Positions 1-64,000 of a stretch of 64,000 bases of DNA are shown in pieces. Made by a program: the position numbers and the translations under genes. The notes beneath the pieces are model-generated. The model was not told the DNA's origin. It was given only the letters and a program-made list of their open reading frames with translations, and did not search any database. The stretch is from Acidobacteriota bacterium (GTDB lineage Bacteria; Acidobacteriota; Vicinamibacteria; Vicinamibacterales; UBA2999), in contig CANKJK010000002.1 in the NCBI GenBank assembly GCA_947482665.1, positions 1-64,000 of the forward strand, written 5' to 3'. How positions within the stretch are numbered: position 1 is the first letter of the stretch; each line of letters begins with the position of its first letter.

Positions 1-147
1 CCCCTCAGCGCCCTCCACATGCACGGTGTGGGTGTGACCACCGAGACGGTCGTCCGACTCGAAGAGGTGCACCTCGTAGCGCCGGGAAAGGAGCCACGCG
101 GCGACCAGGCCCGAGATGCCCGCCCCGACGACGGCTACGCGTGTCAT
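1..147 (-). CDS. FAD-dependent amine-oxidase-like oxidoreductase (partial)
   Basis: Only the first 49 codons are inside the window; the gene runs off the left edge. The N-terminus is a Rossmann dinucleotide-binding fold: the GAGISGL motif (GxGxxG) at residues 8-14 follows a short beta strand, and an acidic residue (FESDDRLGGHTHT) sits at the end of the second strand where it would bind the FAD ribose. This matches the start of COG2907-type predicted NAD/FAD-binding proteins, relatives of protoporphyrinogen oxidase and amine oxidases, which are often found beside cyclopropane-fatty-acid synthase genes. It is read divergently from the DUF2177/MerR operon, with a near-consensus promoter whose -10 box lies 7 bases from the ATG. 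The fold is clear, but the substrate cannot be judged from this fragment. Confidence 0.8.
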   Translation of the reverse strand, partial: MTRVAVVGAGISGLVAAWLLSRRYEVHLFESDDRLGGHTHTVHVEGAEG

Positions 148-154
148 GGGATCA

Positions 155-183
155 CGTATAGCCCGGCGTCCAGTATTTGTCAA
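155..183 (-). promoter_or_regulatory. Promoter of the leftward FAD oxidoreductase gene
   Basis: On the minus strand a perfect -35 TTGACA (183-178) is followed after exactly 17 bases by TATACG (160-155) as -10. The ATG at 147 begins 7 bases after the -10, so transcription would start at or next to the A of the start codon, giving a leaderless or nearly leaderless mRNA. The -35 overlaps the direct repeat at 177-185. Confidence 0.75.
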
Positions 184-216
184 TGTTTTGTCCATGACAA
201 ACGCTTGACTCAAGCG
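177..216. promoter_or_regulatory. Probable operator region with direct and inverted repeats
   Basis: Between the two promoters lie a direct repeat TTGTCAATG (177-185) / TTGTCCATG (188-196) with an 11-base period, an inverted repeat TTTGTC-CAT-GACAAA (187-201), and a second inverted repeat CGCTTGA-C-TCAAGCG (202-216). The last one contains the -35 of the rightward promoter, and the first direct repeat contains the -35 of the leftward one. Tetrameric CarH proteins are known to bind direct repeats spaced by 11 bp, so this is the natural target for the MerR/B12 protein encoded at 632-1558. That assignment is inference. Confidence 0.6.
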
Positions 217-233
217 TCATGCGCGCCTATCGT
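205..233 (+). promoter_or_regulatory. Promoter of the DUF2177-MerR operon
   Basis: TTGACT (205-210) and TATCGT (228-233) are separated by exactly 17 bases. The ATG of the DUF2177 gene starts at 240, 6 bases after the -10, so the transcript would be leaderless. No Shine-Dalgarno sequence precedes the ATG. The -35 is the centre of the CGCTTGA/TCAAGCG inverted repeat, so a bound repressor would block it directly. Confidence 0.7.
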
Positions 234-239
234 TGAGCC

Positions 240-635
240 ATGCTCACCCTCTGGCCCACCCTCACCGGCATCACCGGGTATCTCGTCCTCGACGGACTCT
301 GGCTGGGCCTGCTGATGAGCCGGTTCTACCGAACCCAACTGGCGGGACTGGCGCGGATCTCGGGTGAACGCATCGCCCCGAACTGGTATGCGGCCGCGGT
401 GGTGTATGTGCTCCTCGGCGCCGGACTGGCCGCGCTGGTGACCAGCCGCGCGGACAGCGCCCTCTCGGCCCTCATCACCGGTGCGCTCTTCGGCGTGGTG
501 GTCTACGGGGTGTACGACTTCACCAACCTCTCCACGCTGCGAGACTGGCCGGTGCTGCTCACGGCTGTCGACCTCGCCTGGGGCACCGCCGCGTCGGCGC
601 TCTGTGCCCTGGCCATCTGGAGCGTCGCACGATGA
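240..635 (+). CDS. DUF2177 family membrane protein
   Basis: This 131-residue protein has about four hydrophobic segments (roughly residues 5-25, 45-66, 72-92 and 105-128). It has the DUF2177 features: a D-x-LWLG motif near residue 15 (LDGLWLGLL), a short basic loop with R-x-Y-R, and a YGVYDFTNLSTLRDWP block around residues 90-105. DUF2177 proteins have no established biochemical function. It is the first gene of the operon, appears to be expressed leaderless, and its stop overlaps the ATG of the MerR gene by 4 bases (ATGA at 632-635), which implies translational coupling. Being in the same operon as a B12 photoreceptor-type repressor suggests light- or B12-dependent expression. Confidence 0.85.
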   Translation: MLTLWPTLTGITGYLVLDGLWLGLLMSRFYRTQLAGLARISGERIAPNWYAAAVVYVLLGAGLAALVTSRADSALSALITGALFGVVVYGVYDFTNLSTLRDWPVLLTAVDLAWGTAASALCALAIWSVAR

Positions 636-1558
636 GCACGCGCACGGCCATCACCTATCCCATTCGCGCCGTGGCCAGGTTAACTGGCGTGCCGATCGAC
701 ACGCTGCGCGCCTGGGAACGCCGCTATGCGGCCGTGACGCCCGAGCGCGATGGCCGGGAACGCGTCTACTCCGATGACGACGTGGCGAGGCTGCGGCTGC
801 TCAACCGCGCCGTGCAATCAGGCCACGCGATCGGCCGGGCCTCGACACTCTCCAACGCCCAGCTCACCCGCTTGCTCGACACGCATACCACGGCAGAGGT
901 GGCAGGAGCCGCGGGTCATGCCGCCCCCGGCGTCGACACGGCCGTCCTCACGCGTGCGCTCGCGACGCTCGACAGCGCCGCGGTGGATGCCGAGTTCTCG
1001 CGGCTGGCGGCCACGGTGCCGCCGGTGACGCTCGTCCGCGACGTGCTGATGCCCACGATCCGCACATCCGGCGAGGACTGGATGGCGCAACCGGGCCGCA
1101 TCGCGCAGGAACACATGATGTCGGCCGCCATGCGCCACCTGATGGGCACCTTCCTGCGTCTGTACGCCAGGCCGCGTGGAGCCACGCGCCTCCTCTTCGC
1201 GACACCCGCGGGCGACCGGCACGAACTGGGCCTGCTGGGCGCGGCAGTGCTGGCGGCCAGTGCGGGCGTGGACGTCTCCTATGTCGGGCCGGACCTGCCG
1301 GCAGGAGAAATCGTGGCCGCGCTCTCCGCCTCCCGGGCGACGGTGCTCGTCCTGGGCATCACGCTCGACTCACGCGCCGCCGAACGGCTCCGCGACATCA
1401 CGGCGCTCGGCCGACAGCTTCCCGCCGCCGTGGAGCTCTGGGCCGGGGGCGCCGCAGCCGCGTCCTTCGCGAAGGAACTTGGCCCGCGCGCCATCATCCT
1501 GCCCAATCTGGACGCCTACGTGGCTGAGCTCGCCCGCGTGGGTCATCCCCATGCCTGA
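632..1558 (+). CDS. CarH/LitR-type MerR regulator with B12-binding photoreceptor domain
   Basis: The 308-residue protein has an N-terminal MerR winged helix (about residues 5-75; RAVARLTGVPIDTLRAWERR) followed by a helical-bundle plus cobalamin-binding domain. The hallmarks of coenzyme-B12 photoreceptors are present: W150 followed after nine residues by E160-H161 (W-x9-EH, the cap over adenosylcobalamin), and D195-R-H197-E-L-G (DxHxxG), where the His is the lower axial ligand. In CarH from Thermus and Myxococcus, AdoCbl-bound tetramer represses in the dark and light breaks the tetramer. This protein is therefore likely to repress its own operon and the divergent FAD gene in the dark. Its end overlaps the next ATG (1551-1558). 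Direct light sensing is inferred from motif conservation. Confidence 0.9.
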   Translation: MSTRTAITYPIRAVARLTGVPIDTLRAWERRYAAVTPERDGRERVYSDDDVARLRLLNRAVQSGHAIGRASTLSNAQLTRLLDTHTTAEVAGAAGHAAPGVDTAVLTRALATLDSAAVDAEFSRLAATVPPVTLVRDVLMPTIRTSGEDWMAQPGRIAQEHMMSAAMRHLMGTFLRLYARPRGATRLLFATPAGDRHELGLLGAAVLAASAGVDVSYVGPDLPAGEIVAALSASRATVLVLGITLDSRAAERLRDITALGRQLPAAVELWAGGAAAASFAKELGPRAIILPNLDAYVAELARVGHPHA

Positions 1559-3008
1559 ACGCACGATCCTGCTGACCGGCGCCACGGGCTACGTTGGCGG
1601 TCGCCTGCTCACGCAGCTGGCTGCCCGTGGGCACGCCGTGCGCTGCCTCGCCCGCAACGCCGCCTATCTCGCGCAGCGTCTGCCAGCAGGGGCGACCGTC
1701 ATGCAGGGTGACGTGACCGATCCGGCCTCGCTGGCGCGGGCGCTGGCAGGCGTGGATACCGCCTACTACCTGGTCCATGCGATGGGCGAAGCGTCCGGCT
1801 TCGAGGCGCGCGAACGCGCGGGGGCGATCTGCTTCGCCGACGCGGCGCTCGCCGCCGGCGTCCGCCGCATCATCTATCTCGGCGCGCTCGGCGATGAGCA
1901 CGCTGACCTCTCCCCCCACCTGCGGAGCCGGCAGGAGGTGGGCCGGCTGCTCCGGCAGTCAGGAGTCCCCACGATCGAGTTGCGCGCGTCCATCGTGATC
2001 GGGTCGGGTAGCCTCTCGTTCGAGATGGTGCGGGCACTCACCGAGCATCTCCCCGTCATGGTCATGCCCCGATGGGTCTCGGTGCTGGCACAACCCATCG
2101 GCATCCAGGACCTGCTCGCCTATCTCGTCGAGGCGCTGGACGTGCCACTCCCCGAGAGCCTTGTCGTGGAGATCGGCGGGCGGGACCGCGTGTCCTATCA
2201 GGGCATGATGGCCGAGTACGCGCGACAGCGCGGACTGCGGCGGCTGATGATCCCCGTGCCGGTGCTGACGCCCAGACTGAGCAGCCTCTGGCTGGGGCTC
2301 GTGACCCCGCTCTATGCCCGTGTCGGGCGCAAGCTCATCGAGAGCATCCGTCACCCCACGGTGGTGCAATCCGACCTGGCCGCGCGGCTCTTCTCCGTGC
2401 GCCCCATCGGCACCGCCGAGGCCATGCGCACGGCCCTCGATCACGAGGACCGCGCCTACGCGGAGACCTCCTGGTCTGATGCGGTCTCGGCGGCGGGCCT
2501 GACGGCGCCGCTCGCACCGCCCGCGCTCAGCGACCGCCTGCTCGACGTCCGCGAGGTGCACGTGCACGCGGATGCCGACGCCTGCTTCGCCGCCCTCACG
2601 ACGCTGGGTGGCGAGGAGGGTTGGCCCGCGTTCGACCTGCTGTGGCGCATCCGGGGCGCCATCGACCTCGTCGCCGGCGGCGTCGGCCTTCGCCGCGGCC
2701 GGCCCACGAACCGCCCCTTGCGCGCGGGCGACGCGCTGGACTTCTGGCGCGTGGAGACCTGCGATCGGCCGACACGTCTCAGGCTCTCCGCCGAGATGCG
2801 GCTGCCGGGCCGCGCCTGGTTCGACTATCAGATCCGGCGCACGGCCGAGGGCTGCACGCTGCGGCAGTGCGCGGAGTTTGATCCGTCGGGCCTCGCCGGG
2901 CGCCTCTACTGGTATGCGCTCGTGCCGCTGCACGCGATGATCTTCTCGCGCACGATCACGGTGCTGGCCGGCCGGGCTGAGCAGATCGCATCGGGGAAGG
3001 CCGCCTGA
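1551..3008 (+). CDS. SDR (NmrA/epimerase-like) oxidoreductase with C-terminal DUF2867
   Basis: The ATG at 1551 is chosen because it overlaps the end of the MerR gene by 8 bases and places the Rossmann motif GATGYVGG at residues 9-16. The 485-residue protein has an atypical short-chain dehydrogenase domain (about 1-300, including YYLVHAMG and IIYLGALG) and a C-terminal SRPBCC/START-like DUF2867 domain (about 330-480). This two-domain layout is a known family, usually annotated as 'SDR family oxidoreductase, DUF2867'; its substrate is unknown. SRPBCC domains bind hydrophobic ligands, and with the DUF1295 neighbour this suggests a lipid or isoprenoid-type substrate, which is inference. Its TGA overlaps the ATG of the next gene at 3008. 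Confidence 0.88.
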   Translation: MPERTILLTGATGYVGGRLLTQLAARGHAVRCLARNAAYLAQRLPAGATVMQGDVTDPASLARALAGVDTAYYLVHAMGEASGFEARERAGAICFADAALAAGVRRIIYLGALGDEHADLSPHLRSRQEVGRLLRQSGVPTIELRASIVIGSGSLSFEMVRALTEHLPVMVMPRWVSVLAQPIGIQDLLAYLVEALDVPLPESLVVEIGGRDRVSYQGMMAEYARQRGLRRLMIPVPVLTPRLSSLWLGLVTPLYARVGRKLIESIRHPTVVQSDLAARLFSVRPIGTAEAMRTALDHEDRAYAETSWSDAVSAAGLTAPLAPPALSDRLLDVREVHVHADADACFAALTTLGGEEGWPAFDLLWRIRGAIDLVAGGVGLRRGRPTNRPLRAGDALDFWRVETCDRPTRLRLSAEMRLPGRAWFDYQIRRTAEGCTLRQCAEFDPSGLAGRLYWYALVPLHAMIFSRTITVLAGRAEQIASGKAA

Positions 3009-4366
3009 TGACGGCCCAGCTCCTCACTGGACTTGTCGGCTGGGCCCTGGTGCTGGCCGCCGCCACGCTGCTCTGGGTTGTCAGCGTCCGCCGGCGTGAC
3101 GCCAGTCTCGCCGACATCGGCTGGGGCCTCGGGTTCGCGCTCCTCGCCTGGGTGTATCCCGTACTCGAAGGTAGAGTGTCCGGCCGTGGCCTCCTGCTCG
3201 CCATCGGGGTCACGGCATGGGGCGTTCGACTGGCCTGGCACATCGCGAGACGCCATCGAGGCGAAGACCGTCGCTATATGGCCTTACGAGCTGCGGCGGG
3301 TCCGCACTTCTGGTGGGCGAGCCTCGTCACCGTCTTCTGGCTGCAGGGAACACTCCTGTGGATCGTGGCCCTGCCGCTCCTCGTGGTGTCGTCAAGCCCA
3401 TCCACGCCCTTCAGTTGGACCGGGGCGATCGGCGGCCTCCTGATGGTCGCCGGCTTCGTGTGTGAAGCAGCCGCCGACGCGCAGCTCACGCGGTTCCGCG
3501 CGAGCGCGGCGCCAGGGGCCGTGCTCGACAGCGGACTCTGGCGCTACAGCCGACACCCGAACTACTTCGGTGACGCGGTGTTCTGGTGGGGAGTCTGGCT
3601 GGTCGCGGTGCCTGCTCCGCTCGGCCTTGCCGCCATCATTTCGCCGTCCCTCATGACGTGGCTCCTGCTGCGCGTCTCGGGCGTGGCGCTCCTCGACCGG
3701 ACACTCTCGGCCACCAAGCCGGCCTACCGCGACTACATCCGCCGGACGAGCGCCTTCATTCCCTGGCCGCCCAGGCGTCGAGAGACCGTGGCCGGACCTC
3801 CCCGCCGCACGGCCGTGCTCCTGGCCTGTGCCATGGCCGGCTCGCTCGGCGGCCCACTCTTCGCCGGCCCCAGCGAGGCACATCTGATGACGATTGGCGA
3901 CACCCTTCCAGCCCTGCGGGGCGAGTATCTGTCGGGCCGAAAGGCCCAGCTGCCCGAGGATGCGCGCGGCACAGCCGCCGTCATCCTGATGGGCTTCACC
4001 TACGCGTCACGCAAGCCGGTCGAAGCGTGGGCAGAACACCTCAAACCAGCCCTCGCGGGCATGCCCGGCACCACCTTCTACGAAGTGCCCGTCATCGGGG
4101 GCATGGCGCGCATGGGCAAGTGGTTCATCGACTCTGGCATGCGACGCGGCACACCGAAGGCGCTTCATGAGAACGTCATCACCGTCTGGGGCGAGACAAC
4201 ACAGTGGAAGGCCAGAGCCGGGGTGACTGACGACCGGGACCAGTTCGCGTACGTCACCCTCATCGATCGCGAGGGACGAATCCGCTGGCGCTATAGCGGT
4301 CTGTTCGACGAGGCCGCCTTCGACACGCTCGTGGGCGAACTGCGGGCTCTCGCCACGGAGCACTAG
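3008..4366 (+). CDS. DUF1295 membrane reductase-like protein fused to an ATP10/redoxin-like domain
   Basis: The first ~258 residues form a multi-pass DUF1295 (steroid 5-alpha-reductase/ICMT-like) domain: ADIGWG near residue 37, the GLWRYSRHPNYFGD block near residue 176, and a YRDYIRRTSAFIPWPPRR ending, which is where stand-alone DUF1295 proteins stop. The reading frame continues without a break into a signal-anchor-like stretch (about 262-290) and then a ~160-residue domain (FYEVPVIGGMARMGKWFIDSGMRRG, DRDQFAYVTLIDREGRIRWRYSG in two blocks) that resembles mitochondrial ATP10-like/redoxin folds but lacks a CxxC pair. DUF1295 enzymes use NADPH to reduce double bonds. The fusion seems genuine because codon use and frame are continuous. 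It is the last gene of the light-type operon. Confidence 0.8.
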   Translation: MTAQLLTGLVGWALVLAAATLLWVVSVRRRDASLADIGWGLGFALLAWVYPVLEGRVSGRGLLLAIGVTAWGVRLAWHIARRHRGEDRRYMALRAAAGPHFWWASLVTVFWLQGTLLWIVALPLLVVSSSPSTPFSWTGAIGGLLMVAGFVCEAAADAQLTRFRASAAPGAVLDSGLWRYSRHPNYFGDAVFWWGVWLVAVPAPLGLAAIISPSLMTWLLLRVSGVALLDRTLSATKPAYRDYIRRTSAFIPWPPRRRETVAGPPRRTAVLLACAMAGSLGGPLFAGPSEAHLMTIGDTLPALRGEYLSGRKAQLPEDARGTAAVILMGFTYASRKPVEAWAEHLKPALAGMPGTTFYEVPVIGGMARMGKWFIDSGMRRGTPKALHENVITVWGETTQWKARAGVTDDRDQFAYVTLIDREGRIRWRYSGLFDEAAFDTLVGELRALATEH

Positions 4367-4462
4367 ACCGTCCACGCCGCGACGCATCACGCCCGCGCTG
4401 CGAGGCTCGGCGGGAGCGCCACGTGCAGAAGCCTGGCGAAGCTCGCCTCCACTCCGCCAAGG

Positions 4463-4468
4463 CATAAT
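4463..4468 (+). promoter_or_regulatory. Candidate -10 box giving a leaderless DUF2182 mRNA
   Basis: CATAAT lies 6 bases upstream of the GTG at 4475, the same spacing as the promoters at 155-183 and 205-233. No good -35 was found at 16-18 bases upstream, so support is weak. Confidence 0.4.
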
Positions 4469-4474
4469 CGCCCC

Positions 4475-5254
4475 GTGCCGGAGACGCCCTCGCCGCTCGA
4501 GGTGGCCCTGGGCCACCAGCGCCGCACGCTGGCCGTGCTGATCGTCGGCGTGCCGCTCGCGTGCTGGGCCTGGGTCATTGCGATGGCCAGAGACATGTAC
4601 GGCCCGATGACCGGTTCGTCCGCCTGGATGATGACCGCCACCTGGGACGCCGCGCATGTGCTGCTGCTCTGGGCGATGTGGGCGGCCATGATGGCCGGGA
4701 TGATGCTGCCCTCCTCCGCGCCGCTCATCCTGCTCTACGCCCGCGCATCGCGCCAGCGCACGGACCAGCGGCTGGCCTCCAGCCACACGTACGGTCTCAC
4801 GGCTGGATACGTGGTCGTCTGGACACTCTTCAGCCTGGCCGCGACCTTCCTCCAGCGGGCGCTCGCGTCATCGCAGCTGCTCACCCCGATGATGGAGCCC
4901 GCGTCGAGGGGAGCCGCCGCCGGTCTGCTGCTCGCCGCCGGCCTCTATCAGCTCACGCCCCTCAAGCAGGCATGCCTGCGCTCCTGCCGCACGCCCCTCG
5001 CGTTCCTGTCGTCCCGGTGGCGTGCTGGCGTCGCCGGAGCCATGCGGATGGGCGTCGAACATGGCATCGCCTGTCTCGGGTGCTGCTGGGCGCTGATGCT
5101 GCTGCTCTTCGCGGGCGGCGTCATGAACCTCGCCGTGGTGGCAGCGCTGACGGCGTGGGTGGCGATCGAGAAGCTGGCGCCCTTCGGCGAGCAGAGCGCC
5201 CGCATCAGCGGCGCCCTGCTCCTGGTCATGTCTGGCTGGATGTACGTCCGGTAA
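4475..5254 (+). CDS. DUF2182 domain-containing membrane protein
   Basis: The 259-residue protein is highly hydrophobic, with about seven membrane segments. It carries the Met-rich DUF2182 signature (WAMWAAMMAGMMLPSSAP at about residues 66-83) and a second conserved block, LTPLKQACLRSCRTP, near residue 164. The family is described as a predicted metal-binding integral membrane protein; the function is unproven. The GTG start at 4475 fits the CATAAT box just upstream and puts the first membrane span near residue 20. It ends 5 bases from the end of the convergent DUF1326 gene. DUF2182 and DUF1326 are frequent neighbours, so they probably work together. Confidence 0.88.
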   Translation: MPETPSPLEVALGHQRRTLAVLIVGVPLACWAWVIAMARDMYGPMTGSSAWMMTATWDAAHVLLLWAMWAAMMAGMMLPSSAPLILLYARASRQRTDQRLASSHTYGLTAGYVVVWTLFSLAATFLQRALASSQLLTPMMEPASRGAAAGLLLAAGLYQLTPLKQACLRSCRTPLAFLSSRWRAGVAGAMRMGVEHGIACLGCCWALMLLLFAGGVMNLAVVAALTAWVAIEKLAPFGEQSARISGALLLVMSGWMYVR

Positions 5255-5259
5255 GGCGC

Positions 5260-5901
5260 TCAGGCCGCGGCCGTCGCGTCTCGGTTGCTCCAGTTGAAGT
5301 CGTAGAGGATCCAGTTCGTCCCGGCAAAGGAGAGATCAAGGCTCTGCGCCTTCGCCGTGAAGGTGCCGGACCCGCACTGTCCGCGCGTCCAGATGAAACC
5401 ATCAGGCAGCTCCACCGTCGCGTGATGCTCCTCGCCCGTCACCGGATTCTTGAAGGAGTCGCCACGGCCCTCCGCGATGCCTTCCACGCGGAAGGTGCTC
5501 TTCACCCCTTCGCCTTCGATCGTCATCGTGGCCTTCTCGAGACCAACGACTTCAAACGTCGTGCCGAGAATCTGCCACGGCATGCCGCCGAGCTGCCCGC
5601 TGAAGATCTGCGCCAACGCGCCAATCTGCGCCTCGGTCGTCGCCGGCTCCACCATGAACACGCACTTGCCGTGACCTTCGTGAATCGCTTTGGGCCACGA
5701 GAGAATGGCCGCGCAGGTCAGGCCAGCCAGATCCACGTCTCCACAGGCGCCAGCCGCGAACCGCATGCCGACCAGCGCACGACAACTACCGTCCTTGGAG
5801 TTCGGGAACCCGCCGAAATTGCAGCCGCACCCGAAGTCGCAATTGCAGAACTCATAGCCTGTTCCGCGCAGGTGCCAGGTCGCCGGTGTGTTGTCCTGCA
5901 T
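5260..5901 (-). CDS. DUF1326 domain-containing protein
   Basis: The start at 5901 was chosen over a longer reading because a GGAGGAG Shine-Dalgarno lies just upstream and the protein then begins with the family's N-terminus. The 213-residue protein has the DUF1326 cysteine cluster at residues 18-24 (CNCDFGCGC within about ten residues), followed by several conserved Asp/Gly turns. It has no signal peptide. DUF1326 function is unknown; the Cys cluster suggests metal or Fe-S binding, which is inference. It is read toward its usual partner DUF2182 instead of in the same direction, an uncommon arrangement that separates their control. Confidence 0.88.
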   Translation of the reverse strand: MQDNTPATWHLRGTGYEFCNCDFGCGCNFGGFPNSKDGSCRALVGMRFAAGACGDVDLAGLTCAAILSWPKAIHEGHGKCVFMVEPATTEAQIGALAQIFSGQLGGMPWQILGTTFEVVGLEKATMTIEGEGVKSTFRVEGIAEGRGDSFKNPVTGEEHHATVELPDGFIWTRGQCGSGTFTAKAQSLDLSFAGTNWILYDFNWSNRDATAAA

Positions 5902-6073
5902 CTCCGTACTCCTCCTCGCCCATCTGCACAGGCGTCTGGGGGAGCACTCTACACCCATCGTGCCAGGGCGGGCAGCCACTCCGCGGTACCGCTCAGACCG
6001 CCGGAAGCCCTGACATAATTGCGGCGCCGCTGGCCCGTACGCGCTTCGGCCCAGAACGAGAGGCTGACCTTTG

Positions 6074-8290
6074 ATGAGACCCACCCTTTGCCGCATCGGA
6101 CGAGCGGCGCTGCTCCTGACGTTCTCCTTCACCCCGGGGCTCGCGTCGGCTCAGGGCACGGACGCCGGCGGCGCGACGCTTGCCACGCTGCCCCGCCCCA
6201 TAGCCTCGGCCACGCGCGCGGTCGGCCCGCTGGTCATCGATGGCGCGTTGACGGAGGCGGACTGGGCGCGGGCTGTGGTGCTCGGCAGCTTCATCCAGGC
6301 CGAACCAGCCGCCGGGCAACCGGCCAGCGAAGCCAGCGAAGTCCGCATCCTCTTCGATGACAACGCGCTCTATATCGGCGCGCTGCTGCGCGACACCGAC
6401 CCAGCCGGCATCGTCACGTCCAGCGAACGCCGCGATACGACCCTTGGCGATCAGGACTCATTCGAGGTCGTGCTGGATACGTTTCGCGATCGGCAGAATG
6501 GCTTCATCTTCGGCACCAACGCCTCGGGCATCCAGTACGACGCGCAGATCCGCAACCAGACGGCCAACGCCAGCTGGGACGGGAGCTGGGACGTGCGGAC
6601 GCAACGCACCGACACCGGCTGGACCGCCGAGATCCGCATCCCCCTGCGGACACTCCGGTACGGTCCAGCGCCGCAGTCCTGGGGCGTCAACTTCACGCGG
6701 AACATCCAACGCCGCCGGGAGCGAACCTATTGGGCGCCGCTGCCGCGACAGTTCGACCTTGAGCGCCTCTCGCTCGCTGGCGATCTGCGCGGCTTGTCGC
6801 TCAAGACGCCCCACAACCTGAAGATCCTTCCCTACGCCAGTGGGTCCGCCAACCGGAACTTCACGCCCGGGTCGACCACGACCACCGACGGCGAGTTCGG
6901 GGTGGACGCGAAGCTGGGCCTCACGCCGAGTCTCAATCTCGACCTGACCTACAACACCGACTTTGCGCAGGTTGAGGTCGACAACCAGCAGATCAACCTC
7001 ACGCGATTCAACATCCGCTTCCCCGAAAAGCGCCCCTTCTTCCTGGAGAATGCCGGCCTCTTCACCATCGGCGCCGCGGCCAGCGGCACCAGCACCGGCA
7101 ACCTTGACCTCTTCTTCAGCCGCCGGATCGGTCTCGACGAGACCGGCAATCTCGTGCCTATTCTGGGAGGCGCGCGGCTCAGTGGGCGCACCAACGGCTA
7201 CAACGTCGGGCTGCTCAACATGCAAACCGACTCTGTGGGCCTGGGGCCCGGCGACAACTTCACCGTCGCCCGCGTCAGCCGCGACCTGCCCAGCCGCTCA
7301 GGCGTGGGCGCGATGTTCATCAACCGCGATGCCACTGGGGTCGGTGCCAGGACCGACGACTGGAATCGGACGTTTGGCCTCGATGGACGGCTCGGCCTTG
7401 GTGAGCGCTTTACCGTCGGCAGCTTCGCCGCACGGACGAACACGCCAGGCCTCACCGGTCGAGACACCGCCTGGAACATGACCTCGGTGTATGACGACGG
7501 CAAGACGTCCATGAACTTCGACTACGGCGTGGTCGGCGAGGATTTCAACCCGGAGGTCGGCTACCTGGAGAACACGTTCGGGTACCGGCGCTGGTATGCG
7601 CGCTTTCAGGAAAACCTGCGCCAGGAGCGCATCAAGCGCTGGGGGTTCCGTGAATTCCAACCCCACATCAACTACACGCGCTACGAGTATCTGGACACCG
7701 GAGAGTTGCAGAACGGCAACCTCCACATCGACAACCACTGGGATTGGGAGAACGGTAACTTCATCAGTACCGCCGTCAACGGCGTCTGGGAAGGCCTCCG
7801 CCGGCCGTTTCAGGTGTATCCGGGCATCGTCGTTCCGCCGGGCGAGCACGGCGGTCTCCGCCTGACGCTTCGAGAGAACACCGACCGCCGCAAGCGCGTG
7901 TTCTTCCGCCACCAGTGGGACAAGGGCCGGTTTCTGACGGGCGATCAGAACAGCCACATCTTCGAGACCATCGTTCGCGAAGGCGGGTCGTTCATCGTGG
8001 ACCTCACCTGGACCCACCAGCGCATCAGCCTGCCCCAAGGCGCCTTCCACACCAACCTCGGCAGCCTGAAGGTGACCTACAATTTCACGCCATCGGTCTT
8101 TGTGCAGAGCCTGATTCAGTACAACGACCTGACACGGCGCTGGTCCACGAACCTGCGATTCCACGTGCTGGAAACGGCCGGCACGGGTCTCTTCGTTGTC
8201 TACAACGACACCGAAAGCCTGCAGGGCGTGGGGCCAGTGAATCGCGCTTTCATCGTGAAGTATGTGAAACAGCTCGACCTGTTGCGGTAG
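6074..8290 (+). CDS. DUF5916 outer-membrane-like protein with N-terminal CBM9-like domain
   Basis: The 738-residue protein has a signal peptide (residues 1-27, ending SASA-Q-like). Next comes a carbohydrate-binding family-9-like domain (about 45-240; VIDGALTEADWARA, IGALLRDTDP, the latter typical of this fold), then the DUF5916 region, which is predicted to be a beta-barrel with alternating aromatic strands. The ATG at 6074 is preferred over the in-frame TTG directly before it. A repeat of the barrel-family block DLTYNTDFAQVEVDNQQINL occurs at about residues 293-312, and the protein ends in hydrophobic and aromatic residues. Such proteins are abundant in Acidobacteriota and Bacteroidota with no known ligand. 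A second copy lies at 27501-29735. Confidence 0.85.
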   Translation: MRPTLCRIGRAALLLTFSFTPGLASAQGTDAGGATLATLPRPIASATRAVGPLVIDGALTEADWARAVVLGSFIQAEPAAGQPASEASEVRILFDDNALYIGALLRDTDPAGIVTSSERRDTTLGDQDSFEVVLDTFRDRQNGFIFGTNASGIQYDAQIRNQTANASWDGSWDVRTQRTDTGWTAEIRIPLRTLRYGPAPQSWGVNFTRNIQRRRERTYWAPLPRQFDLERLSLAGDLRGLSLKTPHNLKILPYASGSANRNFTPGSTTTTDGEFGVDAKLGLTPSLNLDLTYNTDFAQVEVDNQQINLTRFNIRFPEKRPFFLENAGLFTIGAAASGTSTGNLDLFFSRRIGLDETGNLVPILGGARLSGRTNGYNVGLLNMQTDSVGLGPGDNFTVARVSRDLPSRSGVGAMFINRDATGVGARTDDWNRTFGLDGRLGLGERFTVGSFAARTNTPGLTGRDTAWNMTSVYDDGKTSMNFDYGVVGEDFNPEVGYLENTFGYRRWYARFQENLRQERIKRWGFREFQPHINYTRYEYLDTGELQNGNLHIDNHWDWENGNFISTAVNGVWEGLRRPFQVYPGIVVPPGEHGGLRLTLRENTDRRKRVFFRHQWDKGRFLTGDQNSHIFETIVREGGSFIVDLTWTHQRISLPQGAFHTNLGSLKVTYNFTPSVFVQSLIQYNDLTRRWSTNLRFHVLETAGTGLFVVYNDTESLQGVGPVNRAFIVKYVKQLDLLR

Positions 8291-8331
8291 CGGCCACACC
8301 GCCTCGACATCATCACGTTCAGGAGTCCCCT

Positions 8332-9174
8332 GTGAAGTATCTGATTCTCACCACCGCTCTCGTCACGGCCACCCTCGCCCCGGCGGGAGTCGCCACCGCG
8401 CAGATCGTGAACGCGCCCGAGGCCCGCGTGGTCTACGGCCATCATCACCTGCATGTGACCGACGTCGCCGCGCACAAGCGGTTCTGGGTCGACACGCTCG
8501 GCGGTACGGTCGGCCCCAAGAAGCTCGGCCCCTTTGACGTGATCCGGGTTCACAACGCGGTCATCCTGTTGCAGGCCGTGGCTCCGAAAGGCGGCACGAA
8601 GGGCACGACCGTCGGACACCTCGGCCTCGAGGTGCCGGACCTGCGCGCGACGCTCGCCAGGCTCCGAGCCGCGGGCTATCCCATCGTGACGCGGGCAGAG
8701 CTGCCGCCGTCGATGCCCGTGACGGACGACATGCTCGTCACGCCAGGCCTCTCGGTGGCCTTCGTCATGGGGCCAGACGAAACGCTGGTGGAGCTGGTGG
8801 AGAACAAGGCGGCCGGCGCGGTGGGCAATCACCACCTGCACTTCTCCGCTGTCGCGCCCAACGAGGTAAAGGCCTGGTACACCAAGACGTTCGGCGCCAA
8901 GGCCGCCAAGATGGGCACAATCGACGTGCAGGAGATCCCCGGCACGAACCTGATGTACACGCCGACCAAGGACGCGCCCCTCACGACGAAGGATCGGGTA
9001 CTCGACCACATCGGGCTCGAAGTGAAGAACCTCGAGCAGTTCTGCAAAGACCTGGAGGCGGCCGGCACCAAGCTCGATCGGCCGTACTCAAAGGTGCTGG
9101 GACTCGGCGTGGCCTTCGTGACGGACCCGTGGGGGACGGTCATCGAACTGACGGAAGGGCTGGATCAGTACTAG
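8332..9174 (+). CDS. Secreted protein with two VOC (glyoxalase-like) domains
   Basis: The GTG at 8332 is preceded by AGGAG (8321-8325) at 6 bases and yields a clean signal peptide (about residues 1-22, ending ATAQ). The 280-residue protein then has two vicinal-oxygen-chelate modules, about 32-165 and 168-280. Each starts with a His-rich strand (YGHHHLHVTD and GNHHLHFSA) and ends with the metal-ligand strand (ETLVELVENK and GTVIELTEGL), so His/Glu metal ligands are kept in both. VOC proteins include glyoxalases, extradiol dioxygenases and resistance proteins; the exported form is rare and its substrate unknown. It lies 41 bases after the DUF5916 gene and may be cotranscribed with it. Confidence 0.85.
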   Translation: MKYLILTTALVTATLAPAGVATAQIVNAPEARVVYGHHHLHVTDVAAHKRFWVDTLGGTVGPKKLGPFDVIRVHNAVILLQAVAPKGGTKGTTVGHLGLEVPDLRATLARLRAAGYPIVTRAELPPSMPVTDDMLVTPGLSVAFVMGPDETLVELVENKAAGAVGNHHLHFSAVAPNEVKAWYTKTFGAKAAKMGTIDVQEIPGTNLMYTPTKDAPLTTKDRVLDHIGLEVKNLEQFCKDLEAAGTKLDRPYSKVLGLGVAFVTDPWGTVIELTEGLDQY

Positions 9175-9295
9175 CCTGGTGCAGTTGAGGCCAGGCGGAG
9201 ACTGACGCAGCTCACGACGTTCGGGATAGGGGTATCCACTCGACCCCGAGGTCTCGAGAACCGCCCGTCGACTGAGGTTGTTTTAGAAGAAGATG

Positions 9296-9348
9296 GCGTC
9301 CCTGCTGCGCCGCAGCCGGGACGCGTGTCTCGCCCCGGTCGAGGGGCG
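9296..9348 (-). terminator. Twin hairpin after csp copy 1
   Basis: In the direction of the csp mRNA, the stem CGCCCC/GGGGCG (9331-9348) comes first, then a long hairpin with outer arms GCGTCCC/GGGACGC and inner arms GCTGCG/CGCAGC (9296-9324). It is followed by a pyrimidine-rich stretch (CATCTTCTTCT), not a pure T run. It is likely a transcription terminator or mRNA-protecting 3' structure. The same two stems occur after the second copy. Confidence 0.6.
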
Positions 9349-9364
9349 CCGCAAGCTGGCCGCT

Positions 9365-9568
9365 TTAGGTGGAGGTGCGACGAACGCTTTCCGCCCGTGG
9401 CCCCTTGGGCCCCTGTCCGACCTCGAATTCGACGCTGTCGCCTTCGCGCAGGTCCGAAATCGTCTCGCCCATCACGGCACTCTGGTGGAAGAAGTATTCC
9501 TGCCCAGCGTCGTCCTTGATGAACCCAAAACCCTTGTCGCCACGTAACGTACGAATCTTTCCTGTCAT
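9365..9568 (-). CDS. Cold-shock-domain protein, copy 1
   Basis: The 67-residue protein has the cold-shock OB fold with both nucleic-acid-binding motifs: RNP1 KGFGFI at residues 12-17 and the RNP2-like YFFHQSAV near residue 25. The ATG at 9568 is chosen because it gives the same length as the second copy at 12205-12408; the products differ by one residue (Met versus Phe at position 33). Such proteins bind single-stranded RNA or DNA and melt secondary structure; many are constitutive, not cold-induced. The C-terminal tail (GPRAESVRRTST) is basic. The gene ends in a twin hairpin. Confidence 0.95.
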   Translation of the reverse strand: MTGKIRTLRGDKGFGFIKDDAGQEYFFHQSAVMGETISDLREGDSVEFEVGQGPKGPRAESVRRTST

Positions 9569-9814
9569 GTGTTCTCGCCTCTGATTGTGTACTGACACCG
9601 TGAATCCCGGACCCGATGCCGCCTGTGCGGGCTGAAGAAGGCACGCGCCGATCGCGGACCTGGCCCCCTGCCCGATGTCCGGCGGAACCGGAACGAAGAA
9701 TTCCCCTCAACGATAGCTCAACTTCGCCAAATCCTCGGAACCGGGTCCTGAGGGTCTTCTGGACGGGGGTGCCCCAGCGCGCGTCCCGGTGGGACGCTGG
9801 CAGTTTGCGCCGCC

Positions 9815-11575
9815 TCAGAACGGTTGGCCAGACTCCCCGAGCAGCGCCGTCCGGATCAGCGGCAACGGCAGGGGCCCCAGCTTGATGAAGCTATCGTGGA
9901 ACTCCTGCAGCGAGAACGGCGCTCCCTCCCGCGCCTTCTTCGCCTTGTAGTCCTCCCGCAGCTTCTGGATCATCAACTTGCCCATCGTGTAGTAGCCGTA
10001 GGTCGGATCGGACGTCGCCCGCTTGCTCTCCGACACGGCCACCGGCCGCGTCTGGTAGCCGTCGTTCACGAACATGTCTTCCGCCTGCGCGACCGTCATG
10101 GCCTGGGTGTGCATCCGGATGCCGACAATGAAGCGCACGTCACGGAGCAGCGCGTCCTGGATCTGGGCAAGGCGATAGCGTGGGTCGTCTGCGTGGAATC
10201 CCTCGTCGACGACCATCTGCTCGGCGTAGTGGGCCCAGCCCTCACTGTTGCTGGCGGCGCGGAAGACCTTGCGCACATCGGACGGGAAATCGCGTGCGTA
10301 GAGAAACTGCAGATAGTGACCGGGCCACACCTCGTGTACCGACACGTTGGTGATGAGTGGGTAATGCCACCCGGCCATGAACTCCTCCACCTGCGCCGGC
10401 TTCAGCGTCGGGTCTGGCAGCGTCACGCTGTAGTAGGCCTCGGTCGCCACTGTTTCGTACGGTCCCGGCGTGTCCATCGCCGCCGTCGTGGAAGCCCGTA
10501 GGAATGGCGGCGTCTCTTGCACCTGCGCCGATGCGGCTCTCGGGATGGTGACGATGTGGTGATCGGCCATGAAACGGGCGATCGCCGCGAGCTCCGACTG
10601 CGTGACCTCTATCAGCTTCCCGGCGGGCGGGTGATTTCTCGACAATTGCGCGAGCACCGCGAGCGGCGTCTTCGTCGCATCAATCTGCCGCGCCACGACC
10701 ACGAAGGCGGCCTTGTTCTTCCGGAGATCAGCCTCAGCGATGGCCAGCAGCCGCTCAAGCGGCAGGTCGATCATCTCGTCCGCGGCGAGCTTCCGGCGAT
10801 ACGTCTCGGCCCCGATGGCAAACTCGCCGTTCGAGCGCTTCAGCAGGTCGCCTTGCAGCCAGGCGCCATAGTCCGTGAGGGCCGAGATGACCGCGTCGTT
10901 GGCCTGTTTGAACTCCGCAAGCAGGGCGGGATCCTTCACTTCGGGAAAGGCGGCTGCCACGGCATCGGCAAAGAAGGCGCGGTTGCCGTCGAGCTGCTGC
11001 AGGGCGATGTCCGTGGCCACGCGCGGCGGATTCTGGAGATTCTGCCTGGCAGCGGCGAGCGCGGCCGGCATCGCTTTCTCTCGAGCGATCAGCTTGCGCA
11101 GCCGCACGTCTGCTGGCGCGAACTGCCGCTTGATCATGATGTAGGCAGTGCTGGTCAGTCCGCTGCTGTAGGTGTCGGGCTGTGTGGCCCACGGCCTGAT
11201 GACTTCAAGCGTCAGCAGTTCCGAATCGATCTCCAGCCGTATCTGTTCGCGATCGAGCTGATTGGCCGGACTGAGCGTCTTGGGGGCGATGTCCGCCAGC
11301 CTGGCGCGAAAGCGTTTCAGGGCCCCGACAGCATCGTCAACCCCGACCCTGGAGTAGTCCTCGAGCCGGTCGTCGAAGTCATGGACACCGAGTTGCGTGG
11401 CCATCGTCGGCTGCCGGCGATACGTGTCGGCGAGGAAGTCATGCACGAACGTGGTAAACGCCGCGTCGCCGCCCGATGTCGCCAGGTCCGCGACAGGTGT
11501 CGCGCGCTCGGTTCCACCGCCACAGCCGATGGCCACCAGCACGACGCCCATCGACGACATCAATCGTCTCGTCAT
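9815..11575 (-). CDS. DUF885 family lipoprotein (HExxxGH metallopeptidase-like)
   Basis: The start at 11575 is supported by a GGAGTGGAG ribosome-binding site just upstream and by a lipoprotein signal (MSSMGVVLVAIGC) with the acylated Cys near residue 17. The 586-residue protein matches DUF885, a family with a mostly helical fold related to M3/M32-type peptidases. The HEVWPGHYLQF motif, with two His and one Glu as putative metal ligands, lies around residue 410, and a second conserved Glu stretch, SEGWAHYAEQM, around 437. A lipid anchor predicts a periplasmic or outer-membrane role in peptide turnover. It stands alone between the two csp genes. Confidence 0.88.
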   Translation of the reverse strand: MTRRLMSSMGVVLVAIGCGGGTERATPVADLATSGGDAAFTTFVHDFLADTYRRQPTMATQLGVHDFDDRLEDYSRVGVDDAVGALKRFRARLADIAPKTLSPANQLDREQIRLEIDSELLTLEVIRPWATQPDTYSSGLTSTAYIMIKRQFAPADVRLRKLIAREKAMPAALAAARQNLQNPPRVATDIALQQLDGNRAFFADAVAAAFPEVKDPALLAEFKQANDAVISALTDYGAWLQGDLLKRSNGEFAIGAETYRRKLAADEMIDLPLERLLAIAEADLRKNKAAFVVVARQIDATKTPLAVLAQLSRNHPPAGKLIEVTQSELAAIARFMADHHIVTIPRAASAQVQETPPFLRASTTAAMDTPGPYETVATEAYYSVTLPDPTLKPAQVEEFMAGWHYPLITNVSVHEVWPGHYLQFLYARDFPSDVRKVFRAASNSEGWAHYAEQMVVDEGFHADDPRYRLAQIQDALLRDVRFIVGIRMHTQAMTVAQAEDMFVNDGYQTRPVAVSESKRATSDPTYGYYTMGKLMIQKLREDYKAKKAREGAPFSLQEFHDSFIKLGPLPLPLIRTALLGESGQPF

Positions 11576-12204
11576 CGCTCCACTCCGGGTGACAGACACG
11601 CACGCGGCGAGCCCAGGCCCCTCTGAGACCCACGGTTCAATCCACGCGTGGAGGTCACGCGTCGCATGCGGTGAGCGAACCGTCGGGCGACTGTACCGCA
11701 GCCGGGTGGAAGAGTCGACGGCGCTGATCTCAATCGTCCACGGCAGCGGCACACGCTCCGGGCGATGGGACGAGGCGGCGACGGCGAGAGGCCGCCGCCC
11801 GCGCGGTCACCTTCGCTCAGCCGGCGGTGGTGACACGCGATGTGACCGCCGCCATCGGCTCAGGCGACGAGTGCCTGAACTCTATGCGGAGGTGAGACCC
11901 ACAATGGCCGCGTAACGGCGCGAGGGCTGTAGCGGAGATGGTGTTCCAAGACCGTGGCCGATGGAATGGCACTCACGCCGGGCAATAGCCAACGAGGCGA
12001 CCGACACTGCGCGAAACGGTGGAGCTGGGTGCGACGCTTCGCCGCTCACCCAATGTGGTGGGAAGTACGAGCCTGACAGTCACTGGTCCTTGAGATATCA
12101 AGAACCGCCAACCGGCTCACGTTGGGGAGAGAAGATGGCGTCCCTGCTGCGCCGCAGCTGGGACGCGTGTCTCGCCCCTGAGCAGGGGCGCCCTCAGCCG
12201 GTCT
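11576..12204. other. Non-coding gap of about 630 bases
   Basis: No convincing gene was found. The right end (12130-12204) contains the 3' hairpins of csp copy 2. The left end should hold the promoter of the DUF885 gene, but no strong -35/-10 pair was recognised. Base composition is slightly less GC-rich toward 11940-12120, and a short frame near 11808-11902 may be a gene remnant. Confidence 0.5.
12138..12190 (-). terminator. Twin hairpin after csp copy 2
   Basis: In mRNA direction the first stem is CGCCCCT/AGGGGCG (12173-12190) with a 4-base loop, one pair longer than in copy 1. The second hairpin (12138-12166) has the same outer GCGTCCC/GGGACGC and inner GCTGCG/CGCAGC arms. Stem retention with changed loops suggests selection on structure. 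Confidence 0.6.
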
Positions 12205-12408
12205 CTAGGTGGAGGTGCGACGAACGCTTTCCGCCCGTGGTCCCTTGGGACCCTGTCCGACCTCGAATTCAACGCTGTCGCCTTCGCGCAGATCCGAAAT
12301 GGTCTCGCCGAATACGGCGCTCTGGTGGAAGAAATACTCCTGCCCAGCGTCGTCCTTGATGAACCCAAAACCCTTGTCGCCACGTAACGTACGAATTTTT
12401 CCTGTCAT
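12205..12408 (-). CDS. Cold-shock-domain protein, copy 2
   Basis: This 67-residue protein is identical to copy 1 except Phe for Met at position 33; RNP1 (KGFGFI) and RNP2 (YFFHQSAV) are intact. It has its own upstream region: TAGAAT about 10 bases before an AAGAGGC ribosome-binding site, unlike copy 1, so the two paralogues are probably regulated differently. The role is RNA or ssDNA binding. It is read away from the two tRNA genes, which are also on the minus strand 147 bases upstream. Confidence 0.95.
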   Translation of the reverse strand: MTGKIRTLRGDKGFGFIKDDAGQEYFFHQSAVFGETISDLREGDSVEFEVGQGPKGPRAESVRRTST

Positions 12409-12555
12409 GTGCCTCTTATTCTATCCCGGTAGTAGTGCCATGGACGCGTGAATTGATGCCCCTGCCGCGCGTGTCCGCAAACGTGCGCTGTTCGGCCAGT
12501 CGGCCTTCGTGGTTGTGCTGGTCGGTCTGCGGCGTCGGTCCGCCGCTCTGAGAGG

Positions 12556-12631
12556 TGGCGTCCCCACCGGGATTCGAACCCGGGTTTCAGCCTTGAAAGG
12601 GCCGCGTCCTAGGCCTCTGGACGATGGGGAC
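12556..12631 (-). tRNA. tRNA-Glu (TTC)
   Basis: A cloverleaf is readable on the minus strand. The acceptor stem is GTCCCCA/TGGGGAC, the anticodon loop CTTTCAA has anticodon TTC, the T arm is CCGGGTTCGAATCCCGG, the discriminator is G, and an encoded CCA lies at 12556-12558. The variable loop is short. Confidence 0.95.
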
Positions 12632-12670
12632 GTATGAACGGCTCGCCATGAGCGAGGCCGGGGCCTTACG

Positions 12671-12745
12671 TGGTGGGCCCCCCGGGGATCGAACCCGGGA
12701 CACCCTGATTAAAAGTCAGGTGCTCTACCACTGAGCTAGGGGCCC
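12671..12745 (-). tRNA. tRNA-Lys (TTT)
   Basis: Minus-strand cloverleaf with acceptor stem GGGCCCC/GGGGCCC, D arm AGCTCAGTGGTAGAGC, anticodon stem CCTGA/TCAGG with loop CTTTTAA (anticodon TTT), T arm CCGGGTTCGATCCCCGG, discriminator A and an encoded CCA. It is 40 bases upstream of tRNA-Glu, so the pair is likely one transcript. Confidence 0.95.
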
Positions 12746-12836
12746 GACGTGATCCGCGGAGCTGCGCGCCCAGTGACGGGTGCGGCTGCCCGGTAGAACG
12801 AGGAATTGTACCACGCACTCGCCCGGCTGGACCCGC

Positions 12837-13898
12837 TTAGGCCGGCGTATCCGCTGCGCCGGCCACCAACCGCTCCACCACGCCTTCCCACGTAATGGCC
12901 TCGGCGACCCGTTTCCCGGCGGCGCCCAGTTCGGCCGCGCGCTGCCGGTTGGCGGCCAGCTCGCGGACTGCCGCACCGAGCGCCTCGGGGGTGGGCTCCC
13001 GCACCAGGCCGCTCACGCCATCCGTCACGAACTCGTTCGGGCCGCCGGAATCCGTGGCAGTAATGACGGGCTTCGAGGCATGGAACGCCTCGAGCGTCAC
13101 GTAGCCGTAGTCCTCCAGGTAGGGAGCGAAGAGCACACCGAGCGCGCCGGCGTACAGGCGGATGACTTCCTCGTCCGAGATCCGCCCGAGCAGGGTCACG
13201 CGGTCCTTCAGGCCGCGCTCCACGATCTGCCGCTCGAGGTCATGGCGGAAGGAGCCGTCGCCCGCGATCAGCAGACGGATTGGCTTGTCGACGTGGAGCA
13301 TGGTGTCAATCGCCAGGTCGACGCGCTTGGCCTTCTCGAGGCGGCTGACAAAGAAGATGTAGTCGCCAAAGGGACCACTCGTGAGTTGCTGCGCGAGCTT
13401 CGGCGGATGAAAGAGCGGCTGCGATTCGAGGCCGTTGTACTGACGGAGCCTGGCGGATACGGTTTCCGAGAGCGTGAACCGCGCCTGACACTCCCCCAGT
13501 CCCAGGGTATCCAGCTCGACGAGCCGGTTGCGCAGGCCCACGTCGACATCGCTGTGGTCGAAGTCGCTGAACGGCGTGCCCGCCAGCTCGTAGGCCACGC
13601 GGTGCTGATGCATCAGCCAGGCAACTTTATGGGGATGCCGGACGAGGTAGCACGGGTACTTGGTTGGGATGACCAGGTCCACGTCCTGCCCGGCCGCTGA
13701 GGAGAGATCGATGAGGCGCCAGATCGCAGCCTGCGCCAACACCTCGTCCCTGGGGTAATCCCGGAATGGGATGGATACCAGCTCGGCCTCGTAGCCGCCG
13801 GCCCGGAACGCGCCGATGAGCTGGCGAACCAGGATCTCGGCCCCGCCATGAACAAAGGGCACCTGGGCCTCGAGGATCAGCACGCGTCGAATCACCAT
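12837..13898 (-). CDS. Glycosyltransferase family 4-like protein
   Basis: The ATG at 13898 puts a typical GT-B start at the N-terminus ([17 protein letters not shown], with the G-GGAE glycine-rich loop). The 353-residue protein has the retaining GT4 features in its C-terminal half: a [15 protein letters not shown] block near residue 190, then [18 protein letters not shown] with the E-x7-E nucleotide-sugar-binding element near 280, and [10 protein letters not shown]. It has no membrane span and probably acts at the cytoplasmic face. Donor and acceptor are unknown. No other polysaccharide gene is adjacent, so the pathway cannot be assigned. Confidence 0.88.
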
Positions 13899-14102
13899 CT
13901 GCCTGCTGACTCTGACGGATACACGCCCTGTTGCGCAACTGCACACCTCCCCACCCGGCCAGAACCCGGCCACACGCGTCTGATTGGACAACGTGCGAGT
14001 AGAAACGCCACGGTGGAACCTCAAGCGCAGGGACTTGCGTCAAAGCATGCAGTCCGCTGCCGCCTGGCAACAGACCTGCAACTGACCCCCGGGGAGCCCG
14101 CC

Positions 14103-15605
14103 ATGCCGAAGACCACGACCGTCACGACGCTGGACACCGAATCCGCCTTTCTTGAGGACGATCCGGAGGCCTACCTTGCGGCCGACGAGGAGGGCCACGA
14201 CGCCCCGGAACGGACGCGGGACCAGGAACTCGCTGAAGGAGAGGCCGAATTTGAGGCCAGACCGTCCTCCCATGAGGACGTCGACCTGGTCCGGATGTAC
14301 CTCCACCACATCGGCAAGCGCCGCCTGCTGAAGAAGTCGGACGAGGTGGCGCTCGGCGAGCGGATGGAAAAGGGCCAGCGGGCCCTGCTCTCCGCTCTGC
14401 TCACTTTGCCTGCAACCGCTGACCAGATTGTGGGCATCAGTGACAAGGTGCGGAAGGGCGAGGCCACAGTCGACGTCCTCGTGCTGATGCCGGAAGGCGG
14501 AGCCGTGAGCGCCGACACGGTGCAGGGCGTGCTGCGGGCCACGGCGCGCGTGCGTCGCCGTCGCGCCCGTATCGAACAGCTCCAGGCGGAACTGCCCACC
14601 GTCCGCGGCGTCCGGAAGCAGGCGGCCCACAAGGAAGAGCTGGCACAGGAAGAGGCGAAGCTGGCGCACGACCTGGACGATCAACCCATCAGGCCGGCGC
14701 TGCTCGATGAGATCGCCGCGTCCGTCCGGCCGCTCGCGGAGAGCGTGGCCGCACTGGGGCGCCTGGCTCCCACCGAGCGCTCGGCTCGTGGGCGCGCGCT
14801 GGCCGCCGGCGCAGGGCTGCCGCTGGCGGATCTACGCGCGCGGCTCAGCGACATCGTGACGGCCGAACACATGATTCGTGAGGCCAAGAACGAACTGATG
14901 GAAGCCAACCTTCGGCTGGTGGTCTCCATCGCGAAGCGCTACGTGAACCGCGGGCTGTCGCTCCTCGACGTCATCCAGGAAGGCAACCTCGGGTTGATGA
15001 AGGCCGTCGACAAGTTCCAGTTCCGTCGCGGCTTCAAGTTCTCGACCTATGCCACCTGGTGGATCCGCCAGGCGATCACCCGCGCCATCGCCGACACCGG
15101 TCGCACCATCCGGCTGCCGGTACACGTGATCGAGTCCATCAACCAGCTGGAAAAGGAACGCAAGGCGTTCCGCACGGCGCTCAACATCGAGCCGACGGCC
15201 TATGAGCTCTCGCAGCGGCTCCAGATGCCGGTCGAAAAGGTGCGCCTGCTGATGGACGCGCAAAAGACGCCCTCGTCGCTCGACGTCCGCGTCGGCGAGG
15301 ACGACGCCCTGGAGCTGAGCTCGCTCGTCGAGGACCAGTCGATGCCCTCGCCCGAGGAGGCGCTGCTTGGCGGAGACCTCTCGAACGAAGTGGCGCAGGC
15401 CATGGCGCCACTCACCGACCGCGAGCGGCATGTGCTCGCCCTGCGCTTCGGGCTCGGCCAGGAACGCGAATACACGCTGGAAGAGATCGGCCAGCAACTG
15501 GCCGTCACGCGGGAGCGGGTGCGGCAGATCGAAGTCCGCGCGCTGGAGAAGATGCGGGCCGTGCAGGCCCGCCGCCACGTCCCGCACGTGCCCGTGCACG
15601 GCTGA
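14103..15605 (+). CDS. RpoD-family (sigma-70) RNA polymerase sigma factor lacking region 1.1
   Basis: The 500-residue protein has region 1.2 (about 55-90; [18 protein letters not shown]), a degenerate non-conserved spacer (about 90-255) and a complete core. Regions 2.1-2.4 are at about 265-345 ([51 protein letters not shown]); region 3 follows, and region 4.2 ends the protein ([19 protein letters not shown]). The start at 14103 has a GGGGAG site upstream. The upstream in-frame sequence does not look like region 1.1, so this is either a primary-sigma variant or a stationary/stress paralogue. Its charged N-terminus (EDDPEAY, DEEGHD) is unusual. It stands alone with its own promoter region. Confidence 0.92.
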
Positions 15606-15653
15606 GAGCGGGTTTCACCCTCCGCACAGACAGAGCCCGGCTAGACTGAGCGA

Positions 15654-16313
15654 GTGAGCGTGGACGTCATCCTGGTGGCACCGGCCGAGTTGGTGCCCGC
15701 CCTCAGAACTCGCTGCGAGCAACTCGGCTCCGTGCAGGCCTTTGCGGAAGCCGACGCGCTCGCCGCGCTGGATGCTGTCTTTGCGTCCTTGCCGCGCGAG
15801 GTCGCCCTGGAACGCGGTTTTGCCGAGAGCGCCCGCGGCCGCGCCTTCCTGCGCCGCGTCACGGATGACACCTTTGGCCGCGAGTGCCTGATCCGTGTGG
15901 TCGATGCACCAGTCATCGCCGAGCCGGCGACGCCCGCACAGGTCTCTGCCCTGGGGCCGTCGCCTGCCGACGGAAGCGCAGCGGACTCCGTCGTCGCGCC
16001 GAGGGCGACCCCGAGGCTGGGCGTCATCGAGGGCACGACGACGCAGATTGACGGCACCACGATGGCGCTCATCGATCTCTCGGCCGAGGGGATGCAGGTA
16101 CTCGGCACGCTGACGCTCAAGCCCAATCAGGCCGTGCGCGTCACGCTGCCGGACGAGGGGCCTGGGCTCCGGGTGCGAGGGCGCGTGGCCTGGGCCACGC
16201 TGGAACTCGGTGGCAGAGGCGGCCCGCGCTACCGGGCCGGACTCGCCTTTGTGGACGCGGATCGCACGGCGCTCGACGCGGTGGTCACGCGCCTGACCGT
16301 GCTCCGCGCCTGA
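15654..16313 (+). CDS. PilZ domain protein
   Basis: The 219-residue protein starts at GTG 15654; no ribosome-binding site was clear, and an in-frame GTG at 15660 is an alternative. The N-terminal ~100 residues have no recognised motif. The C-terminal ~110 residues form a PilZ domain with an R-x3-R element (RATPR near residue 116) and, about 25 residues later, DLSAEG (the D/N-x-S-x-x-G element). These are the two sequence elements that bind cyclic-di-GMP, so ligand binding is plausible. Its partner is unknown. It follows the sigma factor gene after 48 bases and is convergent with purA (10-base gap). Confidence 0.8.
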   Translation: MSVDVILVAPAELVPALRTRCEQLGSVQAFAEADALAALDAVFASLPREVALERGFAESARGRAFLRRVTDDTFGRECLIRVVDAPVIAEPATPAQVSALGPSPADGSAADSVVAPRATPRLGVIEGTTTQIDGTTMALIDLSAEGMQVLGTLTLKPNQAVRVTLPDEGPGLRVRGRVAWATLELGGRGGPRYRAGLAFVDADRTALDAVVTRLTVLRA

Positions 16314-16323
16314 GCGCGACGCC

Positions 16324-17721
<1,398 letters not shown>

Positions 17722-17736
17722 TTAAGGCAAAATGCA

Positions 17737-17765
17737 TTGACAAGGCCGCGCGCGATTCTTAGTGT
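17737..17765 (+). promoter_or_regulatory. Candidate promoter of the ATPase gene
   Basis: A perfect -35 TTGACA (17737-17742) is followed after 17 bases by TAGTGT (17760-17765), a weak -10. A transcript starting near 17772 would have a leader of about 50 bases before the ATG at 17824. Confidence 0.45.
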
Positions 17766-17823
17766 CTACTCTTTCGCCGGCGCACCACACCACGCATCAC
17801 ACGACACGCAGAGCACACGCACC

Positions 17824-18972
17824 ATGATCGGTACCCACGCTGGATTCGACCGTCGCGTTCTGAGCGCACTCGACGCGTCGCCGTCCCGCATTCCCGTCGT
17901 TCTCGGCGGGTGCGGCTCCGGCCGGTCGTCGCTGCTGGCGCACCTCAGTGAATGGGCCGGCCGGTCTGCGTACCTGATTGACGTGGAGCGCTGCGCCACC
18001 ACGCCCGAGCGCTTTACGGACGCCGTCTTCGCCAGCGCGCCCATGACGTGGCACGGTCGCGACGCTGTCAGCACATCGGCGCGCGACGCCTTCGATCGGT
18101 TCCTGGCGTTCCTCGCCTCGGCCCGTGGCCCTGCCGGCGAGCCCTGCCTGTTTCTGCTCGACGAAGCGTTCGAGCTGCGCACCTTTGAAAACTTCCCCGG
18201 GTTGCGGCAGGTGCTGCACGACCTGCTGGAGGCCATCGCCGTCAGCGAGAACCGGTTCGTGCTGACAAGCCGGTACACCGCCAGAGCCCATCGCCTGCTC
18301 CGCGAGGCGTCCTCCCGCTATGAGGTGATGCACATCGCCCCGCTGGGTGTGCCGGAAGTCGTGGATCATCTGGCGCCGGCCTTCAATCACTACGAGCAGA
18401 TGGCCACGGCCGACCGGGACTTCCTTGGCCGGGCCGTGCATGCCCTCACGGATGGCCGGCCGGTCTACGTGCAGGCGCTGGCCGGAGCCGTGGCCTCCCA
18501 GGGCGCCGGCCCTGCGGACCCAGTGGCCGCGCTGGCCAGCCTCCTGGTCCGCGGCGGCGCGCTCGACGCGTGGTGCCGCTTCCGCTATGAACTCAGGCTC
18601 CACCGGGCGCGCGGCTACGGCGCCCTCAAGGCGATCCTGGACATCCTGGCCGAAGAGGAACCGCTCAACCTGACGGAGATCTCGCTCCGGCTCCACCGGA
18701 CACCCGGCTCCACCAAGGACTACCTCTCGTGGCTGGAGGACGTAGACCTCGTCACGGTGCGCCAGAAGCGGTACACCTTCTCCGATCCGATTCTGCGGCT
18801 CTGGGTGGGACTCCACTGCCGGCCCGTCGCGCCGACGGAGGAAGCCGTGGCGCGCGAGGTGCAGCGTTTCGCGCTGGCGCGCATTCCTGAACCGTCGATG
18901 GCCTACGCCGCCACCGGCACCGACGCCGCACGCGACGACCGCCGCAACTGGGGCATCATCGAGATCGACTAG
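17824..18972 (+). CDS. Archaeal-type/STAND-like ATPase with C-terminal winged-helix region
   Basis: The ATG at 17824 is preferred because the sequence upstream lacks ATPase features and the promoter lies there. The 382-residue protein has a Walker A-like GGCGSGRSS (about residues 27-35) in which the usual Lys is Arg, a Walker B CLFLLDEAFEL near 115, and sensor-like SRYTARAHR near 155. The C-terminal part (about 275-340; LNLTEISLRLHRTPGSTKDYLSWLEDVDLV, in two halves) looks like a winged-helix module. This fits the family of predicted ATPases with a DUF234-like wHTH. Nucleotide hydrolysis is uncertain given the Arg. It overlaps the end of rnc by 17 bases tail to tail. Confidence 0.75.
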   Translation: MIGTHAGFDRRVLSALDASPSRIPVVLGGCGSGRSSLLAHLSEWAGRSAYLIDVERCATTPERFTDAVFASAPMTWHGRDAVSTSARDAFDRFLAFLASARGPAGEPCLFLLDEAFELRTFENFPGLRQVLHDLLEAIAVSENRFVLTSRYTARAHRLLREASSRYEVMHIAPLGVPEVVDHLAPAFNHYEQMATADRDFLGRAVHALTDGRPVYVQALAGAVASQGAGPADPVAALASLLVRGGALDAWCRFRYELRLHRARGYGALKAILDILAEEEPLNLTEISLRLHRTPGSTKDYLSWLEDVDLVTVRQKRYTFSDPILRLWVGLHCRPVAPTEEAVAREVQRFALARIPEPSMAYAATGTDAARDDRRNWGIIEID

Positions 18973-19900
18973 GCGCCGTCGCCTCGAGCGCCTGCTTCGC
19001 CGCGGCCTGCTCGGCTTCTTTCTTCGACCGGCCCTCGGCGCGTCCGACGGCCGTGCCCTCCACCCACACCTCGACCACGAACATCTTCCGGTGGTCCGGC
19101 CCCTGTTGATCGACCAGCCGGTACTCGGGCAGCGAGACGCCGCGCGCCTGGATGCGCTCCTGCAGCGCGGACTTGTAGTCCAGTCCAGTCACGGCGGCGT
19201 TGGCGGCGATATCGATATCGGCCTGGAGTTCACGGCGCAGCCACGCCGAGACCGCCTCGAGTCCGCCGTCCAGATACACCGCGGCGATGAGCGCTTCGTA
19301 GGTATCGGCCAGCAGCGTCTGCTTCCGGCGGCCGCCCGTCTTCTCCTCGCCGCGGCCCAGCAGGAGAGCCTCGCCCAGACAGAGCCGTTCGGCCTGGCGC
19401 GCGAGCGACGCGGTGGAGACGACGGCCGCCTTCACCTTGGACTTCTGGCCCTCGCGGGATTCCGGAAACTGACGATAGAGCATGTCGGCGACGACGAGCC
19501 CCAGCACCGCATCGCCGAGAAACTCCAGCGACTCGTTGTCGACGACCCCGCCCGACTGATCCTCCGCGGCCAGCGACCGGTGCGTCAGCGCGTGCTCCAG
19601 CAGCGCCCGGTCGCGGAAGCGGTACCCGAGCCGCTCCTGGAGGTCCTCGAATTCATCCGCGATGCGCACGACGGCCTGGCCCTGCTCCACCCGGTGGCTC
19701 TCGATCACGCGTAAGGCTGCCTCCGCCTCTTCTTCCCGCACGGCGATACCAAACTCCCCTTCAGCACTGATGGCCATCGGCCAGACGCCGGGCGCGAGCC
19801 CGCCGGTCCGCACCGCCTGAATACCCTGGCTGTCGAGCAGCGCCAGCACCACGCGGGCCTCCATCTCCGACGCCGTCCGGAACACCACGCTCGTCGTCAC
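18956..19900 (-). CDS. rnc: Ribonuclease III with an N-terminal DUF2007-like domain
   Basis: RNase III cuts double-stranded RNA in rRNA and mRNA processing. The catalytic signature NESLEFLGDAVL is at residues 122-133, with the second acidic cluster DTYEALIAAVYLDGG near 200 and a C-terminal double-stranded-RNA-binding domain (about 240-310). Ordinary rnc proteins are 220-260 residues; this one is 314 because residues 1-70 form an additional domain that resembles DUF2007 (a 'putative signal-transducing protein' family: ASEMEARVVLALLDSQGI and EFGIAVREEEAEAA). The fusion is in frame with no gap. The ATG overlaps the stop of the upstream phosphatase gene (ATGA), and the 3' end overlaps the convergent ATPase gene. 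Confidence 0.93.
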   Translation of the reverse strand: MTTSVVFRTASEMEARVVLALLDSQGIQAVRTGGLAPGVWPMAISAEGEFGIAVREEEAEAALRVIESHRVEQGQAVVRIADEFEDLQERLGYRFRDRALLEHALTHRSLAAEDQSGGVVDNESLEFLGDAVLGLVVADMLYRQFPESREGQKSKVKAAVVSTASLARQAERLCLGEALLLGRGEEKTGGRRKQTLLADTYEALIAAVYLDGGLEAVSAWLRRELQADIDIAANAAVTGLDYKSALQERIQARGVSLPEYRLVDQQGPDHRKMFVVEVWVEGTAVGRAEGRSKKEAEQAAAKQALEATAPSRSR

Positions 19901-22035
19901 GCGCGCCCTCCCTGCGGGGCGAGCCGCAGCAGCACCATGGTCATGTCGTCGTGCTGTTCGGCGTCGCCCACAAAGGCCCGCAGCCGCCGGAGCAGCCCGT
20001 CCTTGAGCAGGTCGAACGTCTGGTCGGGACTCGCTTCAAGCGCCGCGGCGAGACGCGCCTCTCCAAAACATTCCAGCCGGCTGTTCATCGCTTCGGTGAC
20101 TCCGTCAGTGAAGAGCAGCACCACATCACCAGGACCGAGCGGCAGCACGTCCTCATGCAGGAGCCGGCCAAAGAGACCCGAATCTGACAGGTCGAGTCCG
20201 AGCACCATGCCCTCGGGCGCCAGCAGGCGCGGCGCGCGATCGGCGGCGTGGGAGCCCGGCATGTAGAGCAGCGGGCAGTGCCCAGCCCTGGCGTAGGTGA
20301 AGGTACGGGCCGTCAGATCCACGATCCCGTACGTGATGGTGATGAAGCTGCGGCCGTCCAGGTGGCGGGAAAGCGCCCGGTCGGCTTCAATCAGCAACTC
20401 GCGCGGCGAGGCGTGACGGCCGGAGAGCGCCAGCATCAACCCCTTGAGCTCGGCCATGTACAGCGCGGCGGAGGCCCCCTTGCCAGCGACGTCGGCCACG
20501 ATGATGCCCACGCGGCCGGGTCCGAGCGGCAGGACGTCGTAGTAGTCGCCGCCGACCTGTCGTGCCGGTTCGCAGACGCCAACCACGTCGAGTCCCGGCA
20601 CCGCCAGATCACCGCGGGGCAGGAGCGAGGTCTGGATGCGCTGCGCCACGTGCAGCTCTTCTTCCATCCGATCCTTCTCCGCCTTCTCCCCCAGCAGGTT
20701 CTCGATGCTCGCCGTCATCTCGTTGAACGACTGCGCGAGGTCGCCGAGTTGGTCCCGCGTGCGGATCGGAATCTTGTAGCTGAAATCCTGCTGCCGGACG
20801 CGGTCGGTGCCGACCAGCAGTTCATGCACCGACCCGGTAATCGAACGGGCGAGCCCCAGGCCCGTGAAAAACGCCACCGCTTCGATCACGAGGAAGAGCC
20901 CGCCGACGACCGACAGCAGCGCGAACAGGATCTGGCTGATGCTGTAGTCCCCGATGCGGACGGGAGTCGCCGACACGCGCCGGACGATGTCGGCCGGACT
21001 CATCGCAATGGTCGCCGCCACATACCCCTGACGGCCGGTCTCCCAGTCGAGCATGTCGAGGAAGGCAAACCACGACCGCGGCCGTTCGAAGAGGCCGCGC
21101 GGCTGAGCGTCGGACGGCTCAGGCGGTGTCTCCTCCGCGAGCCGGCGCCCCTGCTCACTGGGCTGCAGGGCGCCCGGGGCAATGATCGGCAGGAAGGACG
21201 CAATCGCCACGCCCGTTTCGCGCTTCAACTGCTCGACGAGCGACGCCGTCACCGGCACATCCACCACCACGGCGAATCCGGGCTGTGCTTCGTCGGGAAA
21301 CCCGACGGACCGGACCACCACCTGCACGGGCACTGGCGGGCCACTGGTCGCGGGGGGCGCGGTGTTGTAGGCCACCAGGCCGGCGATGCCGGCGCACGTG
21401 ATCCAGCGCGAGACCACCGGCGGATCCATGTGGCCCCAGGGCCCCTTCCGCATGGCCGGCATCACGATCGGGCGTTCTGTACGGCCGGGGCCGCAGGTGC
21501 GATCCACCGGCACGACCGCGAACGACACGCGCGGATGACGCACGGCTTCGACGGCCCGGCGCTTCGTGAGGATGTCGTCCGCTTCGGCCAGCGACCGGGC
21601 ACCGTCCAATTCGAAGGCCGTCGCCTGAGCCATGAAGCGGCCCTCGTCGACCAGCGTCCTCACGCGGCCTTCAATCAGATAGGCACTCACATTGAAGAAC
21701 AGCAGCAGCCCGCCGAGCGCGAAGAACGCCAGGATGAGGGCAATGGGCACGAAGCCCAGGAAGATGTAGGACGCCATCAGCTTCCGGCGCACGTACCAGA
21801 GGAGGCGCTGCCTGCGGGCTTCGCGCACCAGCTGGACGAACAAGCCGGCAGCAGCCGCCGCAAAGGCGACTGAGCCTGCGGCGTCAATCCAGCCAGGCGG
21901 CACGCGGCCGACCTCGCGGACGCCAGCGGCCACCAGCCGCAGCAGGATCGCCACAATCACGAGGCGGCCCGGCCACGAATGGAGCATCCAGCGGCGCGCG
22001 CGATCCCCGGGGGAGTGTTGCGGCTCGGTCGTCAC
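19897..22035 (-). CDS. Membrane SpoIIE/PP2C-type serine phosphatase with HAMP domain
   Basis: The 712-residue protein has two or three N-terminal membrane spans (about residues 20-130), a large periplasmic region (about 135-360), another span (about 380-410), a HAMP domain (RTRDQLGDLAQSFNEM near 455) and a C-terminal SpoIIE domain. The catalytic metal site is GGDYYDVLPLG (near 525) and VADVAGKGASAALYMA, with DGVTEAMN and DDMTMVLL near the end. Such proteins dephosphorylate anti-sigma-factor antagonists in a partner-switching pathway. The GTG at 22035 is the best start before the divergent gene; a later ATG at 21987 is possible. The partner switch is not encoded here. Confidence 0.9.
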   Translation of the reverse strand: MTTEPQHSPGDRARRWMLHSWPGRLVIVAILLRLVAAGVREVGRVPPGWIDAAGSVAFAAAAAGLFVQLVREARRQRLLWYVRRKLMASYIFLGFVPIALILAFFALGGLLLFFNVSAYLIEGRVRTLVDEGRFMAQATAFELDGARSLAEADDILTKRRAVEAVRHPRVSFAVVPVDRTCGPGRTERPIVMPAMRKGPWGHMDPPVVSRWITCAGIAGLVAYNTAPPATSGPPVPVQVVVRSVGFPDEAQPGFAVVVDVPVTASLVEQLKRETGVAIASFLPIIAPGALQPSEQGRRLAEETPPEPSDAQPRGLFERPRSWFAFLDMLDWETGRQGYVAATIAMSPADIVRRVSATPVRIGDYSISQILFALLSVVGGLFLVIEAVAFFTGLGLARSITGSVHELLVGTDRVRQQDFSYKIPIRTRDQLGDLAQSFNEMTASIENLLGEKAEKDRMEEELHVAQRIQTSLLPRGDLAVPGLDVVGVCEPARQVGGDYYDVLPLGPGRVGIIVADVAGKGASAALYMAELKGLMLALSGRHASPRELLIEADRALSRHLDGRSFITITYGIVDLTARTFTYARAGHCPLLYMPGSHAADRAPRLLAPEGMVLGLDLSDSGLFGRLLHEDVLPLGPGDVVLLFTDGVTEAMNSRLECFGEARLAAALEASPDQTFDLLKDGLLRRLRAFVGDAEQHDDMTMVLLRLAPQGGRA

Positions 22036-22119
22036 AATCCGGCGTACAGCATACAGGCGAGCGAGCCCGGCCCACCCCTCGCGGTGGACCGCCGCGAAGA
22101 GGCGGAGTACGCTCTCCCG

Positions 22120-23277
22120 GTGAAGCTCCGCGACTCCGCTCGTTTCAGCACGCTGTGCATCCATGCCGGACAGACGCCGGACCCCTCCACGGGCGCCATT
22201 ACCGTCCCCATCTACCAGACCTCGACCTACGTGCAGGAGGGGCTGGGGCGGCACAAAGGGTACGAATACGCCAGGACGCAGAACCCGACCCGCGCCGCCC
22301 TCGAGGCCAACCTCGCCGCGATTGAACACGGCGCGGCGGGCTTCTGCTTTGCCTCGGGCATGGCGGCCATCGCCGCCGTCCTGACGCTCCTCGAGGCGGG
22401 CGACCACGTGGTGGTGACGGACAACACCTACGGCGGCACCTACCGGCTCTTCGAGCGCGTGCTCCGGAAGGGCGGTCTGGACTTCACGTATGCGGACACG
22501 TCACGCCTCGACGCCATTGCCGCGGCGATCCGCCCCAACACGAAGCTCCTCTTCCTTGAAACCCCCACCAACCCGACGCTGCGGCTGACGGACCTGGCTG
22601 GGGCCTCCGAGTTGGCGCATGCCCGCGGCGTGGCCGTGGCCGTCGACAATACGTTCGCCAGTCCGGCCATCCAGCGCCCGATCGATTTCGGCGCGGACCT
22701 CGTGATCCACAGCACAACGAAGTATCTGAACGGCCACAGTGACAGCGTCGGCGGCGCCGTCATCGCCGTCCAGGACGCCCACATCGACTGGCTGCGCTTC
22801 GTCCAGAACGCCGAGGGCGCCATCCTCAGCCCGATGGACAGCTGGCTCGTGCTGCGCGGCACCAAGACGTTGCCCATCCGCATGGAGCGGCACAACGCGA
22901 ACGCGATGGCGATCGCCGAACTGCTCGCCGCGCACCCGAAAGTGGCCCGGGTGCTCTACCCTGGCCTCCCCTCGCACCCGGAACATGCCCTGGCGCGCCG
23001 GCAGATGCGGGGCTTCGGCGGCCTCGTCTCACTCGACCTCGGCAGCCTTGACCGGGCGAGAACCTTGCTCGAATCTGTCCGGCTTATCGCGCTGGCGGAA
23101 AGCCTGGGCGGTGTGGAGTCGCTCATCAGCCACCCGGCCACGATGACACACGCCTCGGTGCCCGCCGAGCGCCGGCAGGCGCTGGGCATCACCGACGGCC
23201 TCGTCCGCCTGTCGGTGGGCATCGAAGACCTCGACGACCTCACCGACGACCTCACCGCAGCCCTCGACCGCGTCTAA
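22120..23277 (+). CDS. Trans-sulfuration PLP enzyme (cystathionine gamma-synthase/beta-lyase family)
   Basis: The GTG at 22120 gives 385 residues, the normal length. Family motifs are present: YEYARTQNPTRAALE near residue 48, DNTYGGTYRLF near 105, DNTFASP near 177, the PLP-binding Lys in STTKYLNGHSD near residue 203, and a C-terminal VRLSVGIEDLDDL. These enzymes form or cleave cystathionine in methionine/cysteine metabolism. Synthase versus lyase cannot be told from sequence alone, so the reaction direction is left open. DedA follows after 5 bases, so they are probably cotranscribed. It is divergent from the phosphatase gene. Confidence 0.92.
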   Translation: MKLRDSARFSTLCIHAGQTPDPSTGAITVPIYQTSTYVQEGLGRHKGYEYARTQNPTRAALEANLAAIEHGAAGFCFASGMAAIAAVLTLLEAGDHVVVTDNTYGGTYRLFERVLRKGGLDFTYADTSRLDAIAAAIRPNTKLLFLETPTNPTLRLTDLAGASELAHARGVAVAVDNTFASPAIQRPIDFGADLVIHSTTKYLNGHSDSVGGAVIAVQDAHIDWLRFVQNAEGAILSPMDSWLVLRGTKTLPIRMERHNANAMAIAELLAAHPKVARVLYPGLPSHPEHALARRQMRGFGGLVSLDLGSLDRARTLLESVRLIALAESLGGVESLISHPATMTHASVPAERRQALGITDGLVRLSVGIEDLDDLTDDLTAALDRV

Positions 23278-23282
23278 CCCCT

Positions 23283-23903
23283 ATGGATCTCATCCGTCAG
23301 TTCTTTGAAACCGTCTACAACGTGCCCGAACTGATCCGCCTGGCGGGTCACTACGGCTTGCCGCTCATCATCTTCGCGGAGACAGGCCTCCTGATCGGCT
23401 TCTTTCTCCCGGGGGATTCACTCCTGGTGACGGCGGGCCTGTTCGCCGCCAAGGGCGACCTGAGCCTGGGCCTGCTCATCGCCACGCTCATTCCCGCCGC
23501 CATCATCGGCGACGCCGTCGGGTACTGGATCGGCACGCGCACCGGCACGGCCCTCTACACGCGGACGAACTCGTTCTTCTTCCGACAGGAACACGTCCGC
23601 ATCACGCGCGAGTTCTACGAGAAGCATGGCGGCAAGACGATCGTGCTGGCGCGGTTCATCCCCATCGTGCGAACGTTCGCGCCGATGGTGGCCGGCGTGG
23701 GCGGGATGGGCTACCGGAAGTTCGCCGTCTACAACGTCCTCGGCGCCGCCATCTGGATCATCTCAACGGCGGTGGGCGGGTACGTCCTGGGCAGCGTCGT
23801 GCCCAACATCGAAAAGCAGATCCACCTCCTCGTGGCCGGTGTGATCGTGGTGTCGTTCATCCCGCCCGCCATCGCCTGGTGGCGGAGCCGCGGCGCGGCC
23901 TAA
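23283..23903 (+). CDS. DedA-family membrane protein
   Basis: The 206-residue protein has four to five hydrophobic spans and the DedA/VTT signature: GFFLPGDSLLVTAGL near residue 40, a RT-x-G region (TGTALYTRTNSFFF) near 85, GGKTIVLARFIPIVRTFAPMVAG near 115-140 (split here to two blocks) and YNVLGAAIWI near 150. DedA proteins are half-transporter-like and needed for membrane-potential and lipid-carrier homeostasis. It lies 5 bases downstream of the PLP enzyme gene. The ATG at 23283 fits the family start. Confidence 0.92.
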   Translation: MDLIRQFFETVYNVPELIRLAGHYGLPLIIFAETGLLIGFFLPGDSLLVTAGLFAAKGDLSLGLLIATLIPAAIIGDAVGYWIGTRTGTALYTRTNSFFFRQEHVRITREFYEKHGGKTIVLARFIPIVRTFAPMVAGVGGMGYRKFAVYNVLGAAIWIISTAVGGYVLGSVVPNIEKQIHLLVAGVIVVSFIPPAIAWWRSRGAA

Positions 23904-23922
23904 CGGCCTAGCCGCCGAGCGG

Positions 23923-24267
23923 TCACTCGCCCGCCGGGGACTCGCCAACAGACGCGGTGATCCAGGCCAGGTAGGCCTCGCCGCCATCCGCCACGCTCAG
24001 CACCAGCAGCTCCGGCACGTCATACGGATGGTGTTCCGCAATCCACGCGCCCACGGCGTCGACGTGCCTCGCGGTCGTCTTGATGATCACCTGCTGTTCC
24101 CGCGCCTCCTCGACCGCCTCCTGCCAGCGGTAGACGGAGGTCATGGCGGGCAGCACGCTGACGCAGGCGGCCAGGCGGGCCTCCACCAGCGGGCGGACCC
24201 ACGCCACGGCGTCGGCATCAGCCGGGAGGGTGGTGAGTACGAGGCGGGCGTGGATGGAGGCGTCCAT
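23923..24267 (-). CDS. cutA: CutA1 divalent-ion-tolerance family protein
   Basis: The 114-residue protein has the CutA1 ferredoxin-like fold: a VLTTLPADADAVAWVRPLVE start, the ARLAACVSVLPAMTSVYRWQ block (core ACVNI-like) and QQVIIKTTARHVDAVGAWI with PYDVPELL near the end. CutA1 is a very stable trimer; its link to metal tolerance is old, and the biochemical role is unsettled. Its start lies 154 bases before the FtsB-like gene, with the repeat region between them. It is convergent with DedA (19 bases). Confidence 0.95.
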   Translation of the reverse strand: MDASIHARLVLTTLPADADAVAWVRPLVEARLAACVSVLPAMTSVYRWQEAVEEAREQQVIIKTTARHVDAVGAWIAEHHPYDVPELLVLSVADGGEAYLAWITASVGESPAGE

Positions 24268-24299
24268 GACGCCGACAGTATGCCGCGCCGCGCCAGAGG

Positions 24300-24385
24300 C
24301 TTGTACTTTCCGATCAGATTTGGTACTTAGGACTTGTACTTGTGATCGACTTGTGATCGAATAGCCATGCTGGGGACTTGTACTT
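24300..24385. repeat. Phased CTTGTACTT repeat array
   Basis: Three exact CTTGTACTT copies start at 24300, 24333 and 24377, so spacings are 33 and 44, both multiples of 11. Between the last two lies a perfect 11-base tandem CTTGTGATCGA (24339-24349, 24350-24360), and a degenerate TTGGTACTT sits at 24320. Helical phasing suggests a protein-binding array; the last copy carries the -35 of the FtsB-like gene. Confidence 0.7.
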
Positions 24386-24406
24386 CGGATCCAGACGCGC
24401 TATCGT
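24378..24406 (+). promoter_or_regulatory. Promoter of the FtsB-like gene
   Basis: TTGTAC (24378-24383) and TATCGT (24401-24406) are separated by exactly 17 bases; the -10 is identical to that of the DUF2177 operon. Transcription would start near 24413, about 9 bases before the GTG at 24422, so the mRNA has almost no leader. Confidence 0.6.
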
Positions 24407-24421
24407 GAACTTCGGACTCTT

Positions 24422-24772
24422 GTGAACCCTTCGTCTCCCGACCCGTCGACCACACTGACGGCGCTCGCGCGCCGCCTCGGGAAACGTGCGCTTCCGGCGA
24501 TGTTCGTGGTGCTGGCCGCCGTGGTCGCCGTCGACGCAGTGGTGGGCGACAAGGGCCTGATGGCGATGCTGAAGGCGCGCCGGCAGTATCGGACCCTGGA
24601 GGCGGCGCTCGACCGCGCCAAGACCGATAACGCCAGGCTCCGCGAGGAAGCCCGGCGCCTCCGGGAGGACCCGGCCGCCATCGAGGAACTGGCCCGCCGG
24701 GAGCTTGGCCTCATCCGCCCGGGCGAAAGACTCTTCATCGTGAAGGACGTCCAGGGCCCCTCCGCCCAGTAA
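24422..24772 (+). CDS. FtsB/DivIC-like septum formation protein
   Basis: The 116-residue protein has one membrane span (about residues 25-43), a coiled coil (about 55-85; RTLEAALDRAKTDNARLREE) and the FtsB/DivIC ending ELARRELGLIRPGERLFIV. In E. coli FtsB links FtsQ and FtsL in the divisome; the same role is likely. The GTG at 24422 is the only start close to the promoter. The ATG of the hydrolase gene follows 42 bases later, with an own GGAGG site and a TATAAT box, so it may have a separate promoter. Confidence 0.85.
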   Translation: MNPSSPDPSTTLTALARRLGKRALPAMFVVLAAVVAVDAVVGDKGLMAMLKARRQYRTLEAALDRAKTDNARLREEARRLREDPAAIEELARRELGLIRPGERLFIVKDVQGPSAQ

Positions 24773-24814
24773 GCCCGGCCTCCGGGCGGCTATAATTCGC
24801 CGCTGGAGGGCCCG

Positions 24815-25702
24815 ATGGAGCGTCGCACCGCAGCCGAATTTCCCCAGGAACTGCTCAACCTCTTCGACCAGTACGTGCACGGCGGAATCGACCGCCGCGG
24901 GTTTCTGGACGGCGCCGCACGCTACGCCACCGCAGGCGTGAGCGCGGCCGCACTCTTTGAGATGCTCCGCCCGAACTACGCCTGGGCGCAGCAGGTGCCG
25001 AAGGACGACACGCGGATCACCACCAGCTACATTACCTATCCCTCGCCGCAGGGCTATGGACAGGTGAAAGGGCTCCTCGCCAAGCCGGCCAACGCCAAGG
25101 GCAAGCTCGGCGCGGTGCTGGTGATTCACGAGAACCGCGGGCTCAATCCCTACATCGAGGACGTGGCGCGGCGCGCCGCCGTGGCCGGGTATCTCGCCCT
25201 GGCGCCAGACGGACTGACGTCACTCGGGGGTTACCCGGGGACCGACGAAAAGGGCATCGAGATGCAGCGGAGCCTCGATGCCGCGAAGCTCATGGAGGAC
25301 TTCGTCGCCGGCGCACAGGTTCTCAAGACCCACCAGGACTCCAACGGCAAGGTGGGCTGCGTCGGATTCTGTTACGGCGGCGGCGTGTGCAACACGCTCG
25401 CGGTGCGCCTGCCGGACCTGGCCGCCTCCGTTCCCTTCTACGGCCGGCAGCCTGCGGCCGCGGACGTCGCGAAGATCAAGGCGGCCCTCCTCATCCACAA
25501 TGCCGGGCTCGACCAGGGTGTGAATGCCGGTGCCCCGGCATACGAAGAGGCCCTCAAGGCCAACAAGGTCCGGTACGCGCAATACACCTACGAAGGCGTG
25601 AACCACGGCTTCCACAACGACACCACGCCGCGCTACGACAAGGCCGCGGCCGAACTGGCCTGGCAGCGCACCCTCGACTTCTTCAACCAGCACCTCACGT
25701 AG
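24815..25702 (+). CDS. Exported dienelactone-hydrolase family protein
   Basis: The 295-residue protein has a Tat/Sec-like N-terminus ([16 protein letters not shown] near residue 26) followed by an alpha/beta-hydrolase fold. The nucleophile elbow is GFCYGG (catalytic Cys near residue 188), the Asp is in AGLDQGVN and the His in [15 protein letters not shown] near 270, which gives the Cys-Asp-His triad of dienelactone hydrolases. The family hydrolyses carboxylic esters and lactones of aromatic degradation; the substrate here is unknown. TATAAT at 24791 and GGAGG at about 24805 precede the ATG. It is followed after 11 bases by two paralogous secreted proteins. Confidence 0.88.
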
Positions 25703-25713
25703 CGAAAGCCCCC

Positions 25714-26550
25714 ATGCGACACGCACTTCGTTTCGTTCCCCTGATCGTCCTCGCCCTGGCCGGTGCCGCGTCGGCCCAGGCCCCCGCGGTGCAACCCGCC
25801 GCCGCACCCAACCCGAACGCGAAGTTCGGCCAGGCGCTCACGGGGCTCAACTCGCTGAACACGGCCTCGATTGTCTACAGCGGTCTCGGCACCGCCGTGG
25901 TGCCGGGATCCAAGGCCCACACACCGCAGCCCGTCTCCAACTTCCGCGTGGCGATCAACTACGGCATGGAGATGCTGAGCGTCGAGGTCGAGCAATTGGG
26001 CAAGCCCCACCACATCGCCCAGTATCTGGCCGAGGGCAAGGCCTGGGACGTGATGGAGAAGAAGATCGTCCCGAGGCCTGATGCCGTCCATGAGCGGCTG
26101 CGGCTGATGTTCATGACACCGCATGGCGTGATGAAGGCCGCGCAGGACGCCGGGAGCAAGCGCGTCATGGCCAACGAGATGGTGGACGGCAAGCTCGTGG
26201 CCACCATGGTCTTCCCCGCCGGCACCTTCTCGCTCAAGGCCTACTTCGACGACAAGGCCACGATCACGCGGGTCCACACGATGTCGGGCGACGCCAAGCT
26301 GGGCAAGTCCGTCGTGGAGTTCCTCTACAACGATTACAAGGACTACGACACGCTCAAGGCGCCCACGGGCCCGAAGCCTGGTGGTGCCGCGGCTGCCGCC
26401 ATTTACGGTGGCATCCCCTTCCCCTCGCACATCGTGCAGAAGGTGGACGGCGTCACCATTCTCGATATCACTCTCACTGAAGTGACGCCCAACGCGGGTC
26501 TGGTACTGGACGTGCCGCCCGCCGTTCAGAAGGCAGGAGGTCGTCGATGA
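25714..26550 (+). CDS. Secreted protein of unknown function (paralogue pair, first member)
   Basis: The 278-residue protein starts at ATG 25714, giving a clean signal peptide (about residues 1-22, ending SAQA). It has no recognised enzyme motif. It shares the blocks VAINYG (near residue 72), an MTP-GV-KAAQ stretch (MTPHGVMKAAQ near 133) and a C-terminal EVTPNAGLVLDVPPAV with the next gene, so the two are diverged duplicates. The fold may be LolA-like or beta-clam, but this is only an impression. Its stop overlaps the next ATG by 4 bases. Confidence 0.85.
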   Translation: MRHALRFVPLIVLALAGAASAQAPAVQPAAAPNPNAKFGQALTGLNSLNTASIVYSGLGTAVVPGSKAHTPQPVSNFRVAINYGMEMLSVEVEQLGKPHHIAQYLAEGKAWDVMEKKIVPRPDAVHERLRLMFMTPHGVMKAAQDAGSKRVMANEMVDGKLVATMVFPAGTFSLKAYFDDKATITRVHTMSGDAKLGKSVVEFLYNDYKDYDTLKAPTGPKPGGAAAAAIYGGIPFPSHIVQKVDGVTILDITLTEVTPNAGLVLDVPPAVQKAGGRR

Positions 26551-27257
26551 ACCGCCGGGTATTCCTCTCCGCGCTCGCGCTCGCCACAATCGCCACGGGA
26601 AGCGCCTTCGCGCAGAATCCCCTCGCCAACAAGAAATTCGTGGCGGGGCTCATTGCCACCAACGCCATGAACGTGGCCTCCGTGCGGTTCGACGCGACAG
26701 CCGGCGCCGACCGCTACGCCATCGCCATCAACTACGGCCTCGGCGCGCATCAGGTCTCGGTCACCGTCGGCAACAAGAAGCCCACCGTCATGACGCTCTG
26801 TGACGGCGTCTCGTGGATCGTGCGCAACGGCGGCAAGGCGCAGGCCGCGGGCGATGAAGGGCGCGATCTGGAACGCGGCATCTGGATGACGCCGGCCGGC
26901 GTCTACAAGGCCGCGCAGTTCCCGGACGCCAAGGCCGTGCTTGCCGATACGCCCGGTCCGAACGGCACGACCTACATGACGTTGACCTACACCGCCGTCG
27001 GCGTCCGCCTCAAGGCCACCATCACCGACAAGGGCCTCGTCGACAAGGTGGAGACGCTGCCGGAGGGCGCCGCGCCTGGCGCGCCCGTGGTGACGGTGAG
27101 CTACGGCGCCTACAAGGACGTGGACGGCATCCAGTTCCCGACCCGCATCACCGAAGCGCGCGACGGCAAAGTGGTGCGCGATCTGACCGTGACCGACATC
27201 AAGCCCAACGCGGGCTTCTACGTGGAACCCCCGGCCGGACTCGCCAAGGGCAAATAG
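26547..27257 (+). CDS. Secreted protein of unknown function (paralogue pair, second member)
   Basis: The 236-residue protein has a signal peptide (about residues 1-23, ending SAFA). It repeats the shared blocks of its neighbour in the same order: AIAINYGLG near 52, MTPAGVYKAAQ near 112, DGIQFPTRI near 192, and DIKPNAGFYVEPPAG at the end. It therefore arose by tandem duplication. Its ATG overlaps the upstream stop (ATGA at 26547-26550), so both are translated together. No function is known. The tRNA-fMet gene follows 75 bases downstream. Confidence 0.85.
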   Translation: MNRRVFLSALALATIATGSAFAQNPLANKKFVAGLIATNAMNVASVRFDATAGADRYAIAINYGLGAHQVSVTVGNKKPTVMTLCDGVSWIVRNGGKAQAAGDEGRDLERGIWMTPAGVYKAAQFPDAKAVLADTPGPNGTTYMTLTYTAVGVRLKATITDKGLVDKVETLPEGAAPGAPVVTVSYGAYKDVDGIQFPTRITEARDGKVVRDLTVTDIKPNAGFYVEPPAGLAKGK

Positions 27258-27332
27258 CCCCCCGGCTGTGCTACAGTGGTTACATAAGGCGGGCGTCTCG
27301 TAAGGGTTCGTTGAGACGTGCCGTCACTCTGA

Positions 27333-27410
<78 letters not shown>

Positions 27411-27426
27411 CAAGTTCTGCACGACC

Positions 27427-27453
27427 AGGCCGTCCCCCAAGGACGGCCTTTTT
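27427..27453 (+). terminator. Rho-independent terminator after tRNA-fMet
   Basis: A perfect 9-bp stem AGGCCGTCC/GGACGGCCT with a CCCAA loop (27427-27449) is followed directly by TTTTT. It lies 18 bases after the tRNA 3' end. Confidence 0.93.
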
Positions 27454-27500
27454 GTTTGTCTGGGTTCGACGGGGGAGCCACCGCGCCCGCGGCGCCAGAC

Positions 27501-29735
27501 CTAGAACCGGAACAGCCTGTTCACCTTGAACACGAGGCTCCGCCCCACCAGGTCCGGCGCGCCCACGCCAGATGTATCGCGCTGCTCGTTGTAAACCACG
27601 AAGAGCTCGCTGCCGGCGTGATACTCCCATCGCAGCCGCGCGTTCGTGGAGAACGAGTTCGTGGACGAGTTGTACTGCACGAGCGCGCTCACGAACATCA
27701 GTGGCGTCATCGTGTAGGTGGCGCGAGTACCAAGGAGATTCGTCCGGAAGTCACCCTGCACGAGGTGCACGTCGTTGATGGAGGCCGTCGGCTGGAGCGA
27801 GAGCCGCGGCGAGAGCTCCACGCGCCCGCCCCCGAGCGTCAGCACGGTGCGGTGGCCGTTGTAGAACTGGCCCCGCTCGAGAGACATGGCGCCGGAGAGC
27901 TTTCGCTGCGACCCGAAGCTGTAACCGGCCTTCGCGCTCACGAAGTCGTACTGCCCGACCGGGAGCGTCACGCCGGGGCCGATACGGAACGGCTGCGGCA
28001 GATACTCCCCGCTGGCCGTCGTCGAGGCAGAGATCCTGTCGCTGTTGTGGAGTTCAATGGCGAACCCGGCGAGCCCGGCAGTGGATTCCACACGGCCGGT
28101 ATGGTTGGCGATGCGCGAGTAGGAACCTTCGGTCACATAGCGACGAATCCAGGGGTGCTTCTTCGTGCGGGGGCTGAAGCGGCCGTAGAGATAGGACTTC
28201 CGCATGTCGGGCCTGCGGACGAAGCCCATCTCCGGGGAGAACCGCTGGCCGACGAGCAGATGCTCGGCCTGCAAGCCCCAGCGATCGGCCGGATAGTCCA
28301 TCTGTGCGCGGTAGCTCGACGTGCGGTTCGCACCGTCGGGCCGCGGCGTGTCAGCCCAATAGAGATTCGCGTAGAGGTTCTTGTAGAACTTGAAGACGCC
28401 GTCGAGACCGTAGGATGTCAGCGGCGCGCCACCCGTGCCGGCCGTGCGATGTGTCACCAGGGCGCCGAGACTGCTCTGCCTGAACAGGTCCCGCTTCACG
28501 CGCACGACGGAGAAGGTCGTCGCCGGGCTGCGGGAGATGGCTTCGTCGTCGGAACGGATCGAGACGGCGCCCAGTTCGAACCGGCCGACCCGACCCGTCA
28601 GGCGTCCGCCGCCAATCAGCGACACCTCGCGGCTGCCCGCCAACCCGATGCGACGGCTGTAGAACAGGAGCGGCGTGTCCCCCGCGCCGCTGGCGGTCCC
28701 GCCAAAGGCAAAGACGCCGGAGTTCTCGAGGAAGAACTCGCGCTTCTCGGGGAAGAAGAGGCTGAACCGGGTCAGGTTCACCTGCTGCTCGTCGGCCTCC
28801 ACCTGCGCGAAGTCGGTGTTGTAGGTCACATCGGCCGTCAGGTTCTGCGTCAGTCCAACCTTCACGTCGACGCCGGCGTCCGCCGTGCCGTCGTTGCGTG
28901 TCGGCGGATTCGCCGTCAGGTCCGTCGAGAGACCCGTGATGCCGTAGGGCTTCACTTCCAGCAGGCGCGAGGAATCGGGCACTTCCAGACCGACGAGGTT
29001 CGGCGCGAGCGACGTGATGGCCAGCGCGGAAAGCCCGCGCGCCGGCAGCGGCACGATGTGCGACGACTCGTTCTTCCACCGTACGGTCCTCCGGGCATTG
29101 AAGCCCCACACCTGCGGAGCCCCCGGCTTGTAGCGGAGCGACTTGAACGGCACGGCCGCCTCGCCAATCCACCCATGCTCGAACCGCGACGTGACCGCGG
29201 TCCAGATAGGGTTGAAGTCCATGTTGAACTGCGTCTCGTTCGACATCTGGCCGTCCATCCTGCCGCCCAGAATGCCGACGTTGAACGCGTACATGTTCCG
29301 CTTGTCGTGGAAGGTGTCGAGGATGAACGAGACGTGCTCGTTCTGCACGAGCTGGTTGGAGTCGCGCCGCATCTCGTTGGCCACTTCCCGTTCGGGGTGG
29401 CTGTCCCAGCAGCGGAAGGCGACGTAGAGGTTGTCCTTGTCGAAGAAGACCCACATCTCGGTCTTCTCCGTTTCCACGGCGCCCACCTGCGGCTCCACCT
29501 GGATGAAGTTCGAGATGGCCTCGGTGGTGCGGTAGACATCCTCGTCGAGCTTGCCGTCCATCTTGAGCGGCGTCGCGATCCGGACGGCACGAATGGTGGC
29601 ACGCCCAGCGGCGTCCCGGTTAATGACGGCCGGAGCGACAGGCGCGGGTGGATCCACCGCCTGCGCGAACCCGCGCCAGGGCGCACACACGCTCGCGGCC
29701 GCGAACAGGGCGACCAGAGCCCATCTGACGTTCAT
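27501..29735 (-). CDS. Second DUF5916 outer-membrane-like protein with CBM9-like domain
   Basis: The ATG at 29735 was chosen because it starts a signal peptide (about 1-25, ending FAQA) and has an AGAGGTAG site upstream inside the end of dapE. The 744-residue protein has the CBM9-like N-terminal domain (IATPLKMDGKLDEDVYRTT near 60, FIQVEPQVGAVETEKTEMW near 80) and a DUF5916 barrel region with the shared block VTYNTDFAQVEADEQQVNL near residue 300. It is about as long as the protein at 6074-8290, but the sequences have diverged widely. It follows dapE by 4 bases yet has no evident link to lysine synthesis. Confidence 0.85.
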   Translation of the reverse strand: MNVRWALVALFAAASVCAPWRGFAQAVDPPAPVAPAVINRDAAGRATIRAVRIATPLKMDGKLDEDVYRTTEAISNFIQVEPQVGAVETEKTEMWVFFDKDNLYVAFRCWDSHPEREVANEMRRDSNQLVQNEHVSFILDTFHDKRNMYAFNVGILGGRMDGQMSNETQFNMDFNPIWTAVTSRFEHGWIGEAAVPFKSLRYKPGAPQVWGFNARRTVRWKNESSHIVPLPARGLSALAITSLAPNLVGLEVPDSSRLLEVKPYGITGLSTDLTANPPTRNDGTADAGVDVKVGLTQNLTADVTYNTDFAQVEADEQQVNLTRFSLFFPEKREFFLENSGVFAFGGTASGAGDTPLLFYSRRIGLAGSREVSLIGGGRLTGRVGRFELGAVSIRSDDEAISRSPATTFSVVRVKRDLFRQSSLGALVTHRTAGTGGAPLTSYGLDGVFKFYKNLYANLYWADTPRPDGANRTSSYRAQMDYPADRWGLQAEHLLVGQRFSPEMGFVRRPDMRKSYLYGRFSPRTKKHPWIRRYVTEGSYSRIANHTGRVESTAGLAGFAIELHNSDRISASTTASGEYLPQPFRIGPGVTLPVGQYDFVSAKAGYSFGSQRKLSGAMSLERGQFYNGHRTVLTLGGGRVELSPRLSLQPTASINDVHLVQGDFRTNLLGTRATYTMTPLMFVSALVQYNSSTNSFSTNARLRWEYHAGSELFVVYNEQRDTSGVGAPDLVGRSLVFKVNRLFRF

Positions 29736-29739
29736 CAAT

Positions 29740-30900
29740 CTACCTCTGGAACCAGGCGTCGAGGGTCCGCCCGAACACGGTTGCCAACCGGCCCAGGTCG
29801 TCGACGCGGACATGCTCGTCGATGGCGTGCATCGAGCGATTGACGGGGCCGAACTCGACCAGCTCGCGCGCAATCGACGCGAGGAAGCGCCCATCCGATG
29901 TTCCGCCTGTGGTGGACAGCGCCGGCGTCAGGCCCGTCACTTCACGCACGCAGGTCGAGAGCGTCTCGACCAGCGCACCGGCCGGTGTGGAAAACGGTCG
30001 CGCCGACAGGGTCCACCGGATGTCATGGACCACGCCGTGCCTGGTGAGCAGCTCGACCACGCGCGCCTGGAGCCCCTCGGGTGCCGACGCCGGCGAGAAG
30101 CGGAAGTTGAAGGCGACCTCGCAGCTGCCGGGCACGACGTTCACGGCGCCGGTGCCCGCCGTGACATTCGAGATCTGGAAGCTGGTCGGCGAGAAGGTCT
30201 CGGTTCCCTCATCCCAGCGCGTGGCCGCCAGCTCCGCCAATGCCGGTAGCGCCGCGTGGACGGCGTTCAGCCCCAGCTCCGGATAGGCGATGTGGCACTG
30301 CGCGCCGCGCACGGTCAGGACGCCGTTGAGCGACCCGCGACGCCCGACCTTCACGGTGTCGCCGAGCGCGCTCACCGACGTGGGTTCACCAACCACGCAG
30401 GCGTCGATCGTCACGCCACGCGTCGCCAGCGCCTCGACGGCCGCGGCGGTGCCATCCACGGCGTCGCCTTCTTCATCCGAGGTCAGGAGCAGCGCGGCCG
30501 ATCCGGTTGAGGCCTGATGCGTGGCGGCCCACTGCTCCAGCGCGACCACCATCGCCGCCACGGAGCCCTTCATATCCGCCGCGCCACGGCCAAACAGAGA
30601 CCCGTCCCGGACCACCGGCGTGAACGGCTCGCTGGTCCACTGATCCCGGGGCCCCGGAGACACGACGTCGACATGGCCAGCAAAGGCGAACAGCGGCCCG
30701 GCAGCCCCACGACGCGCCCAGAGGTTACCGACGCGACCGCGATCGAGCCGCTCGCAGGTGAAGCCCACAGCCGAGAGCCGCGCCGCGACCAGGTCGAGAC
30801 AGCCCGCATCATCCGGCGTCAGGGACGGCCGGGCAATCAGCTGGGCCGCCAGATCGAGTGTGGCGGCCTGCAGGTCCGGGTGGGATGCCCCTCCAGCCAT
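29740..30900 (-). CDS. dapE: Succinyl-diaminopimelate desuccinylase
   Basis: This M20-family zinc enzyme removes succinate from N-succinyl-LL-diaminopimelate in lysine and peptidoglycan synthesis. The 386-residue protein has the metal motifs AFAGHVDVVSPG (His ligand and Asp near residue 75), GRGAADMKG near 108 and DEEGDAVDG near 142 (the catalytic Glu pair), plus the C-terminal His in STTGGTSDGRF/VNRSMHAIDEHV. It is adjacent to dapD (4 bases), so the two are one operon; dapC lies on the other side of an intervening divergent gene. It is of normal length. Confidence 0.92.
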   Translation of the reverse strand: MAGGASHPDLQAATLDLAAQLIARPSLTPDDAGCLDLVAARLSAVGFTCERLDRGRVGNLWARRGAAGPLFAFAGHVDVVSPGPRDQWTSEPFTPVVRDGSLFGRGAADMKGSVAAMVVALEQWAATHQASTGSAALLLTSDEEGDAVDGTAAAVEALATRGVTIDACVVGEPTSVSALGDTVKVGRRGSLNGVLTVRGAQCHIAYPELGLNAVHAALPALAELAATRWDEGTETFSPTSFQISNVTAGTGAVNVVPGSCEVAFNFRFSPASAPEGLQARVVELLTRHGVVHDIRWTLSARPFSTPAGALVETLSTCVREVTGLTPALSTTGGTSDGRFLASIARELVEFGPVNRSMHAIDEHVRVDDLGRLATVFGRTLDAWFQR

Positions 30901-30904
30901 CGGC

Positions 30905-31732
30905 CTACGACCGGAGCAGCTCGTTGATGGAGGTCTTGGCTCGTGTCGCGGCGTCCACGCGCTTCACGATGACCGCGCAGCCGAGCGAGTACGTCCCATC
31001 CGCAGAGGGGAGGCTTCCAGGCACGACGACCGAGCCCGAGGGCACGCGGCCGTAGGTCACCTCACCCGTGGCGCGGTCGTAGATCTTGGTGCTCTGGCCG
31101 ATGAAGACCCCCATCGAGATGACGGAGTGCGCTTCGACGATCACGCCCTCCACGATCTCCGACCGCGCCCCGATGAAGCAGTGGTCCTCGATGATCGTGG
31201 GATTCGCCTGGAGCGGCTCAAGCACGCCGCCGATGCCGGCGCCTCCCGAGAGGTGCACATTGCGGCCGATCTGGGCGCACGAGCCAACGGTGGCCCAGGT
31301 GTCGACCATCGTGCCTTCGGCGACGTGCGCACCGATGTTGACGAAGGACGGCATCAGCACGACATTCGGCCCGATGTAACACCCGGTCCGCACCGTGGCG
31401 CCCGGGACCACCCGCGCACCCGTCGCCCGGAACTGGGCGTCGGTATAGTGCGCGAACCGGAGAGGCACCTTGTCGAAGTTCGGCGCATCGGTGCCGGAGG
31501 GCATCACGGCGTTGTCGCGGCTGCGGATGAAGAGCAGCACGGCTTTCTTGATCCACTGATGCGTGACCCAGGCGCCGTCCACCTGTTCGGCCACGCGGAG
31601 GGTGCCGGCGTTCAGCCCGCCGATGACCTCGTCGAGGGCCGCCAGCAACTCACTGGGAGCGGTAGCGGCGGTGATGTCCATGCGCCGCTCAAAGGCGGCA
31701 TCGATGAGGGTCGCGAGCGGATGCTGTGTCAT
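30905..31732 (-). CDS. dapD: Tetrahydrodipicolinate N-succinyltransferase
   Basis: The start at 31732 was chosen because it gives 275 residues, like E. coli DapD (274), with the same N-terminal FERR element; an earlier in-frame ATG at 31747 would add 5 residues. It has the left-handed hexapeptide-repeat domain ([38 protein letters not shown]) and the conserved [18 protein letters not shown] and [16 protein letters not shown] blocks. It makes N-succinyl-2-amino-6-ketopimelate from tetrahydrodipicolinate and succinyl-CoA. The next gene downstream is dapE. Confidence 0.97.
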
Positions 31733-31806
31733 GACGATGGTCGTCATAGTACCAGCAGCACGGCGGGAGTGGCGGGCCGCGCCCCCATCCGCGACAATGG
31801 GCACGG

Positions 31807-32685
31807 ATGACCGCCTCGCTCGATACCCGCCTCCGAACACTGCTGCCGCCGCTCTATCAGGACACCTACGAGGACGTGCAGCCGGTCTCCATGGGGTCAG
31901 CCGCGCTGAAGTATGGTCCCGACGGCAGGGTCGCCTGGGACGAGATCTGGCGCACCTTCTGCGACCTCGCCCTGGCCGGCGGTCCGCCCCACCGCGGCAC
32001 CCTCCTCGAACCCGCGACACCGGCGACCATTGCCGCCAACCCCGAGGCGTATGCCGCGGTCGTCGCCGAGCTATGCCGCGGCATCCAACTGGTCACGGGC
32101 CTTACCGCCGTACCCGCGCCAGACGCCGGCTGGGTGCGGGTGCACTGCTGGCGCGAAAGCATGACCGGGTGGCTCTTGCGCGCCATCGTCACGGAAAACA
32201 TCTCGGCGCGTCAGGAAGGCGCGTGGCTGGACTTGCCCGCCGGTCCGGACTACCGCGTCGAGAAGGAAATCAAGAACGTCATCACGTCACTGGCGAAGAC
32301 CTGCCATTACTGGTCCGGCCATATTCCGGATGAACAGCGCGAGCAGATCTCAATCCTGTTCGTCGAGATGGCGCTCTCGTCTCCGCTCATCGTGCCGGCG
32401 ACGGATGGCACCGTCTCCCCCGCTGCCTCGACGAAGTTGGCTGATGCCATTGCACGCGAGACAGACCTCGCGGCCGCGCCAGGCGGCGGGCGTGGATGGC
32501 TGGGTCTGGAGTGCGGCCAGGTGGCGAGGGCCGTCTGGTTGATGCGGGCGCAGATTGCCGAAAACGTCCTGGCGCGGCGGGAGGAGACCAGGCTGTTCGT
32601 TCCGGTCAATCCCAGGCAGGACCCCGACGGTCGTCGTGTGGCCGCGGCCGTGGCGCGCGTCGTCCGCGCCGCCGCTCAGGCCTGA
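31807..32685 (+). CDS. Protein of unknown function inside the dap cluster
   Basis: This 292-residue protein is read divergently from dapD and convergent with dapC (10-base overlap). It has no signal peptide or membrane span. Features that look conserved are an N-terminal [23 protein letters not shown] stretch (two blocks here: [14 protein letters not shown] near residue 14 and [20 protein letters not shown]), the loop [16 protein letters not shown] near 57, a [20 protein letters not shown] stretch near 150, and a C-terminal [16 protein letters not shown] do not recognise the family. Codon use and composition match the neighbours. It is placed by chance or by function between dapD and dapC. 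Confidence 0.8.
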
Positions 32686-33872
32686 GTCCGGCAGAAGCCG
32701 GCGATCCGCTGCGCGGCCTCTCGGCACTCGTCCAGGCCGGCCACGAGCGCCATCCGGACGAATCCGCGGCCGGGCTGGGTGCCGTGCGCCTCGCGCGCCA
32801 GGAACTGCCCTGGCAGCACCGTCACGTGCGTCGCGGCGAAGAGATCTCGGGCGAACGCCGCATCGTCCCCGCCTGGCACCTCGGCCCACACATAGAACCC
32901 GGCATCCGGCTGATAGACACGCATCACCGGAGCCAGCACAGGCAACACCGCCTCGAAGGCCGCACGATACTGCTGCCGATTCAGGACGACGTGCGCTTCG
33001 TCGCGCCACGCGGCGTCGCTCGCGTGCTGCACCGTCTCGCTCATCGCGCTCCCGTGGTACGTCCGATAGAGCAGGAACGCCTTGAGGAGCGCCGCGTCAC
33101 CGGCCACGGCGCCCGACCGGAGGCCCGGTGCGTTGGAGCGCTTCGAGAGACTCGTACACACGACGAGATTGCGGAAGTCGCTGCGGCCGAGACGGTGCGC
33201 CGCCTCGAGGCCGCCGAGCGGTGGCCGCGCTTCGTCGGGGTAGATCTCCGAGTAACACTCATCGGACGCGATCACGAAGCCATACCGGTCCGCGTACTCG
33301 AAGAGTTCCCGCCAGGCGTCGAGGTCGAGGACGCGCCCGGTGGGGTTGCCCGGCGAGCAGACGTAGAGCAGCTGCGTGCGACGCCACTCCGCCTCGGAGA
33401 GCGACGCCAGTTCCAGCGCAAAGCCCGTGGCGGCGGTCTGATTCAGAAACGCGATGTCGGCCCCGGCGAGGATCGCCGCGCCTTCATAGATCTGGTAGAA
33501 GGGGTTCGGACTGACGACCAGTGGCGCGGGCTGCGTCTGGTCCACGACGGTCTGGGCAAAGGCAAACAGTGCCTCGCGCGACCCGTTGACGGGCAGCACC
33601 TGCGTATCCGGATCGAGAGCGGGCAGGCTGTACCGGCGGCAGAACCACGCCGCCAGCGTCTCACGGAGCCCGCGCTGGCCGGCGGTCAGGGGGTAGACCG
33701 CAAGCCCGCCCACGTGCGCGGTCAGCGCGTCCGTCAGGACGGTGGGCGTCGGAAACTGCGGCTCCCCGATCGAGAGCCGCAGCGGCGTCAGCGCCGCCGG
33801 CGTGACACCTGCAAAGAGCGCCCGCAGCCGCTCGAAGGGATACGGCTGCAGGAGCGGGAGACGGGCGTGCAT
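32676..33872 (-). CDS. dapC: Succinyldiaminopimelate transaminase
   Basis: The 398-residue class-I PLP aminotransferase begins with the LQPYPFERLRALF signature of DapC. It has CSPGNPTGRVLDLDAWREL near residue 172, SDECYSEIYPD near 202 and the PLP Lys in TSLSKRSNAPGLRSG near 240, where Arg is next in the phosphate-binding loop. It converts N-succinyl-2-amino-6-ketopimelate to N-succinyl-LL-DAP, linking dapD and dapE. The upstream radical SAM gene ends 16 bases before it, so they may share a transcript. It overlaps the unknown gene at its 3' end by 10 bases. Confidence 0.93.
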   Translation of the reverse strand: MHARLPLLQPYPFERLRALFAGVTPAALTPLRLSIGEPQFPTPTVLTDALTAHVGGLAVYPLTAGQRGLRETLAAWFCRRYSLPALDPDTQVLPVNGSREALFAFAQTVVDQTQPAPLVVSPNPFYQIYEGAAILAGADIAFLNQTAATGFALELASLSEAEWRRTQLLYVCSPGNPTGRVLDLDAWRELFEYADRYGFVIASDECYSEIYPDEARPPLGGLEAAHRLGRSDFRNLVVCTSLSKRSNAPGLRSGAVAGDAALLKAFLLYRTYHGSAMSETVQHASDAAWRDEAHVVLNRQQYRAAFEAVLPVLAPVMRVYQPDAGFYVWAEVPGGDDAAFARDLFAATHVTVLPGQFLAREAHGTQPGRGFVRMALVAGLDECREAAQRIAGFCRTQA

Positions 33873-33888
33873 CCGCCGCGTCCCGCGT

Positions 33889-35463
33889 CTATGCGCTCTG
33901 CGCCACGGAGACCGGTCGGTTCGTGGGCGCGGGAACCTGGAGATCCGGCATCGGCCGGCCAGTGAAAAGCGGCTTGGCAGCGGAGGCCATCAACCGTGCC
34001 CATTTCTGGGAACGGTTCACGCGGGCGCTGTCGGTCGCAATCCCGGTGTTGGCGTACATCTGCCGATACAACTTGGAAATCAGCATGAAGGCCACGCGGG
34101 ACTTGATCGACTTCACGACGCTGGACCGCCGCCACACGGAGCCCCAGCTGTAGAACTCATCCCATGCGCCCTGCGCGCCCTCGCGGATCCGCTCCAGGCT
34201 CATCGACGGGTGCGGCGTGAAGAGCTTCGGCCGGCGCGACTCGGGAATCAGCCAGTGCGTCGTCACCGGCACGCCGTCGACCGAGGTGCCCTTCTTGTTC
34301 TCCGCCGAGGCCCACTTCTCGAAGTCGATGGTGCCAGGGAAGGGCGTGAGCAGCACGAACTGGGCAAAGGCCAGGTCCGCCCGCTCGGCCAGCGCCACCG
34401 TGGCGCGGAACGAGTCCGGCGTATCGCTCGGCAGCCCGAAGATGAAGGAGCCGAGCACGTGGACGCCGTGCCGGCGGAACGTCTTCAAGCGCGCGACCAG
34501 TTCCTCGCCGGCCAGGTTGAAGCCCTTGTAGACGTCCTTGAGGCCCGCTTCGCTGACCGACTCCACGCCGACCAACGCACCCAGGATCCGTGCGCGCTTC
34601 ATCGCGTCCAGGAAGGACGTGTCTTCGGCGGCTTCCATCGTGATCTGCGTGAAGCAGACCGTGTCCGACGGGAGCTGCGAGAGGCGCTCCATCAGCTCGA
34701 AGCGCTCGGCGCGCAGGGCCTCCAGTTCGTGCAGACGGGTCTTGTCGGACCGGCGCGCGGCCATCGCCAGGTCCTCGTAGGTCACCGGATAGAAGTTGTC
34801 GTCCGCGAGGGCAATGAAGCGGAAGCCCATGCGGCGCAGCTCGACGATCTCGGCAATCACGGCATCCACGCCGCGCTGACGCGGCTCCTGGCCGTCAGTC
34901 CGCCACACGGAGCAGAACGAGCAATGCTTCGGGCAGCCGCGCACCGTCTGCACCGAGGCCCACATGTAGCGGCCCTTCGGCATCAGGTCCCAGCGGGCCT
35001 GAGAGAACTCACCGGCCGGGATACGCCCGCCCTCGTAGACCCGCTGCGGGTTGCCCGCCAGGCAGTCGCGCACGACCTGCGACCACACCTGGTCGCCATC
35101 GCCCTTGACCACGGCGTGGGCGCCACCCACCTCGTGCATCTCCTCGGGGAAGAGCGTGGCGTGGATTCCGCCGTAGACCACCCAGGCACCGCGCTCACGG
35201 GCGGCTCGGCCGACTTCGTACCCGCGCAGGGCGTTCCCTGTGTGAATCCCGATGCCCACCACGTCGCCGGCGGCGATCGTGTTCAGGTCAATGTGCTCGA
35301 GCGTTTCGTCCACGATGATCGGATCGCCCCACGTCGTGCCGGTCGCCGCGGCCAGCACATAGAGCCAGCGCGGAGTAATCACCGCCACGCCGAACGCGCG
35401 GGCGCTGGGATTGACGAGGTGCACACGTGGAGCAGAGGCCGGGCGGAGGTCAGTGGAAGCCAA
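33889..35463 (-). CDS. B12-binding radical SAM protein
   Basis: The 524-residue protein has an N-terminal cobalamin-binding-like domain (about 10-130; GIGIHTGNALRG, YGGIHATLFPEEM, but no DxHxxG) followed by the radical SAM core with the cluster motif RGCPKHCSFC (C-x3-C-x2-C) near residue 180. GVESVSEAGLKDVYKG and SFIFGLPSDTP follow around 300-345. The C-terminal ~130 residues are unassigned. Class B radical SAM enzymes methylate or cyclise at unreactive carbons; the substrate is unknown. The start is TTG at 35463 with an upstream GAGGG, and no ATG gives a better N-terminus. It directly precedes dapC. Confidence 0.88.
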   Translation of the reverse strand: MASTDLRPASAPRVHLVNPSARAFGVAVITPRWLYVLAAATGTTWGDPIIVDETLEHIDLNTIAAGDVVGIGIHTGNALRGYEVGRAARERGAWVVYGGIHATLFPEEMHEVGGAHAVVKGDGDQVWSQVVRDCLAGNPQRVYEGGRIPAGEFSQARWDLMPKGRYMWASVQTVRGCPKHCSFCSVWRTDGQEPRQRGVDAVIAEIVELRRMGFRFIALADDNFYPVTYEDLAMAARRSDKTRLHELEALRAERFELMERLSQLPSDTVCFTQITMEAAEDTSFLDAMKRARILGALVGVESVSEAGLKDVYKGFNLAGEELVARLKTFRRHGVHVLGSFIFGLPSDTPDSFRATVALAERADLAFAQFVLLTPFPGTIDFEKWASAENKKGTSVDGVPVTTHWLIPESRRPKLFTPHPSMSLERIREGAQGAWDEFYSWGSVWRRSSVVKSIKSRVAFMLISKLYRQMYANTGIATDSARVNRSQKWARLMASAAKPLFTGRPMPDLQVPAPTNRPVSVAQSA

Positions 35464-35574
35464 TCGGTAGGAACCCTCGAGATATCGTGCGTGGACTGGC
35501 CCTCAGTATACCCGCCCAAGGAGCCATAGGCATCAGCTAGACTGAGGAACCTGACCTACAGTCACGGAGGACAC

Positions 35575-35991
35575 ATGGCGAGCTTGAAAGGCTCCAAGAC
35601 CGAGCAGAACCTGAAGGACGCGTTCGCGGGTGAATCCCAGGCGAACCGCCGCTATCTCTTCTTCGCCAAGCAGGCGGATATCGAAGGCTACCCGGAGGTG
35701 GCCGGCCTCTTCCGCGACACCGCGGAAGGCGAAACGGGACACGCCCACGGGCACTTGGAGTATCTGAAGAAGGTCGGAGACCCGGCGACGGGCATGCCCG
35801 TCACGGACGTGCCCCAGATGCTGGCGTCGGCCGTGGCCGGAGAGACGCACGAGTACACCGACATGTACCCCGGCATGGCCAAGGCCGCCCGGGAGGAAGG
35901 CTTCGCCGAGATCGCGGACTGGTTCGAGACGCTGGCCAAGGCCGAGCGGTCTCACGCCGGCAAGTTTCAGCGCGCGATCGACACGTTCTAA
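35575..35991 (+). CDS. Rubrerythrin-type diiron protein without rubredoxin domain
   Basis: The 138-residue protein is a four-helix bundle with the diiron ligands GESQAN (near 18), GETGHAHGH (near 52), GETHEY (near 93) and KAERSHAGK (near 126). Ordinary rubrerythrins carry a C-terminal rubredoxin; here the chain stops after the bundle, so an external electron donor is needed. Its role is peroxide reduction under low oxygen. A strong GGAGGACAC site lies before the ATG at 35575. The Fe-S protein and DUF3501 follow, and this triplet recurs as an operon in other bacteria. Confidence 0.92.
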
Positions 35992-35999
35992 CAGTGTGG

Positions 36000-36029
36000 A
36001 GGGGCCGGTTGCCCATGGCGCCGGCCCCT
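36000..36029 (+). terminator. Hairpin between rubrerythrin and the Fe-S protein gene
   Basis: A 9-bp stem AGGGGCCGG/CCGGCCCCT with a 12-base loop lies 8 bases after the rubrerythrin stop. Only TTCCCT follows, so it is more likely an attenuator or 3'-end stabiliser that raises the rubrerythrin-to-downstream ratio than a full terminator. Confidence 0.5.
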
Positions 36030-36045
36030 TCCCTGTGGACCCACC

Positions 36046-37416
36046 ATGGGCGACCTCCTGCCTGAAATCCGGTACACGCCGACCAGCGGCCTGACCTACA
36101 ACCCGAACGATCCGACCTACTGGGATCGCGCTGCGTTGCAGCCCGAACTGGATCGCGCGTTTGATCTCTGCAACGGCTGCCGGCTCTGCTTCAAGTACTG
36201 CGAATCCTTCCCGATCCTCTTTACCGCCGTTGAGGAAGCCGGCGACGTCCGCCGCCTGCCGGCCCGGCTCACGGACCAGGTGATTGATGCCTGCTTCCAG
36301 TGCAAGCAGTGCTACACACAGTGTCCCTATACCGAGGCTGAAGGCCACGAGTTCAAGCTGGACGTGCCGCGCCTGCTGCTGCGCGCCAATGCCATCCGGC
36401 GGCGCGAGTCGGGCGTGCCCCTCCGCGAACGCCTCCTCGCCAATCCCGACCTGCTGGGCCGCGTGGGCACGACGCTGCCGATGTTGGCCAACGCCACCAA
36501 CCGCAGCCGCGCACATCGGGTCCTGATGGAACATGCGGCGGGGATCCATCGGGACGCGGCGCTGCCGCCGTTCGCCTCGGAGACCTTCTCCGCCTGGGTG
36601 CGCAAGACCCAGGGCGGCGACGTGACACCGGACGGCACCCACAAGGTCGTGCTGCACCCGACCTGCTACGTGCAGTGGAACAAGCCCGAGATCGGGCAGG
36701 CCGCGCACCGCGTGCTGCGCCACAACGAGTGCCAGGTGGCGACCCCGGGCCTCGGCTGCTGCGGCATGCCCGCGCTCGACAGCGGTGACGTGGCGCAGGC
36801 ACAGAAGGCCGCCGAGGCCACCGTGACGGCGCTGGCGCCGTGGGTGGACCGCGGCTACGCCGTCGCCGTCGTCAATCCCACCTGCAGCCTGATGCTGCGG
36901 CAGGAATATCCCGAGTTGCTGAACGACCCGGCGAACCCCACGCTCCACACCCAGGCGCTCCTGGTGGCCGCCGCCACGCGCGACCTCGGGGAATATCTCC
37001 ACCAGCAGCGGCAGGCCGGACACTTCCGCGAGGACTTCCAGTCCACGCCAGCCGGCACCGTCGCGTACCACGCGCCGTGCCACCTCCGCGCCCAGAACAT
37101 CGGCTTTCGCGGGCGCGACCTGATGCGGCGCATTCCCGGCGTCACGCCACAACTGGTCGCCGAGTGCTGCGGGCACGACGGCACCTGGGCGCTCAAGACC
37201 GAGCATCACACCGCCTCCCTCGAGAATGGCCGGCGCGCCTTTGAGGGGATGGCCGAAGCCGACGCGACCGTCTGGACCACCGAGTGCCCGCTGGCCGGGC
37301 TCCAGTTCCAGCAGGCCTGCGGACGTGAGCCTCTCCACCCGATTGAAGTGCTCGACCGCGCCTATCGTGCCGACGGCTTCCCCACTCCGGTTCCGACCAG
37401 GGAGCGCAACCCATGA
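36046..37416 (+). CDS. Heterodisulfide-reductase/GlpC-like Fe-S protein
   Basis: The 456-residue protein has two 4Fe-4S motifs, CNGCRLCFKYC (near residue 42) and CFQCKQCYTQCP (near 83), and two CCG domains, GCCGMPALDSG near 243 and ECCGHDGTW near 375, as in GlpC and HdrB/D-type subunits. CCG domains bind non-cubane Fe-S clusters. It probably carries electrons to the rubrerythrin next to it, which lacks rubredoxin. The DUF3501 gene starts inside its stop codon (37413-37416), so they are coupled. There is no membrane span. Confidence 0.9.
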   Translation: MGDLLPEIRYTPTSGLTYNPNDPTYWDRAALQPELDRAFDLCNGCRLCFKYCESFPILFTAVEEAGDVRRLPARLTDQVIDACFQCKQCYTQCPYTEAEGHEFKLDVPRLLLRANAIRRRESGVPLRERLLANPDLLGRVGTTLPMLANATNRSRAHRVLMEHAAGIHRDAALPPFASETFSAWVRKTQGGDVTPDGTHKVVLHPTCYVQWNKPEIGQAAHRVLRHNECQVATPGLGCCGMPALDSGDVAQAQKAAEATVTALAPWVDRGYAVAVVNPTCSLMLRQEYPELLNDPANPTLHTQALLVAAATRDLGEYLHQQRQAGHFREDFQSTPAGTVAYHAPCHLRAQNIGFRGRDLMRRIPGVTPQLVAECCGHDGTWALKTEHHTASLENGRRAFEGMAEADATVWTTECPLAGLQFQQACGREPLHPIEVLDRAYRADGFPTPVPTRERNP

Positions 37417-37997
37417 CCCCGCTGACGCCCGCCGACATCCTCGACAAGGTGGCCTACGAGGCCGCGCGGCCCGACATCCGCCGGCGGATCATGCTAGAGA
37501 AGGGACGCCGCCGCGTGCTCGTCGGCGACCACTGCTCGGTCCACTTCGAGAGCCGCGAGACGCTGCGCTATCAGGTGCAGGAGATGCTGCGCACCGAGGA
37601 CAGCTGGTCGCGACCCGGCGCGCTTGAGGACGAACTGCAGGCCTACAATCCGCTCATCCCCGGTCCCGGCGAACTCTCGGCCACGCTGATGCTGGAGTAT
37701 GAGACACCGGCCGAGCGCGCCGTGGCCCTGCCCCGCTTCGTCGGCCTGGATCAGCACGTCTGGCTGCAGATTGGCCAGACCTCACCCGTGCTGGCCACCT
37801 TCGACCGGGGCCAGATCGACGCAGGCGCGGTCTCGTCCGTCCAGTATCTGAAGTTTGCGCTGGCGCCGGCGCAGGTGGCGCTTCTCGCCGCCGAGGGCAC
37901 GGTGGCGCGACTCATCATCGACCACCCCGCCTATCAGTCGCAGGCCGTTCTCGGCGAAGAGACCCGCAGGGCCATCGCCCACGACCCTCACGAGTAG
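37413..37997 (+). CDS. DUF3501 family protein
   Basis: This 194-residue protein has no known enzyme motif. It starts with a DUF3501 N-terminus (ADILDKVAYEAARPDIRRR) and has VGDHCSVHFESRETLRYQVQEML around residue 40, a very charged helix, and LPRFVGLDQHVWLQ near 110. The family has no defined function but commonly sits next to rubrerythrin and the GlpC-like protein, so it likely belongs to the same peroxide defence or redox module. Its ATG overlaps the upstream TGA by 4 bases. Confidence 0.88.
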   Translation: MTPLTPADILDKVAYEAARPDIRRRIMLEKGRRRVLVGDHCSVHFESRETLRYQVQEMLRTEDSWSRPGALEDELQAYNPLIPGPGELSATLMLEYETPAERAVALPRFVGLDQHVWLQIGQTSPVLATFDRGQIDAGAVSSVQYLKFALAPAQVALLAAEGTVARLIIDHPAYQSQAVLGEETRRAIAHDPHE

Positions 37998-38065
37998 CCG
38001 ACTCCGCGCCAGGGTCAGGTGCGGCCGTCGCCAGCGCCGCGAGCGGAACCAGCGGGCACGGCTGG

Positions 38066-38494
38066 TTACCGCTTGGCCAGCAGGTCGCGGATTTCAGCCA
38101 GCAGCGTGACTTCGGCTGAGGGCGCTGGTGGAGCGGCGGGGGCCGCGGCTTCCCGCTTCTTCGCCGCGTTCATCGCCTTGACGACCACAAAGAGCGACGC
38201 GGCCACGATGAGGAAGTTGACGGCCGTGTTGATGAGCGTCCCGTAGGCGACCACCACTGCGCCTGCCTTACGGGCCGCATCAAGCGACGCGTACGGAGCC
38301 GCCTGCGTGCCCTCGCGCAGCAGCACGTACATGTTTGAGAAATCGACGCCGCCGGTGAGGATACCGATGATGGGCATCATGATGTCGCCCACGAAACTGT
38401 TGACGATGGCGCCAAAAGCGCCGCCGATGATGACACCCACGGCGAGGTCAACAACGTTGCCCCGCATAGCGAACTGCTTGAACTCGTTAAACAT
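38066..38494 (-). CDS. mscL: Large-conductance mechanosensitive channel
   Basis: The 142-residue protein has the MscL N-terminus [20 protein letters not shown] (residues 2-21), TM1 to about 40, the periplasmic loop, TM2 (about 85-110) and a C-terminal coiled helix ending [14 protein letters not shown] precedes the ATG at 38494 by 7 bases. The pore opens at near-lytic membrane tension to release osmolytes. It has its own unit: a strong hairpin (38516-38539) separates it from the DUF1552 gene upstream. A longer reading frame begins 15 codons upstream but has no site. Confidence 0.97.
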
Positions 38495-38515
38495 AAGACG
38501 CTCCTGAAGACAACA

Positions 38516-38539
38516 GTGGCGGCACCCCGGTGCCGCCAC
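38516..38539 (-). terminator. Hairpin ending the DUF1592-DUF1552 transcript
   Basis: A perfect 11-bp stem GTGGCGGCACC/GGTGCCGCCAC with a 2-base spacer lies 44 bases after the DUF1552 stop and before mscL. On the minus strand it is followed by the T-rich TGTTGTCTTC. It probably isolates mscL from the upstream operon. Confidence 0.7.
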
Positions 38540-38582
38540 CCATGATCGTAATCTGCGCCGATGGCCGCGCGCGGCGGCGAGC

Positions 38583-39932
38583 CTAGGCCAGCACCGTGAG
38601 TTTCCCGCTGCTGTCCCCGAACTTCTCCATCCGCACGCCGAACTTCTCCATCAGCGCCAGATGCAGGTTGGCCAGCGGCGTCGCCGCCGGGAACTTCACG
38701 TGCCGGCTCGTCGGAATCCCGAGCTTCTTCCCGCCCACGATGAGCGTCGGGAGGTTTCCCGGCCAGTGCAGGTTCGAGTCGCTCATACCCGACCCGTAGA
38801 GCATCACCGTGTGGTCCAGGAGCGACCCGTCGCCGTCCGGTGTCGCCCGCATCCGATCCAGGAAGTACGAGTACAGCTTCATGTGGAAGGTGTTCAGCTT
38901 GGCCTGCTTGCTCGTCTTCTCCGGGTCGTTCTGGTGGTGCGACAGCGGATGGTTCCCTTCGGTAATCCCGATTTCGGGATAGGACCGCCCCGACAGCTCC
39001 CGGGACAACATGAACGTCGACACCCGCGTCAGGTCGGTCTGATAGGCCAGCAGCAGCAGGTCGAACATCAGCTTCGCATGCTCCTCGTAGGAGGCTGGCA
39101 CACCCGCCGGCTGCTCGACGACGGGCAGTTCACGCGTGCTCTGCTCTTCCGCCTTCTGGATGCGCCGCTCGACCGCCCTCAGCGAGTCCAGGTATTCCGC
39201 CACCTTCGTCCGGTCGCGAGCGCCGAGCTTCTTGTCCATCCGGGCGAGATCCGCGCCCACCGAATCCAGCAGGCTGGCGTTATCCCGGATCCGCGCCAGA
39301 CGCGCCTTCGTATCGGTGCTATCGGCATCGCCAAACAGCGTTTCGAAGACGGCTCGCGGGTTCAGCTCCGTCGGCAGCGGGGTCGTCGGCGTGCGCCACG
39401 CGAGCGTGGACGTGTAGGCGCAGGTGTAGGAGTAGTCGCAGGACCCGACGACATCGCCGGCCTCCAGCGTCAGCTCCAGTGAGCTGAGCTGCGTGTCGCC
39501 GCCAATGGTCTTTGCAATGAGCTGGTCGACGGAGGTCCCGACGCGGAAGTCCGGTCCGTCCGTCCGCTTGGCGCGAACGCCGGTCAGCCAGGTCGACTGG
39601 GAGCGCGAGTGAATCCCGCCGGAGTCACCGGGGCGGTTCTGGGCTTCCTCGTCATCGAGTCCCGTCAGCACGAGCAGCTGATCTTTGTGCGCCGAGAGCG
39701 GGGACAGAATCGGCGGCAGGTCGAACGCGCTCCCTTCGGACGCGGGGGTCCACTGGGGCATCTGTACCCCCATGGCCACATAGAAGGCGCCGAACCGCAT
39801 GACGGGCGCCGCCGCGGTGCGCACCGTCGGCACGAGGGCTGGAATCATGGAATCGAGCAGCGGCAGCGCGACGGCCGCGCCGGCGCCGCGCAGCACCGTG
39901 CGACGTGAGAGATGGGCTCCAGTGACGATCAT
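38583..39932 (-). CDS. DUF1552 domain-containing exported protein
   Basis: The 449-residue protein begins with a Tat-type signal ([19 protein letters not shown] near residue 9). The rest matches DUF1552, a family with an alkaline-phosphatase-like/sulfatase-like fold: [15 protein letters not shown] near 48, [10 protein letters not shown] near 108, [17 protein letters not shown] near 330 (His-rich, possible metal ligands) and [19 protein letters not shown] near 385. Its ATG overlaps the stop of the DUF1592 cytochrome gene (39929-39932), so both are coupled. The pair is common in Acidobacteriota and Planctomycetota, where the substrate is unproven. Confidence 0.9.
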
Positions 39933-42385
39933 GATTCGGCTCTCCTCATCTGAAAGGGCACGCTCTTGACGATACCGCTGATGAGCGCGGACCAGCGGTA
40001 GTTTCCCGGTGCGGCATCCCGGACGATCTTCCGGACGGCCGGCATGTCGTAGTACTCGGCGCCGCGGCCCAGCGCGTAGGTCATCAGCTTCTGGGTCAGA
40101 GTGATGGCGAAGGTGTCCTTCTGCTCCAGCAGCGCCGACCGGAATCCGGACGGACCTTTGAACGTGAAGCCGCTGGGCATGGTGCCGGACGGATCGATGG
40201 GCGTGACACCGTCGCCTTCGGTGGCGCGGAACTGGCCCACGGCGTCAAAGTTCTCCAGCGAGAACCCGAGCGGGTCGAGCATGGAGTGGCAGGCCGCGCA
40301 CACCGGGTTCTTCCGGTGGACTTCCATCTTGGCGCGCATCGAGCTCGGAGCCTGGCCCCTCTCGTCGTCCTTCAACTGCGGCACATTCGGCGGCGGCTCC
40401 GGCGGCGGCGTGCCGAGCAGGTTCTCCAGCATCCACTTCGCCCGCACGACCGGCGACGTCCTGTTCGGATACGCCGTCACCGTGAGAATGCTCGCCTGAC
40501 CCAGCAGACCCGCACGCGGGCCCTCAGGCAGGGTCACGCGACGAAAGTCGGACCCGAGGACGTTTGGCAATCCGTAGTGGCGCGCCAGCCGCTCATTGAC
40601 AAACGTGTAGTTCGCCGTCAGCAGCTCCGCCACGCTGTGGTCCTCGCGGACCTGGCTCTGAATGAAGAGCGCCGTCTCGCGCTGCATCGCGGCGCGCAGC
40701 GTGTCATCGAAGCCGGGAAAGATGTCGGTGTTCGGCTTGACGGTGGCCATGTTGCGCAGCCAGAGCCACTGGCCGAAGAAGTTCTCGAGCATCGCGTCGG
40801 ACTTCGCGTCGGCCAGCATGCGGCGCACCTGCTGATCCAGCACGGCGGGGGTGCTCAGGCGCCCCTTCACCGCGAGGTCAATCAGTGTGTCGTCGGGAAT
40901 ACTGCTCCACAGGAAGAAGGAGAGGCGGGAGGCCAGGTCGAGGTCGCTCACCCGGTACGAGCCGCCAGTCGAGGGCCCTTCTTCAGAGCGGAAGAGAAAC
41001 TGCGGAGCCACCAGCACGCGCTCCAGCGCGAATTCAACCCCGGGTTCGAACCCGCCCTTCTCATACCCCTTCCGGTAGAAGCCCTGGAGTGTCGCCAGTT
41101 CCTCCGCCGTCGGCGGGCGCCGGTACGCGCGTCGCGCCACCGTGGTCAGGACCCGAGTGGCGCATGCCTCCTCGCTCAACGCACCGCCAGGGCGGCAGAC
41201 GAGCAGGCGCTTCCGGCTCGGCGTGTCCTGTGGGAGCTGCCCGGAGAACGGGCCTTGAATCTCCAGGAAGCTCAAGCCCATCTCGAACTTCCCTGTTTCC
41301 TGCGAAGGATTCGTAAACCACCAGTAGCTGCTGCTCGACTGCGGCAGACGGCTGGGACCGACGCCCTCGGTCGCCGCGGCGATCTTCCTGGCGAAGGCCA
41401 CACTGATCTCGTGCGTCCCGGCCTTGATCGGCACACGGACCACCAGTGGGTCAAGGCCCTCCTCCGCGCCGCCGTAGCGATCATTCGGGTTGGTCTTGAC
41501 GACCTTCGGCACGACGACCGATGTCACGCGCTCGCCGTCGACACGGAAGTCGATTTGGTTGTCCTCGTTCCGGCCCCGCACGTCGACGCGGCGCTGGTTG
41601 TAGCTCATGTGGAAGTCCACGCGGAACAGGTACTCACCGTCCAGCGGGAAGTGGTGCTGCACGGTCGTGCCCCCGCGGCTGCCGAACGACTGCGCCTCGC
41701 TCTCGCGGTCCTCCTGCAGCAGCATCCGGGAGATGTTGTAGCGCTTCAGATCCGTGCGAATCGCGGGGTCGCCCATGGCGGCGCGGCCGATCCGGTGCGC
41801 GGCGCTGATGTAGCGGTCGAGCAGGCCGGGCGACATGGTCAGCACATCGGCCACGTTGTCGAACCCGAAGCCGGACGTATCCGGCGGCAGCAGCGTCGCG
41901 GCGTCAACCGGCAGCGCGAGCAGGTCGCGCACCGCATTGGCATACTCCGTCCGGTTCAGACGGTGCAGCATGGGCCGGCCGGGATTGGGTGAGGCGGCGG
42001 CCACTTCATCGAGGCCACGCTCGAGCGACCCGATAAGCGCGCGCGAACGCTCGGCCTCGGGACGGGGCCGGCCAGCCGGCGGCATGGTCCCACCGCGCAG
42101 CTTTCTGACGACCTTCTCCCAGAATGCGGGTTCATCCGCGAGCTTCGCGGTGTCGTGCCCTTCGAGCACGAGTCCGCCGGTCTTCAACCTGGCGTTGTGA
42201 CACGTGACGCAGTACTGCGTCACCAGGGCCTGCGATTCGGCGGGCGCCATCACCGGCGCGGACGACGCGGCGGCGGGCTGCTGTCCGCGTGCCTCGCGAC
42301 GGGCTGGTGGAGCCGCCGCTTCCGAGAATGCCGCGAGAAAGAGCCACATCGCGCCGACGACGCCGATGAGCCAAGGCTTCCGCAT
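39929..42385 (-). CDS. Cytochrome-like DUF1587/1592/1595/1588/1585 protein
   Basis: The 818-residue protein has a signal peptide (about 1-23), a heme c motif CVTCH near residue 59, then a planctomycete-type multi-domain chain: DUF1587 (LHRLNRTEYANAVRDLLAL near 142), DUF1595 near 420, DUF1592 (SDLDLASRLSFFLWSSIPDD near 480), DUF1588 (RAGLLGQASILTVTAYPNR near 625) and DUF1585 at the C-terminus (ACHSMLDPLGFSLENF near 700). It is a putative periplasmic oxidoreductase working with its DUF1552 partner downstream. The ankyrin gene is divergent with a 79-base shared upstream region. Confidence 0.92.
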   Translation of the reverse strand: MRKPWLIGVVGAMWLFLAAFSEAAAPPARREARGQQPAAASSAPVMAPAESQALVTQYCVTCHNARLKTGGLVLEGHDTAKLADEPAFWEKVVRKLRGGTMPPAGRPRPEAERSRALIGSLERGLDEVAAASPNPGRPMLHRLNRTEYANAVRDLLALPVDAATLLPPDTSGFGFDNVADVLTMSPGLLDRYISAAHRIGRAAMGDPAIRTDLKRYNISRMLLQEDRESEAQSFGSRGGTTVQHHFPLDGEYLFRVDFHMSYNQRRVDVRGRNEDNQIDFRVDGERVTSVVVPKVVKTNPNDRYGGAEEGLDPLVVRVPIKAGTHEISVAFARKIAAATEGVGPSRLPQSSSSYWWFTNPSQETGKFEMGLSFLEIQGPFSGQLPQDTPSRKRLLVCRPGGALSEEACATRVLTTVARRAYRRPPTAEELATLQGFYRKGYEKGGFEPGVEFALERVLVAPQFLFRSEEGPSTGGSYRVSDLDLASRLSFFLWSSIPDDTLIDLAVKGRLSTPAVLDQQVRRMLADAKSDAMLENFFGQWLWLRNMATVKPNTDIFPGFDDTLRAAMQRETALFIQSQVREDHSVAELLTANYTFVNERLARHYGLPNVLGSDFRRVTLPEGPRAGLLGQASILTVTAYPNRTSPVVRAKWMLENLLGTPPPEPPPNVPQLKDDERGQAPSSMRAKMEVHRKNPVCAACHSMLDPLGFSLENFDAVGQFRATEGDGVTPIDPSGTMPSGFTFKGPSGFRSALLEQKDTFAITLTQKLMTYALGRGAEYYDMPAVRKIVRDAAPGNYRWSALISGIVKSVPFQMRRAES

Positions 42386-42464
42386 GTCAGGGCCTCCGGT
42401 CTTGCCGTTCGTGAGAATCGCGCTATTCTAGCCGCCTTCAACGCATCTCGATGAGGTGAAGTCC

Positions 42465-43901
42465 ATGTGTCGTAGCTTGTCGCGCACGGCCCTTCGTACT
42501 GCCGCCATCCTCCTCTCGTCAGGACTGCTGGCGCACACCGCCGAGGCGGCTCGACCCGCCGTGGCGGAGGCCGCACGGGGCCGGGACTGGGCCACCGTCC
42601 GCACACTCGTCACCAGAAAAGTGGACGTCAACGCCGCGGCCGCCGACGGCGCCACGGCCCTGCACTGGGCGGTCAACGCGGAAGCGCTCGACGTCGTCCG
42701 GCTCCTCTTGAGCGCCGGGGCCAAGCCCGACGCGGCCAATGAGTACGGCGTCACGCCGCTGAACCTCGCGGCGGCACGCGGCCACGCCGTCATCACCGAC
42801 GCGCTCCTGACCGCCGGCGCGAATCCAAACCTCACCGCCGCCAATGGCGAGCGTCCGCTGATGCTGGCCGCTCGCGCCGGCAACGTCGCCGCCGTCCAGA
42901 CCCTGCTGGATCGCGGCGCACGTATAGCCGACCAGGATCCATCGAAGGGGCAGAACGCGCTGATGTGGGCCGTGGACGCCGGCAACATTGACGTCGCGCG
43001 GTTGCTCCTGACTCGCGGCGCGGATGTCCAGGCGCGTTCCCAGTCGGGTTTCTCGCCTATCCTCTTTGCCGCCCGCGCGGGCAACCTCGACATGGCCCGG
43101 CTGCTGCTCGACGCCGGCGCGAAGGTGAATGACACCGACGAGGGCGGTGTGACCCCGCTCCATGTCGCGACCGTCCGTGGCCACGCCCCACTGGCGATCT
43201 TCCTGCTCGAGCGTGGCGCCGATCCCAAAGCCGACAAGCCCGGCTACACGGCGCTCCACTGGGCGGCAGCCAAAGTGGAGCTCAACGAATATCCAACGCG
43301 GTACGGGACGTGGCACGAGTGGAACGTGCTGGGCGGGATCGTCAATGGCCGCATGGATCTGATCAAGGCGCTGCTCGCCAAGGGTGCGAATCCGAACGCC
43401 AAGCTCACCAAGCCGACACCGCGCTTCAGCAACGAAGGCGGCGGCTACCGGGCGCTCGGGTCGACTCCGCTCTTCATGGCGGCGTCCAACGGCGAAACCG
43501 AGACGATGCGCGTCCTCGTGGCCGCAGGCGCCGACGCAAACGCCCGCAACAACGACAACTCCACGGTCTTGATCACGGCGGTCGGCCGCCCGTCAGGCGA
43601 CGCCCAGGACCCGATTCCGCAGCCGGTGGCGCTCGAGGGCGTGAAGCTCGCCGTCTCGATGGGTGTGGACGTGAATGCGTCGGACAACCTCGGGGAGACG
43701 GCCCTGCACACCGCCGCCTACCTGGGCCACGACCAGATCATCAGGTTTCTGGTCGAGCACGGCGCGAACATCAATCAGAAGAACAAGCGCGGTGAAACCG
43801 CGCTTCGCATCGCGATGGGTGTGGACCGCGGCGCGCTCCGCTTCCCCGGCTATCCCGTTGCCGCCGCAATGCTGCGTACGCTCGGCGGGGCCGCCGAGTA
43901 G
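42465..43901 (+). CDS. Secreted ankyrin-repeat protein
   Basis: The ATG at 42465 is preferred over GTG 42456, because GAGGTG (42454-42459) lies 5 bases before it. The 478-residue protein has a signal peptide (about 1-28) and about ten ankyrin repeats from residue ~45 to the end, with repeated G-x-TALHWA or TPLHVA and V-x-LLL-x-AGA-x-x-x patterns. One insertion (about 275-345) interrupts the repeats (ELNEYPTRYGTWHEWN, which contains Trp). Ankyrin proteins next to DUF1592/DUF1552 genes recur in Acidobacteriota; the ankyrin gene may scaffold them. It faces the TolC gene tail to tail with a 27-base gap. Confidence 0.93.
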   Translation: MCRSLSRTALRTAAILLSSGLLAHTAEAARPAVAEAARGRDWATVRTLVTRKVDVNAAAADGATALHWAVNAEALDVVRLLLSAGAKPDAANEYGVTPLNLAAARGHAVITDALLTAGANPNLTAANGERPLMLAARAGNVAAVQTLLDRGARIADQDPSKGQNALMWAVDAGNIDVARLLLTRGADVQARSQSGFSPILFAARAGNLDMARLLLDAGAKVNDTDEGGVTPLHVATVRGHAPLAIFLLERGADPKADKPGYTALHWAAAKVELNEYPTRYGTWHEWNVLGGIVNGRMDLIKALLAKGANPNAKLTKPTPRFSNEGGGYRALGSTPLFMAASNGETETMRVLVAAGADANARNNDNSTVLITAVGRPSGDAQDPIPQPVALEGVKLAVSMGVDVNASDNLGETALHTAAYLGHDQIIRFLVEHGANINQKNKRGETALRIAMGVDRGALRFPGYPVAAAMLRTLGGAAE

Positions 43902-43928
43902 CCGCTCCTCAACACGGACGAACAGCGC

Positions 43929-45458
43929 CTAGGGCAGCTTCAGGTAGTCGCTCAGGCGCTCATCCGCCTGGCCCGTGGCCCGCGCCAGCGTCAGCTTGCT
44001 CAGGTTGTGGGCAAAGACACCGTTGATGTAGTCGAGCTCGGCCGTGGCCACGGCCTCCTGCGCCTGCACCACCTCAAGACTGTCAGCCACGCCGGCCTCG
44101 AAGCGCTGCCGCGTCAGGTCCAGCGCCTCCTTCGTCACGGCGATATTGCGCTGCGCCAGATCCACCTGACTCGTCGCCGCCGTCAGGTCCAGCACCGCAC
44201 GCCGGATGTCGGCCTCCACCTGGCTCGTCAGGTCCTCGAGCTCCGCTTTCCGCTGCGCCACCACAGCCTCGGCCTGTGAGACGTGCGCCTCGGTCCGGCC
44301 ACCATCAAAGATCGGCACGTGCACACGGCCGGCGATACTGAAGGTCATCCGCCCATTGGCGAGCGTGCTCCCAATCGAGCCGTAGTCGCCGCTGACGCCC
44401 ACGGTCGGCATCCGCTCGCTGCGCGCCGCCGATCGCGCCAGGTCAGCCGCACGCACCTGCGCCTCGGCCGACTTCAGATCCGCACGGTGCTCCCGCGCCA
44501 GCCGCAGCGCCTCGTCGACCGCCGCCGGGGGCGCGGCAGAGAAGCCCACGGCATCGGCCAGATCGTAGCCGTCCGTCGGGGGCAGGCCCACCATCCGCGC
44601 CAGTGCGATCTTCTGCTTCGCGAGGTCGTTGACGAGCGCCGTCAACCGCTGCTGCTGCGTGAGCGCCTGGATCTGGCTGCGATCCACGTCGACCTGCGCC
44701 GCCACGCCAGCGGCACGCCGATCGCCGGTTTGCTTGAAGAGCGCCTCGGCCGTCAGGAGCTGCGACCGCGCGGACTCCACGCGCGCCTTCGCCGCAAGCG
44801 CCTGCAGGTAACTCCCGCCCACGGCCAGCACCACGAGATCCCGCGCGTCCTCGGTCGTCCAATTCGCGGCGCTCGCGCCCTCGCGCGCCGCCTTGAAGTT
44901 CTTCCAGCTCGTCACGTCGACGACCGACTGTGACAACCGCGCGCGCAAGTCGACCACGTTGAACGGACCGACGATGCTCGGAAAGCTGAAGCCCAGCTGC
45001 GGTGCTCCAAAGCTGCTGAACCCGTTAGCGGCGAGGTTCAGCTGCTGACGGGTGGCCGCCAGGTCCGCGCCGATGTTCGGCAACAGCGCACTGCGCGCCA
45101 GGGCCTGCTGACTCCGCGCCTGCTGCACGGCCTGACCCACGTTCACGGTGCCGAGGTTGTAGGCGAGGCCGCGGTCAATGGCCTCCTTGAATCCAAGCGG
45201 ACCCGCCAGCGCCGAGGCGCCGCGACGACTCCCGGTGAGCGCCCCCTGCGCCTGGACGGTGGGACTCGCCGTGTTGACGCTCGAGGCCGCGCCCGGCAGC
45301 GCCGTCTGCGACGACACCACGGACCCGGCCTGCGTGCTGCGTCCCGACAGCGGCAGCGCGACTCCCTGGGCCGCCCCGCTCCCTTGCGCCAGCGCCGGCA
45401 TGGCCCCGGCCATCAACAGCAGCGCGCAGGCCGCCCCGCTCGTAATCAGTCGATTCAT
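43929..45458 (-). CDS. TolC-family outer-membrane efflux channel
   Basis: The ATG at 45458 starts a signal peptide (about 1-25, ending LAQG); an ATG 9 bases upstream leaves the ribosome-binding site too close. The 509-residue protein has two outer-membrane efflux (OEP) halves with long helices (SQQALARSALLPNIGADLA near 127; SAARSERMPTVGVSGDYG near 325) and the closing motif VQAQEAVATAELDYI near 470. It is 32 bases after the two permease genes, so it is the exit duct of the ABC exporter at 45491-50884. A Ser/Ala-rich N-terminal segment (about 25-90) is longer than usual. Confidence 0.93.
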   Translation of the reverse strand: MNRLITSGAACALLLMAGAMPALAQGSGAAQGVALPLSGRSTQAGSVVSSQTALPGAASSVNTASPTVQAQGALTGSRRGASALAGPLGFKEAIDRGLAYNLGTVNVGQAVQQARSQQALARSALLPNIGADLAATRQQLNLAANGFSSFGAPQLGFSFPSIVGPFNVVDLRARLSQSVVDVTSWKNFKAAREGASAANWTTEDARDLVVLAVGGSYLQALAAKARVESARSQLLTAEALFKQTGDRRAAGVAAQVDVDRSQIQALTQQQRLTALVNDLAKQKIALARMVGLPPTDGYDLADAVGFSAAPPAAVDEALRLAREHRADLKSAEAQVRAADLARSAARSERMPTVGVSGDYGSIGSTLANGRMTFSIAGRVHVPIFDGGRTEAHVSQAEAVVAQRKAELEDLTSQVEADIRRAVLDLTAATSQVDLAQRNIAVTKEALDLTRQRFEAGVADSLEVVQAQEAVATAELDYINGVFAHNLSKLTLARATGQADERLSDYLKLP

Positions 45459-45490
45459 GATGCGCATATCCTCAGGCGGCCCGGCCGCCG

Positions 45491-46657
45491 CTACGACAAC
45501 TGCTGCCGGAAGCGCCAGACACTCACCGTCATCACCACGCCCGCGATGACGACGAGCGCCACCAGGTGGGTCCACACATCCTCGATCTGGCTGCCCCGGA
45601 TGAGCGTCCCTCTCGCGATGAACCCGAAGTGATAAATGGGATTGATGGCCGTCCACGGTCGCATCCAGGCCGGCATGGCCTCGGCCGGCGTCATCGTGCC
45701 GGAGAGCGACATCATCGGCGGCATGATGAAGAAGCTCGCCAACTGCGCCTGCTGTGCGGACTTGGAGAGCGTGGCCACGACCGTCCCAAAGCCGATGCCG
45801 CACATCAGGCAGGCGGCGACAGCTACCGAGAAGAGCAGCGCGCTCCCCCGGAACGGCACATCAAACCAGAACCGGATCACGACCAGCGCAATCGTCGCCG
45901 GAATCATCAAGAGCACGAACTGCGGCAGGATCTTCGCGATGATGATTTCCGACGTCCTGAGCGGCGTCATCAGCAGCTGCTCAAGGGTCCCCGCCTCGCG
46001 CTCCTTCACCATCGTGGCTGACGCCGTGATCATGCCGTTCATCAGCAGCAACTGGCCGATGAGGCCCGTCACGAGAAACCAGGAGGAGACGAGTCCGGGA
46101 TTGAACAGAAAGAGCGGATGCAGGAGCGCGAGCCCGTGCCGCGGCGGCGCGCCTTCCACCGCCCGTGGCGCCACGTTCACGCCACCGGCCGCCAGCGTCC
46201 GGTTGAAACCCGCCAGCACGCCGCGCACATACCCCTGACTCACAGCCGCGGTGTTGGCGTTCATGGCGTTCAGCAGCACCTGGATCATCGCGGTGCGTCC
46301 CCGATCCAGATCAGCCGCGAACTCACCAGGAATCACGATGCCCGCGTCCACGTTGCCCTGCCGAATCTCGTCGCTGAGCGCCTCGACCGAGTTGTAGGAC
46401 GCCTGCAGCTTGAAACTGCCGCTCTGACTGAGCGACGCAACGAGGCTTCGGCTCGCGGACGAGCCACTGTCGTCCACGACGCCCAGTTTGATGCCCGTGA
46501 CCTTCGGACTCATCACCGTGCCAAAGATCATCAGCTGCAGGATGGGCGGCAGGATGAGCGCGAGGATGACGCGCTTGTCGTGGCTGACCTGATGCAGTTC
46601 CTTGATGACGAGCGCCACCAGGGCCGGGCTCCAGAATCGTCTAACGCGGGCCCACAT
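45491..46657 (-). CDS. ybhR: ABC-2 type efflux permease, YbhR-like
   Basis: The ATG at 46657 overlaps the stop of the upstream permease gene (TGATG). The 388-residue protein has one N-terminal span (about 25-45; RVILALILPPILQLMIFG), a large periplasmic region to about 210 (SGSSASRSLVASL, YNSVEALSDEIRQG), then five spans; ASATMVKEREAGTLEQLLMTPL near 245 is the cytoplasmic coupling region. It is the second of two different permeases, as in E. coli YbhGFSR, which exports cationic drugs such as tetracycline. The substrate here is unknown. Confidence 0.85.
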   Translation of the reverse strand: MWARVRRFWSPALVALVIKELHQVSHDKRVILALILPPILQLMIFGTVMSPKVTGIKLGVVDDSGSSASRSLVASLSQSGSFKLQASYNSVEALSDEIRQGNVDAGIVIPGEFAADLDRGRTAMIQVLLNAMNANTAAVSQGYVRGVLAGFNRTLAAGGVNVAPRAVEGAPPRHGLALLHPLFLFNPGLVSSWFLVTGLIGQLLLMNGMITASATMVKEREAGTLEQLLMTPLRTSEIIIAKILPQFVLLMIPATIALVVIRFWFDVPFRGSALLFSVAVAACLMCGIGFGTVVATLSKSAQQAQLASFFIMPPMMSLSGTMTPAEAMPAWMRPWTAINPIYHFGFIARGTLIRGSQIEDVWTHLVALVVIAGVVMTVSVWRFRQQLS

Positions 46658-47763
46658 CACGCCTCCAGCCGCATGGGCCGCATCTTGCGCCACGCCATAA
46701 GGAAGAACACGGAGCCGATCACCGCAATCGCCAGCACCTTCCACCACACGGCCGGCCAGCCGCCACCCTGCAGCAACGCGTCGCGCACGATCTCGATGTA
46801 GTACCGGGCCCAGACCAGATACGACAACCACCGGAGCGAACCCGGCACGTTCGAGAGCGGAAAGAGCAGGCCCGACAGCAGGAACGTAAAGAGGAACCCG
46901 CCCATCATGACGCCCTGCATCGCGGTCACCTGATTCGGCGCGGATGCGCCAATCATCGTGCCGAACGCCGCCACGCAGAAGACATAGAGCACCGTCGAGA
47001 CGAGAAACGGCGTGGGATCGCCCACGAAGCCCAGGCCGTAGACGAACTTCAGCACCGTGAAGAGGACCGCGGCCTCGGCCAAGGCGACGGTCATGAAGGC
47101 CAGAATCTTCCCGGCGAGAAACTCCCAGGCCGAGATGTTCGACACATAGACCTGCAGGATCGTCTTGCGCTCCGCCTCACGCGCCATGGCCAGCGACGCG
47201 AGCAACGGCGGAAACATCGAGAGACCCATCACGAAGATGCCGGGTCCGTAGAATTTCCGCGAGACGCGCCCCGGGTTGTACCAGTAGCGCACGGCCGCCG
47301 CGACCTGCCCTCCGCTCCGCCCGGCCGCGTGCTTCGCGTTGAAGGCGCCGGCGATGCCGCCCGCGTGGCCGGAGAGCAGCCCGGCGGTGTTCCCATCGGA
47401 GCCGTCCACGATCAACTGCAGGTCCGCGTTACGGCCGCGGGACAGATCCTGGGAAAAGTGTTCCGGAATGATCAGGACGCCGCGCGCCTTGTTCGCCGTC
47501 AGCGCGTCCTCGGGACGCCGGTCTGTCGGCCATTCCACGATGCGGAAGGTCAACGACCCCCGGAAGCCGTCGATCAGTTCGCGCGATGCCGGCGAGCCGT
47601 CGAGGTCCTGCACAACCAGCGGCATGTCGTGGACGATGAAGGAGAGCGACTGCCCCATCATCAGCAACTGGATCACCGGAAGAATGAGTGCCAGGGCCAG
47701 GGCCAGCCGATCCCGCGTGAATTGGGATACTTCCTTCCGCCACTGCGCGATGACCCGGTTCAT
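46657..47763 (-). CDS. ybhS: ABC-2 type efflux permease, YbhS-like
   Basis: The 368-residue protein has the ABC-2 layout: an N-terminal span (about 20-42, LALALILPVIQLLMMG), a periplasmic domain with ANKARGVLIIPEHFSQDLSRG near 90, then five spans including LSMFPPLLASLAMAREAERKTILQVYVS around 180-208 (two blocks). The N-terminal MNRVIAQWRKEVSQFTRDRL start is characteristic of this family. Its start overlaps the stop of the ATPase gene by 4 bases (47760-47763), which means coupling. Confidence 0.85.
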   Translation of the reverse strand: MNRVIAQWRKEVSQFTRDRLALALALILPVIQLLMMGQSLSFIVHDMPLVVQDLDGSPASRELIDGFRGSLTFRIVEWPTDRRPEDALTANKARGVLIIPEHFSQDLSRGRNADLQLIVDGSDGNTAGLLSGHAGGIAGAFNAKHAAGRSGGQVAAAVRYWYNPGRVSRKFYGPGIFVMGLSMFPPLLASLAMAREAERKTILQVYVSNISAWEFLAGKILAFMTVALAEAAVLFTVLKFVYGLGFVGDPTPFLVSTVLYVFCVAAFGTMIGASAPNQVTAMQGVMMGGFLFTFLLSGLLFPLSNVPGSLRWLSYLVWARYYIEIVRDALLQGGGWPAVWWKVLAIAVIGSVFFLMAWRKMRPMRLEA

Positions 47764-49694
47764 GCTTCCACCGCCACTTTGCCCTGCTCACGCGCCTGCT
47801 CGACAATGCTGATGAATACGTCCTCCAGCGAGAAGCGCGAGTCGCGGCACTGCCGCACCGTGATGCCCTTGGCCGAGAGCACCCCGGTCACCCAGGCCAC
47901 TGCGGGCTCGTAGTCGAGATCGCTGATCACGTGCAGGCGGTCTCCGAAGAGCGAGACGCGCCACCGGTCGGTTAGCGTCTTCAAGTGATCCGTGGCCAAC
48001 TGCGGTTGGTCCACATGGAGTTCGAGGAGCGTGCCGCGCTGCGCCGCCTTGACCTCGGAGGGCGTCCCTTCGGCCACCAGTTCACCGGCCACCATCATCC
48101 CCAGCCGGTTGCATTGCTCCGCCTCCTCCAGGTAATGCGTGGTCACGAGAATCGCCGTGCCGGCATCGGCCAGACGGTTGATGAGGCTCCAGAACGACCG
48201 CCGCGCCAGCGGATCGACGCCGGAGGTTGGCTCATCGAGGAAGAGCACGCCGGGCTCGTGCATGATCGCGGCGCCGAAGGCCACACGCTGCTTCCAGCCA
48301 CCTGGGAGACTGGACACCATGCGCCCGCTCTCGTTCTCCAGGCCGGCAAAGTCGAGCACCCAGGCAATCTTGTCGTCACGCTCTTCGTCGGGCACGCCGT
48401 ACACACCGGCGAAGAACCCGAGGTTCTCCGCGACGGTCATGTCCTCGTAGAGGGAGAACTTCTGCGACATGTAGCCCACCTGCCGCCGCACCTTGGGCTC
48501 GCGCAGATTGCGCCGGGCGCCGGCCAGTTCCGTGACGCCCTTCGATGGGTCGAGCAGGCCACAGAGCATCTTGATTGTGGTCGTCTTGCCGGCACCGTTC
48601 GCGCCCAGAAGGCCGTAGACCTCCCCGTACTTCACCTGCAGGGACACGTCGTGCACGGCGCGGAACGTGCCGAACATCCGCGTGACATGCTCGGCCCCGA
48701 TGGCCACACGGCCGATGGCGTCCGCATGATCATGGTGGCCCGGAAACGTGGGATGCTCGACCGCCCCGCCCAGTGCGCGCAGACGCGCCACGAAAGCATT
48801 CTCCAGCGTCGGCATATCCGAACGGATATCGGTGACCCCCAGCCCGGCCCGCGCCAGCCGATCACGAATCACGGCCTCACCCGCCGGCGCGTCATGGACG
48901 AGCACATCGAGCCGGTCGCCAAAGCGCTGGACGTCGATGATGTTCGCGTGGTCGCGGTCGGCCTCGTAGAGAATCTGCTCCGCCGGCCCGAGGCCGGGCG
49001 TGCGCACTTCAAGCCGCACCGCACCGAGGCTGTCGCGCAGCTCGGTCGGCGTGCCCACCTGCTGGATGGCACCGGCATACATCAACGCCACACGGTGGCA
49101 GCGCTCGGCTTCGTCCAGATAGGGGGTCGCGACCAGAATCGTCAGGCCGTCCGTGGAAAGGTGCGCCAGCGTGTCCCAGAACTCGCGCCGCGAGACCGGG
49201 TCAACGCCGGTCGTGGGTTCGTCCAGCAGCAACACGCGAGGCTCGGGCACCAGCGCGCACGCCAGCGCCAACTTCTGCTTCATGCCGCCGCTCAGCTGTC
49301 CGGCCCGCCGTTCCGTGAACCGGTGCATGTCGAACATGCGGAGGTAGCGCATGCCCCGTTCGTCGACCTCGGCGCGGGGCGTGCCACGCAGATCGCCCAG
49401 GTAGCGGATGTTCTCCAGGACGGTCAGGTCCGGATAGAGGCTGAAGGTCTGCGTCAGGTAGCCCGTGTGGGCACGGGCGTCGCGGGCCGGGCGGCCAAAG
49501 ACCTCGGCCGTACCGCTGGTCGCTGCCATCACACCCGCCAGCACCTGGAAGGTGGTCGTCTTGCCTGCGCCATCCGGACCGATGAGCCCGAAGATCTCGC
49601 CGGTGGCGATCTCCAGGCTGATGCCCCGAACCGCTTCAAGCGCGCCGAACTTCTTGACGAGTCCGTCGACGCGGATCGCCGATGGAGGTGTCAC
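47760..49694 (-). CDS. ybhF: Tandem ABC transporter ATPase, YbhF-like
   Basis: The 644-residue protein has two complete ATPase domains. Domain 1 (about 5-235) has Walker A GPDGAGKTT, signature LSGGMKQK and Walker B LLLDEPTTGVDP. Domain 2 (about 330-560) has GANGAGKTT, a variant signature LPGGWKQR and LFLDEPTSGVDP. This double-domain form is typical of YbhF; the linker (about 240-325) carries DHANIIDVQRFGDRLDV. It drives the two permeases encoded immediately downstream. It overlaps the membrane fusion protein gene by 4 bases (49691-49694). Confidence 0.9.
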   Translation of the reverse strand: MTPPSAIRVDGLVKKFGALEAVRGISLEIATGEIFGLIGPDGAGKTTTFQVLAGVMAATSGTAEVFGRPARDARAHTGYLTQTFSLYPDLTVLENIRYLGDLRGTPRAEVDERGMRYLRMFDMHRFTERRAGQLSGGMKQKLALACALVPEPRVLLLDEPTTGVDPVSRREFWDTLAHLSTDGLTILVATPYLDEAERCHRVALMYAGAIQQVGTPTELRDSLGAVRLEVRTPGLGPAEQILYEADRDHANIIDVQRFGDRLDVLVHDAPAGEAVIRDRLARAGLGVTDIRSDMPTLENAFVARLRALGGAVEHPTFPGHHDHADAIGRVAIGAEHVTRMFGTFRAVHDVSLQVKYGEVYGLLGANGAGKTTTIKMLCGLLDPSKGVTELAGARRNLREPKVRRQVGYMSQKFSLYEDMTVAENLGFFAGVYGVPDEERDDKIAWVLDFAGLENESGRMVSSLPGGWKQRVAFGAAIMHEPGVLFLDEPTSGVDPLARRSFWSLINRLADAGTAILVTTHYLEEAEQCNRLGMMVAGELVAEGTPSEVKAAQRGTLLELHVDQPQLATDHLKTLTDRWRVSLFGDRLHVISDLDYEPAVAWVTGVLSAKGITVRQCRDSRFSLEDVFISIVEQAREQGKVAVEA

Positions 49695-50884
49695 CGCGTG
49701 GAACTCGTGGGCCAGGCCGCGCCAACCAGGATTTCTCCATCGGCGGGCATACCCGGCTTGGCGAAGCCAAACGCACCCTTGAGCTGCACCTTGACGCCCA
49801 CCACCTGACGCACCCGATCCTCACGGAAGTAGGTGTTCTCCGGAGTGAAGGTCGCCTCGGGGTCGATCCGCGTGACCACCCCATCTACGGGCTCCTTCGG
49901 TTTGGAATCCAGGTAGACGCGCGCGACCTGCCCCGCCTTCACCTCGCCAATCCGGCCTTCCGGCACGAAGCCACGGAGATACATTTTGTTCAGATCGACG
50001 ATGGTGACCAGCGGTGTCCCGGCGCCAACGATCTCGCCGGGCTCGGCACTCCGGGTCACGACGGTGCCATCAAAGGGCGCAAGGACCGTCAAGTCCTTGT
50101 GCGCGGCCTCTGCCTCCGACAGCCGGGCTCGGGCCTGCTCCGTCGTCGCCATGCTGCTCGCGATCTCGGCCTGCTGCTGCGCAATCTGCCCCTTGATGGC
50201 GGCGCTCTGCGCCATCCGGATCTCGGGGTTCGTCAGCATCGACCGGGCGGAGGCAAGGGCGCCACGCGCCGCCTCCACGCGCTTGGTGGCCGCCGCCACG
50301 GCGGCCGCCTGCTGGTCCGCGGTCGAGGCGGCCTGCTTGCCCTGCCGCTCCGACACCGCACCGGACTTCGCCAGCTTCGCGTAGGCGTCGCGGTCGAACT
50401 GCGCGAGCTGCAGTGAGGCCTGCTCCCGCACCAGCTGCGCTTCCGCGCCGGCGAGGTCGGCATCCGCCTGGCGGACGCGACCATCGGCCTCCACGCGAGC
50501 CTGCTCCGTCTGTAATTGCACCTGGCGGAGCTGCTGCTCCAGCACCGCAATCTGTTCCCGCGCGACCTTCGACCGCGCCTCGGCCTGGGTCAGCGCCGCC
50601 CTCGCCTGCTCTGCACGGGCCTCAACCTGATCGTCGTCAAGCTCGGCGATCGTGTCGCCTGCCTTCACGGCGTCGCCCTCCCGTACCACGATGCGGACAA
50701 TGCGGCCCGCGACCCGGGAGGCGACGGCGGAATCGTCGCCTTCGAGCCGTCCACTCAAGGTGACCACGGTGGAAGGGACGGCGGCCGAGGCGCGCATGCG
50801 CCAGGCCGTCAACCCGCCGCCCACGAGCACCGCGGCCAGGACAATCAGCATCAGGGGATTCGGTCGACGTGACATGGAGTCCAT
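49691..50884 (-). CDS. ybhG: HlyD-type membrane fusion protein, YbhG-like
   Basis: The 397-residue protein has an N-terminal membrane anchor (about 12-30), a lipoyl-like segment (RIVRIVVREGDAVKAGDTIAEL near 62-83, given as two blocks of the fold), a long coiled coil (about 95-215; many Gln/Arg heptads) and a second half-lipoyl and beta barrel (VLAPFDGTVVTRSAEPGEIV near 265). It links the permeases to TolC. A perfect inverted repeat starts at the A of its first ATG (50884); an in-frame ATG at 50875 is an alternative start. It is the first gene of the efflux operon. Confidence 0.88.
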   Translation of the reverse strand: MDSMSRRPNPLMLIVLAAVLVGGGLTAWRMRASAAVPSTVVTLSGRLEGDDSAVASRVAGRIVRIVVREGDAVKAGDTIAELDDDQVEARAEQARAALTQAEARSKVAREQIAVLEQQLRQVQLQTEQARVEADGRVRQADADLAGAEAQLVREQASLQLAQFDRDAYAKLAKSGAVSERQGKQAASTADQQAAAVAAATKRVEAARGALASARSMLTNPEIRMAQSAAIKGQIAQQQAEIASSMATTEQARARLSEAEAAHKDLTVLAPFDGTVVTRSAEPGEIVGAGTPLVTIVDLNKMYLRGFVPEGRIGEVKAGQVARVYLDSKPKEPVDGVVTRIDPEATFTPENTYFREDRVRQVVGVKVQLKGAFGFAKPGMPADGEILVGAAWPTSSTR

Positions 50885-50905
50885 TATGAGTCATCTGACT
50901 CATAA
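50884..50905. promoter_or_regulatory. Perfect inverted repeat, probable TetR-family operator
   Basis: TTATGAGTCA and TGACTCATAA (10-bp arms, TC centre) occupy 50884-50905, next to the YbhG-like start. A 22-bp palindrome of this form is typical for a TetR dimer. The divergent TetR gene starts at 51010, and two copies of TCACCTGA (50939, 50967) lie in between and could be further sites or promoter parts. Confidence 0.75.
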
Positions 50906-51009
50906 ATCAAACAGAGGCACGCCACTTCCCGGTATTTCTCACCTGATTTGCATGACTTTTCCTAAATCACCTGAATCATTTTTGCCGTCACATGGTCCAT
51001 AATGTCGGC

Positions 51010-51723
51010 ATGGCTGGTCCGCCGAAACAGCGCCGGAGCGAGGCAACGCGTGAGCGCCTCGTCACCGCGGCGATCGAGACATTCGGCGCCGACGGCTTCA
51101 CCCGCACCTCGACGCGGACGGTCGTCGAACGCGCCGGGGCGAACCTTGTCTCCATCCACTATCACTTCGGGGGCAAAGAGCAGCTCTATTGCGCCGCGGC
51201 CGAGCACATCGCGAAGCACATCCACGACCGGAGCGCGGCGGTGTTGGAGCGGGGACGCGCGCTGTCACGCGATCGGAGCGCGTCCAGAGACGCGCTCATC
51301 GAGGGCGTGTGCGCCATCTACGATGAATTTACCGGCATCTTCCTGGCGGGCGGTCTGCCTGAAGGCTGGCGGCAGTTTCTGGTGCGTGAGCAGATGGAGC
51401 CCTCGGGCACCACCGCCTTCCGGTCCCTGTTCGGCGTCATCCGCCCGTTCTTCGAATGCGTCTCGACGCTCATCGGGCGCCTCCAGAAGCGCCGGCCGTC
51501 GGACCAGCGGGTCCAACTGACGACGGCGTTCATCTTCGGGCACGTCTACGTGTTTCGGACCAACCCTCATGGCGCCCTGCGCATGCTGGGCTGGACCACG
51601 TTTGGCCCCAGAGAGATCGCGGCCATCCGCACCACGGCCCGCGAGCACATCGGTCGCATGCTGGGAGCGGTCCCGCCGCCAGCCTCAGTCGCCCGCGGAC
51701 GCCGCTCAGCCGAACGCCGCTGA
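51010..51723 (+). CDS. TetR-family regulator, CecR/YbiH-like
   Basis: The ATG at 51010 places the DNA-binding helix-turn-helix at residues about 10-55 (ATRERLVTAAIETFGADGF, ERAGANLVSIHYHFGGKEQLY), as is standard. The 237-residue protein has a C-terminal ligand/dimer domain of DUF1956 type (LVREQMEPSGTTAFRSLF near 125, FGHVYVFRTN near 178). In E. coli, YbiH (CecR) is encoded beside ybhGFSR and represses it; the same order is seen here. It should bind the perfect inverted repeat at 50884-50905 and respond to an exported drug-like ligand, which is inference. Confidence 0.88.
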   Translation: MAGPPKQRRSEATRERLVTAAIETFGADGFTRTSTRTVVERAGANLVSIHYHFGGKEQLYCAAAEHIAKHIHDRSAAVLERGRALSRDRSASRDALIEGVCAIYDEFTGIFLAGGLPEGWRQFLVREQMEPSGTTAFRSLFGVIRPFFECVSTLIGRLQKRRPSDQRVQLTTAFIFGHVYVFRTNPHGALRMLGWTTFGPREIAAIRTTAREHIGRMLGAVPPPASVARGRRSAERR

Positions 51724-51832
51724 GCCGAACGCCCTCAGCGTCCGATCGCGTGTCGCGTAGCCACAACCGCGTGTCCCTGGCCGCGGCATCGCCGCCCTGG
51801 CGCGCCCACAAGGAGGGGACGCGTCTGTCAGT

Positions 51833-52426
51833 TCAGGCCCGGACGGGACGGCGCGTGCCGCGCGCCCACCAGAGGCGAACGCCGAGCAGCACGGCCGTGG
51901 CGGCACCGAAGGCCAGCGGCTCACGAATATCGGATTTCACCAGCCACCAGAAGTGCAGCACGCCGGCCACCGGCACCGCGTAGGCGAGCCGATGGAGACG
52001 CTGCCAGCGTCGGCCCAGCCGGCGGATCCAGCCTGTGGTTGACGTGACCGCGAGCGGGATCAGCATCAGGAAGCCCGCCATCCCCACGGTGATGTAGGGC
52101 CGCTTCGCGACGTCCTTCCCCATCTCGACGACGTCGAAGAACTTGTCGAAGACAAACCATGTGGCGAAGTGCAGGACGACGTAGAAGAAGCCGAGGAGGC
52201 CCAGCAGCCGCCGGAACTTGATGAGCGCGTGCCAGCCGGTCAGTCGGCGCGCCGGCGTCACGGCCAGCGAGACGAGCAGGATCAGCAGCGCGTACCAGCC
52301 GGTCTGGTGGGTGATGTACTCGATGGGATTGGGGGTCAGATCCCCGCCGGTCAGGATCAGGAAGGCGAGGCGGGCGGCCGGCAGGAGCGCGACCACCCAG
52401 ACGATCGCTTTGACCCCGCGAATCAA
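51833..52426 (-). CDS. msrQ: MsrQ, heme-binding subunit of the MsrPQ system
   Basis: The 197-residue protein has about six membrane helices and is a FRD/ferric-reductase-like b-type heme protein: [12 protein letters not shown] near residue 40, [20 protein letters not shown] near 72-91 and [18 protein letters not shown] near 143-160, with His residues for heme. It passes electrons from a flavin reductase to MsrP in the periplasm. Its ATG overlaps the stop of msrP by 4 bases (52423-52426). It is convergent with the TetR gene, with about 110 bases between. Confidence 0.95.
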
Positions 52427-53379
52427 TAGAACTTCCGGAGGTCCATCCCGTTATAGAGGGAGGCCACCTGGTCCGCGTAGCCGTTGAACGGCAACGTCTT
52501 CCGGCGCAGGAATTCACCCAGACGCCGCTCCGTCGCCTGACTCCAGCGCGGGTGGTCGACCTGCGGGTTTACGTTCGAGTAGAAACCGTATTCACGCGGA
52601 TTGGTGATGTTCCACGTCGACGGCGGCTCCTTTTCGACGAGCTTGATCTTCACGATCGACTTCACGCCCTTGAATCCGTACTTCCACGGCACCACGAGCC
52701 GGATGGGCGCGCCGTTCTGGTTGGGGAGCTTCTCGCCGTAGAGCCCGACGGCCAGGATCGTCAACGGGTGCATCGCCTCATCCAGCCGCAGACCGTCCAC
52801 GTAGGGCAGCGGAATGCCAATCTCGCGCGGACCCATCATCGCTTTGTGGTCCCAGACCGTTTCGAACGAGACGTACTTGGCCTTGGGTGTCGGCTCGACC
52901 TGCTTCAGCACGTCCGCCAGCGAGATGCCGGCCCACGGCACGACGACCGACCACGCCTCGACGCAGCGCATGCGGTAGACCCGCTCTTCAAGCGGGGCCA
53001 TGCTGAACAGATCGTCGTAGCCCAGGACCTTCCGCTTGGCCACTTCCCCTTCGATGGTCAGCGTCCAGGGATTGGTCTGGAAGTTCTTTGAGTACTGCGC
53101 GGGGTCCGCCTTGTCCGTGCCGAACTCGTAATAGTTGTTGTAGGTGGTGATGTCCTTGTAGGGATTCACCTTCTCGCCTGTCGTGCTCAGCGGACTCGGC
53201 TTCACACCGGGCAGCTTCTGCCCCGTCTGCGCCAGCGCCTCCCCGTCCGGCAGGAGGAGGCCCGCCCCGGCGCCGGCGACCGCGCCAGTAGCCAGCTTGA
53301 TGAACTCCCGGCGGCGCACCCAGGTCGCGCGGGGCGTCACCTCGGAATACGGAATGTCATTCGGCGTGCGAATCAGCAT
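52423..53379 (-). CDS. msrP: MsrP, periplasmic methionine sulfoxide reductase
   Basis: The 318-residue molybdopterin enzyme begins with a Tat signal ([15 protein letters not shown] near 22). The sulfite-oxidase-like core includes [18 protein letters not shown] near 83-100, the Mo-cofactor Cys in [10 protein letters not shown] near 136, and [14 protein letters not shown] near 230. It repairs oxidised methionine in exported proteins and works with MsrQ. A CATAAT box about 45-50 bases before the ATG and a region of about 100 bases separate it from the LIC_10091-like gene. Confidence 0.96.
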
Positions 53380-53478
53380 GGTGTGTTCCTGTCAGTGTGG
53401 CCGCAGGCGCGGACGCTGCCGCCATTATGCCAAACAAGCCGTGGGCTCACCGGGTGGATGTGGGTGTGCCCCGAGCGC

Positions 53479-54582
53479 TCACCGCCCAGGGTTCAGAAGG
53501 TCGCCGTAGGACCGGACCGCTCCGGCCGCGCGTGCGCGAAGGAGACCCTCGACCGGGACCGCGACCGAGGTGCTCCCGTATCCGGCACGTACCGACCCGC
53601 CGGCCGTCTGGAAGATCGCGCGAAGCAGGACGGCCCCGGGGTGCCTCGGCAGGCGCGCCAGGTTGGCGGCGAAGCCATCGAACCGGTCTCCACCGAACAG
53701 GTAGTACTCAACATTCGAGACATAGACCGCGGAGACGCGTGCACCCTCCGCGTCGAGCCGGCGCGCCAGCGCCGCCAGCGTGGTCGCCCCGGCCAGGTCG
53801 CCGACGAGCGGAATGACGCGGTCGCGCCGCTGAAGGTCCCGGACCACGGCATACGTGCGCTCGGACGCCAGGAAGTGTGCGAACTGCCCCCCGGGATCGC
53901 GCTCCATCATCAGATCGCGGTAGGCCGGATAGAGGCGCTGCGGCGGCCGGCCAAAAGAATGGAACTTCAGATCGAGTCCGTCGTCGAGAAAGCTCCGGTG
54001 GAATCGACCGAGCGCCTCCCGATCCTCCGGAGACAGCGACACGCCGAAACCGGCGACGAGACCAGGCACCCGCGGATCTTCCCGGGCGACGCCCCCGCGG
54101 CGCGCTCCATCGATCCATGCGGCCAGTTCGGCCGGCCCGGCGTCGGCCAGCGCGGCCCGCCGCTCCGCTGGCACGGTGCAACCGACCAGCAGACAGAGGT
54201 AGTCCGCCCGCGTGTCCGCGAGTTCGAAGAGCGCCTTGAAGAGCAGATGCAGCAGCAGGTTGTCGCGCCGGATATCCAGCACGTACGCGGTCGAGGGCCG
54301 CAGGCGGGCGATGTAGGAGAAGTTCTGATCAGGCCCCACGCCGACATAGACGCCACCGGCGAGGCCATCGGCAGCGAGCGCGGCCATCGGTTCGGCGTAC
54401 GACCGCTCGTTGGAGATCAGGTTGTCCGTGTCGAAGTACCCGCCGTCCTCCGAGAGGGACGCAATGGTCGCGGCAAACTCCGCCCTCAACCCGCGCTGTG
54501 CGACGGCCGACGGTGCCACGAGGAATCCGGCGGCGATGAGTACCGCGAGACTGCACGCCGCCGCCCGACGCGTCCCGGTCAC
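53479..54582 (-). CDS. LIC_10091-family exported protein of unknown function
   Basis: The GTG at 54582 is preferred to a longer start because it overlaps the stop of the SpoIID gene by 4 bases (GTGA) and directly begins a signal peptide (about 1-27, ending AVAQ). The 367-residue protein has ISNERSYAEPM near residue 52, GVGPDQNFSYIARLRP near 72, DIRRDNLLLHLLFKALFELA near 92-111, ERTYAVVRDLQRRDRVIPLVG near 240 and YVSNVEYYLF near 285. These match a family named after Leptospira LIC_10091; no function is established. It is the third gene of a coupled trio with SET and SpoIID. Confidence 0.85.
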   Translation of the reverse strand: MTGTRRAAACSLAVLIAAGFLVAPSAVAQRGLRAEFAATIASLSEDGGYFDTDNLISNERSYAEPMAALAADGLAGGVYVGVGPDQNFSYIARLRPSTAYVLDIRRDNLLLHLLFKALFELADTRADYLCLLVGCTVPAERRAALADAGPAELAAWIDGARRGGVAREDPRVPGLVAGFGVSLSPEDREALGRFHRSFLDDGLDLKFHSFGRPPQRLYPAYRDLMMERDPGGQFAHFLASERTYAVVRDLQRRDRVIPLVGDLAGATTLAALARRLDAEGARVSAVYVSNVEYYLFGGDRFDGFAANLARLPRHPGAVLLRAIFQTAGGSVRAGYGSTSVAVPVEGLLRARAAGAVRSYGDLLNPGR

Positions 54583-56129
54583 CGCACGGACCGCCAGTCC
54601 GGCACCCGCGTCCGCGCGCGGGCGAAGCACGCTTCCGCACGCCGCTCGGCGTCACGCTGGGCGGCCGCCGAGACAGCCAGCTGCAACTCGTCATCCGCCG
54701 GGCAGACCAGCTTGTCATCCCGGGAGCCGGCCGGCGGCGCTCCCGCGGCAAGGCGTGCGTAGAACCGTGCCGCGCCCACCCGCACCCACGCGGGCCGCCC
54801 GGTCAACGGACCGGACACCAGGACGGCCGCGATCGCGTCACGCATGGCGAACTCCAGGCCGTCACGCTGGGCCAGGAGGGCGGGCGGCTGGAGGTCGACA
54901 CCGGTGCCCGTCACGCGATGGTCGACCCACCACGGCCGGCCCGTCGCCCTGCGGAACGCGTCGACCGTACCGTGCACCGTGATGGTCAGCGGTGCGACGG
55001 CGACGCCCAGTGACGACGAGAGTGCAGCATAGGCCGATGCCGCGAGCTGCTCGAGGGCTCGTCGATCCCCTGTCACCTCGTCGGCCATGCGGACCTCGAC
55101 GGGACTGTCACGGACGGCGATCTCGTCCCGTGCGGTGACCACTGACGCCGGAGGCGGCACCGGCGTGCCCTTCAGCGCGACCAGTGGCACCTCCGGCCCG
55201 CCCGAGAAGGTCTGTAACTGCAGGCCCGGGTAATAAAGCTCAAGAATCTGCGCGGCGGACTGCCCCCGCGCGGCGAGCCGCCCGGCGCCGATGACACACA
55301 TCCCCACGCCATGCCCGTACCCACGACCCGTGAACTCATACCCGGCGTCGGTCTTCCGCACGGAAAAGGCGGTGCTGCGGAGCACCGCTGGTCCAATGGC
55401 GGCGCGGAAATCCTCGCCGGACATATCCGGTGGTCTGAGGCCGTTCACCCGCAGCCGCGAGACACGACCCGAAGCGGTGCGCTGCTCGACACTGAGGGAA
55501 CGGATGCCCTCACCCGCAAGGCCGACCTTCCCCAGTGCCGTGAGCAGGGCCTGATTCGTGAGCGCGAGCGTCCAGGGAGGATCGTCCTCGTGCATGTGGT
55601 CCTCGACAGGGCGGAGATAGGGATACTCCGGCATGCCGCGCCACACCGTCGACGCCGCCTCGGTGCTGCCGCCGCAGGAGGCCGAATAGAACAACTCGGC
55701 CGGCCGGCCCTGGTGCATCAGCGCCTGGCCCACGGTCGCAAACGCGGCACGCCGGGAGGCCGGCGACGCCGTCCGCATCACCTGGCAATGCGTCGTGTCA
55801 CACAGGTCGTACCCGTCACGCTGATGCCGATTCAGATTCGCGGAGGCATAGGTCCTGATGGCGATGGCCAGGGCCTGATAGGCCGCCTCCGCCGCGCGCG
55901 GCTCGCCCTCGCCAGCCAACACACGCGCCACGTAGAGTTCGAGCGGCACAGTGATGACGCGCCGATCAGGCCCGGTGCCCACGCGCACCGTTCGGCCCGC
56001 ACTCGCGGCCTCCAGGTCGGCATCCGCCGGATCGGCACCCTGCCTCCCGGCCAGGGGCAGGACACACCAGGCGAGCAGGGCCACCACGCCGGCTGTGACG
56101 ACCAGCGACGTGGGGGTCCTGCGACTCAC
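54579..56129 (-). CDS. SpoIID/LytB-domain exported protein
   Basis: The GTG at 56129 overlaps the stop of the SET gene (GTGA) and starts a single hydrophobic anchor (about 8-28). The 516-residue protein has a SpoIID/LytB domain (about 60-330): VPLELYVARVLAGEGEP near 60, EAAYQALAIAIRTYA near 80, FYSASCGGSTEAA near 148, and GRGYGHGVGMC near 285. SpoIID is a lytic transglycosylase acting on peptidoglycan; LytB modulates a lytic enzyme. The rest (about 345-516) is unassigned and Ala-rich. Functional coupling with the LIC_10091-like protein is implied by the overlap. Confidence 0.88.
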   Translation of the reverse strand: MSRRTPTSLVVTAGVVALLAWCVLPLAGRQGADPADADLEAASAGRTVRVGTGPDRRVITVPLELYVARVLAGEGEPRAAEAAYQALAIAIRTYASANLNRHQRDGYDLCDTTHCQVMRTASPASRRAAFATVGQALMHQGRPAELFYSASCGGSTEAASTVWRGMPEYPYLRPVEDHMHEDDPPWTLALTNQALLTALGKVGLAGEGIRSLSVEQRTASGRVSRLRVNGLRPPDMSGEDFRAAIGPAVLRSTAFSVRKTDAGYEFTGRGYGHGVGMCVIGAGRLAARGQSAAQILELYYPGLQLQTFSGGPEVPLVALKGTPVPPPASVVTARDEIAVRDSPVEVRMADEVTGDRRALEQLAASAYAALSSSLGVAVAPLTITVHGTVDAFRRATGRPWWVDHRVTGTGVDLQPPALLAQRDGLEFAMRDAIAAVLVSGPLTGRPAWVRVGAARFYARLAAGAPPAGSRDDKLVCPADDELQLAVSAAAQRDAERRAEACFARARTRVPDWRSVR

Positions 56130-56542
56130 AGCTTCCGCGTGCAGCCGGGCCGGCACTTGCACTGAATGATCTGGTCGCCGTCCGTGTAGTAGTCGTAGCT
56201 CAGCTCTTCGCCGGCCTTGATGTTCTTCGCCGCGCGGATCCAGACTTCCCGGCCGATCACCTGGCTGTAGCAGTTCGGCTTGCAGGCGTGGTTGATGAAC
56301 CGGGCATCGTTGCCGCCCACATTGCCGTCTCGGACCCACCGGCGGTTCACCGTGAAGCACCAGATGCAGCCCTTCTTCAGGTACCGGGTCTCGCGCTTGT
56401 AGCTTTCCTTGTGGTCGATCAGCTCACCGGCGTAATCGATGATCCGGCGGTTCTTGTTGATGTCTTCTTTGGCGAAGACGCCAAATCCATGCACTTTTGA
56501 CTTGCGGCGGACAATCCGGGGGAGGGCAACAGGACGGCTCAT
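56126..56542 (-). CDS. SET-domain protein-lysine methyltransferase-like protein
   Basis: The 138-residue protein is almost only a SET domain: HGFGVFAKEDINKN near residue 18, the pseudoknot elements RFINHACKPNC near 81 and GEELSYDYYTDGD near 112, and a short C-terminal post-SET-like cysteine segment (CKCRPGC near 128). With NHxCxPNC and EELxYDY it should bind S-adenosylmethionine and methylate Lys. It has no export signal. It heads a trio with SpoIID and LIC_10091 genes through 4-base overlaps on both junctions. The target protein is unknown. Confidence 0.9.
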   Translation of the reverse strand: MSRPVALPRIVRRKSKVHGFGVFAKEDINKNRRIIDYAGELIDHKESYKRETRYLKKGCIWCFTVNRRWVRDGNVGGNDARFINHACKPNCYSQVIGREVWIRAAKNIKAGEELSYDYYTDGDQIIQCKCRPGCTRKL

Positions 56543-56604
56543 GTAGTCAACAGGATAGCAAAGAGACGGCCTTGCTATCCGCGAGCCCCCCCCGATAATG
56601 AGTC

Positions 56605-57642
56605 ATGCCCGAGAGCGGAATCAGCATCGGTCATCTGTTGCAAGCCTGGGGGCGGATCCTCGCGGGCCGCCAGCCGAACCTCTCGGTCGAGCTCACGAAG
56701 GAGTGCCCCCTCACCTGCCCGGGCTGCTACGCCTACGGCGACGAGCACCTCGGAGGCGACATCACGCTCCGCGGCCTCTCGGACTTCAAGGGCGACGAGC
56801 TGGTCGATCGCTTCAAGGCGCTGGTCGATGCCCAGAACCCGCTGCACCTGTCCATCATCGGCGGCGAACCCCTGGTTCGTTTCCGCGAGCTGGACCGGAT
56901 CCTGCCCTGGCTCTCCGAACGCGGCGTGCACACGCAGCTGGTGACCAGCGCTGTGCGGCCAATCCCCGCGCACTGGGCCGGGCTGGACCGCCTGCAGATC
57001 GTCGTGTCCATTGACGGTCTGCAGCCCGAGCATGACGAGCGCCGGAAGCCGGCCACCTACGAACGCATCCTCAAGCACATCGAGGGGCACGCCATCACCG
57101 TGCACTGCACCGTGACGCGGCAGCAGTCGCGCCGCGACGGTTACCTCGAGGAGTTCCTGCGAGTCTGGGACGCCAACGCCGCCACCCGGCTCATCTGGTT
57201 CAGCCTCTACACGCCGCAGAAGGGCGAAATCTCCATGGAGCGCCTGACGAAGGAGGACCGGGCACGGGTCATCGCGGACCTGCGCGTCCTGCGGACCAGT
57301 TACCCGAAGCTGCAGGTGCTCGACGGCATGCTGAATGTGTATGCGGCGCCCCCGGCTTCGCCGCAGGAGTGCGTGTTCGCACGGACCACGCACTGCGTCT
57401 CCTCGGACTTCACCACAACGGTTACCCCGTGCCAGTTCGGCGGCAACCCCGACTGCCTGAACTGCGGCTGCATCGCCTCCGCCGGTCTGGAAGCCATCGG
57501 CCGGCATCGGATCAAGGGTGTGATTCCGATCGGTCAGGTCTTCTCCGGATCTCTGGCCGTCGGCCGGGTAGTGGCTCGGCTCGCCGGCCGCGGCACCGAT
57601 GCGACTGGCGTCGGGCCGCGCACCTCATCCACGCCCGCCTGA
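56605..57642 (+). CDS. Radical SAM protein with SPASM-like cysteine-rich tail
   Basis: The 345-residue protein has the radical SAM cluster motif CPLTCPGC (C-x3-C-x2-C) near residue 34, the GGE motif (IIGGEPLVR) near 84 and SIDGLQPEHDER near 134. The C-terminal region contains several Cys (CVFARTTHC, CQFGGNPDCLNCGC, near 260-290), like an extra Fe-S site of SPASM/twitch proteins. Such enzymes modify peptides or proteins, but no precursor peptide was found close by. A signal peptide is absent. It lies 62 bases from the divergent SET gene. Confidence 0.85.
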   Translation: MPESGISIGHLLQAWGRILAGRQPNLSVELTKECPLTCPGCYAYGDEHLGGDITLRGLSDFKGDELVDRFKALVDAQNPLHLSIIGGEPLVRFRELDRILPWLSERGVHTQLVTSAVRPIPAHWAGLDRLQIVVSIDGLQPEHDERRKPATYERILKHIEGHAITVHCTVTRQQSRRDGYLEEFLRVWDANAATRLIWFSLYTPQKGEISMERLTKEDRARVIADLRVLRTSYPKLQVLDGMLNVYAAPPASPQECVFARTTHCVSSDFTTTVTPCQFGGNPDCLNCGCIASAGLEAIGRHRIKGVIPIGQVFSGSLAVGRVVARLAGRGTDATGVGPRTSSTPA

Positions 57643-57660
57643 GATCGCGCGCAGTTCTGG

Positions 57661-57666
57661 TATTCT
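57661..57666 (+). promoter_or_regulatory. Candidate -10 box for the cytochrome c gene
   Basis: TATTCT is 7 bases before the ATG at 57674, which again would give a leaderless mRNA. The -35 region (57638-57643) is poor, so the gene may instead be read from the radical SAM gene. Confidence 0.35.
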
Positions 57667-57673
57667 TCCGCCC

Positions 57674-58093
57674 ATGAAACGGGTGATGGTGGCCGTGGCA
57701 TGTACCGCGGCTTTAGTGGCAGGCCTCTCGGCACAGAGCAAGAAGAACGTCTGGAGCGGTGTCTACACAAACGCGCAGGCGGACCGGGGCCAGGATCTCT
57801 ACAAGTCCAAGTGCACGATGTGCCATGGACCGACGCTGAATGGCGCCATCGACGGCGGCCCTCCGCTGGTCGGCGCAGGCTTCATGCTGCGCTGGGAGGG
57901 GATGTCTCTGAACGACATGGTCGATCAGATCGCGGAGATGATGCCGGCCGAGAATCCCAACACGTTGAAGCGGCAGGAATATGTGGACCTCCTCACGTAT
58001 TTGTTCCGCGCCAACAAGATCCCCGCGGGCACGACGGAACTCGGCGCAAACGCCGCCGCCCTCGACGCGGTCGAATTCCACACCAAGCCCTAG
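57674..58093 (+). CDS. Small exported cytochrome c
   Basis: The 139-residue protein has a signal peptide (about 1-20) and one heme-binding CTMCH motif near residue 47, with a distal Met-type ligand candidate in EMMPAENPNTLK (near 97). It resembles class I c-type cytochromes, e.g. electron carriers next to PQQ dehydrogenases. It starts 32 bases after the radical SAM gene. Its oxidase or donor partner is not encoded beside it, although the DUF1552 protein that follows convergently is an exported protein too. Confidence 0.88.
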   Translation: MKRVMVAVACTAALVAGLSAQSKKNVWSGVYTNAQADRGQDLYKSKCTMCHGPTLNGAIDGGPPLVGAGFMLRWEGMSLNDMVDQIAEMMPAENPNTLKRQEYVDLLTYLFRANKIPAGTTELGANAAALDAVEFHTKP

Positions 58094-58100
58094 CCGCGCG

Positions 58101-59432
58101 CTAGATACCGGCCAGGACGCCCGTGCTGTCGCCCAGGCGACCGGCAGGGGCGTCTCCCTTGGCCAGCAGCGCGAGGAGCAAATTCGCCATCGGCTCCTCG
58201 GCCGCTGGACGGAACCGCACATGCCGGTTGCCGTCGAGCGCGCCATTCCCGCCGCCCATGACCACCAGCGGCAAGTCCTGCGTGCTATGCCGGTCGGAGT
58301 CGCTCAGCCCGGCGCCATAGAGAAACACCGCCCGATCGAGCAAGGTTGCGTCGCCATCCGGCGTCGCGCGCAGCCGTTCGCAGAACCGCGCAAAGAGCGA
58401 CACGTGATGGTGATTGACCGCGGCCAAACGACGCAGCCGCTCCGGGTCGCCCGCATGGTGCGACACCTCGTGATGCGCCACACGGTCCGGGCCTTCGCCA
58501 AAGAGCCGGTCGCTGCCCTCGTGCGCAAACATGAACGTGGCCACGCGGGTCAGGTCCGCGCGGTAGGCCAGGTACAGCAGATCCAGCAACTGCGCCGTGT
58601 GGTCATCCGGGTCCTCGGCCGGCGCCGGCGCGGGACCGGTGGCATCCGAGCGCGCGGCCTCACGCCGCCGGGCCGCCGGCGAGAGACCCTGCTCCACACC
58701 GCGTAGCGCCGTCAGATAGTCATCAAGCGAGGCGCGGTCCTTCGCCCCGAGCTTCTTCTCCAGACTGCGCACCCGCCCGAGCAGGCCGTCGAGAAGACTC
58801 CGGTCGCCTCCGGGGCCGGACACATCAACGGCAGGGTCCATTCCGAACAACTGCTCAAACACCTCCCGTGGGTCTGACGCCATCGGCTGAGGATCGTCAG
58901 GGCCACGCCACGAGATGGTGCGACTGGCTGCGTTGGGCGTCCGCCGCTGGAACTCACGAGGGTCAGCCGCATCAGCCGCGAGCGCGAGAGAGGCCACAGG
59001 CGTCTCGCGGCCCAGCGCCTTCGCGGCCACCTGGTCGGCCGTGACCGCACCCTGGAGAAAACCGCCCTCCGTCGTCATCAGCGGCATACCAGAGAGCCAC
59101 GCCGCGGCCGCGCGCGCGTGAGGACCGATGCCATCGGTGCGCTGCGCCGCCGACTGTGCCAGCCCCGACACGATGGTGAGGCGATCGCGGAGCGGCTCAA
59201 GCGGGGCCAGCGTCGGCGAGAGCACCGAGCACGGTCCGTCACCTGCAACCCGCCAGGCCGACATGGCCATGCCGTTGGGGACGTAAAAGAAGCCCAGCCG
59301 GACTGGGCCGGTCGCGGGTGCGGCGGCGAGGGCCGGCGCCATGGCATCCAGCCAGGGCAGCGCAATCGCGACCCCGGCCCCCCTCAAGAATGCCCGCCTC
59401 GGTACTGCCCGCTTCGTGATGATGCCGGCCAT
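58101..59432 (-). CDS. Orphan DUF1552 domain-containing exported protein
   Basis: The 443-residue protein is a diverged paralogue of 38583-39932. It begins with a Tat-like motif (PRRAFLRGAGVAIALPWLD near 11) and shares YVPNGMAMSAW near 42, GPHARAAAAWLSG near 95, the His-rich HHEVSHHAGDPERLRR near 315 and LYGAGLSDSDRHSTQDLPLV near 370. No DUF1592 cytochrome precedes it; the gene upstream is a small unknown secreted protein instead. It is convergent with the cytochrome c gene (7-base gap). The ATG at 59432 fits the signal. Confidence 0.88.
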   Translation of the reverse strand: MAGIITKRAVPRRAFLRGAGVAIALPWLDAMAPALAAAPATGPVRLGFFYVPNGMAMSAWRVAGDGPCSVLSPTLAPLEPLRDRLTIVSGLAQSAAQRTDGIGPHARAAAAWLSGMPLMTTEGGFLQGAVTADQVAAKALGRETPVASLALAADAADPREFQRRTPNAASRTISWRGPDDPQPMASDPREVFEQLFGMDPAVDVSGPGGDRSLLDGLLGRVRSLEKKLGAKDRASLDDYLTALRGVEQGLSPAARRREAARSDATGPAPAPAEDPDDHTAQLLDLLYLAYRADLTRVATFMFAHEGSDRLFGEGPDRVAHHEVSHHAGDPERLRRLAAVNHHHVSLFARFCERLRATPDGDATLLDRAVFLYGAGLSDSDRHSTQDLPLVVMGGGNGALDGNRHVRFRPAAEEPMANLLLALLAKGDAPAGRLGDSTGVLAGI

Positions 59433-59529
59433 CGGTCCCCCTGGGCATCGGAGATGCCCTGGAGGTAATCGGCCCGGGGCGCGGGCTCGTGAATCGCTCG
59501 GCCCGCTCCCTGGGCCAGTCTGCGAGCCG

Positions 59530-60414
59530 TCAGCGGGTCGCGGGCACGTCGTAGGTCGCCGACGTGGCCACACCGAAGCGCCGATAGCCGGAGTACTCGG
59601 TCACGGTATTGCGCCGCAGATGCTTGAGCAGCAGCACGCGGGCACTGGCCACAACCGCGGCACGGGCCGGCAACCACACGCCATCGTCCATGCGCCGTCG
59701 CTCGAAGGAGACCGTCGAGCCCTCGTGGAGGCGCGCCAGCACGCCGAGGCCCAGAGACAACGTGTCGATCGCTTCCATATCGAGTCGGGCGAGTTCGTAA
59801 TCGGACTCGCTGATCCATGCCTTCCCGCGGAAGTGCTTCGCCCAGCCGCCCTGGCGGGTCTCGGTCTTCACATCGCGTCGGGGTTCAATCGTCAGGGCAA
59901 TCGTCTCCACGCCGCCCACTCGTTCACGGCCGGTCATGGTGAACACGAACACCCGGAAGGCATCGTCGATGATGGCCGACTGTTCCTGCTTGTGCTTCTC
60001 ATGGTCTCGCCGCTCGTCATCGAGCTCCGCCTTCGTCATCCGGGCGCGCTTCTTGAGGTAGGCCTCGGCCTCCTCCTGTCGCTCGCGGTCATGCTTGGCG
60101 AGCTCCGCGGCCGGCACCATGTGGCCGTCTTCCGAGAGGCGGCGCTCCCAGCGCGGCTTGCCAGGCAGACCCGGGTAGCTCTCGGTGACGGTGACATGCT
60201 CTTCGCGCGTCCGGCCATGGCCGTCCACGATCAGGCGGCGCTCGGTTTCCGTGTAGATGTAGTCGCGCTGGCGAGCGTCGTCGATCTGGAGGCGCGCCCG
60301 CACCTCGCGGCGGAGCACAGTGGGGTCGGGCAACGGTCGTGGAGCCTGCGCGTGAGGCGCCGCGGCGAGGGCCACGAGAGCAAGCACGAGACCGGGAACC
60401 ACCACTCGGCGCAC
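59530..60414 (-). CDS. Secreted protein of unknown function
   Basis: The 294-residue protein has a signal peptide (about 1-22), a charged helical region (KHDRERQEEAEAYLKKRARM near 105-124, in a Lys/Glu-rich segment), and a C-terminal beta-rich half (FRGKAWISESDYELARLDM near 195). The beta part recalls LolA-like outer-membrane proteins. It is probably periplasmic. It lies 43 bases from dnaE2 in the same direction and 97 bases before the DUF1552 gene. No domain was identified with confidence. Confidence 0.8.
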   Translation of the reverse strand: MRRVVVPGLVLALVALAAAPHAQAPRPLPDPTVLRREVRARLQIDDARQRDYIYTETERRLIVDGHGRTREEHVTVTESYPGLPGKPRWERRLSEDGHMVPAAELAKHDRERQEEAEAYLKKRARMTKAELDDERRDHEKHKQEQSAIIDDAFRVFVFTMTGRERVGGVETIALTIEPRRDVKTETRQGGWAKHFRGKAWISESDYELARLDMEAIDTLSLGLGVLARLHEGSTVSFERRRMDDGVWLPARAAVVASARVLLLKHLRRNTVTEYSGYRRFGVATSATYDVPATR

Positions 60415-60457
60415 GGCTACAGCATAGACGCCGCCCCGGGCCGCGTGGCCGGACCGG

Positions 60458-63400
60458 TTAGTAAAAATCGTGCGGCTCGACCGAGGCGGCGCCCTCGATG
60501 GGGTGCACGCGCTCGGCGCGGACGGAGAGCACGCCTTCCTGATGCTGCAGCACCCCGTCGATGATGAGGAAGGGGTACCGCATCAGCGCCTGCTTCTGGC
60601 GGTCGAAGAGATCCGGCCTGACGATCACGTTCGCGATGCCCGTCTCGTCCTCCAGCGTGAGGAACACGAAGCCCTTTGCCGTGCCAGGCCGCTGCCGGGT
60701 GATGACCATGCCGGCCACGCGCACCCGGCGGCCGTCACGCGACGCCCCGAGGTCGGTGGCCCGCAGCACGCCCTGGAGCGACAGGCCTGAGCGGCGCAGC
60801 GCCATCGGATGCGGTCCGATCGTGAGTCCCGTGCCGCCATAGTCGGCGCGCAGCCGGTCGTCCGGCGTCATCGGCCTGAGCGGGCTGACCTCGGCCACCC
60901 GATCCGCCTGGCGCCAGGCGCCCCCCTCATCAGACCCCGTCTCGTCCGGTCTCGTCTCATCCGGCTCGGCCTCGAGGCCCTCTGTCCCGTCCGTGTCATC
61001 CGCGCCAGTCAGCAGCGCGCCGACCGGCCGCACGGCGCGCTCCACCTGCCAGAGCGCACTCCGGCGATCGTGGGTGAAGGCATTGAGCGCGCCGATATCG
61101 GCCAGCGTCGTGAGTTCGTCGCGCCGGAGGCCGGTGCGCTGCACGAGCTGCTCAATCGAGGCAAAACGCCCGGCGGGTGTCAGCGCCACGCTCCACTGAT
61201 GCGCGCAGGTGTTGCAGAAGTACGACCGCTGACCACCCCCGGCCGTGCGCGCCTCGCCCGTCACCTCGATCATGGAGTCGTCGTCCGACCCGCATTTCGC
61301 ACAGAGCACCATGGGCGCCTCCACGCGCGTGCGATCGAACGCGGTCATCGACGCCCCCATCTCCCTGCGCAGGCCCGACACGTACAGGAGGCCGAGCCGG
61401 ATGCCGCCGTCCTCCTCCACGCGGCAGATCCAGTCGGACTGCTGCACGTCAATGGGATGGAAGCGGACGCCGCGCCGCTGCGCGTCCTTCACCAGCGTGG
61501 CGGGATGATAGAAGCCCATCGGCTGGTTGTTGAGCAGCGCCGTGTAGAAGGCCGCCGGGTAATGCACCTTGAGGTAGGCGCTGGCGTAGGCCAGCAGCGC
61601 GAAGCTCGCCGCATGTGACTCCGGGAAGCCGTAGAGCGCGAACGAGGTAATCGCCAGCACAATCCGGTCGGCCGTCTCGCCGGTGATGCCGCGCGCCGCC
61701 ATCCCCGCGCGCAGCTGCACCTCGATCTGCGCCATGCGCTGCTCGGAGCGCTTGAAGCCCATCGCCCGGCGCAGCTCCTCGGCCTGCCCGCCCGTGAAGC
61801 CGGCCGCCACCATGGCCATCCGCAGGAGCTGCTCCTGAAAGAGCGGCACGCCGAGTGTGCGCGCCAGCACCGGCTCGAGCGAGGGATGGAGCGGCACGAC
61901 CGGCTCCTTGCCCGCACGGCGGTTCAGATAGGGATGCACCATCTCGCCCACGATGGGCCCCGGGCGGATGATGGCCACCTCCACCACGAGGTCGTAGAAG
62001 CAGGTGGGCTTGAGACGCGGCAGCGTCGCCATCTGCGCCCGCGACTCCACCTGGAAGACGCCGATCGTGTCTGCCTTCTGGAGCATCTCGTAGACGGCCG
62101 GGTCGTCCGGCGGGATGCGCGCTAGTTCGAAGGCTGGCTCGCCTGGCTGGCGCGGGCTGGTGTTGATGAGCGCGATGGCCTCCTGCAGCACCGCCATCAT
62201 CCCCAGGCCGAGCAGGTCCACCTTCACGATGCCCATGTCGGCGCAGTCGTCCTTGTCCCACTGCACCACCACGCGCCCCGGCATGCTGGCCGGTTCCAGC
62301 GGCACCACCGCATCGAGCGCGCCCTGACAGATCACCATGCCGCCCGAGTGCTGCCCGAGATGACGCGGCAGATCCTGAATGGAGCGCCACAGCCCCGCGA
62401 AGGTCCTGAGACGTGGCGCCTCCGGGGAGAGCCCCACCGAGGCCATGTCGCGCGCCAGCGTCTCCTCCGGGTCTTTGAACTCGAACCGGTGCATCACCGT
62501 GGCGAGCCGGTCGATCTGATTCGTGTCGAGCGCGAGCGCCTTCCCCACTTCACGCGCGGCGCTCTTGCCGCGATAGGTGATCACGTTGGCGGTCATGGCG
62601 GCGCCCAGCCGGCCGTATTTTCCGTAGACGTACTGAATCACCCGCTCGCGGCGCTCACCGCTCGGCAGGTCCAGATCGATGTCCGGCCACTCGCCGCGCT
62701 CCTCGGAGAGAAACCTCTCGAAGAGCAGGTTCATCGCAATCGGATCGACGGCCGTGATGCCGAGGCTGTAGCAGACGGCGCTGTTGGCGGCCGAGCCGCG
62801 CCCCTGGACGAGGATGGACTCGCGCCGGCAGAAGTTGACGATGTCCCACACGATGAGGAAGTAGCCCGCCAGCTTCAGCTTCTCGATGAGCGCCAGCTCG
62901 CGCTCGATCTGCGCACGGGCGCGGTCGTGGTACGGCCGGTACCGGTCACGGGCGCCCACTTCGGTCATGTGGCGGAGGAAGGACGCCTCCGTCTCCCCCT
63001 CCGGCACGGGATAGGCCGGGAACCGGTACCCGAGGTCCGCCATCGTGAACTCGAGCCGCTCGGCCAGGGCTTCAGTCGCCATGAGCGCGTCACGCCGATC
63101 CGCAAAGAGCGCCGCCATCGCCTGCGGAGACTTGAGATAGCGCTCGGCGTTCCGCGCCAGCTGCCGGCCCGCCGCATCCACCGTCGTGTGATGCCGCACG
63201 CAGGTCAGCACATCGAAGAGCGGCCGGTCAGGAGGCGCGGCGAACCGCGCCCCGTTGGTCGCAATCATCGGCACGCCGTAGGCACGCGCCATCGCGGAGA
63301 GCGCGGCGTTGTCGGCTTCTTCGTCGCGCAGACAGTGCCGCTGCAACTCCACGCAGACGTGGCCACGACCAAAGAGCCCCACCAGCCGATCGAGCAACCC

Positions 63401-63913
63401 GCCGACGCCGTAGTAGCGGGTTTCCAGCAGCGGACGCCCCCCAATAGCCACGAGCCCGCGCGTCGAGCCGTCGAGTTCATCGAGGTGCAGCGCGCCCTCC
63501 CCCTTGGCCGCGCGCAGCTTCATCCGGGTGATGAGGCGGCACAGATGCTGATACCCCTCCTGGCTCTCCACCAGCACCGGCAGACGCCAGAGCGCCAGGG
63601 GATCGGGGGCCGACCGTGCCGCGCGCAGCGGGGGACGCCGGCCAGACCCACGCCCGGCAGACGCGGCACCCTCGCCGGACCCGTCGACATGCGCGGGTGG
63701 GCGTGGGTCGATCGTCAGCTCCGCGCCGATGATGGCGCGCAGGCCCGCCTGCTTCGCGGCCTTATGAAAGCGCGGCGCGCCGTAGAGCCCGTCGGCATCC
63801 AGCAGCGCGAGCGCCGGATAGCCGAGTGTGGCCGCACGCGCGATGAGCGCTTCGGGCAGGGATGCGCCCTGTAAAAAGCTGAACGCGGATGCGGCATGAA
63901 GCTCGATGTACAC
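60458..63913 (-). CDS. dnaE2: Error-prone DNA polymerase III alpha subunit (ImuC) with zinc-ribbon-like insertion
   Basis: The 1151-residue protein has the PHP domain (LHAASAFSFLQGASLPEALI near 5), palm with the catalytic Asp motif WPDIDLDLPSGER near 407, fingers with VAIIRPGPIVGEM near 640 and the RVHYPA/AGYFLIVWDIVNF blocks, and a C-terminal OB fold (GTAKGFVFLTLEDETGIANV near 1090). DnaE2 acts with ImuA and ImuB in SOS mutagenesis. Unusually, about 50 residues near 865-905 contain CAKC and CNTC, a likely zinc ribbon, in the region before the HhH. An acidic linker follows (about 970-995). GTG start at 63913. Confidence 0.93.
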   Translation of the reverse strand: MYIELHAASAFSFLQGASLPEALIARAATLGYPALALLDADGLYGAPRFHKAAKQAGLRAIIGAELTIDPRPPAHVDGSGEGAASAGRGSGRRPPLRAARSAPDPLALWRLPVLVESQEGYQHLCRLITRMKLRAAKGEGALHLDELDGSTRGLVAIGGRPLLETRYYGVGGLLDRLVGLFGRGHVCVELQRHCLRDEEADNAALSAMARAYGVPMIATNGARFAAPPDRPLFDVLTCVRHHTTVDAAGRQLARNAERYLKSPQAMAALFADRRDALMATEALAERLEFTMADLGYRFPAYPVPEGETEASFLRHMTEVGARDRYRPYHDRARAQIERELALIEKLKLAGYFLIVWDIVNFCRRESILVQGRGSAANSAVCYSLGITAVDPIAMNLLFERFLSEERGEWPDIDLDLPSGERRERVIQYVYGKYGRLGAAMTANVITYRGKSAAREVGKALALDTNQIDRLATVMHRFEFKDPEETLARDMASVGLSPEAPRLRTFAGLWRSIQDLPRHLGQHSGGMVICQGALDAVVPLEPASMPGRVVVQWDKDDCADMGIVKVDLLGLGMMAVLQEAIALINTSPRQPGEPAFELARIPPDDPAVYEMLQKADTIGVFQVESRAQMATLPRLKPTCFYDLVVEVAIIRPGPIVGEMVHPYLNRRAGKEPVVPLHPSLEPVLARTLGVPLFQEQLLRMAMVAAGFTGGQAEELRRAMGFKRSEQRMAQIEVQLRAGMAARGITGETADRIVLAITSFALYGFPESHAASFALLAYASAYLKVHYPAAFYTALLNNQPMGFYHPATLVKDAQRRGVRFHPIDVQQSDWICRVEEDGGIRLGLLYVSGLRREMGASMTAFDRTRVEAPMVLCAKCGSDDDSMIEVTGEARTAGGGQRSYFCNTCAHQWSVALTPAGRFASIEQLVQRTGLRRDELTTLADIGALNAFTHDRRSALWQVERAVRPVGALLTGADDTDGTEGLEAEPDETRPDETGSDEGGAWRQADRVAEVSPLRPMTPDDRLRADYGGTGLTIGPHPMALRRSGLSLQGVLRATDLGASRDGRRVRVAGMVITRQRPGTAKGFVFLTLEDETGIANVIVRPDLFDRQKQALMRYPFLIIDGVLQHQEGVLSVRAERVHPIEGAASVEPHDFY

Positions 63914-64000
63914 GAGACGGCCCAGGCAAGACGAAGCTCGAAAGACGGCGGCGGTCGAGAGCGGTGCGCGTTGAAAGCGGTGCTAATCAAGCACCGCGTC

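Follow-up and report, generated by a model that had tools for sequence, protein, structure and literature searches.

CarH/LitR photoreceptors are mostly known as switches for carotenoid synthesis, and the sigma-E/ChrR pair of Rhodobacter sphaeroides is known as a singlet-oxygen circuit. Furan fatty acids, which give protection from singlet oxygen, are made in R. sphaeroides and Rhodopseudomonas palustris by UfaM, UfaD and UfaO, the last of which contains a DUF1365 domain; the same report describes the R. palustris genes RPA2571-2569 as both required for furan acids in that species and enough to make them, and a rise in furan acid upon deletion of chrR in R. sphaeroides (PMC7380195). In Pseudomonas, according to another study, the genes controlled by the P. 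putida LitR include ufaM, and the pmlR1 region of P. mendocina holds ufaM together with an FAD oxidoreductase and a short-chain dehydrogenase (PMC9758184). The acidobacterial cluster described here is probably a B12 light switch for a protective membrane lipid, likely a furan fatty acid, that is used in place of carotenoids.

The window, i.e., the whole stretch of 64,000 nucleotides, begins at a contig end and carries near it an operon of four tightly packed forward-strand genes (240-4366). These encode a DUF2177 predicted membrane protein of 131 residues (240-635; 100 bits), a LitR/CarH-type regulator of 308 residues (632-1558), an SDR-DUF2867 oxidoreductase of 485 residues (1551-3008; 101 bits for the SDR with DUF2867) and a DUF1295 membrane protein (206 bits) fused to an ATP10-like tail (3008-4366). 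Neighbouring genes share 4, 8 and 1 bases in an operon-like manner, with the SDR start set by us at 1551, whereas the mechanical list of open reading frames opens that frame at 1176. The ATP10-like match is weak (24.8 bits, cut-off 22.3), the structure model of this region was poor and had no trustworthy fold match, and some relatives (e.g. L048 and L051) encode the domain in a gene of its own; the modelled DUF1295 part weakly resembles sterol reductase and ICMT. DUF2177 and DUF1295 genes are listed among the SAK1-dependent singlet-oxygen genes of Chlamydomonas (PMC4067076). The three non-regulatory products of the window operon probably carry out redox steps by which membrane lipids are altered or repaired during photo-oxidative stress.

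An earlier note, made from the letters of this DNA, had named W150, E160, H161 and H197 as a full coenzyme-B12 signature, and all four residues were found at exactly those positions. The regulator has an N-terminal MerR helix-turn-helix (MerR_1, 57.5 bits), followed by matches to B12-binding_2 (36 bits) and B12-binding (29.6 bits, slightly below the Pfam cut-off of 32.1). The motifs GxxW, EH, GxxH and GxxxP, which form the signature of a proven photoreceptor (PMC11796333), are present as GEDW, EH, GDRH and GPDLP. Among 14 aligned orthologues, with the window protein counted, W150, H161 and H197 never vary and E160 occurs in 12, so the signature is not a matter of chance. The predicted fold resembles CarH, with T. 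thermophilus CarH as the first PDB matches (E 2.4e-15, about 29% identity) and a TMt of about 0.8 against cobalamin-domain chains; the full-length superpositions of the model are loose (rmsd 12-18 A) because the domains are angled differently. The protein is not filed as a CarH equivalog, since it scores 93.7 bits against the 400-bit cut-off of NCBIfam NF052513. Class II LitR proteins are defined by the absence of the C-terminal B12-binding domain, and here both the domain match and the cobalt-ligand His are present. Domains, residues and model together support a B12-type regulator of class I, which would bind B12 and respond to light, and the genome itself encodes a corrinoid adenosyltransferase.

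Facing this operon, the window holds the first 49 residues of an FAD oxidoreductase on the reverse strand (1-147), a stub because base 1 is the contig end. The complete gene lies on another contig, C9 (L038:9504-10754, 416 residues), whose end overlaps the start of the window with 364 of 375 positions identical; the join between C9 and the window's contig, C2, crosses mismatches. On C9 the gene order is FAD oxidoreductase (Amino_oxidase 97 bits, NAD_binding_8 60 bits), DUF1365 protein (251 bits), CFA-family methyltransferase (CMAS 286 bits) and acyl-ACP desaturase (an FA_desaturase_2 match). The first three belong to the families of UfaD, UfaO and UfaM, respectively, a likeness drawn at the level of families. 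The facing oxidoreductase and the operon of DUF2177, SDR-DUF2867 and DUF1295 fusion, all proposed in the earlier note, were borne out by the domain matches. The note's view of the response to light as unclear holds only in part, since the facing operon, which lies mostly outside the window, contains the gene families of the furan-fatty-acid pathway, a known singlet-oxygen defence.

The same note had expected a lipid-directed, non-carotenoid output, and this agrees with the lack of any match to the SQS_PSY (phytoene synthase) family anywhere in the genome, upon which a carotenoid output was rejected. No carotenoid gene was seen among the 8 window proteins and 6 C9 proteins scanned. A photolyase was likewise rejected as a partner: the one on contig C13 is a weak match (28 bits, cut-off 26.6) and has no operator box.

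The gap between the two operons contains a palindrome, TGTCAA-N3-TTTGTCCATGACAAA-N3-TTGACT (178-210), that is conserved in relatives and is the predicted LitR operator. Its right arm (205-210) is the putative -35 element of the DUF2177-LitR operon, within a promoter-like site found by scanning (TTGACT-17-TATCGT, 205-233, forward strand), and its left arm (178-183) would serve the leftward FAD operon as -35, at a spacing of 17 bases to a putative -10 read by eye (TATACG, 155-160, reverse strand); the promoter scanner instead puts the leftward site at 200-172. The operator core with at most one mismatch was found in 23 of 37 FAD-LitR gaps, compared with 6 of 553 random segments of 700 bp, while the other 14 gaps have a core with at least two mismatches or were missed by the scan, which did overlook at least the box of L095 that a separate look made visible. 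Fifteen sites were picked by their core (at most two mismatches, with one two-mismatch site in L054 left out), and therefore the core consensus and half its symmetry are products of the selection; the outer arms, which played no part in it, also agree. Similar boxes lie upstream of the LitR genes of Azoarcus and Eleftheria (about 30% identical), and one relative (L052/G007) has the trio of FAD oxidoreductase, DUF1365 protein and CFA-family methyltransferase with no good box.

A wider regulon in the same genome was considered and rejected. The pattern TTGTCCATGACAA, with at most one mismatch allowed, has no match apart from this site, present once on each of the overlapping contig ends, and the backward control pattern also gave two matches, so that the count shows no enrichment.

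The linkage was followed in relatives. Neighbourhood gene content was taken from phmmer matches because a simple ORF picker mis-picked genes, the window LitR included. The complete trio adjoins LitR in 10 of 20 relative loci. In the named-genome set of 80 LitR loci (the best 80 of 443 relatives found by an alignment query), 59 have enough DNA upstream, i.e., at least 4.5 kb, and a divergent trio is present in 29 of these and absent from 30; in three of the 29 trio loci (L104, L116 and L121) one of the four residues of the signature is missing. Co-occurrence of LitR and DUF1365 across 59 genomes was 12/2/11/34 (Fisher p = 6.7e-5). The pairing recurs in many acidobacterial genomes.

The proposed mechanism would work as follows. 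Without light, LitR carrying adenosylcobalamin would sit on 178-210, cover both divergent -35 elements and so silence both operons, including its own; light would cleave the cofactor's Co-C bond, LitR would leave the DNA, and both operons would be expressed. In the leftward operon, the desaturase would give an unsaturated acyl chain, which the UfaM-like methyltransferase would methylate and the UfaD-like FAD enzyme would desaturate again, before the DUF1365/UfaO-like protein closed the furan ring with O2. The resulting furan fatty acid would consume singlet oxygen, and the rightward operon would add lipid modification or repair under photo-oxidative stress through DUF2177, SDR-DUF2867 and DUF1295-ATP10.

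Three other explanations have to be weighed, which are not mutually exclusive and whose likelihoods need not sum to unity. The same B12 switch might lead to a cyclopropane or methyl-branched unsaturated fatty acid, with the DUF1365 protein performing some other oxidation. The best NCBIfam matches of the methyltransferase are indeed cyclopropane synthase models and its best PDB match is E. coli Cfa, but every one of these models scores below its cut-off, and the FAD, DUF1365 and methyltransferase families are grouped in the order of the furan acid genes RPA2571-2569. The position of His266, the bicarbonate ligand of E. coli Cfa, is Gln in all 56 of the CFA-family proteins whose sequence reaches it (58 rows); cotton cyclopropane synthases likewise lack this His, mostly with Gln instead (PMC3132707), and for that reason such a product retains some probability, although we regard it as rather unlikely.

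A different possibility, which seems to us quite unlikely, is that LitR senses the level of B12 or the redox state, or has its light response relayed by another protein, like the class II LitR of P. mendocina, which depends on a short LOV protein for this. The signature residues serve B12 binding as such, E160 is lost in two orthologues, in L078 the LitR-like protein opposite the trio has no cobalt-ligand His, and class II LitR functions without B12 (PMC9758184). Against this, the window protein has the two B12 domains and every motif of the proven photoreceptor signature, and the output families are induced by light and singlet oxygen elsewhere. That the two operons are mere neighbours, LitR governing its own and the FAD-DUF1365-CMAS operon being under other control, is very unlikely: DUF1365 genes do occur without a close LitR in 11 of 59 relatives, but the two putative promoters have their -35 elements in a single palindrome, and about half of the loci with enough upstream DNA keep the pairing. 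The light-controlled furan fatty acid operon is the reading that we favor.

A broader reading, which is possible but doubtful, is that B12 photoreceptors in the Acidobacteriota mainly run a carotenoid-free membrane photoprotection built from an operon for furan fatty acids and a DUF2177/SDR-DUF2867/DUF1295 operon with new lipid or quinone redox steps, the latter from the same families that algae induce with singlet oxygen; carotenoid genes were sought in the window's genome alone. If this were true, the three DUF families would make up a general singlet-oxygen pathway for lipids, hitherto uncharacterised. At the level of this locus, a single conserved palindrome appears to tie the sensor to an operon of furan-fatty-acid type, and the genome has no phytoene synthase match; this arrangement would give B12-based light control a new operator and a new output, and would place DUF2177, DUF1295 and SDR-DUF2867, met elsewhere in light or singlet-oxygen settings, in a testable context.

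The window regulator shares with the class I, AdoB12-dependent CarH/LitR proteins of T. thermophilus and Myxococcus xanthus the MerR helix-turn-helix, the two B12 domains, the W-EH-H signature and the modelled fold, at about 30% identity. An SDR-DUF2867 relative lies in the T. thermophilus HB27 carH region, as in the window operon; there, however, carH adjoins carotenoid and photolyase genes, whereas the divergent output here is a fatty-acid operon. The class II LitR proteins of P. putida and P. mendocina resemble the system in their ufaM-type output and, near pmlR1, in the FAD oxidoreductase and short-chain dehydrogenase, but they lack the C-terminal B12 domain, and the P. mendocina protein is controlled by the LOV protein in a cluster with a photolyase that is absent from the window cluster. 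The Ufa pathway of R. sphaeroides and R. palustris shares its three enzyme families with the facing operon, where they follow the numbering of the R. palustris genes; sigma-E/ChrR stands in R. sphaeroides where a B12-type LitR is found here, and an acyl-ACP desaturase is added here. The blue-light response of Vibrio cholerae (ChrR plus a MerR-like protein) likewise involves a regulator of MerR type and the induction of a CFA-synthase gene (PMC5241685), although the regulator VCA0056 and the CFA gene VC1122 lie apart on the genome. The SAK1-dependent response of Chlamydomonas co-induces CFA1, CFA2, DUF1365, DUF2177 and DUF1295 genes, in a eukaryote with another regulator and scattered genes. 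Among the literature matches listed, as titles and abstract openings, none reported an AdoB12-type LitR with furan acids, and no assignment of a reaction to DUF2177, SDR-DUF2867 or DUF1295 was seen. Each part of the system has known relatives, and control of ufaM by a LitR, of the B12-independent class II, is already known from Pseudomonas.

The locus most likely encodes a B12-type LitR that serves as a dark repressor of two divergent operons for membrane lipids, of which one belongs to the furan-fatty-acid type; in the dark the predicted regulator would hold both silent. The rightward operon (240–4366, all on one strand) comprises DUF2177, the LitR/CarH-type regulator, SDR-DUF2867, and DUF1295 with an ATP10-like tail, a gene set proposed in the earlier note (there with an unspecified DUF1295 fusion) and borne out by domain matches; successive genes overlap by 4, 8 and 1 bases, with the start of SDR-DUF2867 set at 1551 by our own choice. 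W150, E160, H161 and H197 of the regulator lie at exactly the positions which that note had given, and each of the four motifs in the reported signature of B12 photoreceptors (PMC11796333) is present. T. thermophilus CarH/LitR matches residues 7–256 (phmmer, E = 5.1e-20), CarH structures were the first structure matches (E = 2.4e-15) of the AlphaFold model (pLDDT 88.6), and a corrinoid adenosyltransferase is encoded in the genome. In the orthologues of loci L016 and L017, Gly replaces E160, with W150, H161 and H197 kept. A LitR-like regulator in locus L078 (10748–11641) faces the same trio of FAD oxidoreductase, DUF1365 and CMAS genes and, since its sequence lacks the cobalt-ligand His, is perhaps a B12-free version.

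Because the first base of the window is also that of its contig, C2, the facing FAD gene is only a stub there. A search of the same genome placed its single DUF1365 match and its top CFA-synthase match near the end of a second contig, C9 (fetched as locus L038), in a divergent operon that encodes an FAD oxidoreductase (416 aa), DUF1365, a CMAS methyltransferase and an acyl-ACP desaturase. Among solved structures, the desaturase is closest to the delta-9 stearoyl-ACP desaturase 1afr (E = 1.3e-87). Aligned with the start of C2, the end of C9 is identical at 364 of 375 positions, with 3 gaps (about 97%), the differences falling in the promoter region between the FAD and DUF2177 starts; the overlapping ends (window 1–374 and the end of L038) may be variants of the switch from two strains within a single assembly. 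We infer that C9 joins C2, and the same gene order is seen on unbroken contigs of relatives, e.g., the one-contig genome of L040.

The first three genes of the C9 operon belong to the families of UfaD, UfaO (which contains the DUF1365 domain) and UfaM, by which R. sphaeroides and R. palustris are reported to produce furan fatty acids (RPA2571, 2570 and 2569 in the latter); the furan acid is described as being lost upon singlet oxygen exposure and as shielding the cells (PMC7380195). CFA-family proteins from the loci retrieved (58 rows, in which some contigs recur and the window genome counts twice), nearly all encoded beside FAD and DUF1365 genes (not so in L152), were compared with E. coli Cfa, the sole true Cfa in the comparison. 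The position of His266, reported as a bicarbonate ligand (PMC11387697), is Gln in 56 of the 56 covering proteins, and that of His240 is Ala in all 58 rows; Glu239 is retained in 57 (one gap) and Tyr317 in 56 (two gaps). Since cotton cyclopropane synthases are reported also to be without a His266 equivalent, mostly having Gln instead (PMC3132707), a furan product is predicted as likely, not proven.

Between the two operons lies a predicted operator, TGTCAA-N3-TTTGTCCATGACAAA-N3-TTGACT (178–210). The outer arms are also common to 15 sites chosen by their core (the window, its C9 copy and 13 from relatives), with the consensus TGTCAA-N3-TTTGTC-CAT-GACAAA-N3-TTGACA and dyad bases at 12 of 14 scored positions. 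With at most one mismatch, the core occurs in 23 of 37 FAD–LitR gaps (of varying length) versus 6 of 553 random 700-bp windows, and at up to one mismatch the 13-base core matches nowhere else in the window's genome. A promoter scan found two promoter-like sites in 5.4 kb, against a mean of 0.3 in shuffles; one of these (205–233) has the right arm as its -35. Read by eye, the left arm suits a leftward -35, with TATACG at a spacing of 17 bases; the scanner placed its leftward site slightly differently (200–172). Similarly shaped boxes precede the LitR genes of Eleftheria terrae and Azoarcus sp. KH32C, the latter likewise opposite FAD–DUF1365–CFA genes.

Of 59 related genomes, 14 encode a close LitR, and 12 of these have DUF1365; among the other 45 it is present in 11 (Fisher p = 6.7e-5). 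Here "close" is our own cut (E below about 1e-60) and omits weaker matches, e.g., genomes G040 and G043; in the two exceptions LitR lies on contigs under 5 kb. The full trio adjoins LitR in 10 of 20 fetched relative loci; contig ends truncate L042 and L047, the sequences of L046, L049 and L053 are short, and the trio is absent beside LitR in L041, L054, L056, L057 and L058. Among the best 80 of 443 LitR relatives in a collection of named genomes, the divergent trio was found in 29 of 59 loci with at least 4.5 kb upstream: 25 labelled acidobacterial, the others Acidimicrobiia (L092, L104), Opitutaceae (L121) and Deltaproteobacteria (L156). The full W-E-H-H signature occurs in 26 of these 29 and in 66 of all 80; when trio loci are counted irrespective of length (30), DUF1295 is present in 24, DUF2177 in 13 and SDR-DUF2867 in 9. 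Because several of the 80 loci are contigs also in the related-genome set, the two sets cannot be treated as independent.

The rightward genes are in keeping with the same stress setting. The SAK1-dependent singlet-oxygen genes reported in Chlamydomonas include CFA1, CFA2, a DUF1365, DUF2177, DUF1295 and a fasciclin gene (PMC4067076); frequent neighbours reported for heliorhodopsin genes include DUF2177, MerR-family, SDR and photolyase genes (PMC11109279); and the T. thermophilus carH region holds an SDR-DUF2867 protein (398 bits). Fasciclin genes lie near the clusters of relatives L040 (1519–2016), L045 and L055. The DUF1295 model is weakly similar to sterol reductase and ICMT (best E = 1.2e-3, structure search).

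Also near relatives' LitR clusters are a photolyase-related protein (L050, 1–1608) and a protein of the RudS type (thiouracil desulfurase and DUF1722; L048, 2111–3097); RudS genes are reported in light-responsive operons (PMC11417400). The ATP10-like domain, fused to DUF1295 at window 3008–4366 through a linker that by eye resembles a former signal peptide, stands as its own gene close to SDR-DUF2867 in, e.g., L048 and L051. An ORF of 826–839 residues separates LitR from the SDR/ATP10 redox genes in L040, L043, L045, L048, L050 and L051; the L048 copy is a TonB-dependent receptor (Pfam), phmmer relatives occupy the same position in the named-genome loci, and the window's genome lacks such an ORF at this place. 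Beyond the operon follow a PpoB2 (copper chaperone) family gene (4475–5254, +) and a convergent DUF1326 gene (5260–6132, −).

A search of titles and abstract openings, covering few subscription papers, found no published description of a B12-class LitR paired with a furan-type output. The 97.5% complete genome has no match to SQS_PSY, the phytoene/squalene synthase family. Each component has a known relative, and the closest published system found is the reported Pseudomonas class II LitR regulon with ufaM (PMC9758184); what seems new here, in a genome where no phytoene-synthase match turned up, is the combination of the B12-dependent LitR class, this output and one shared operator.
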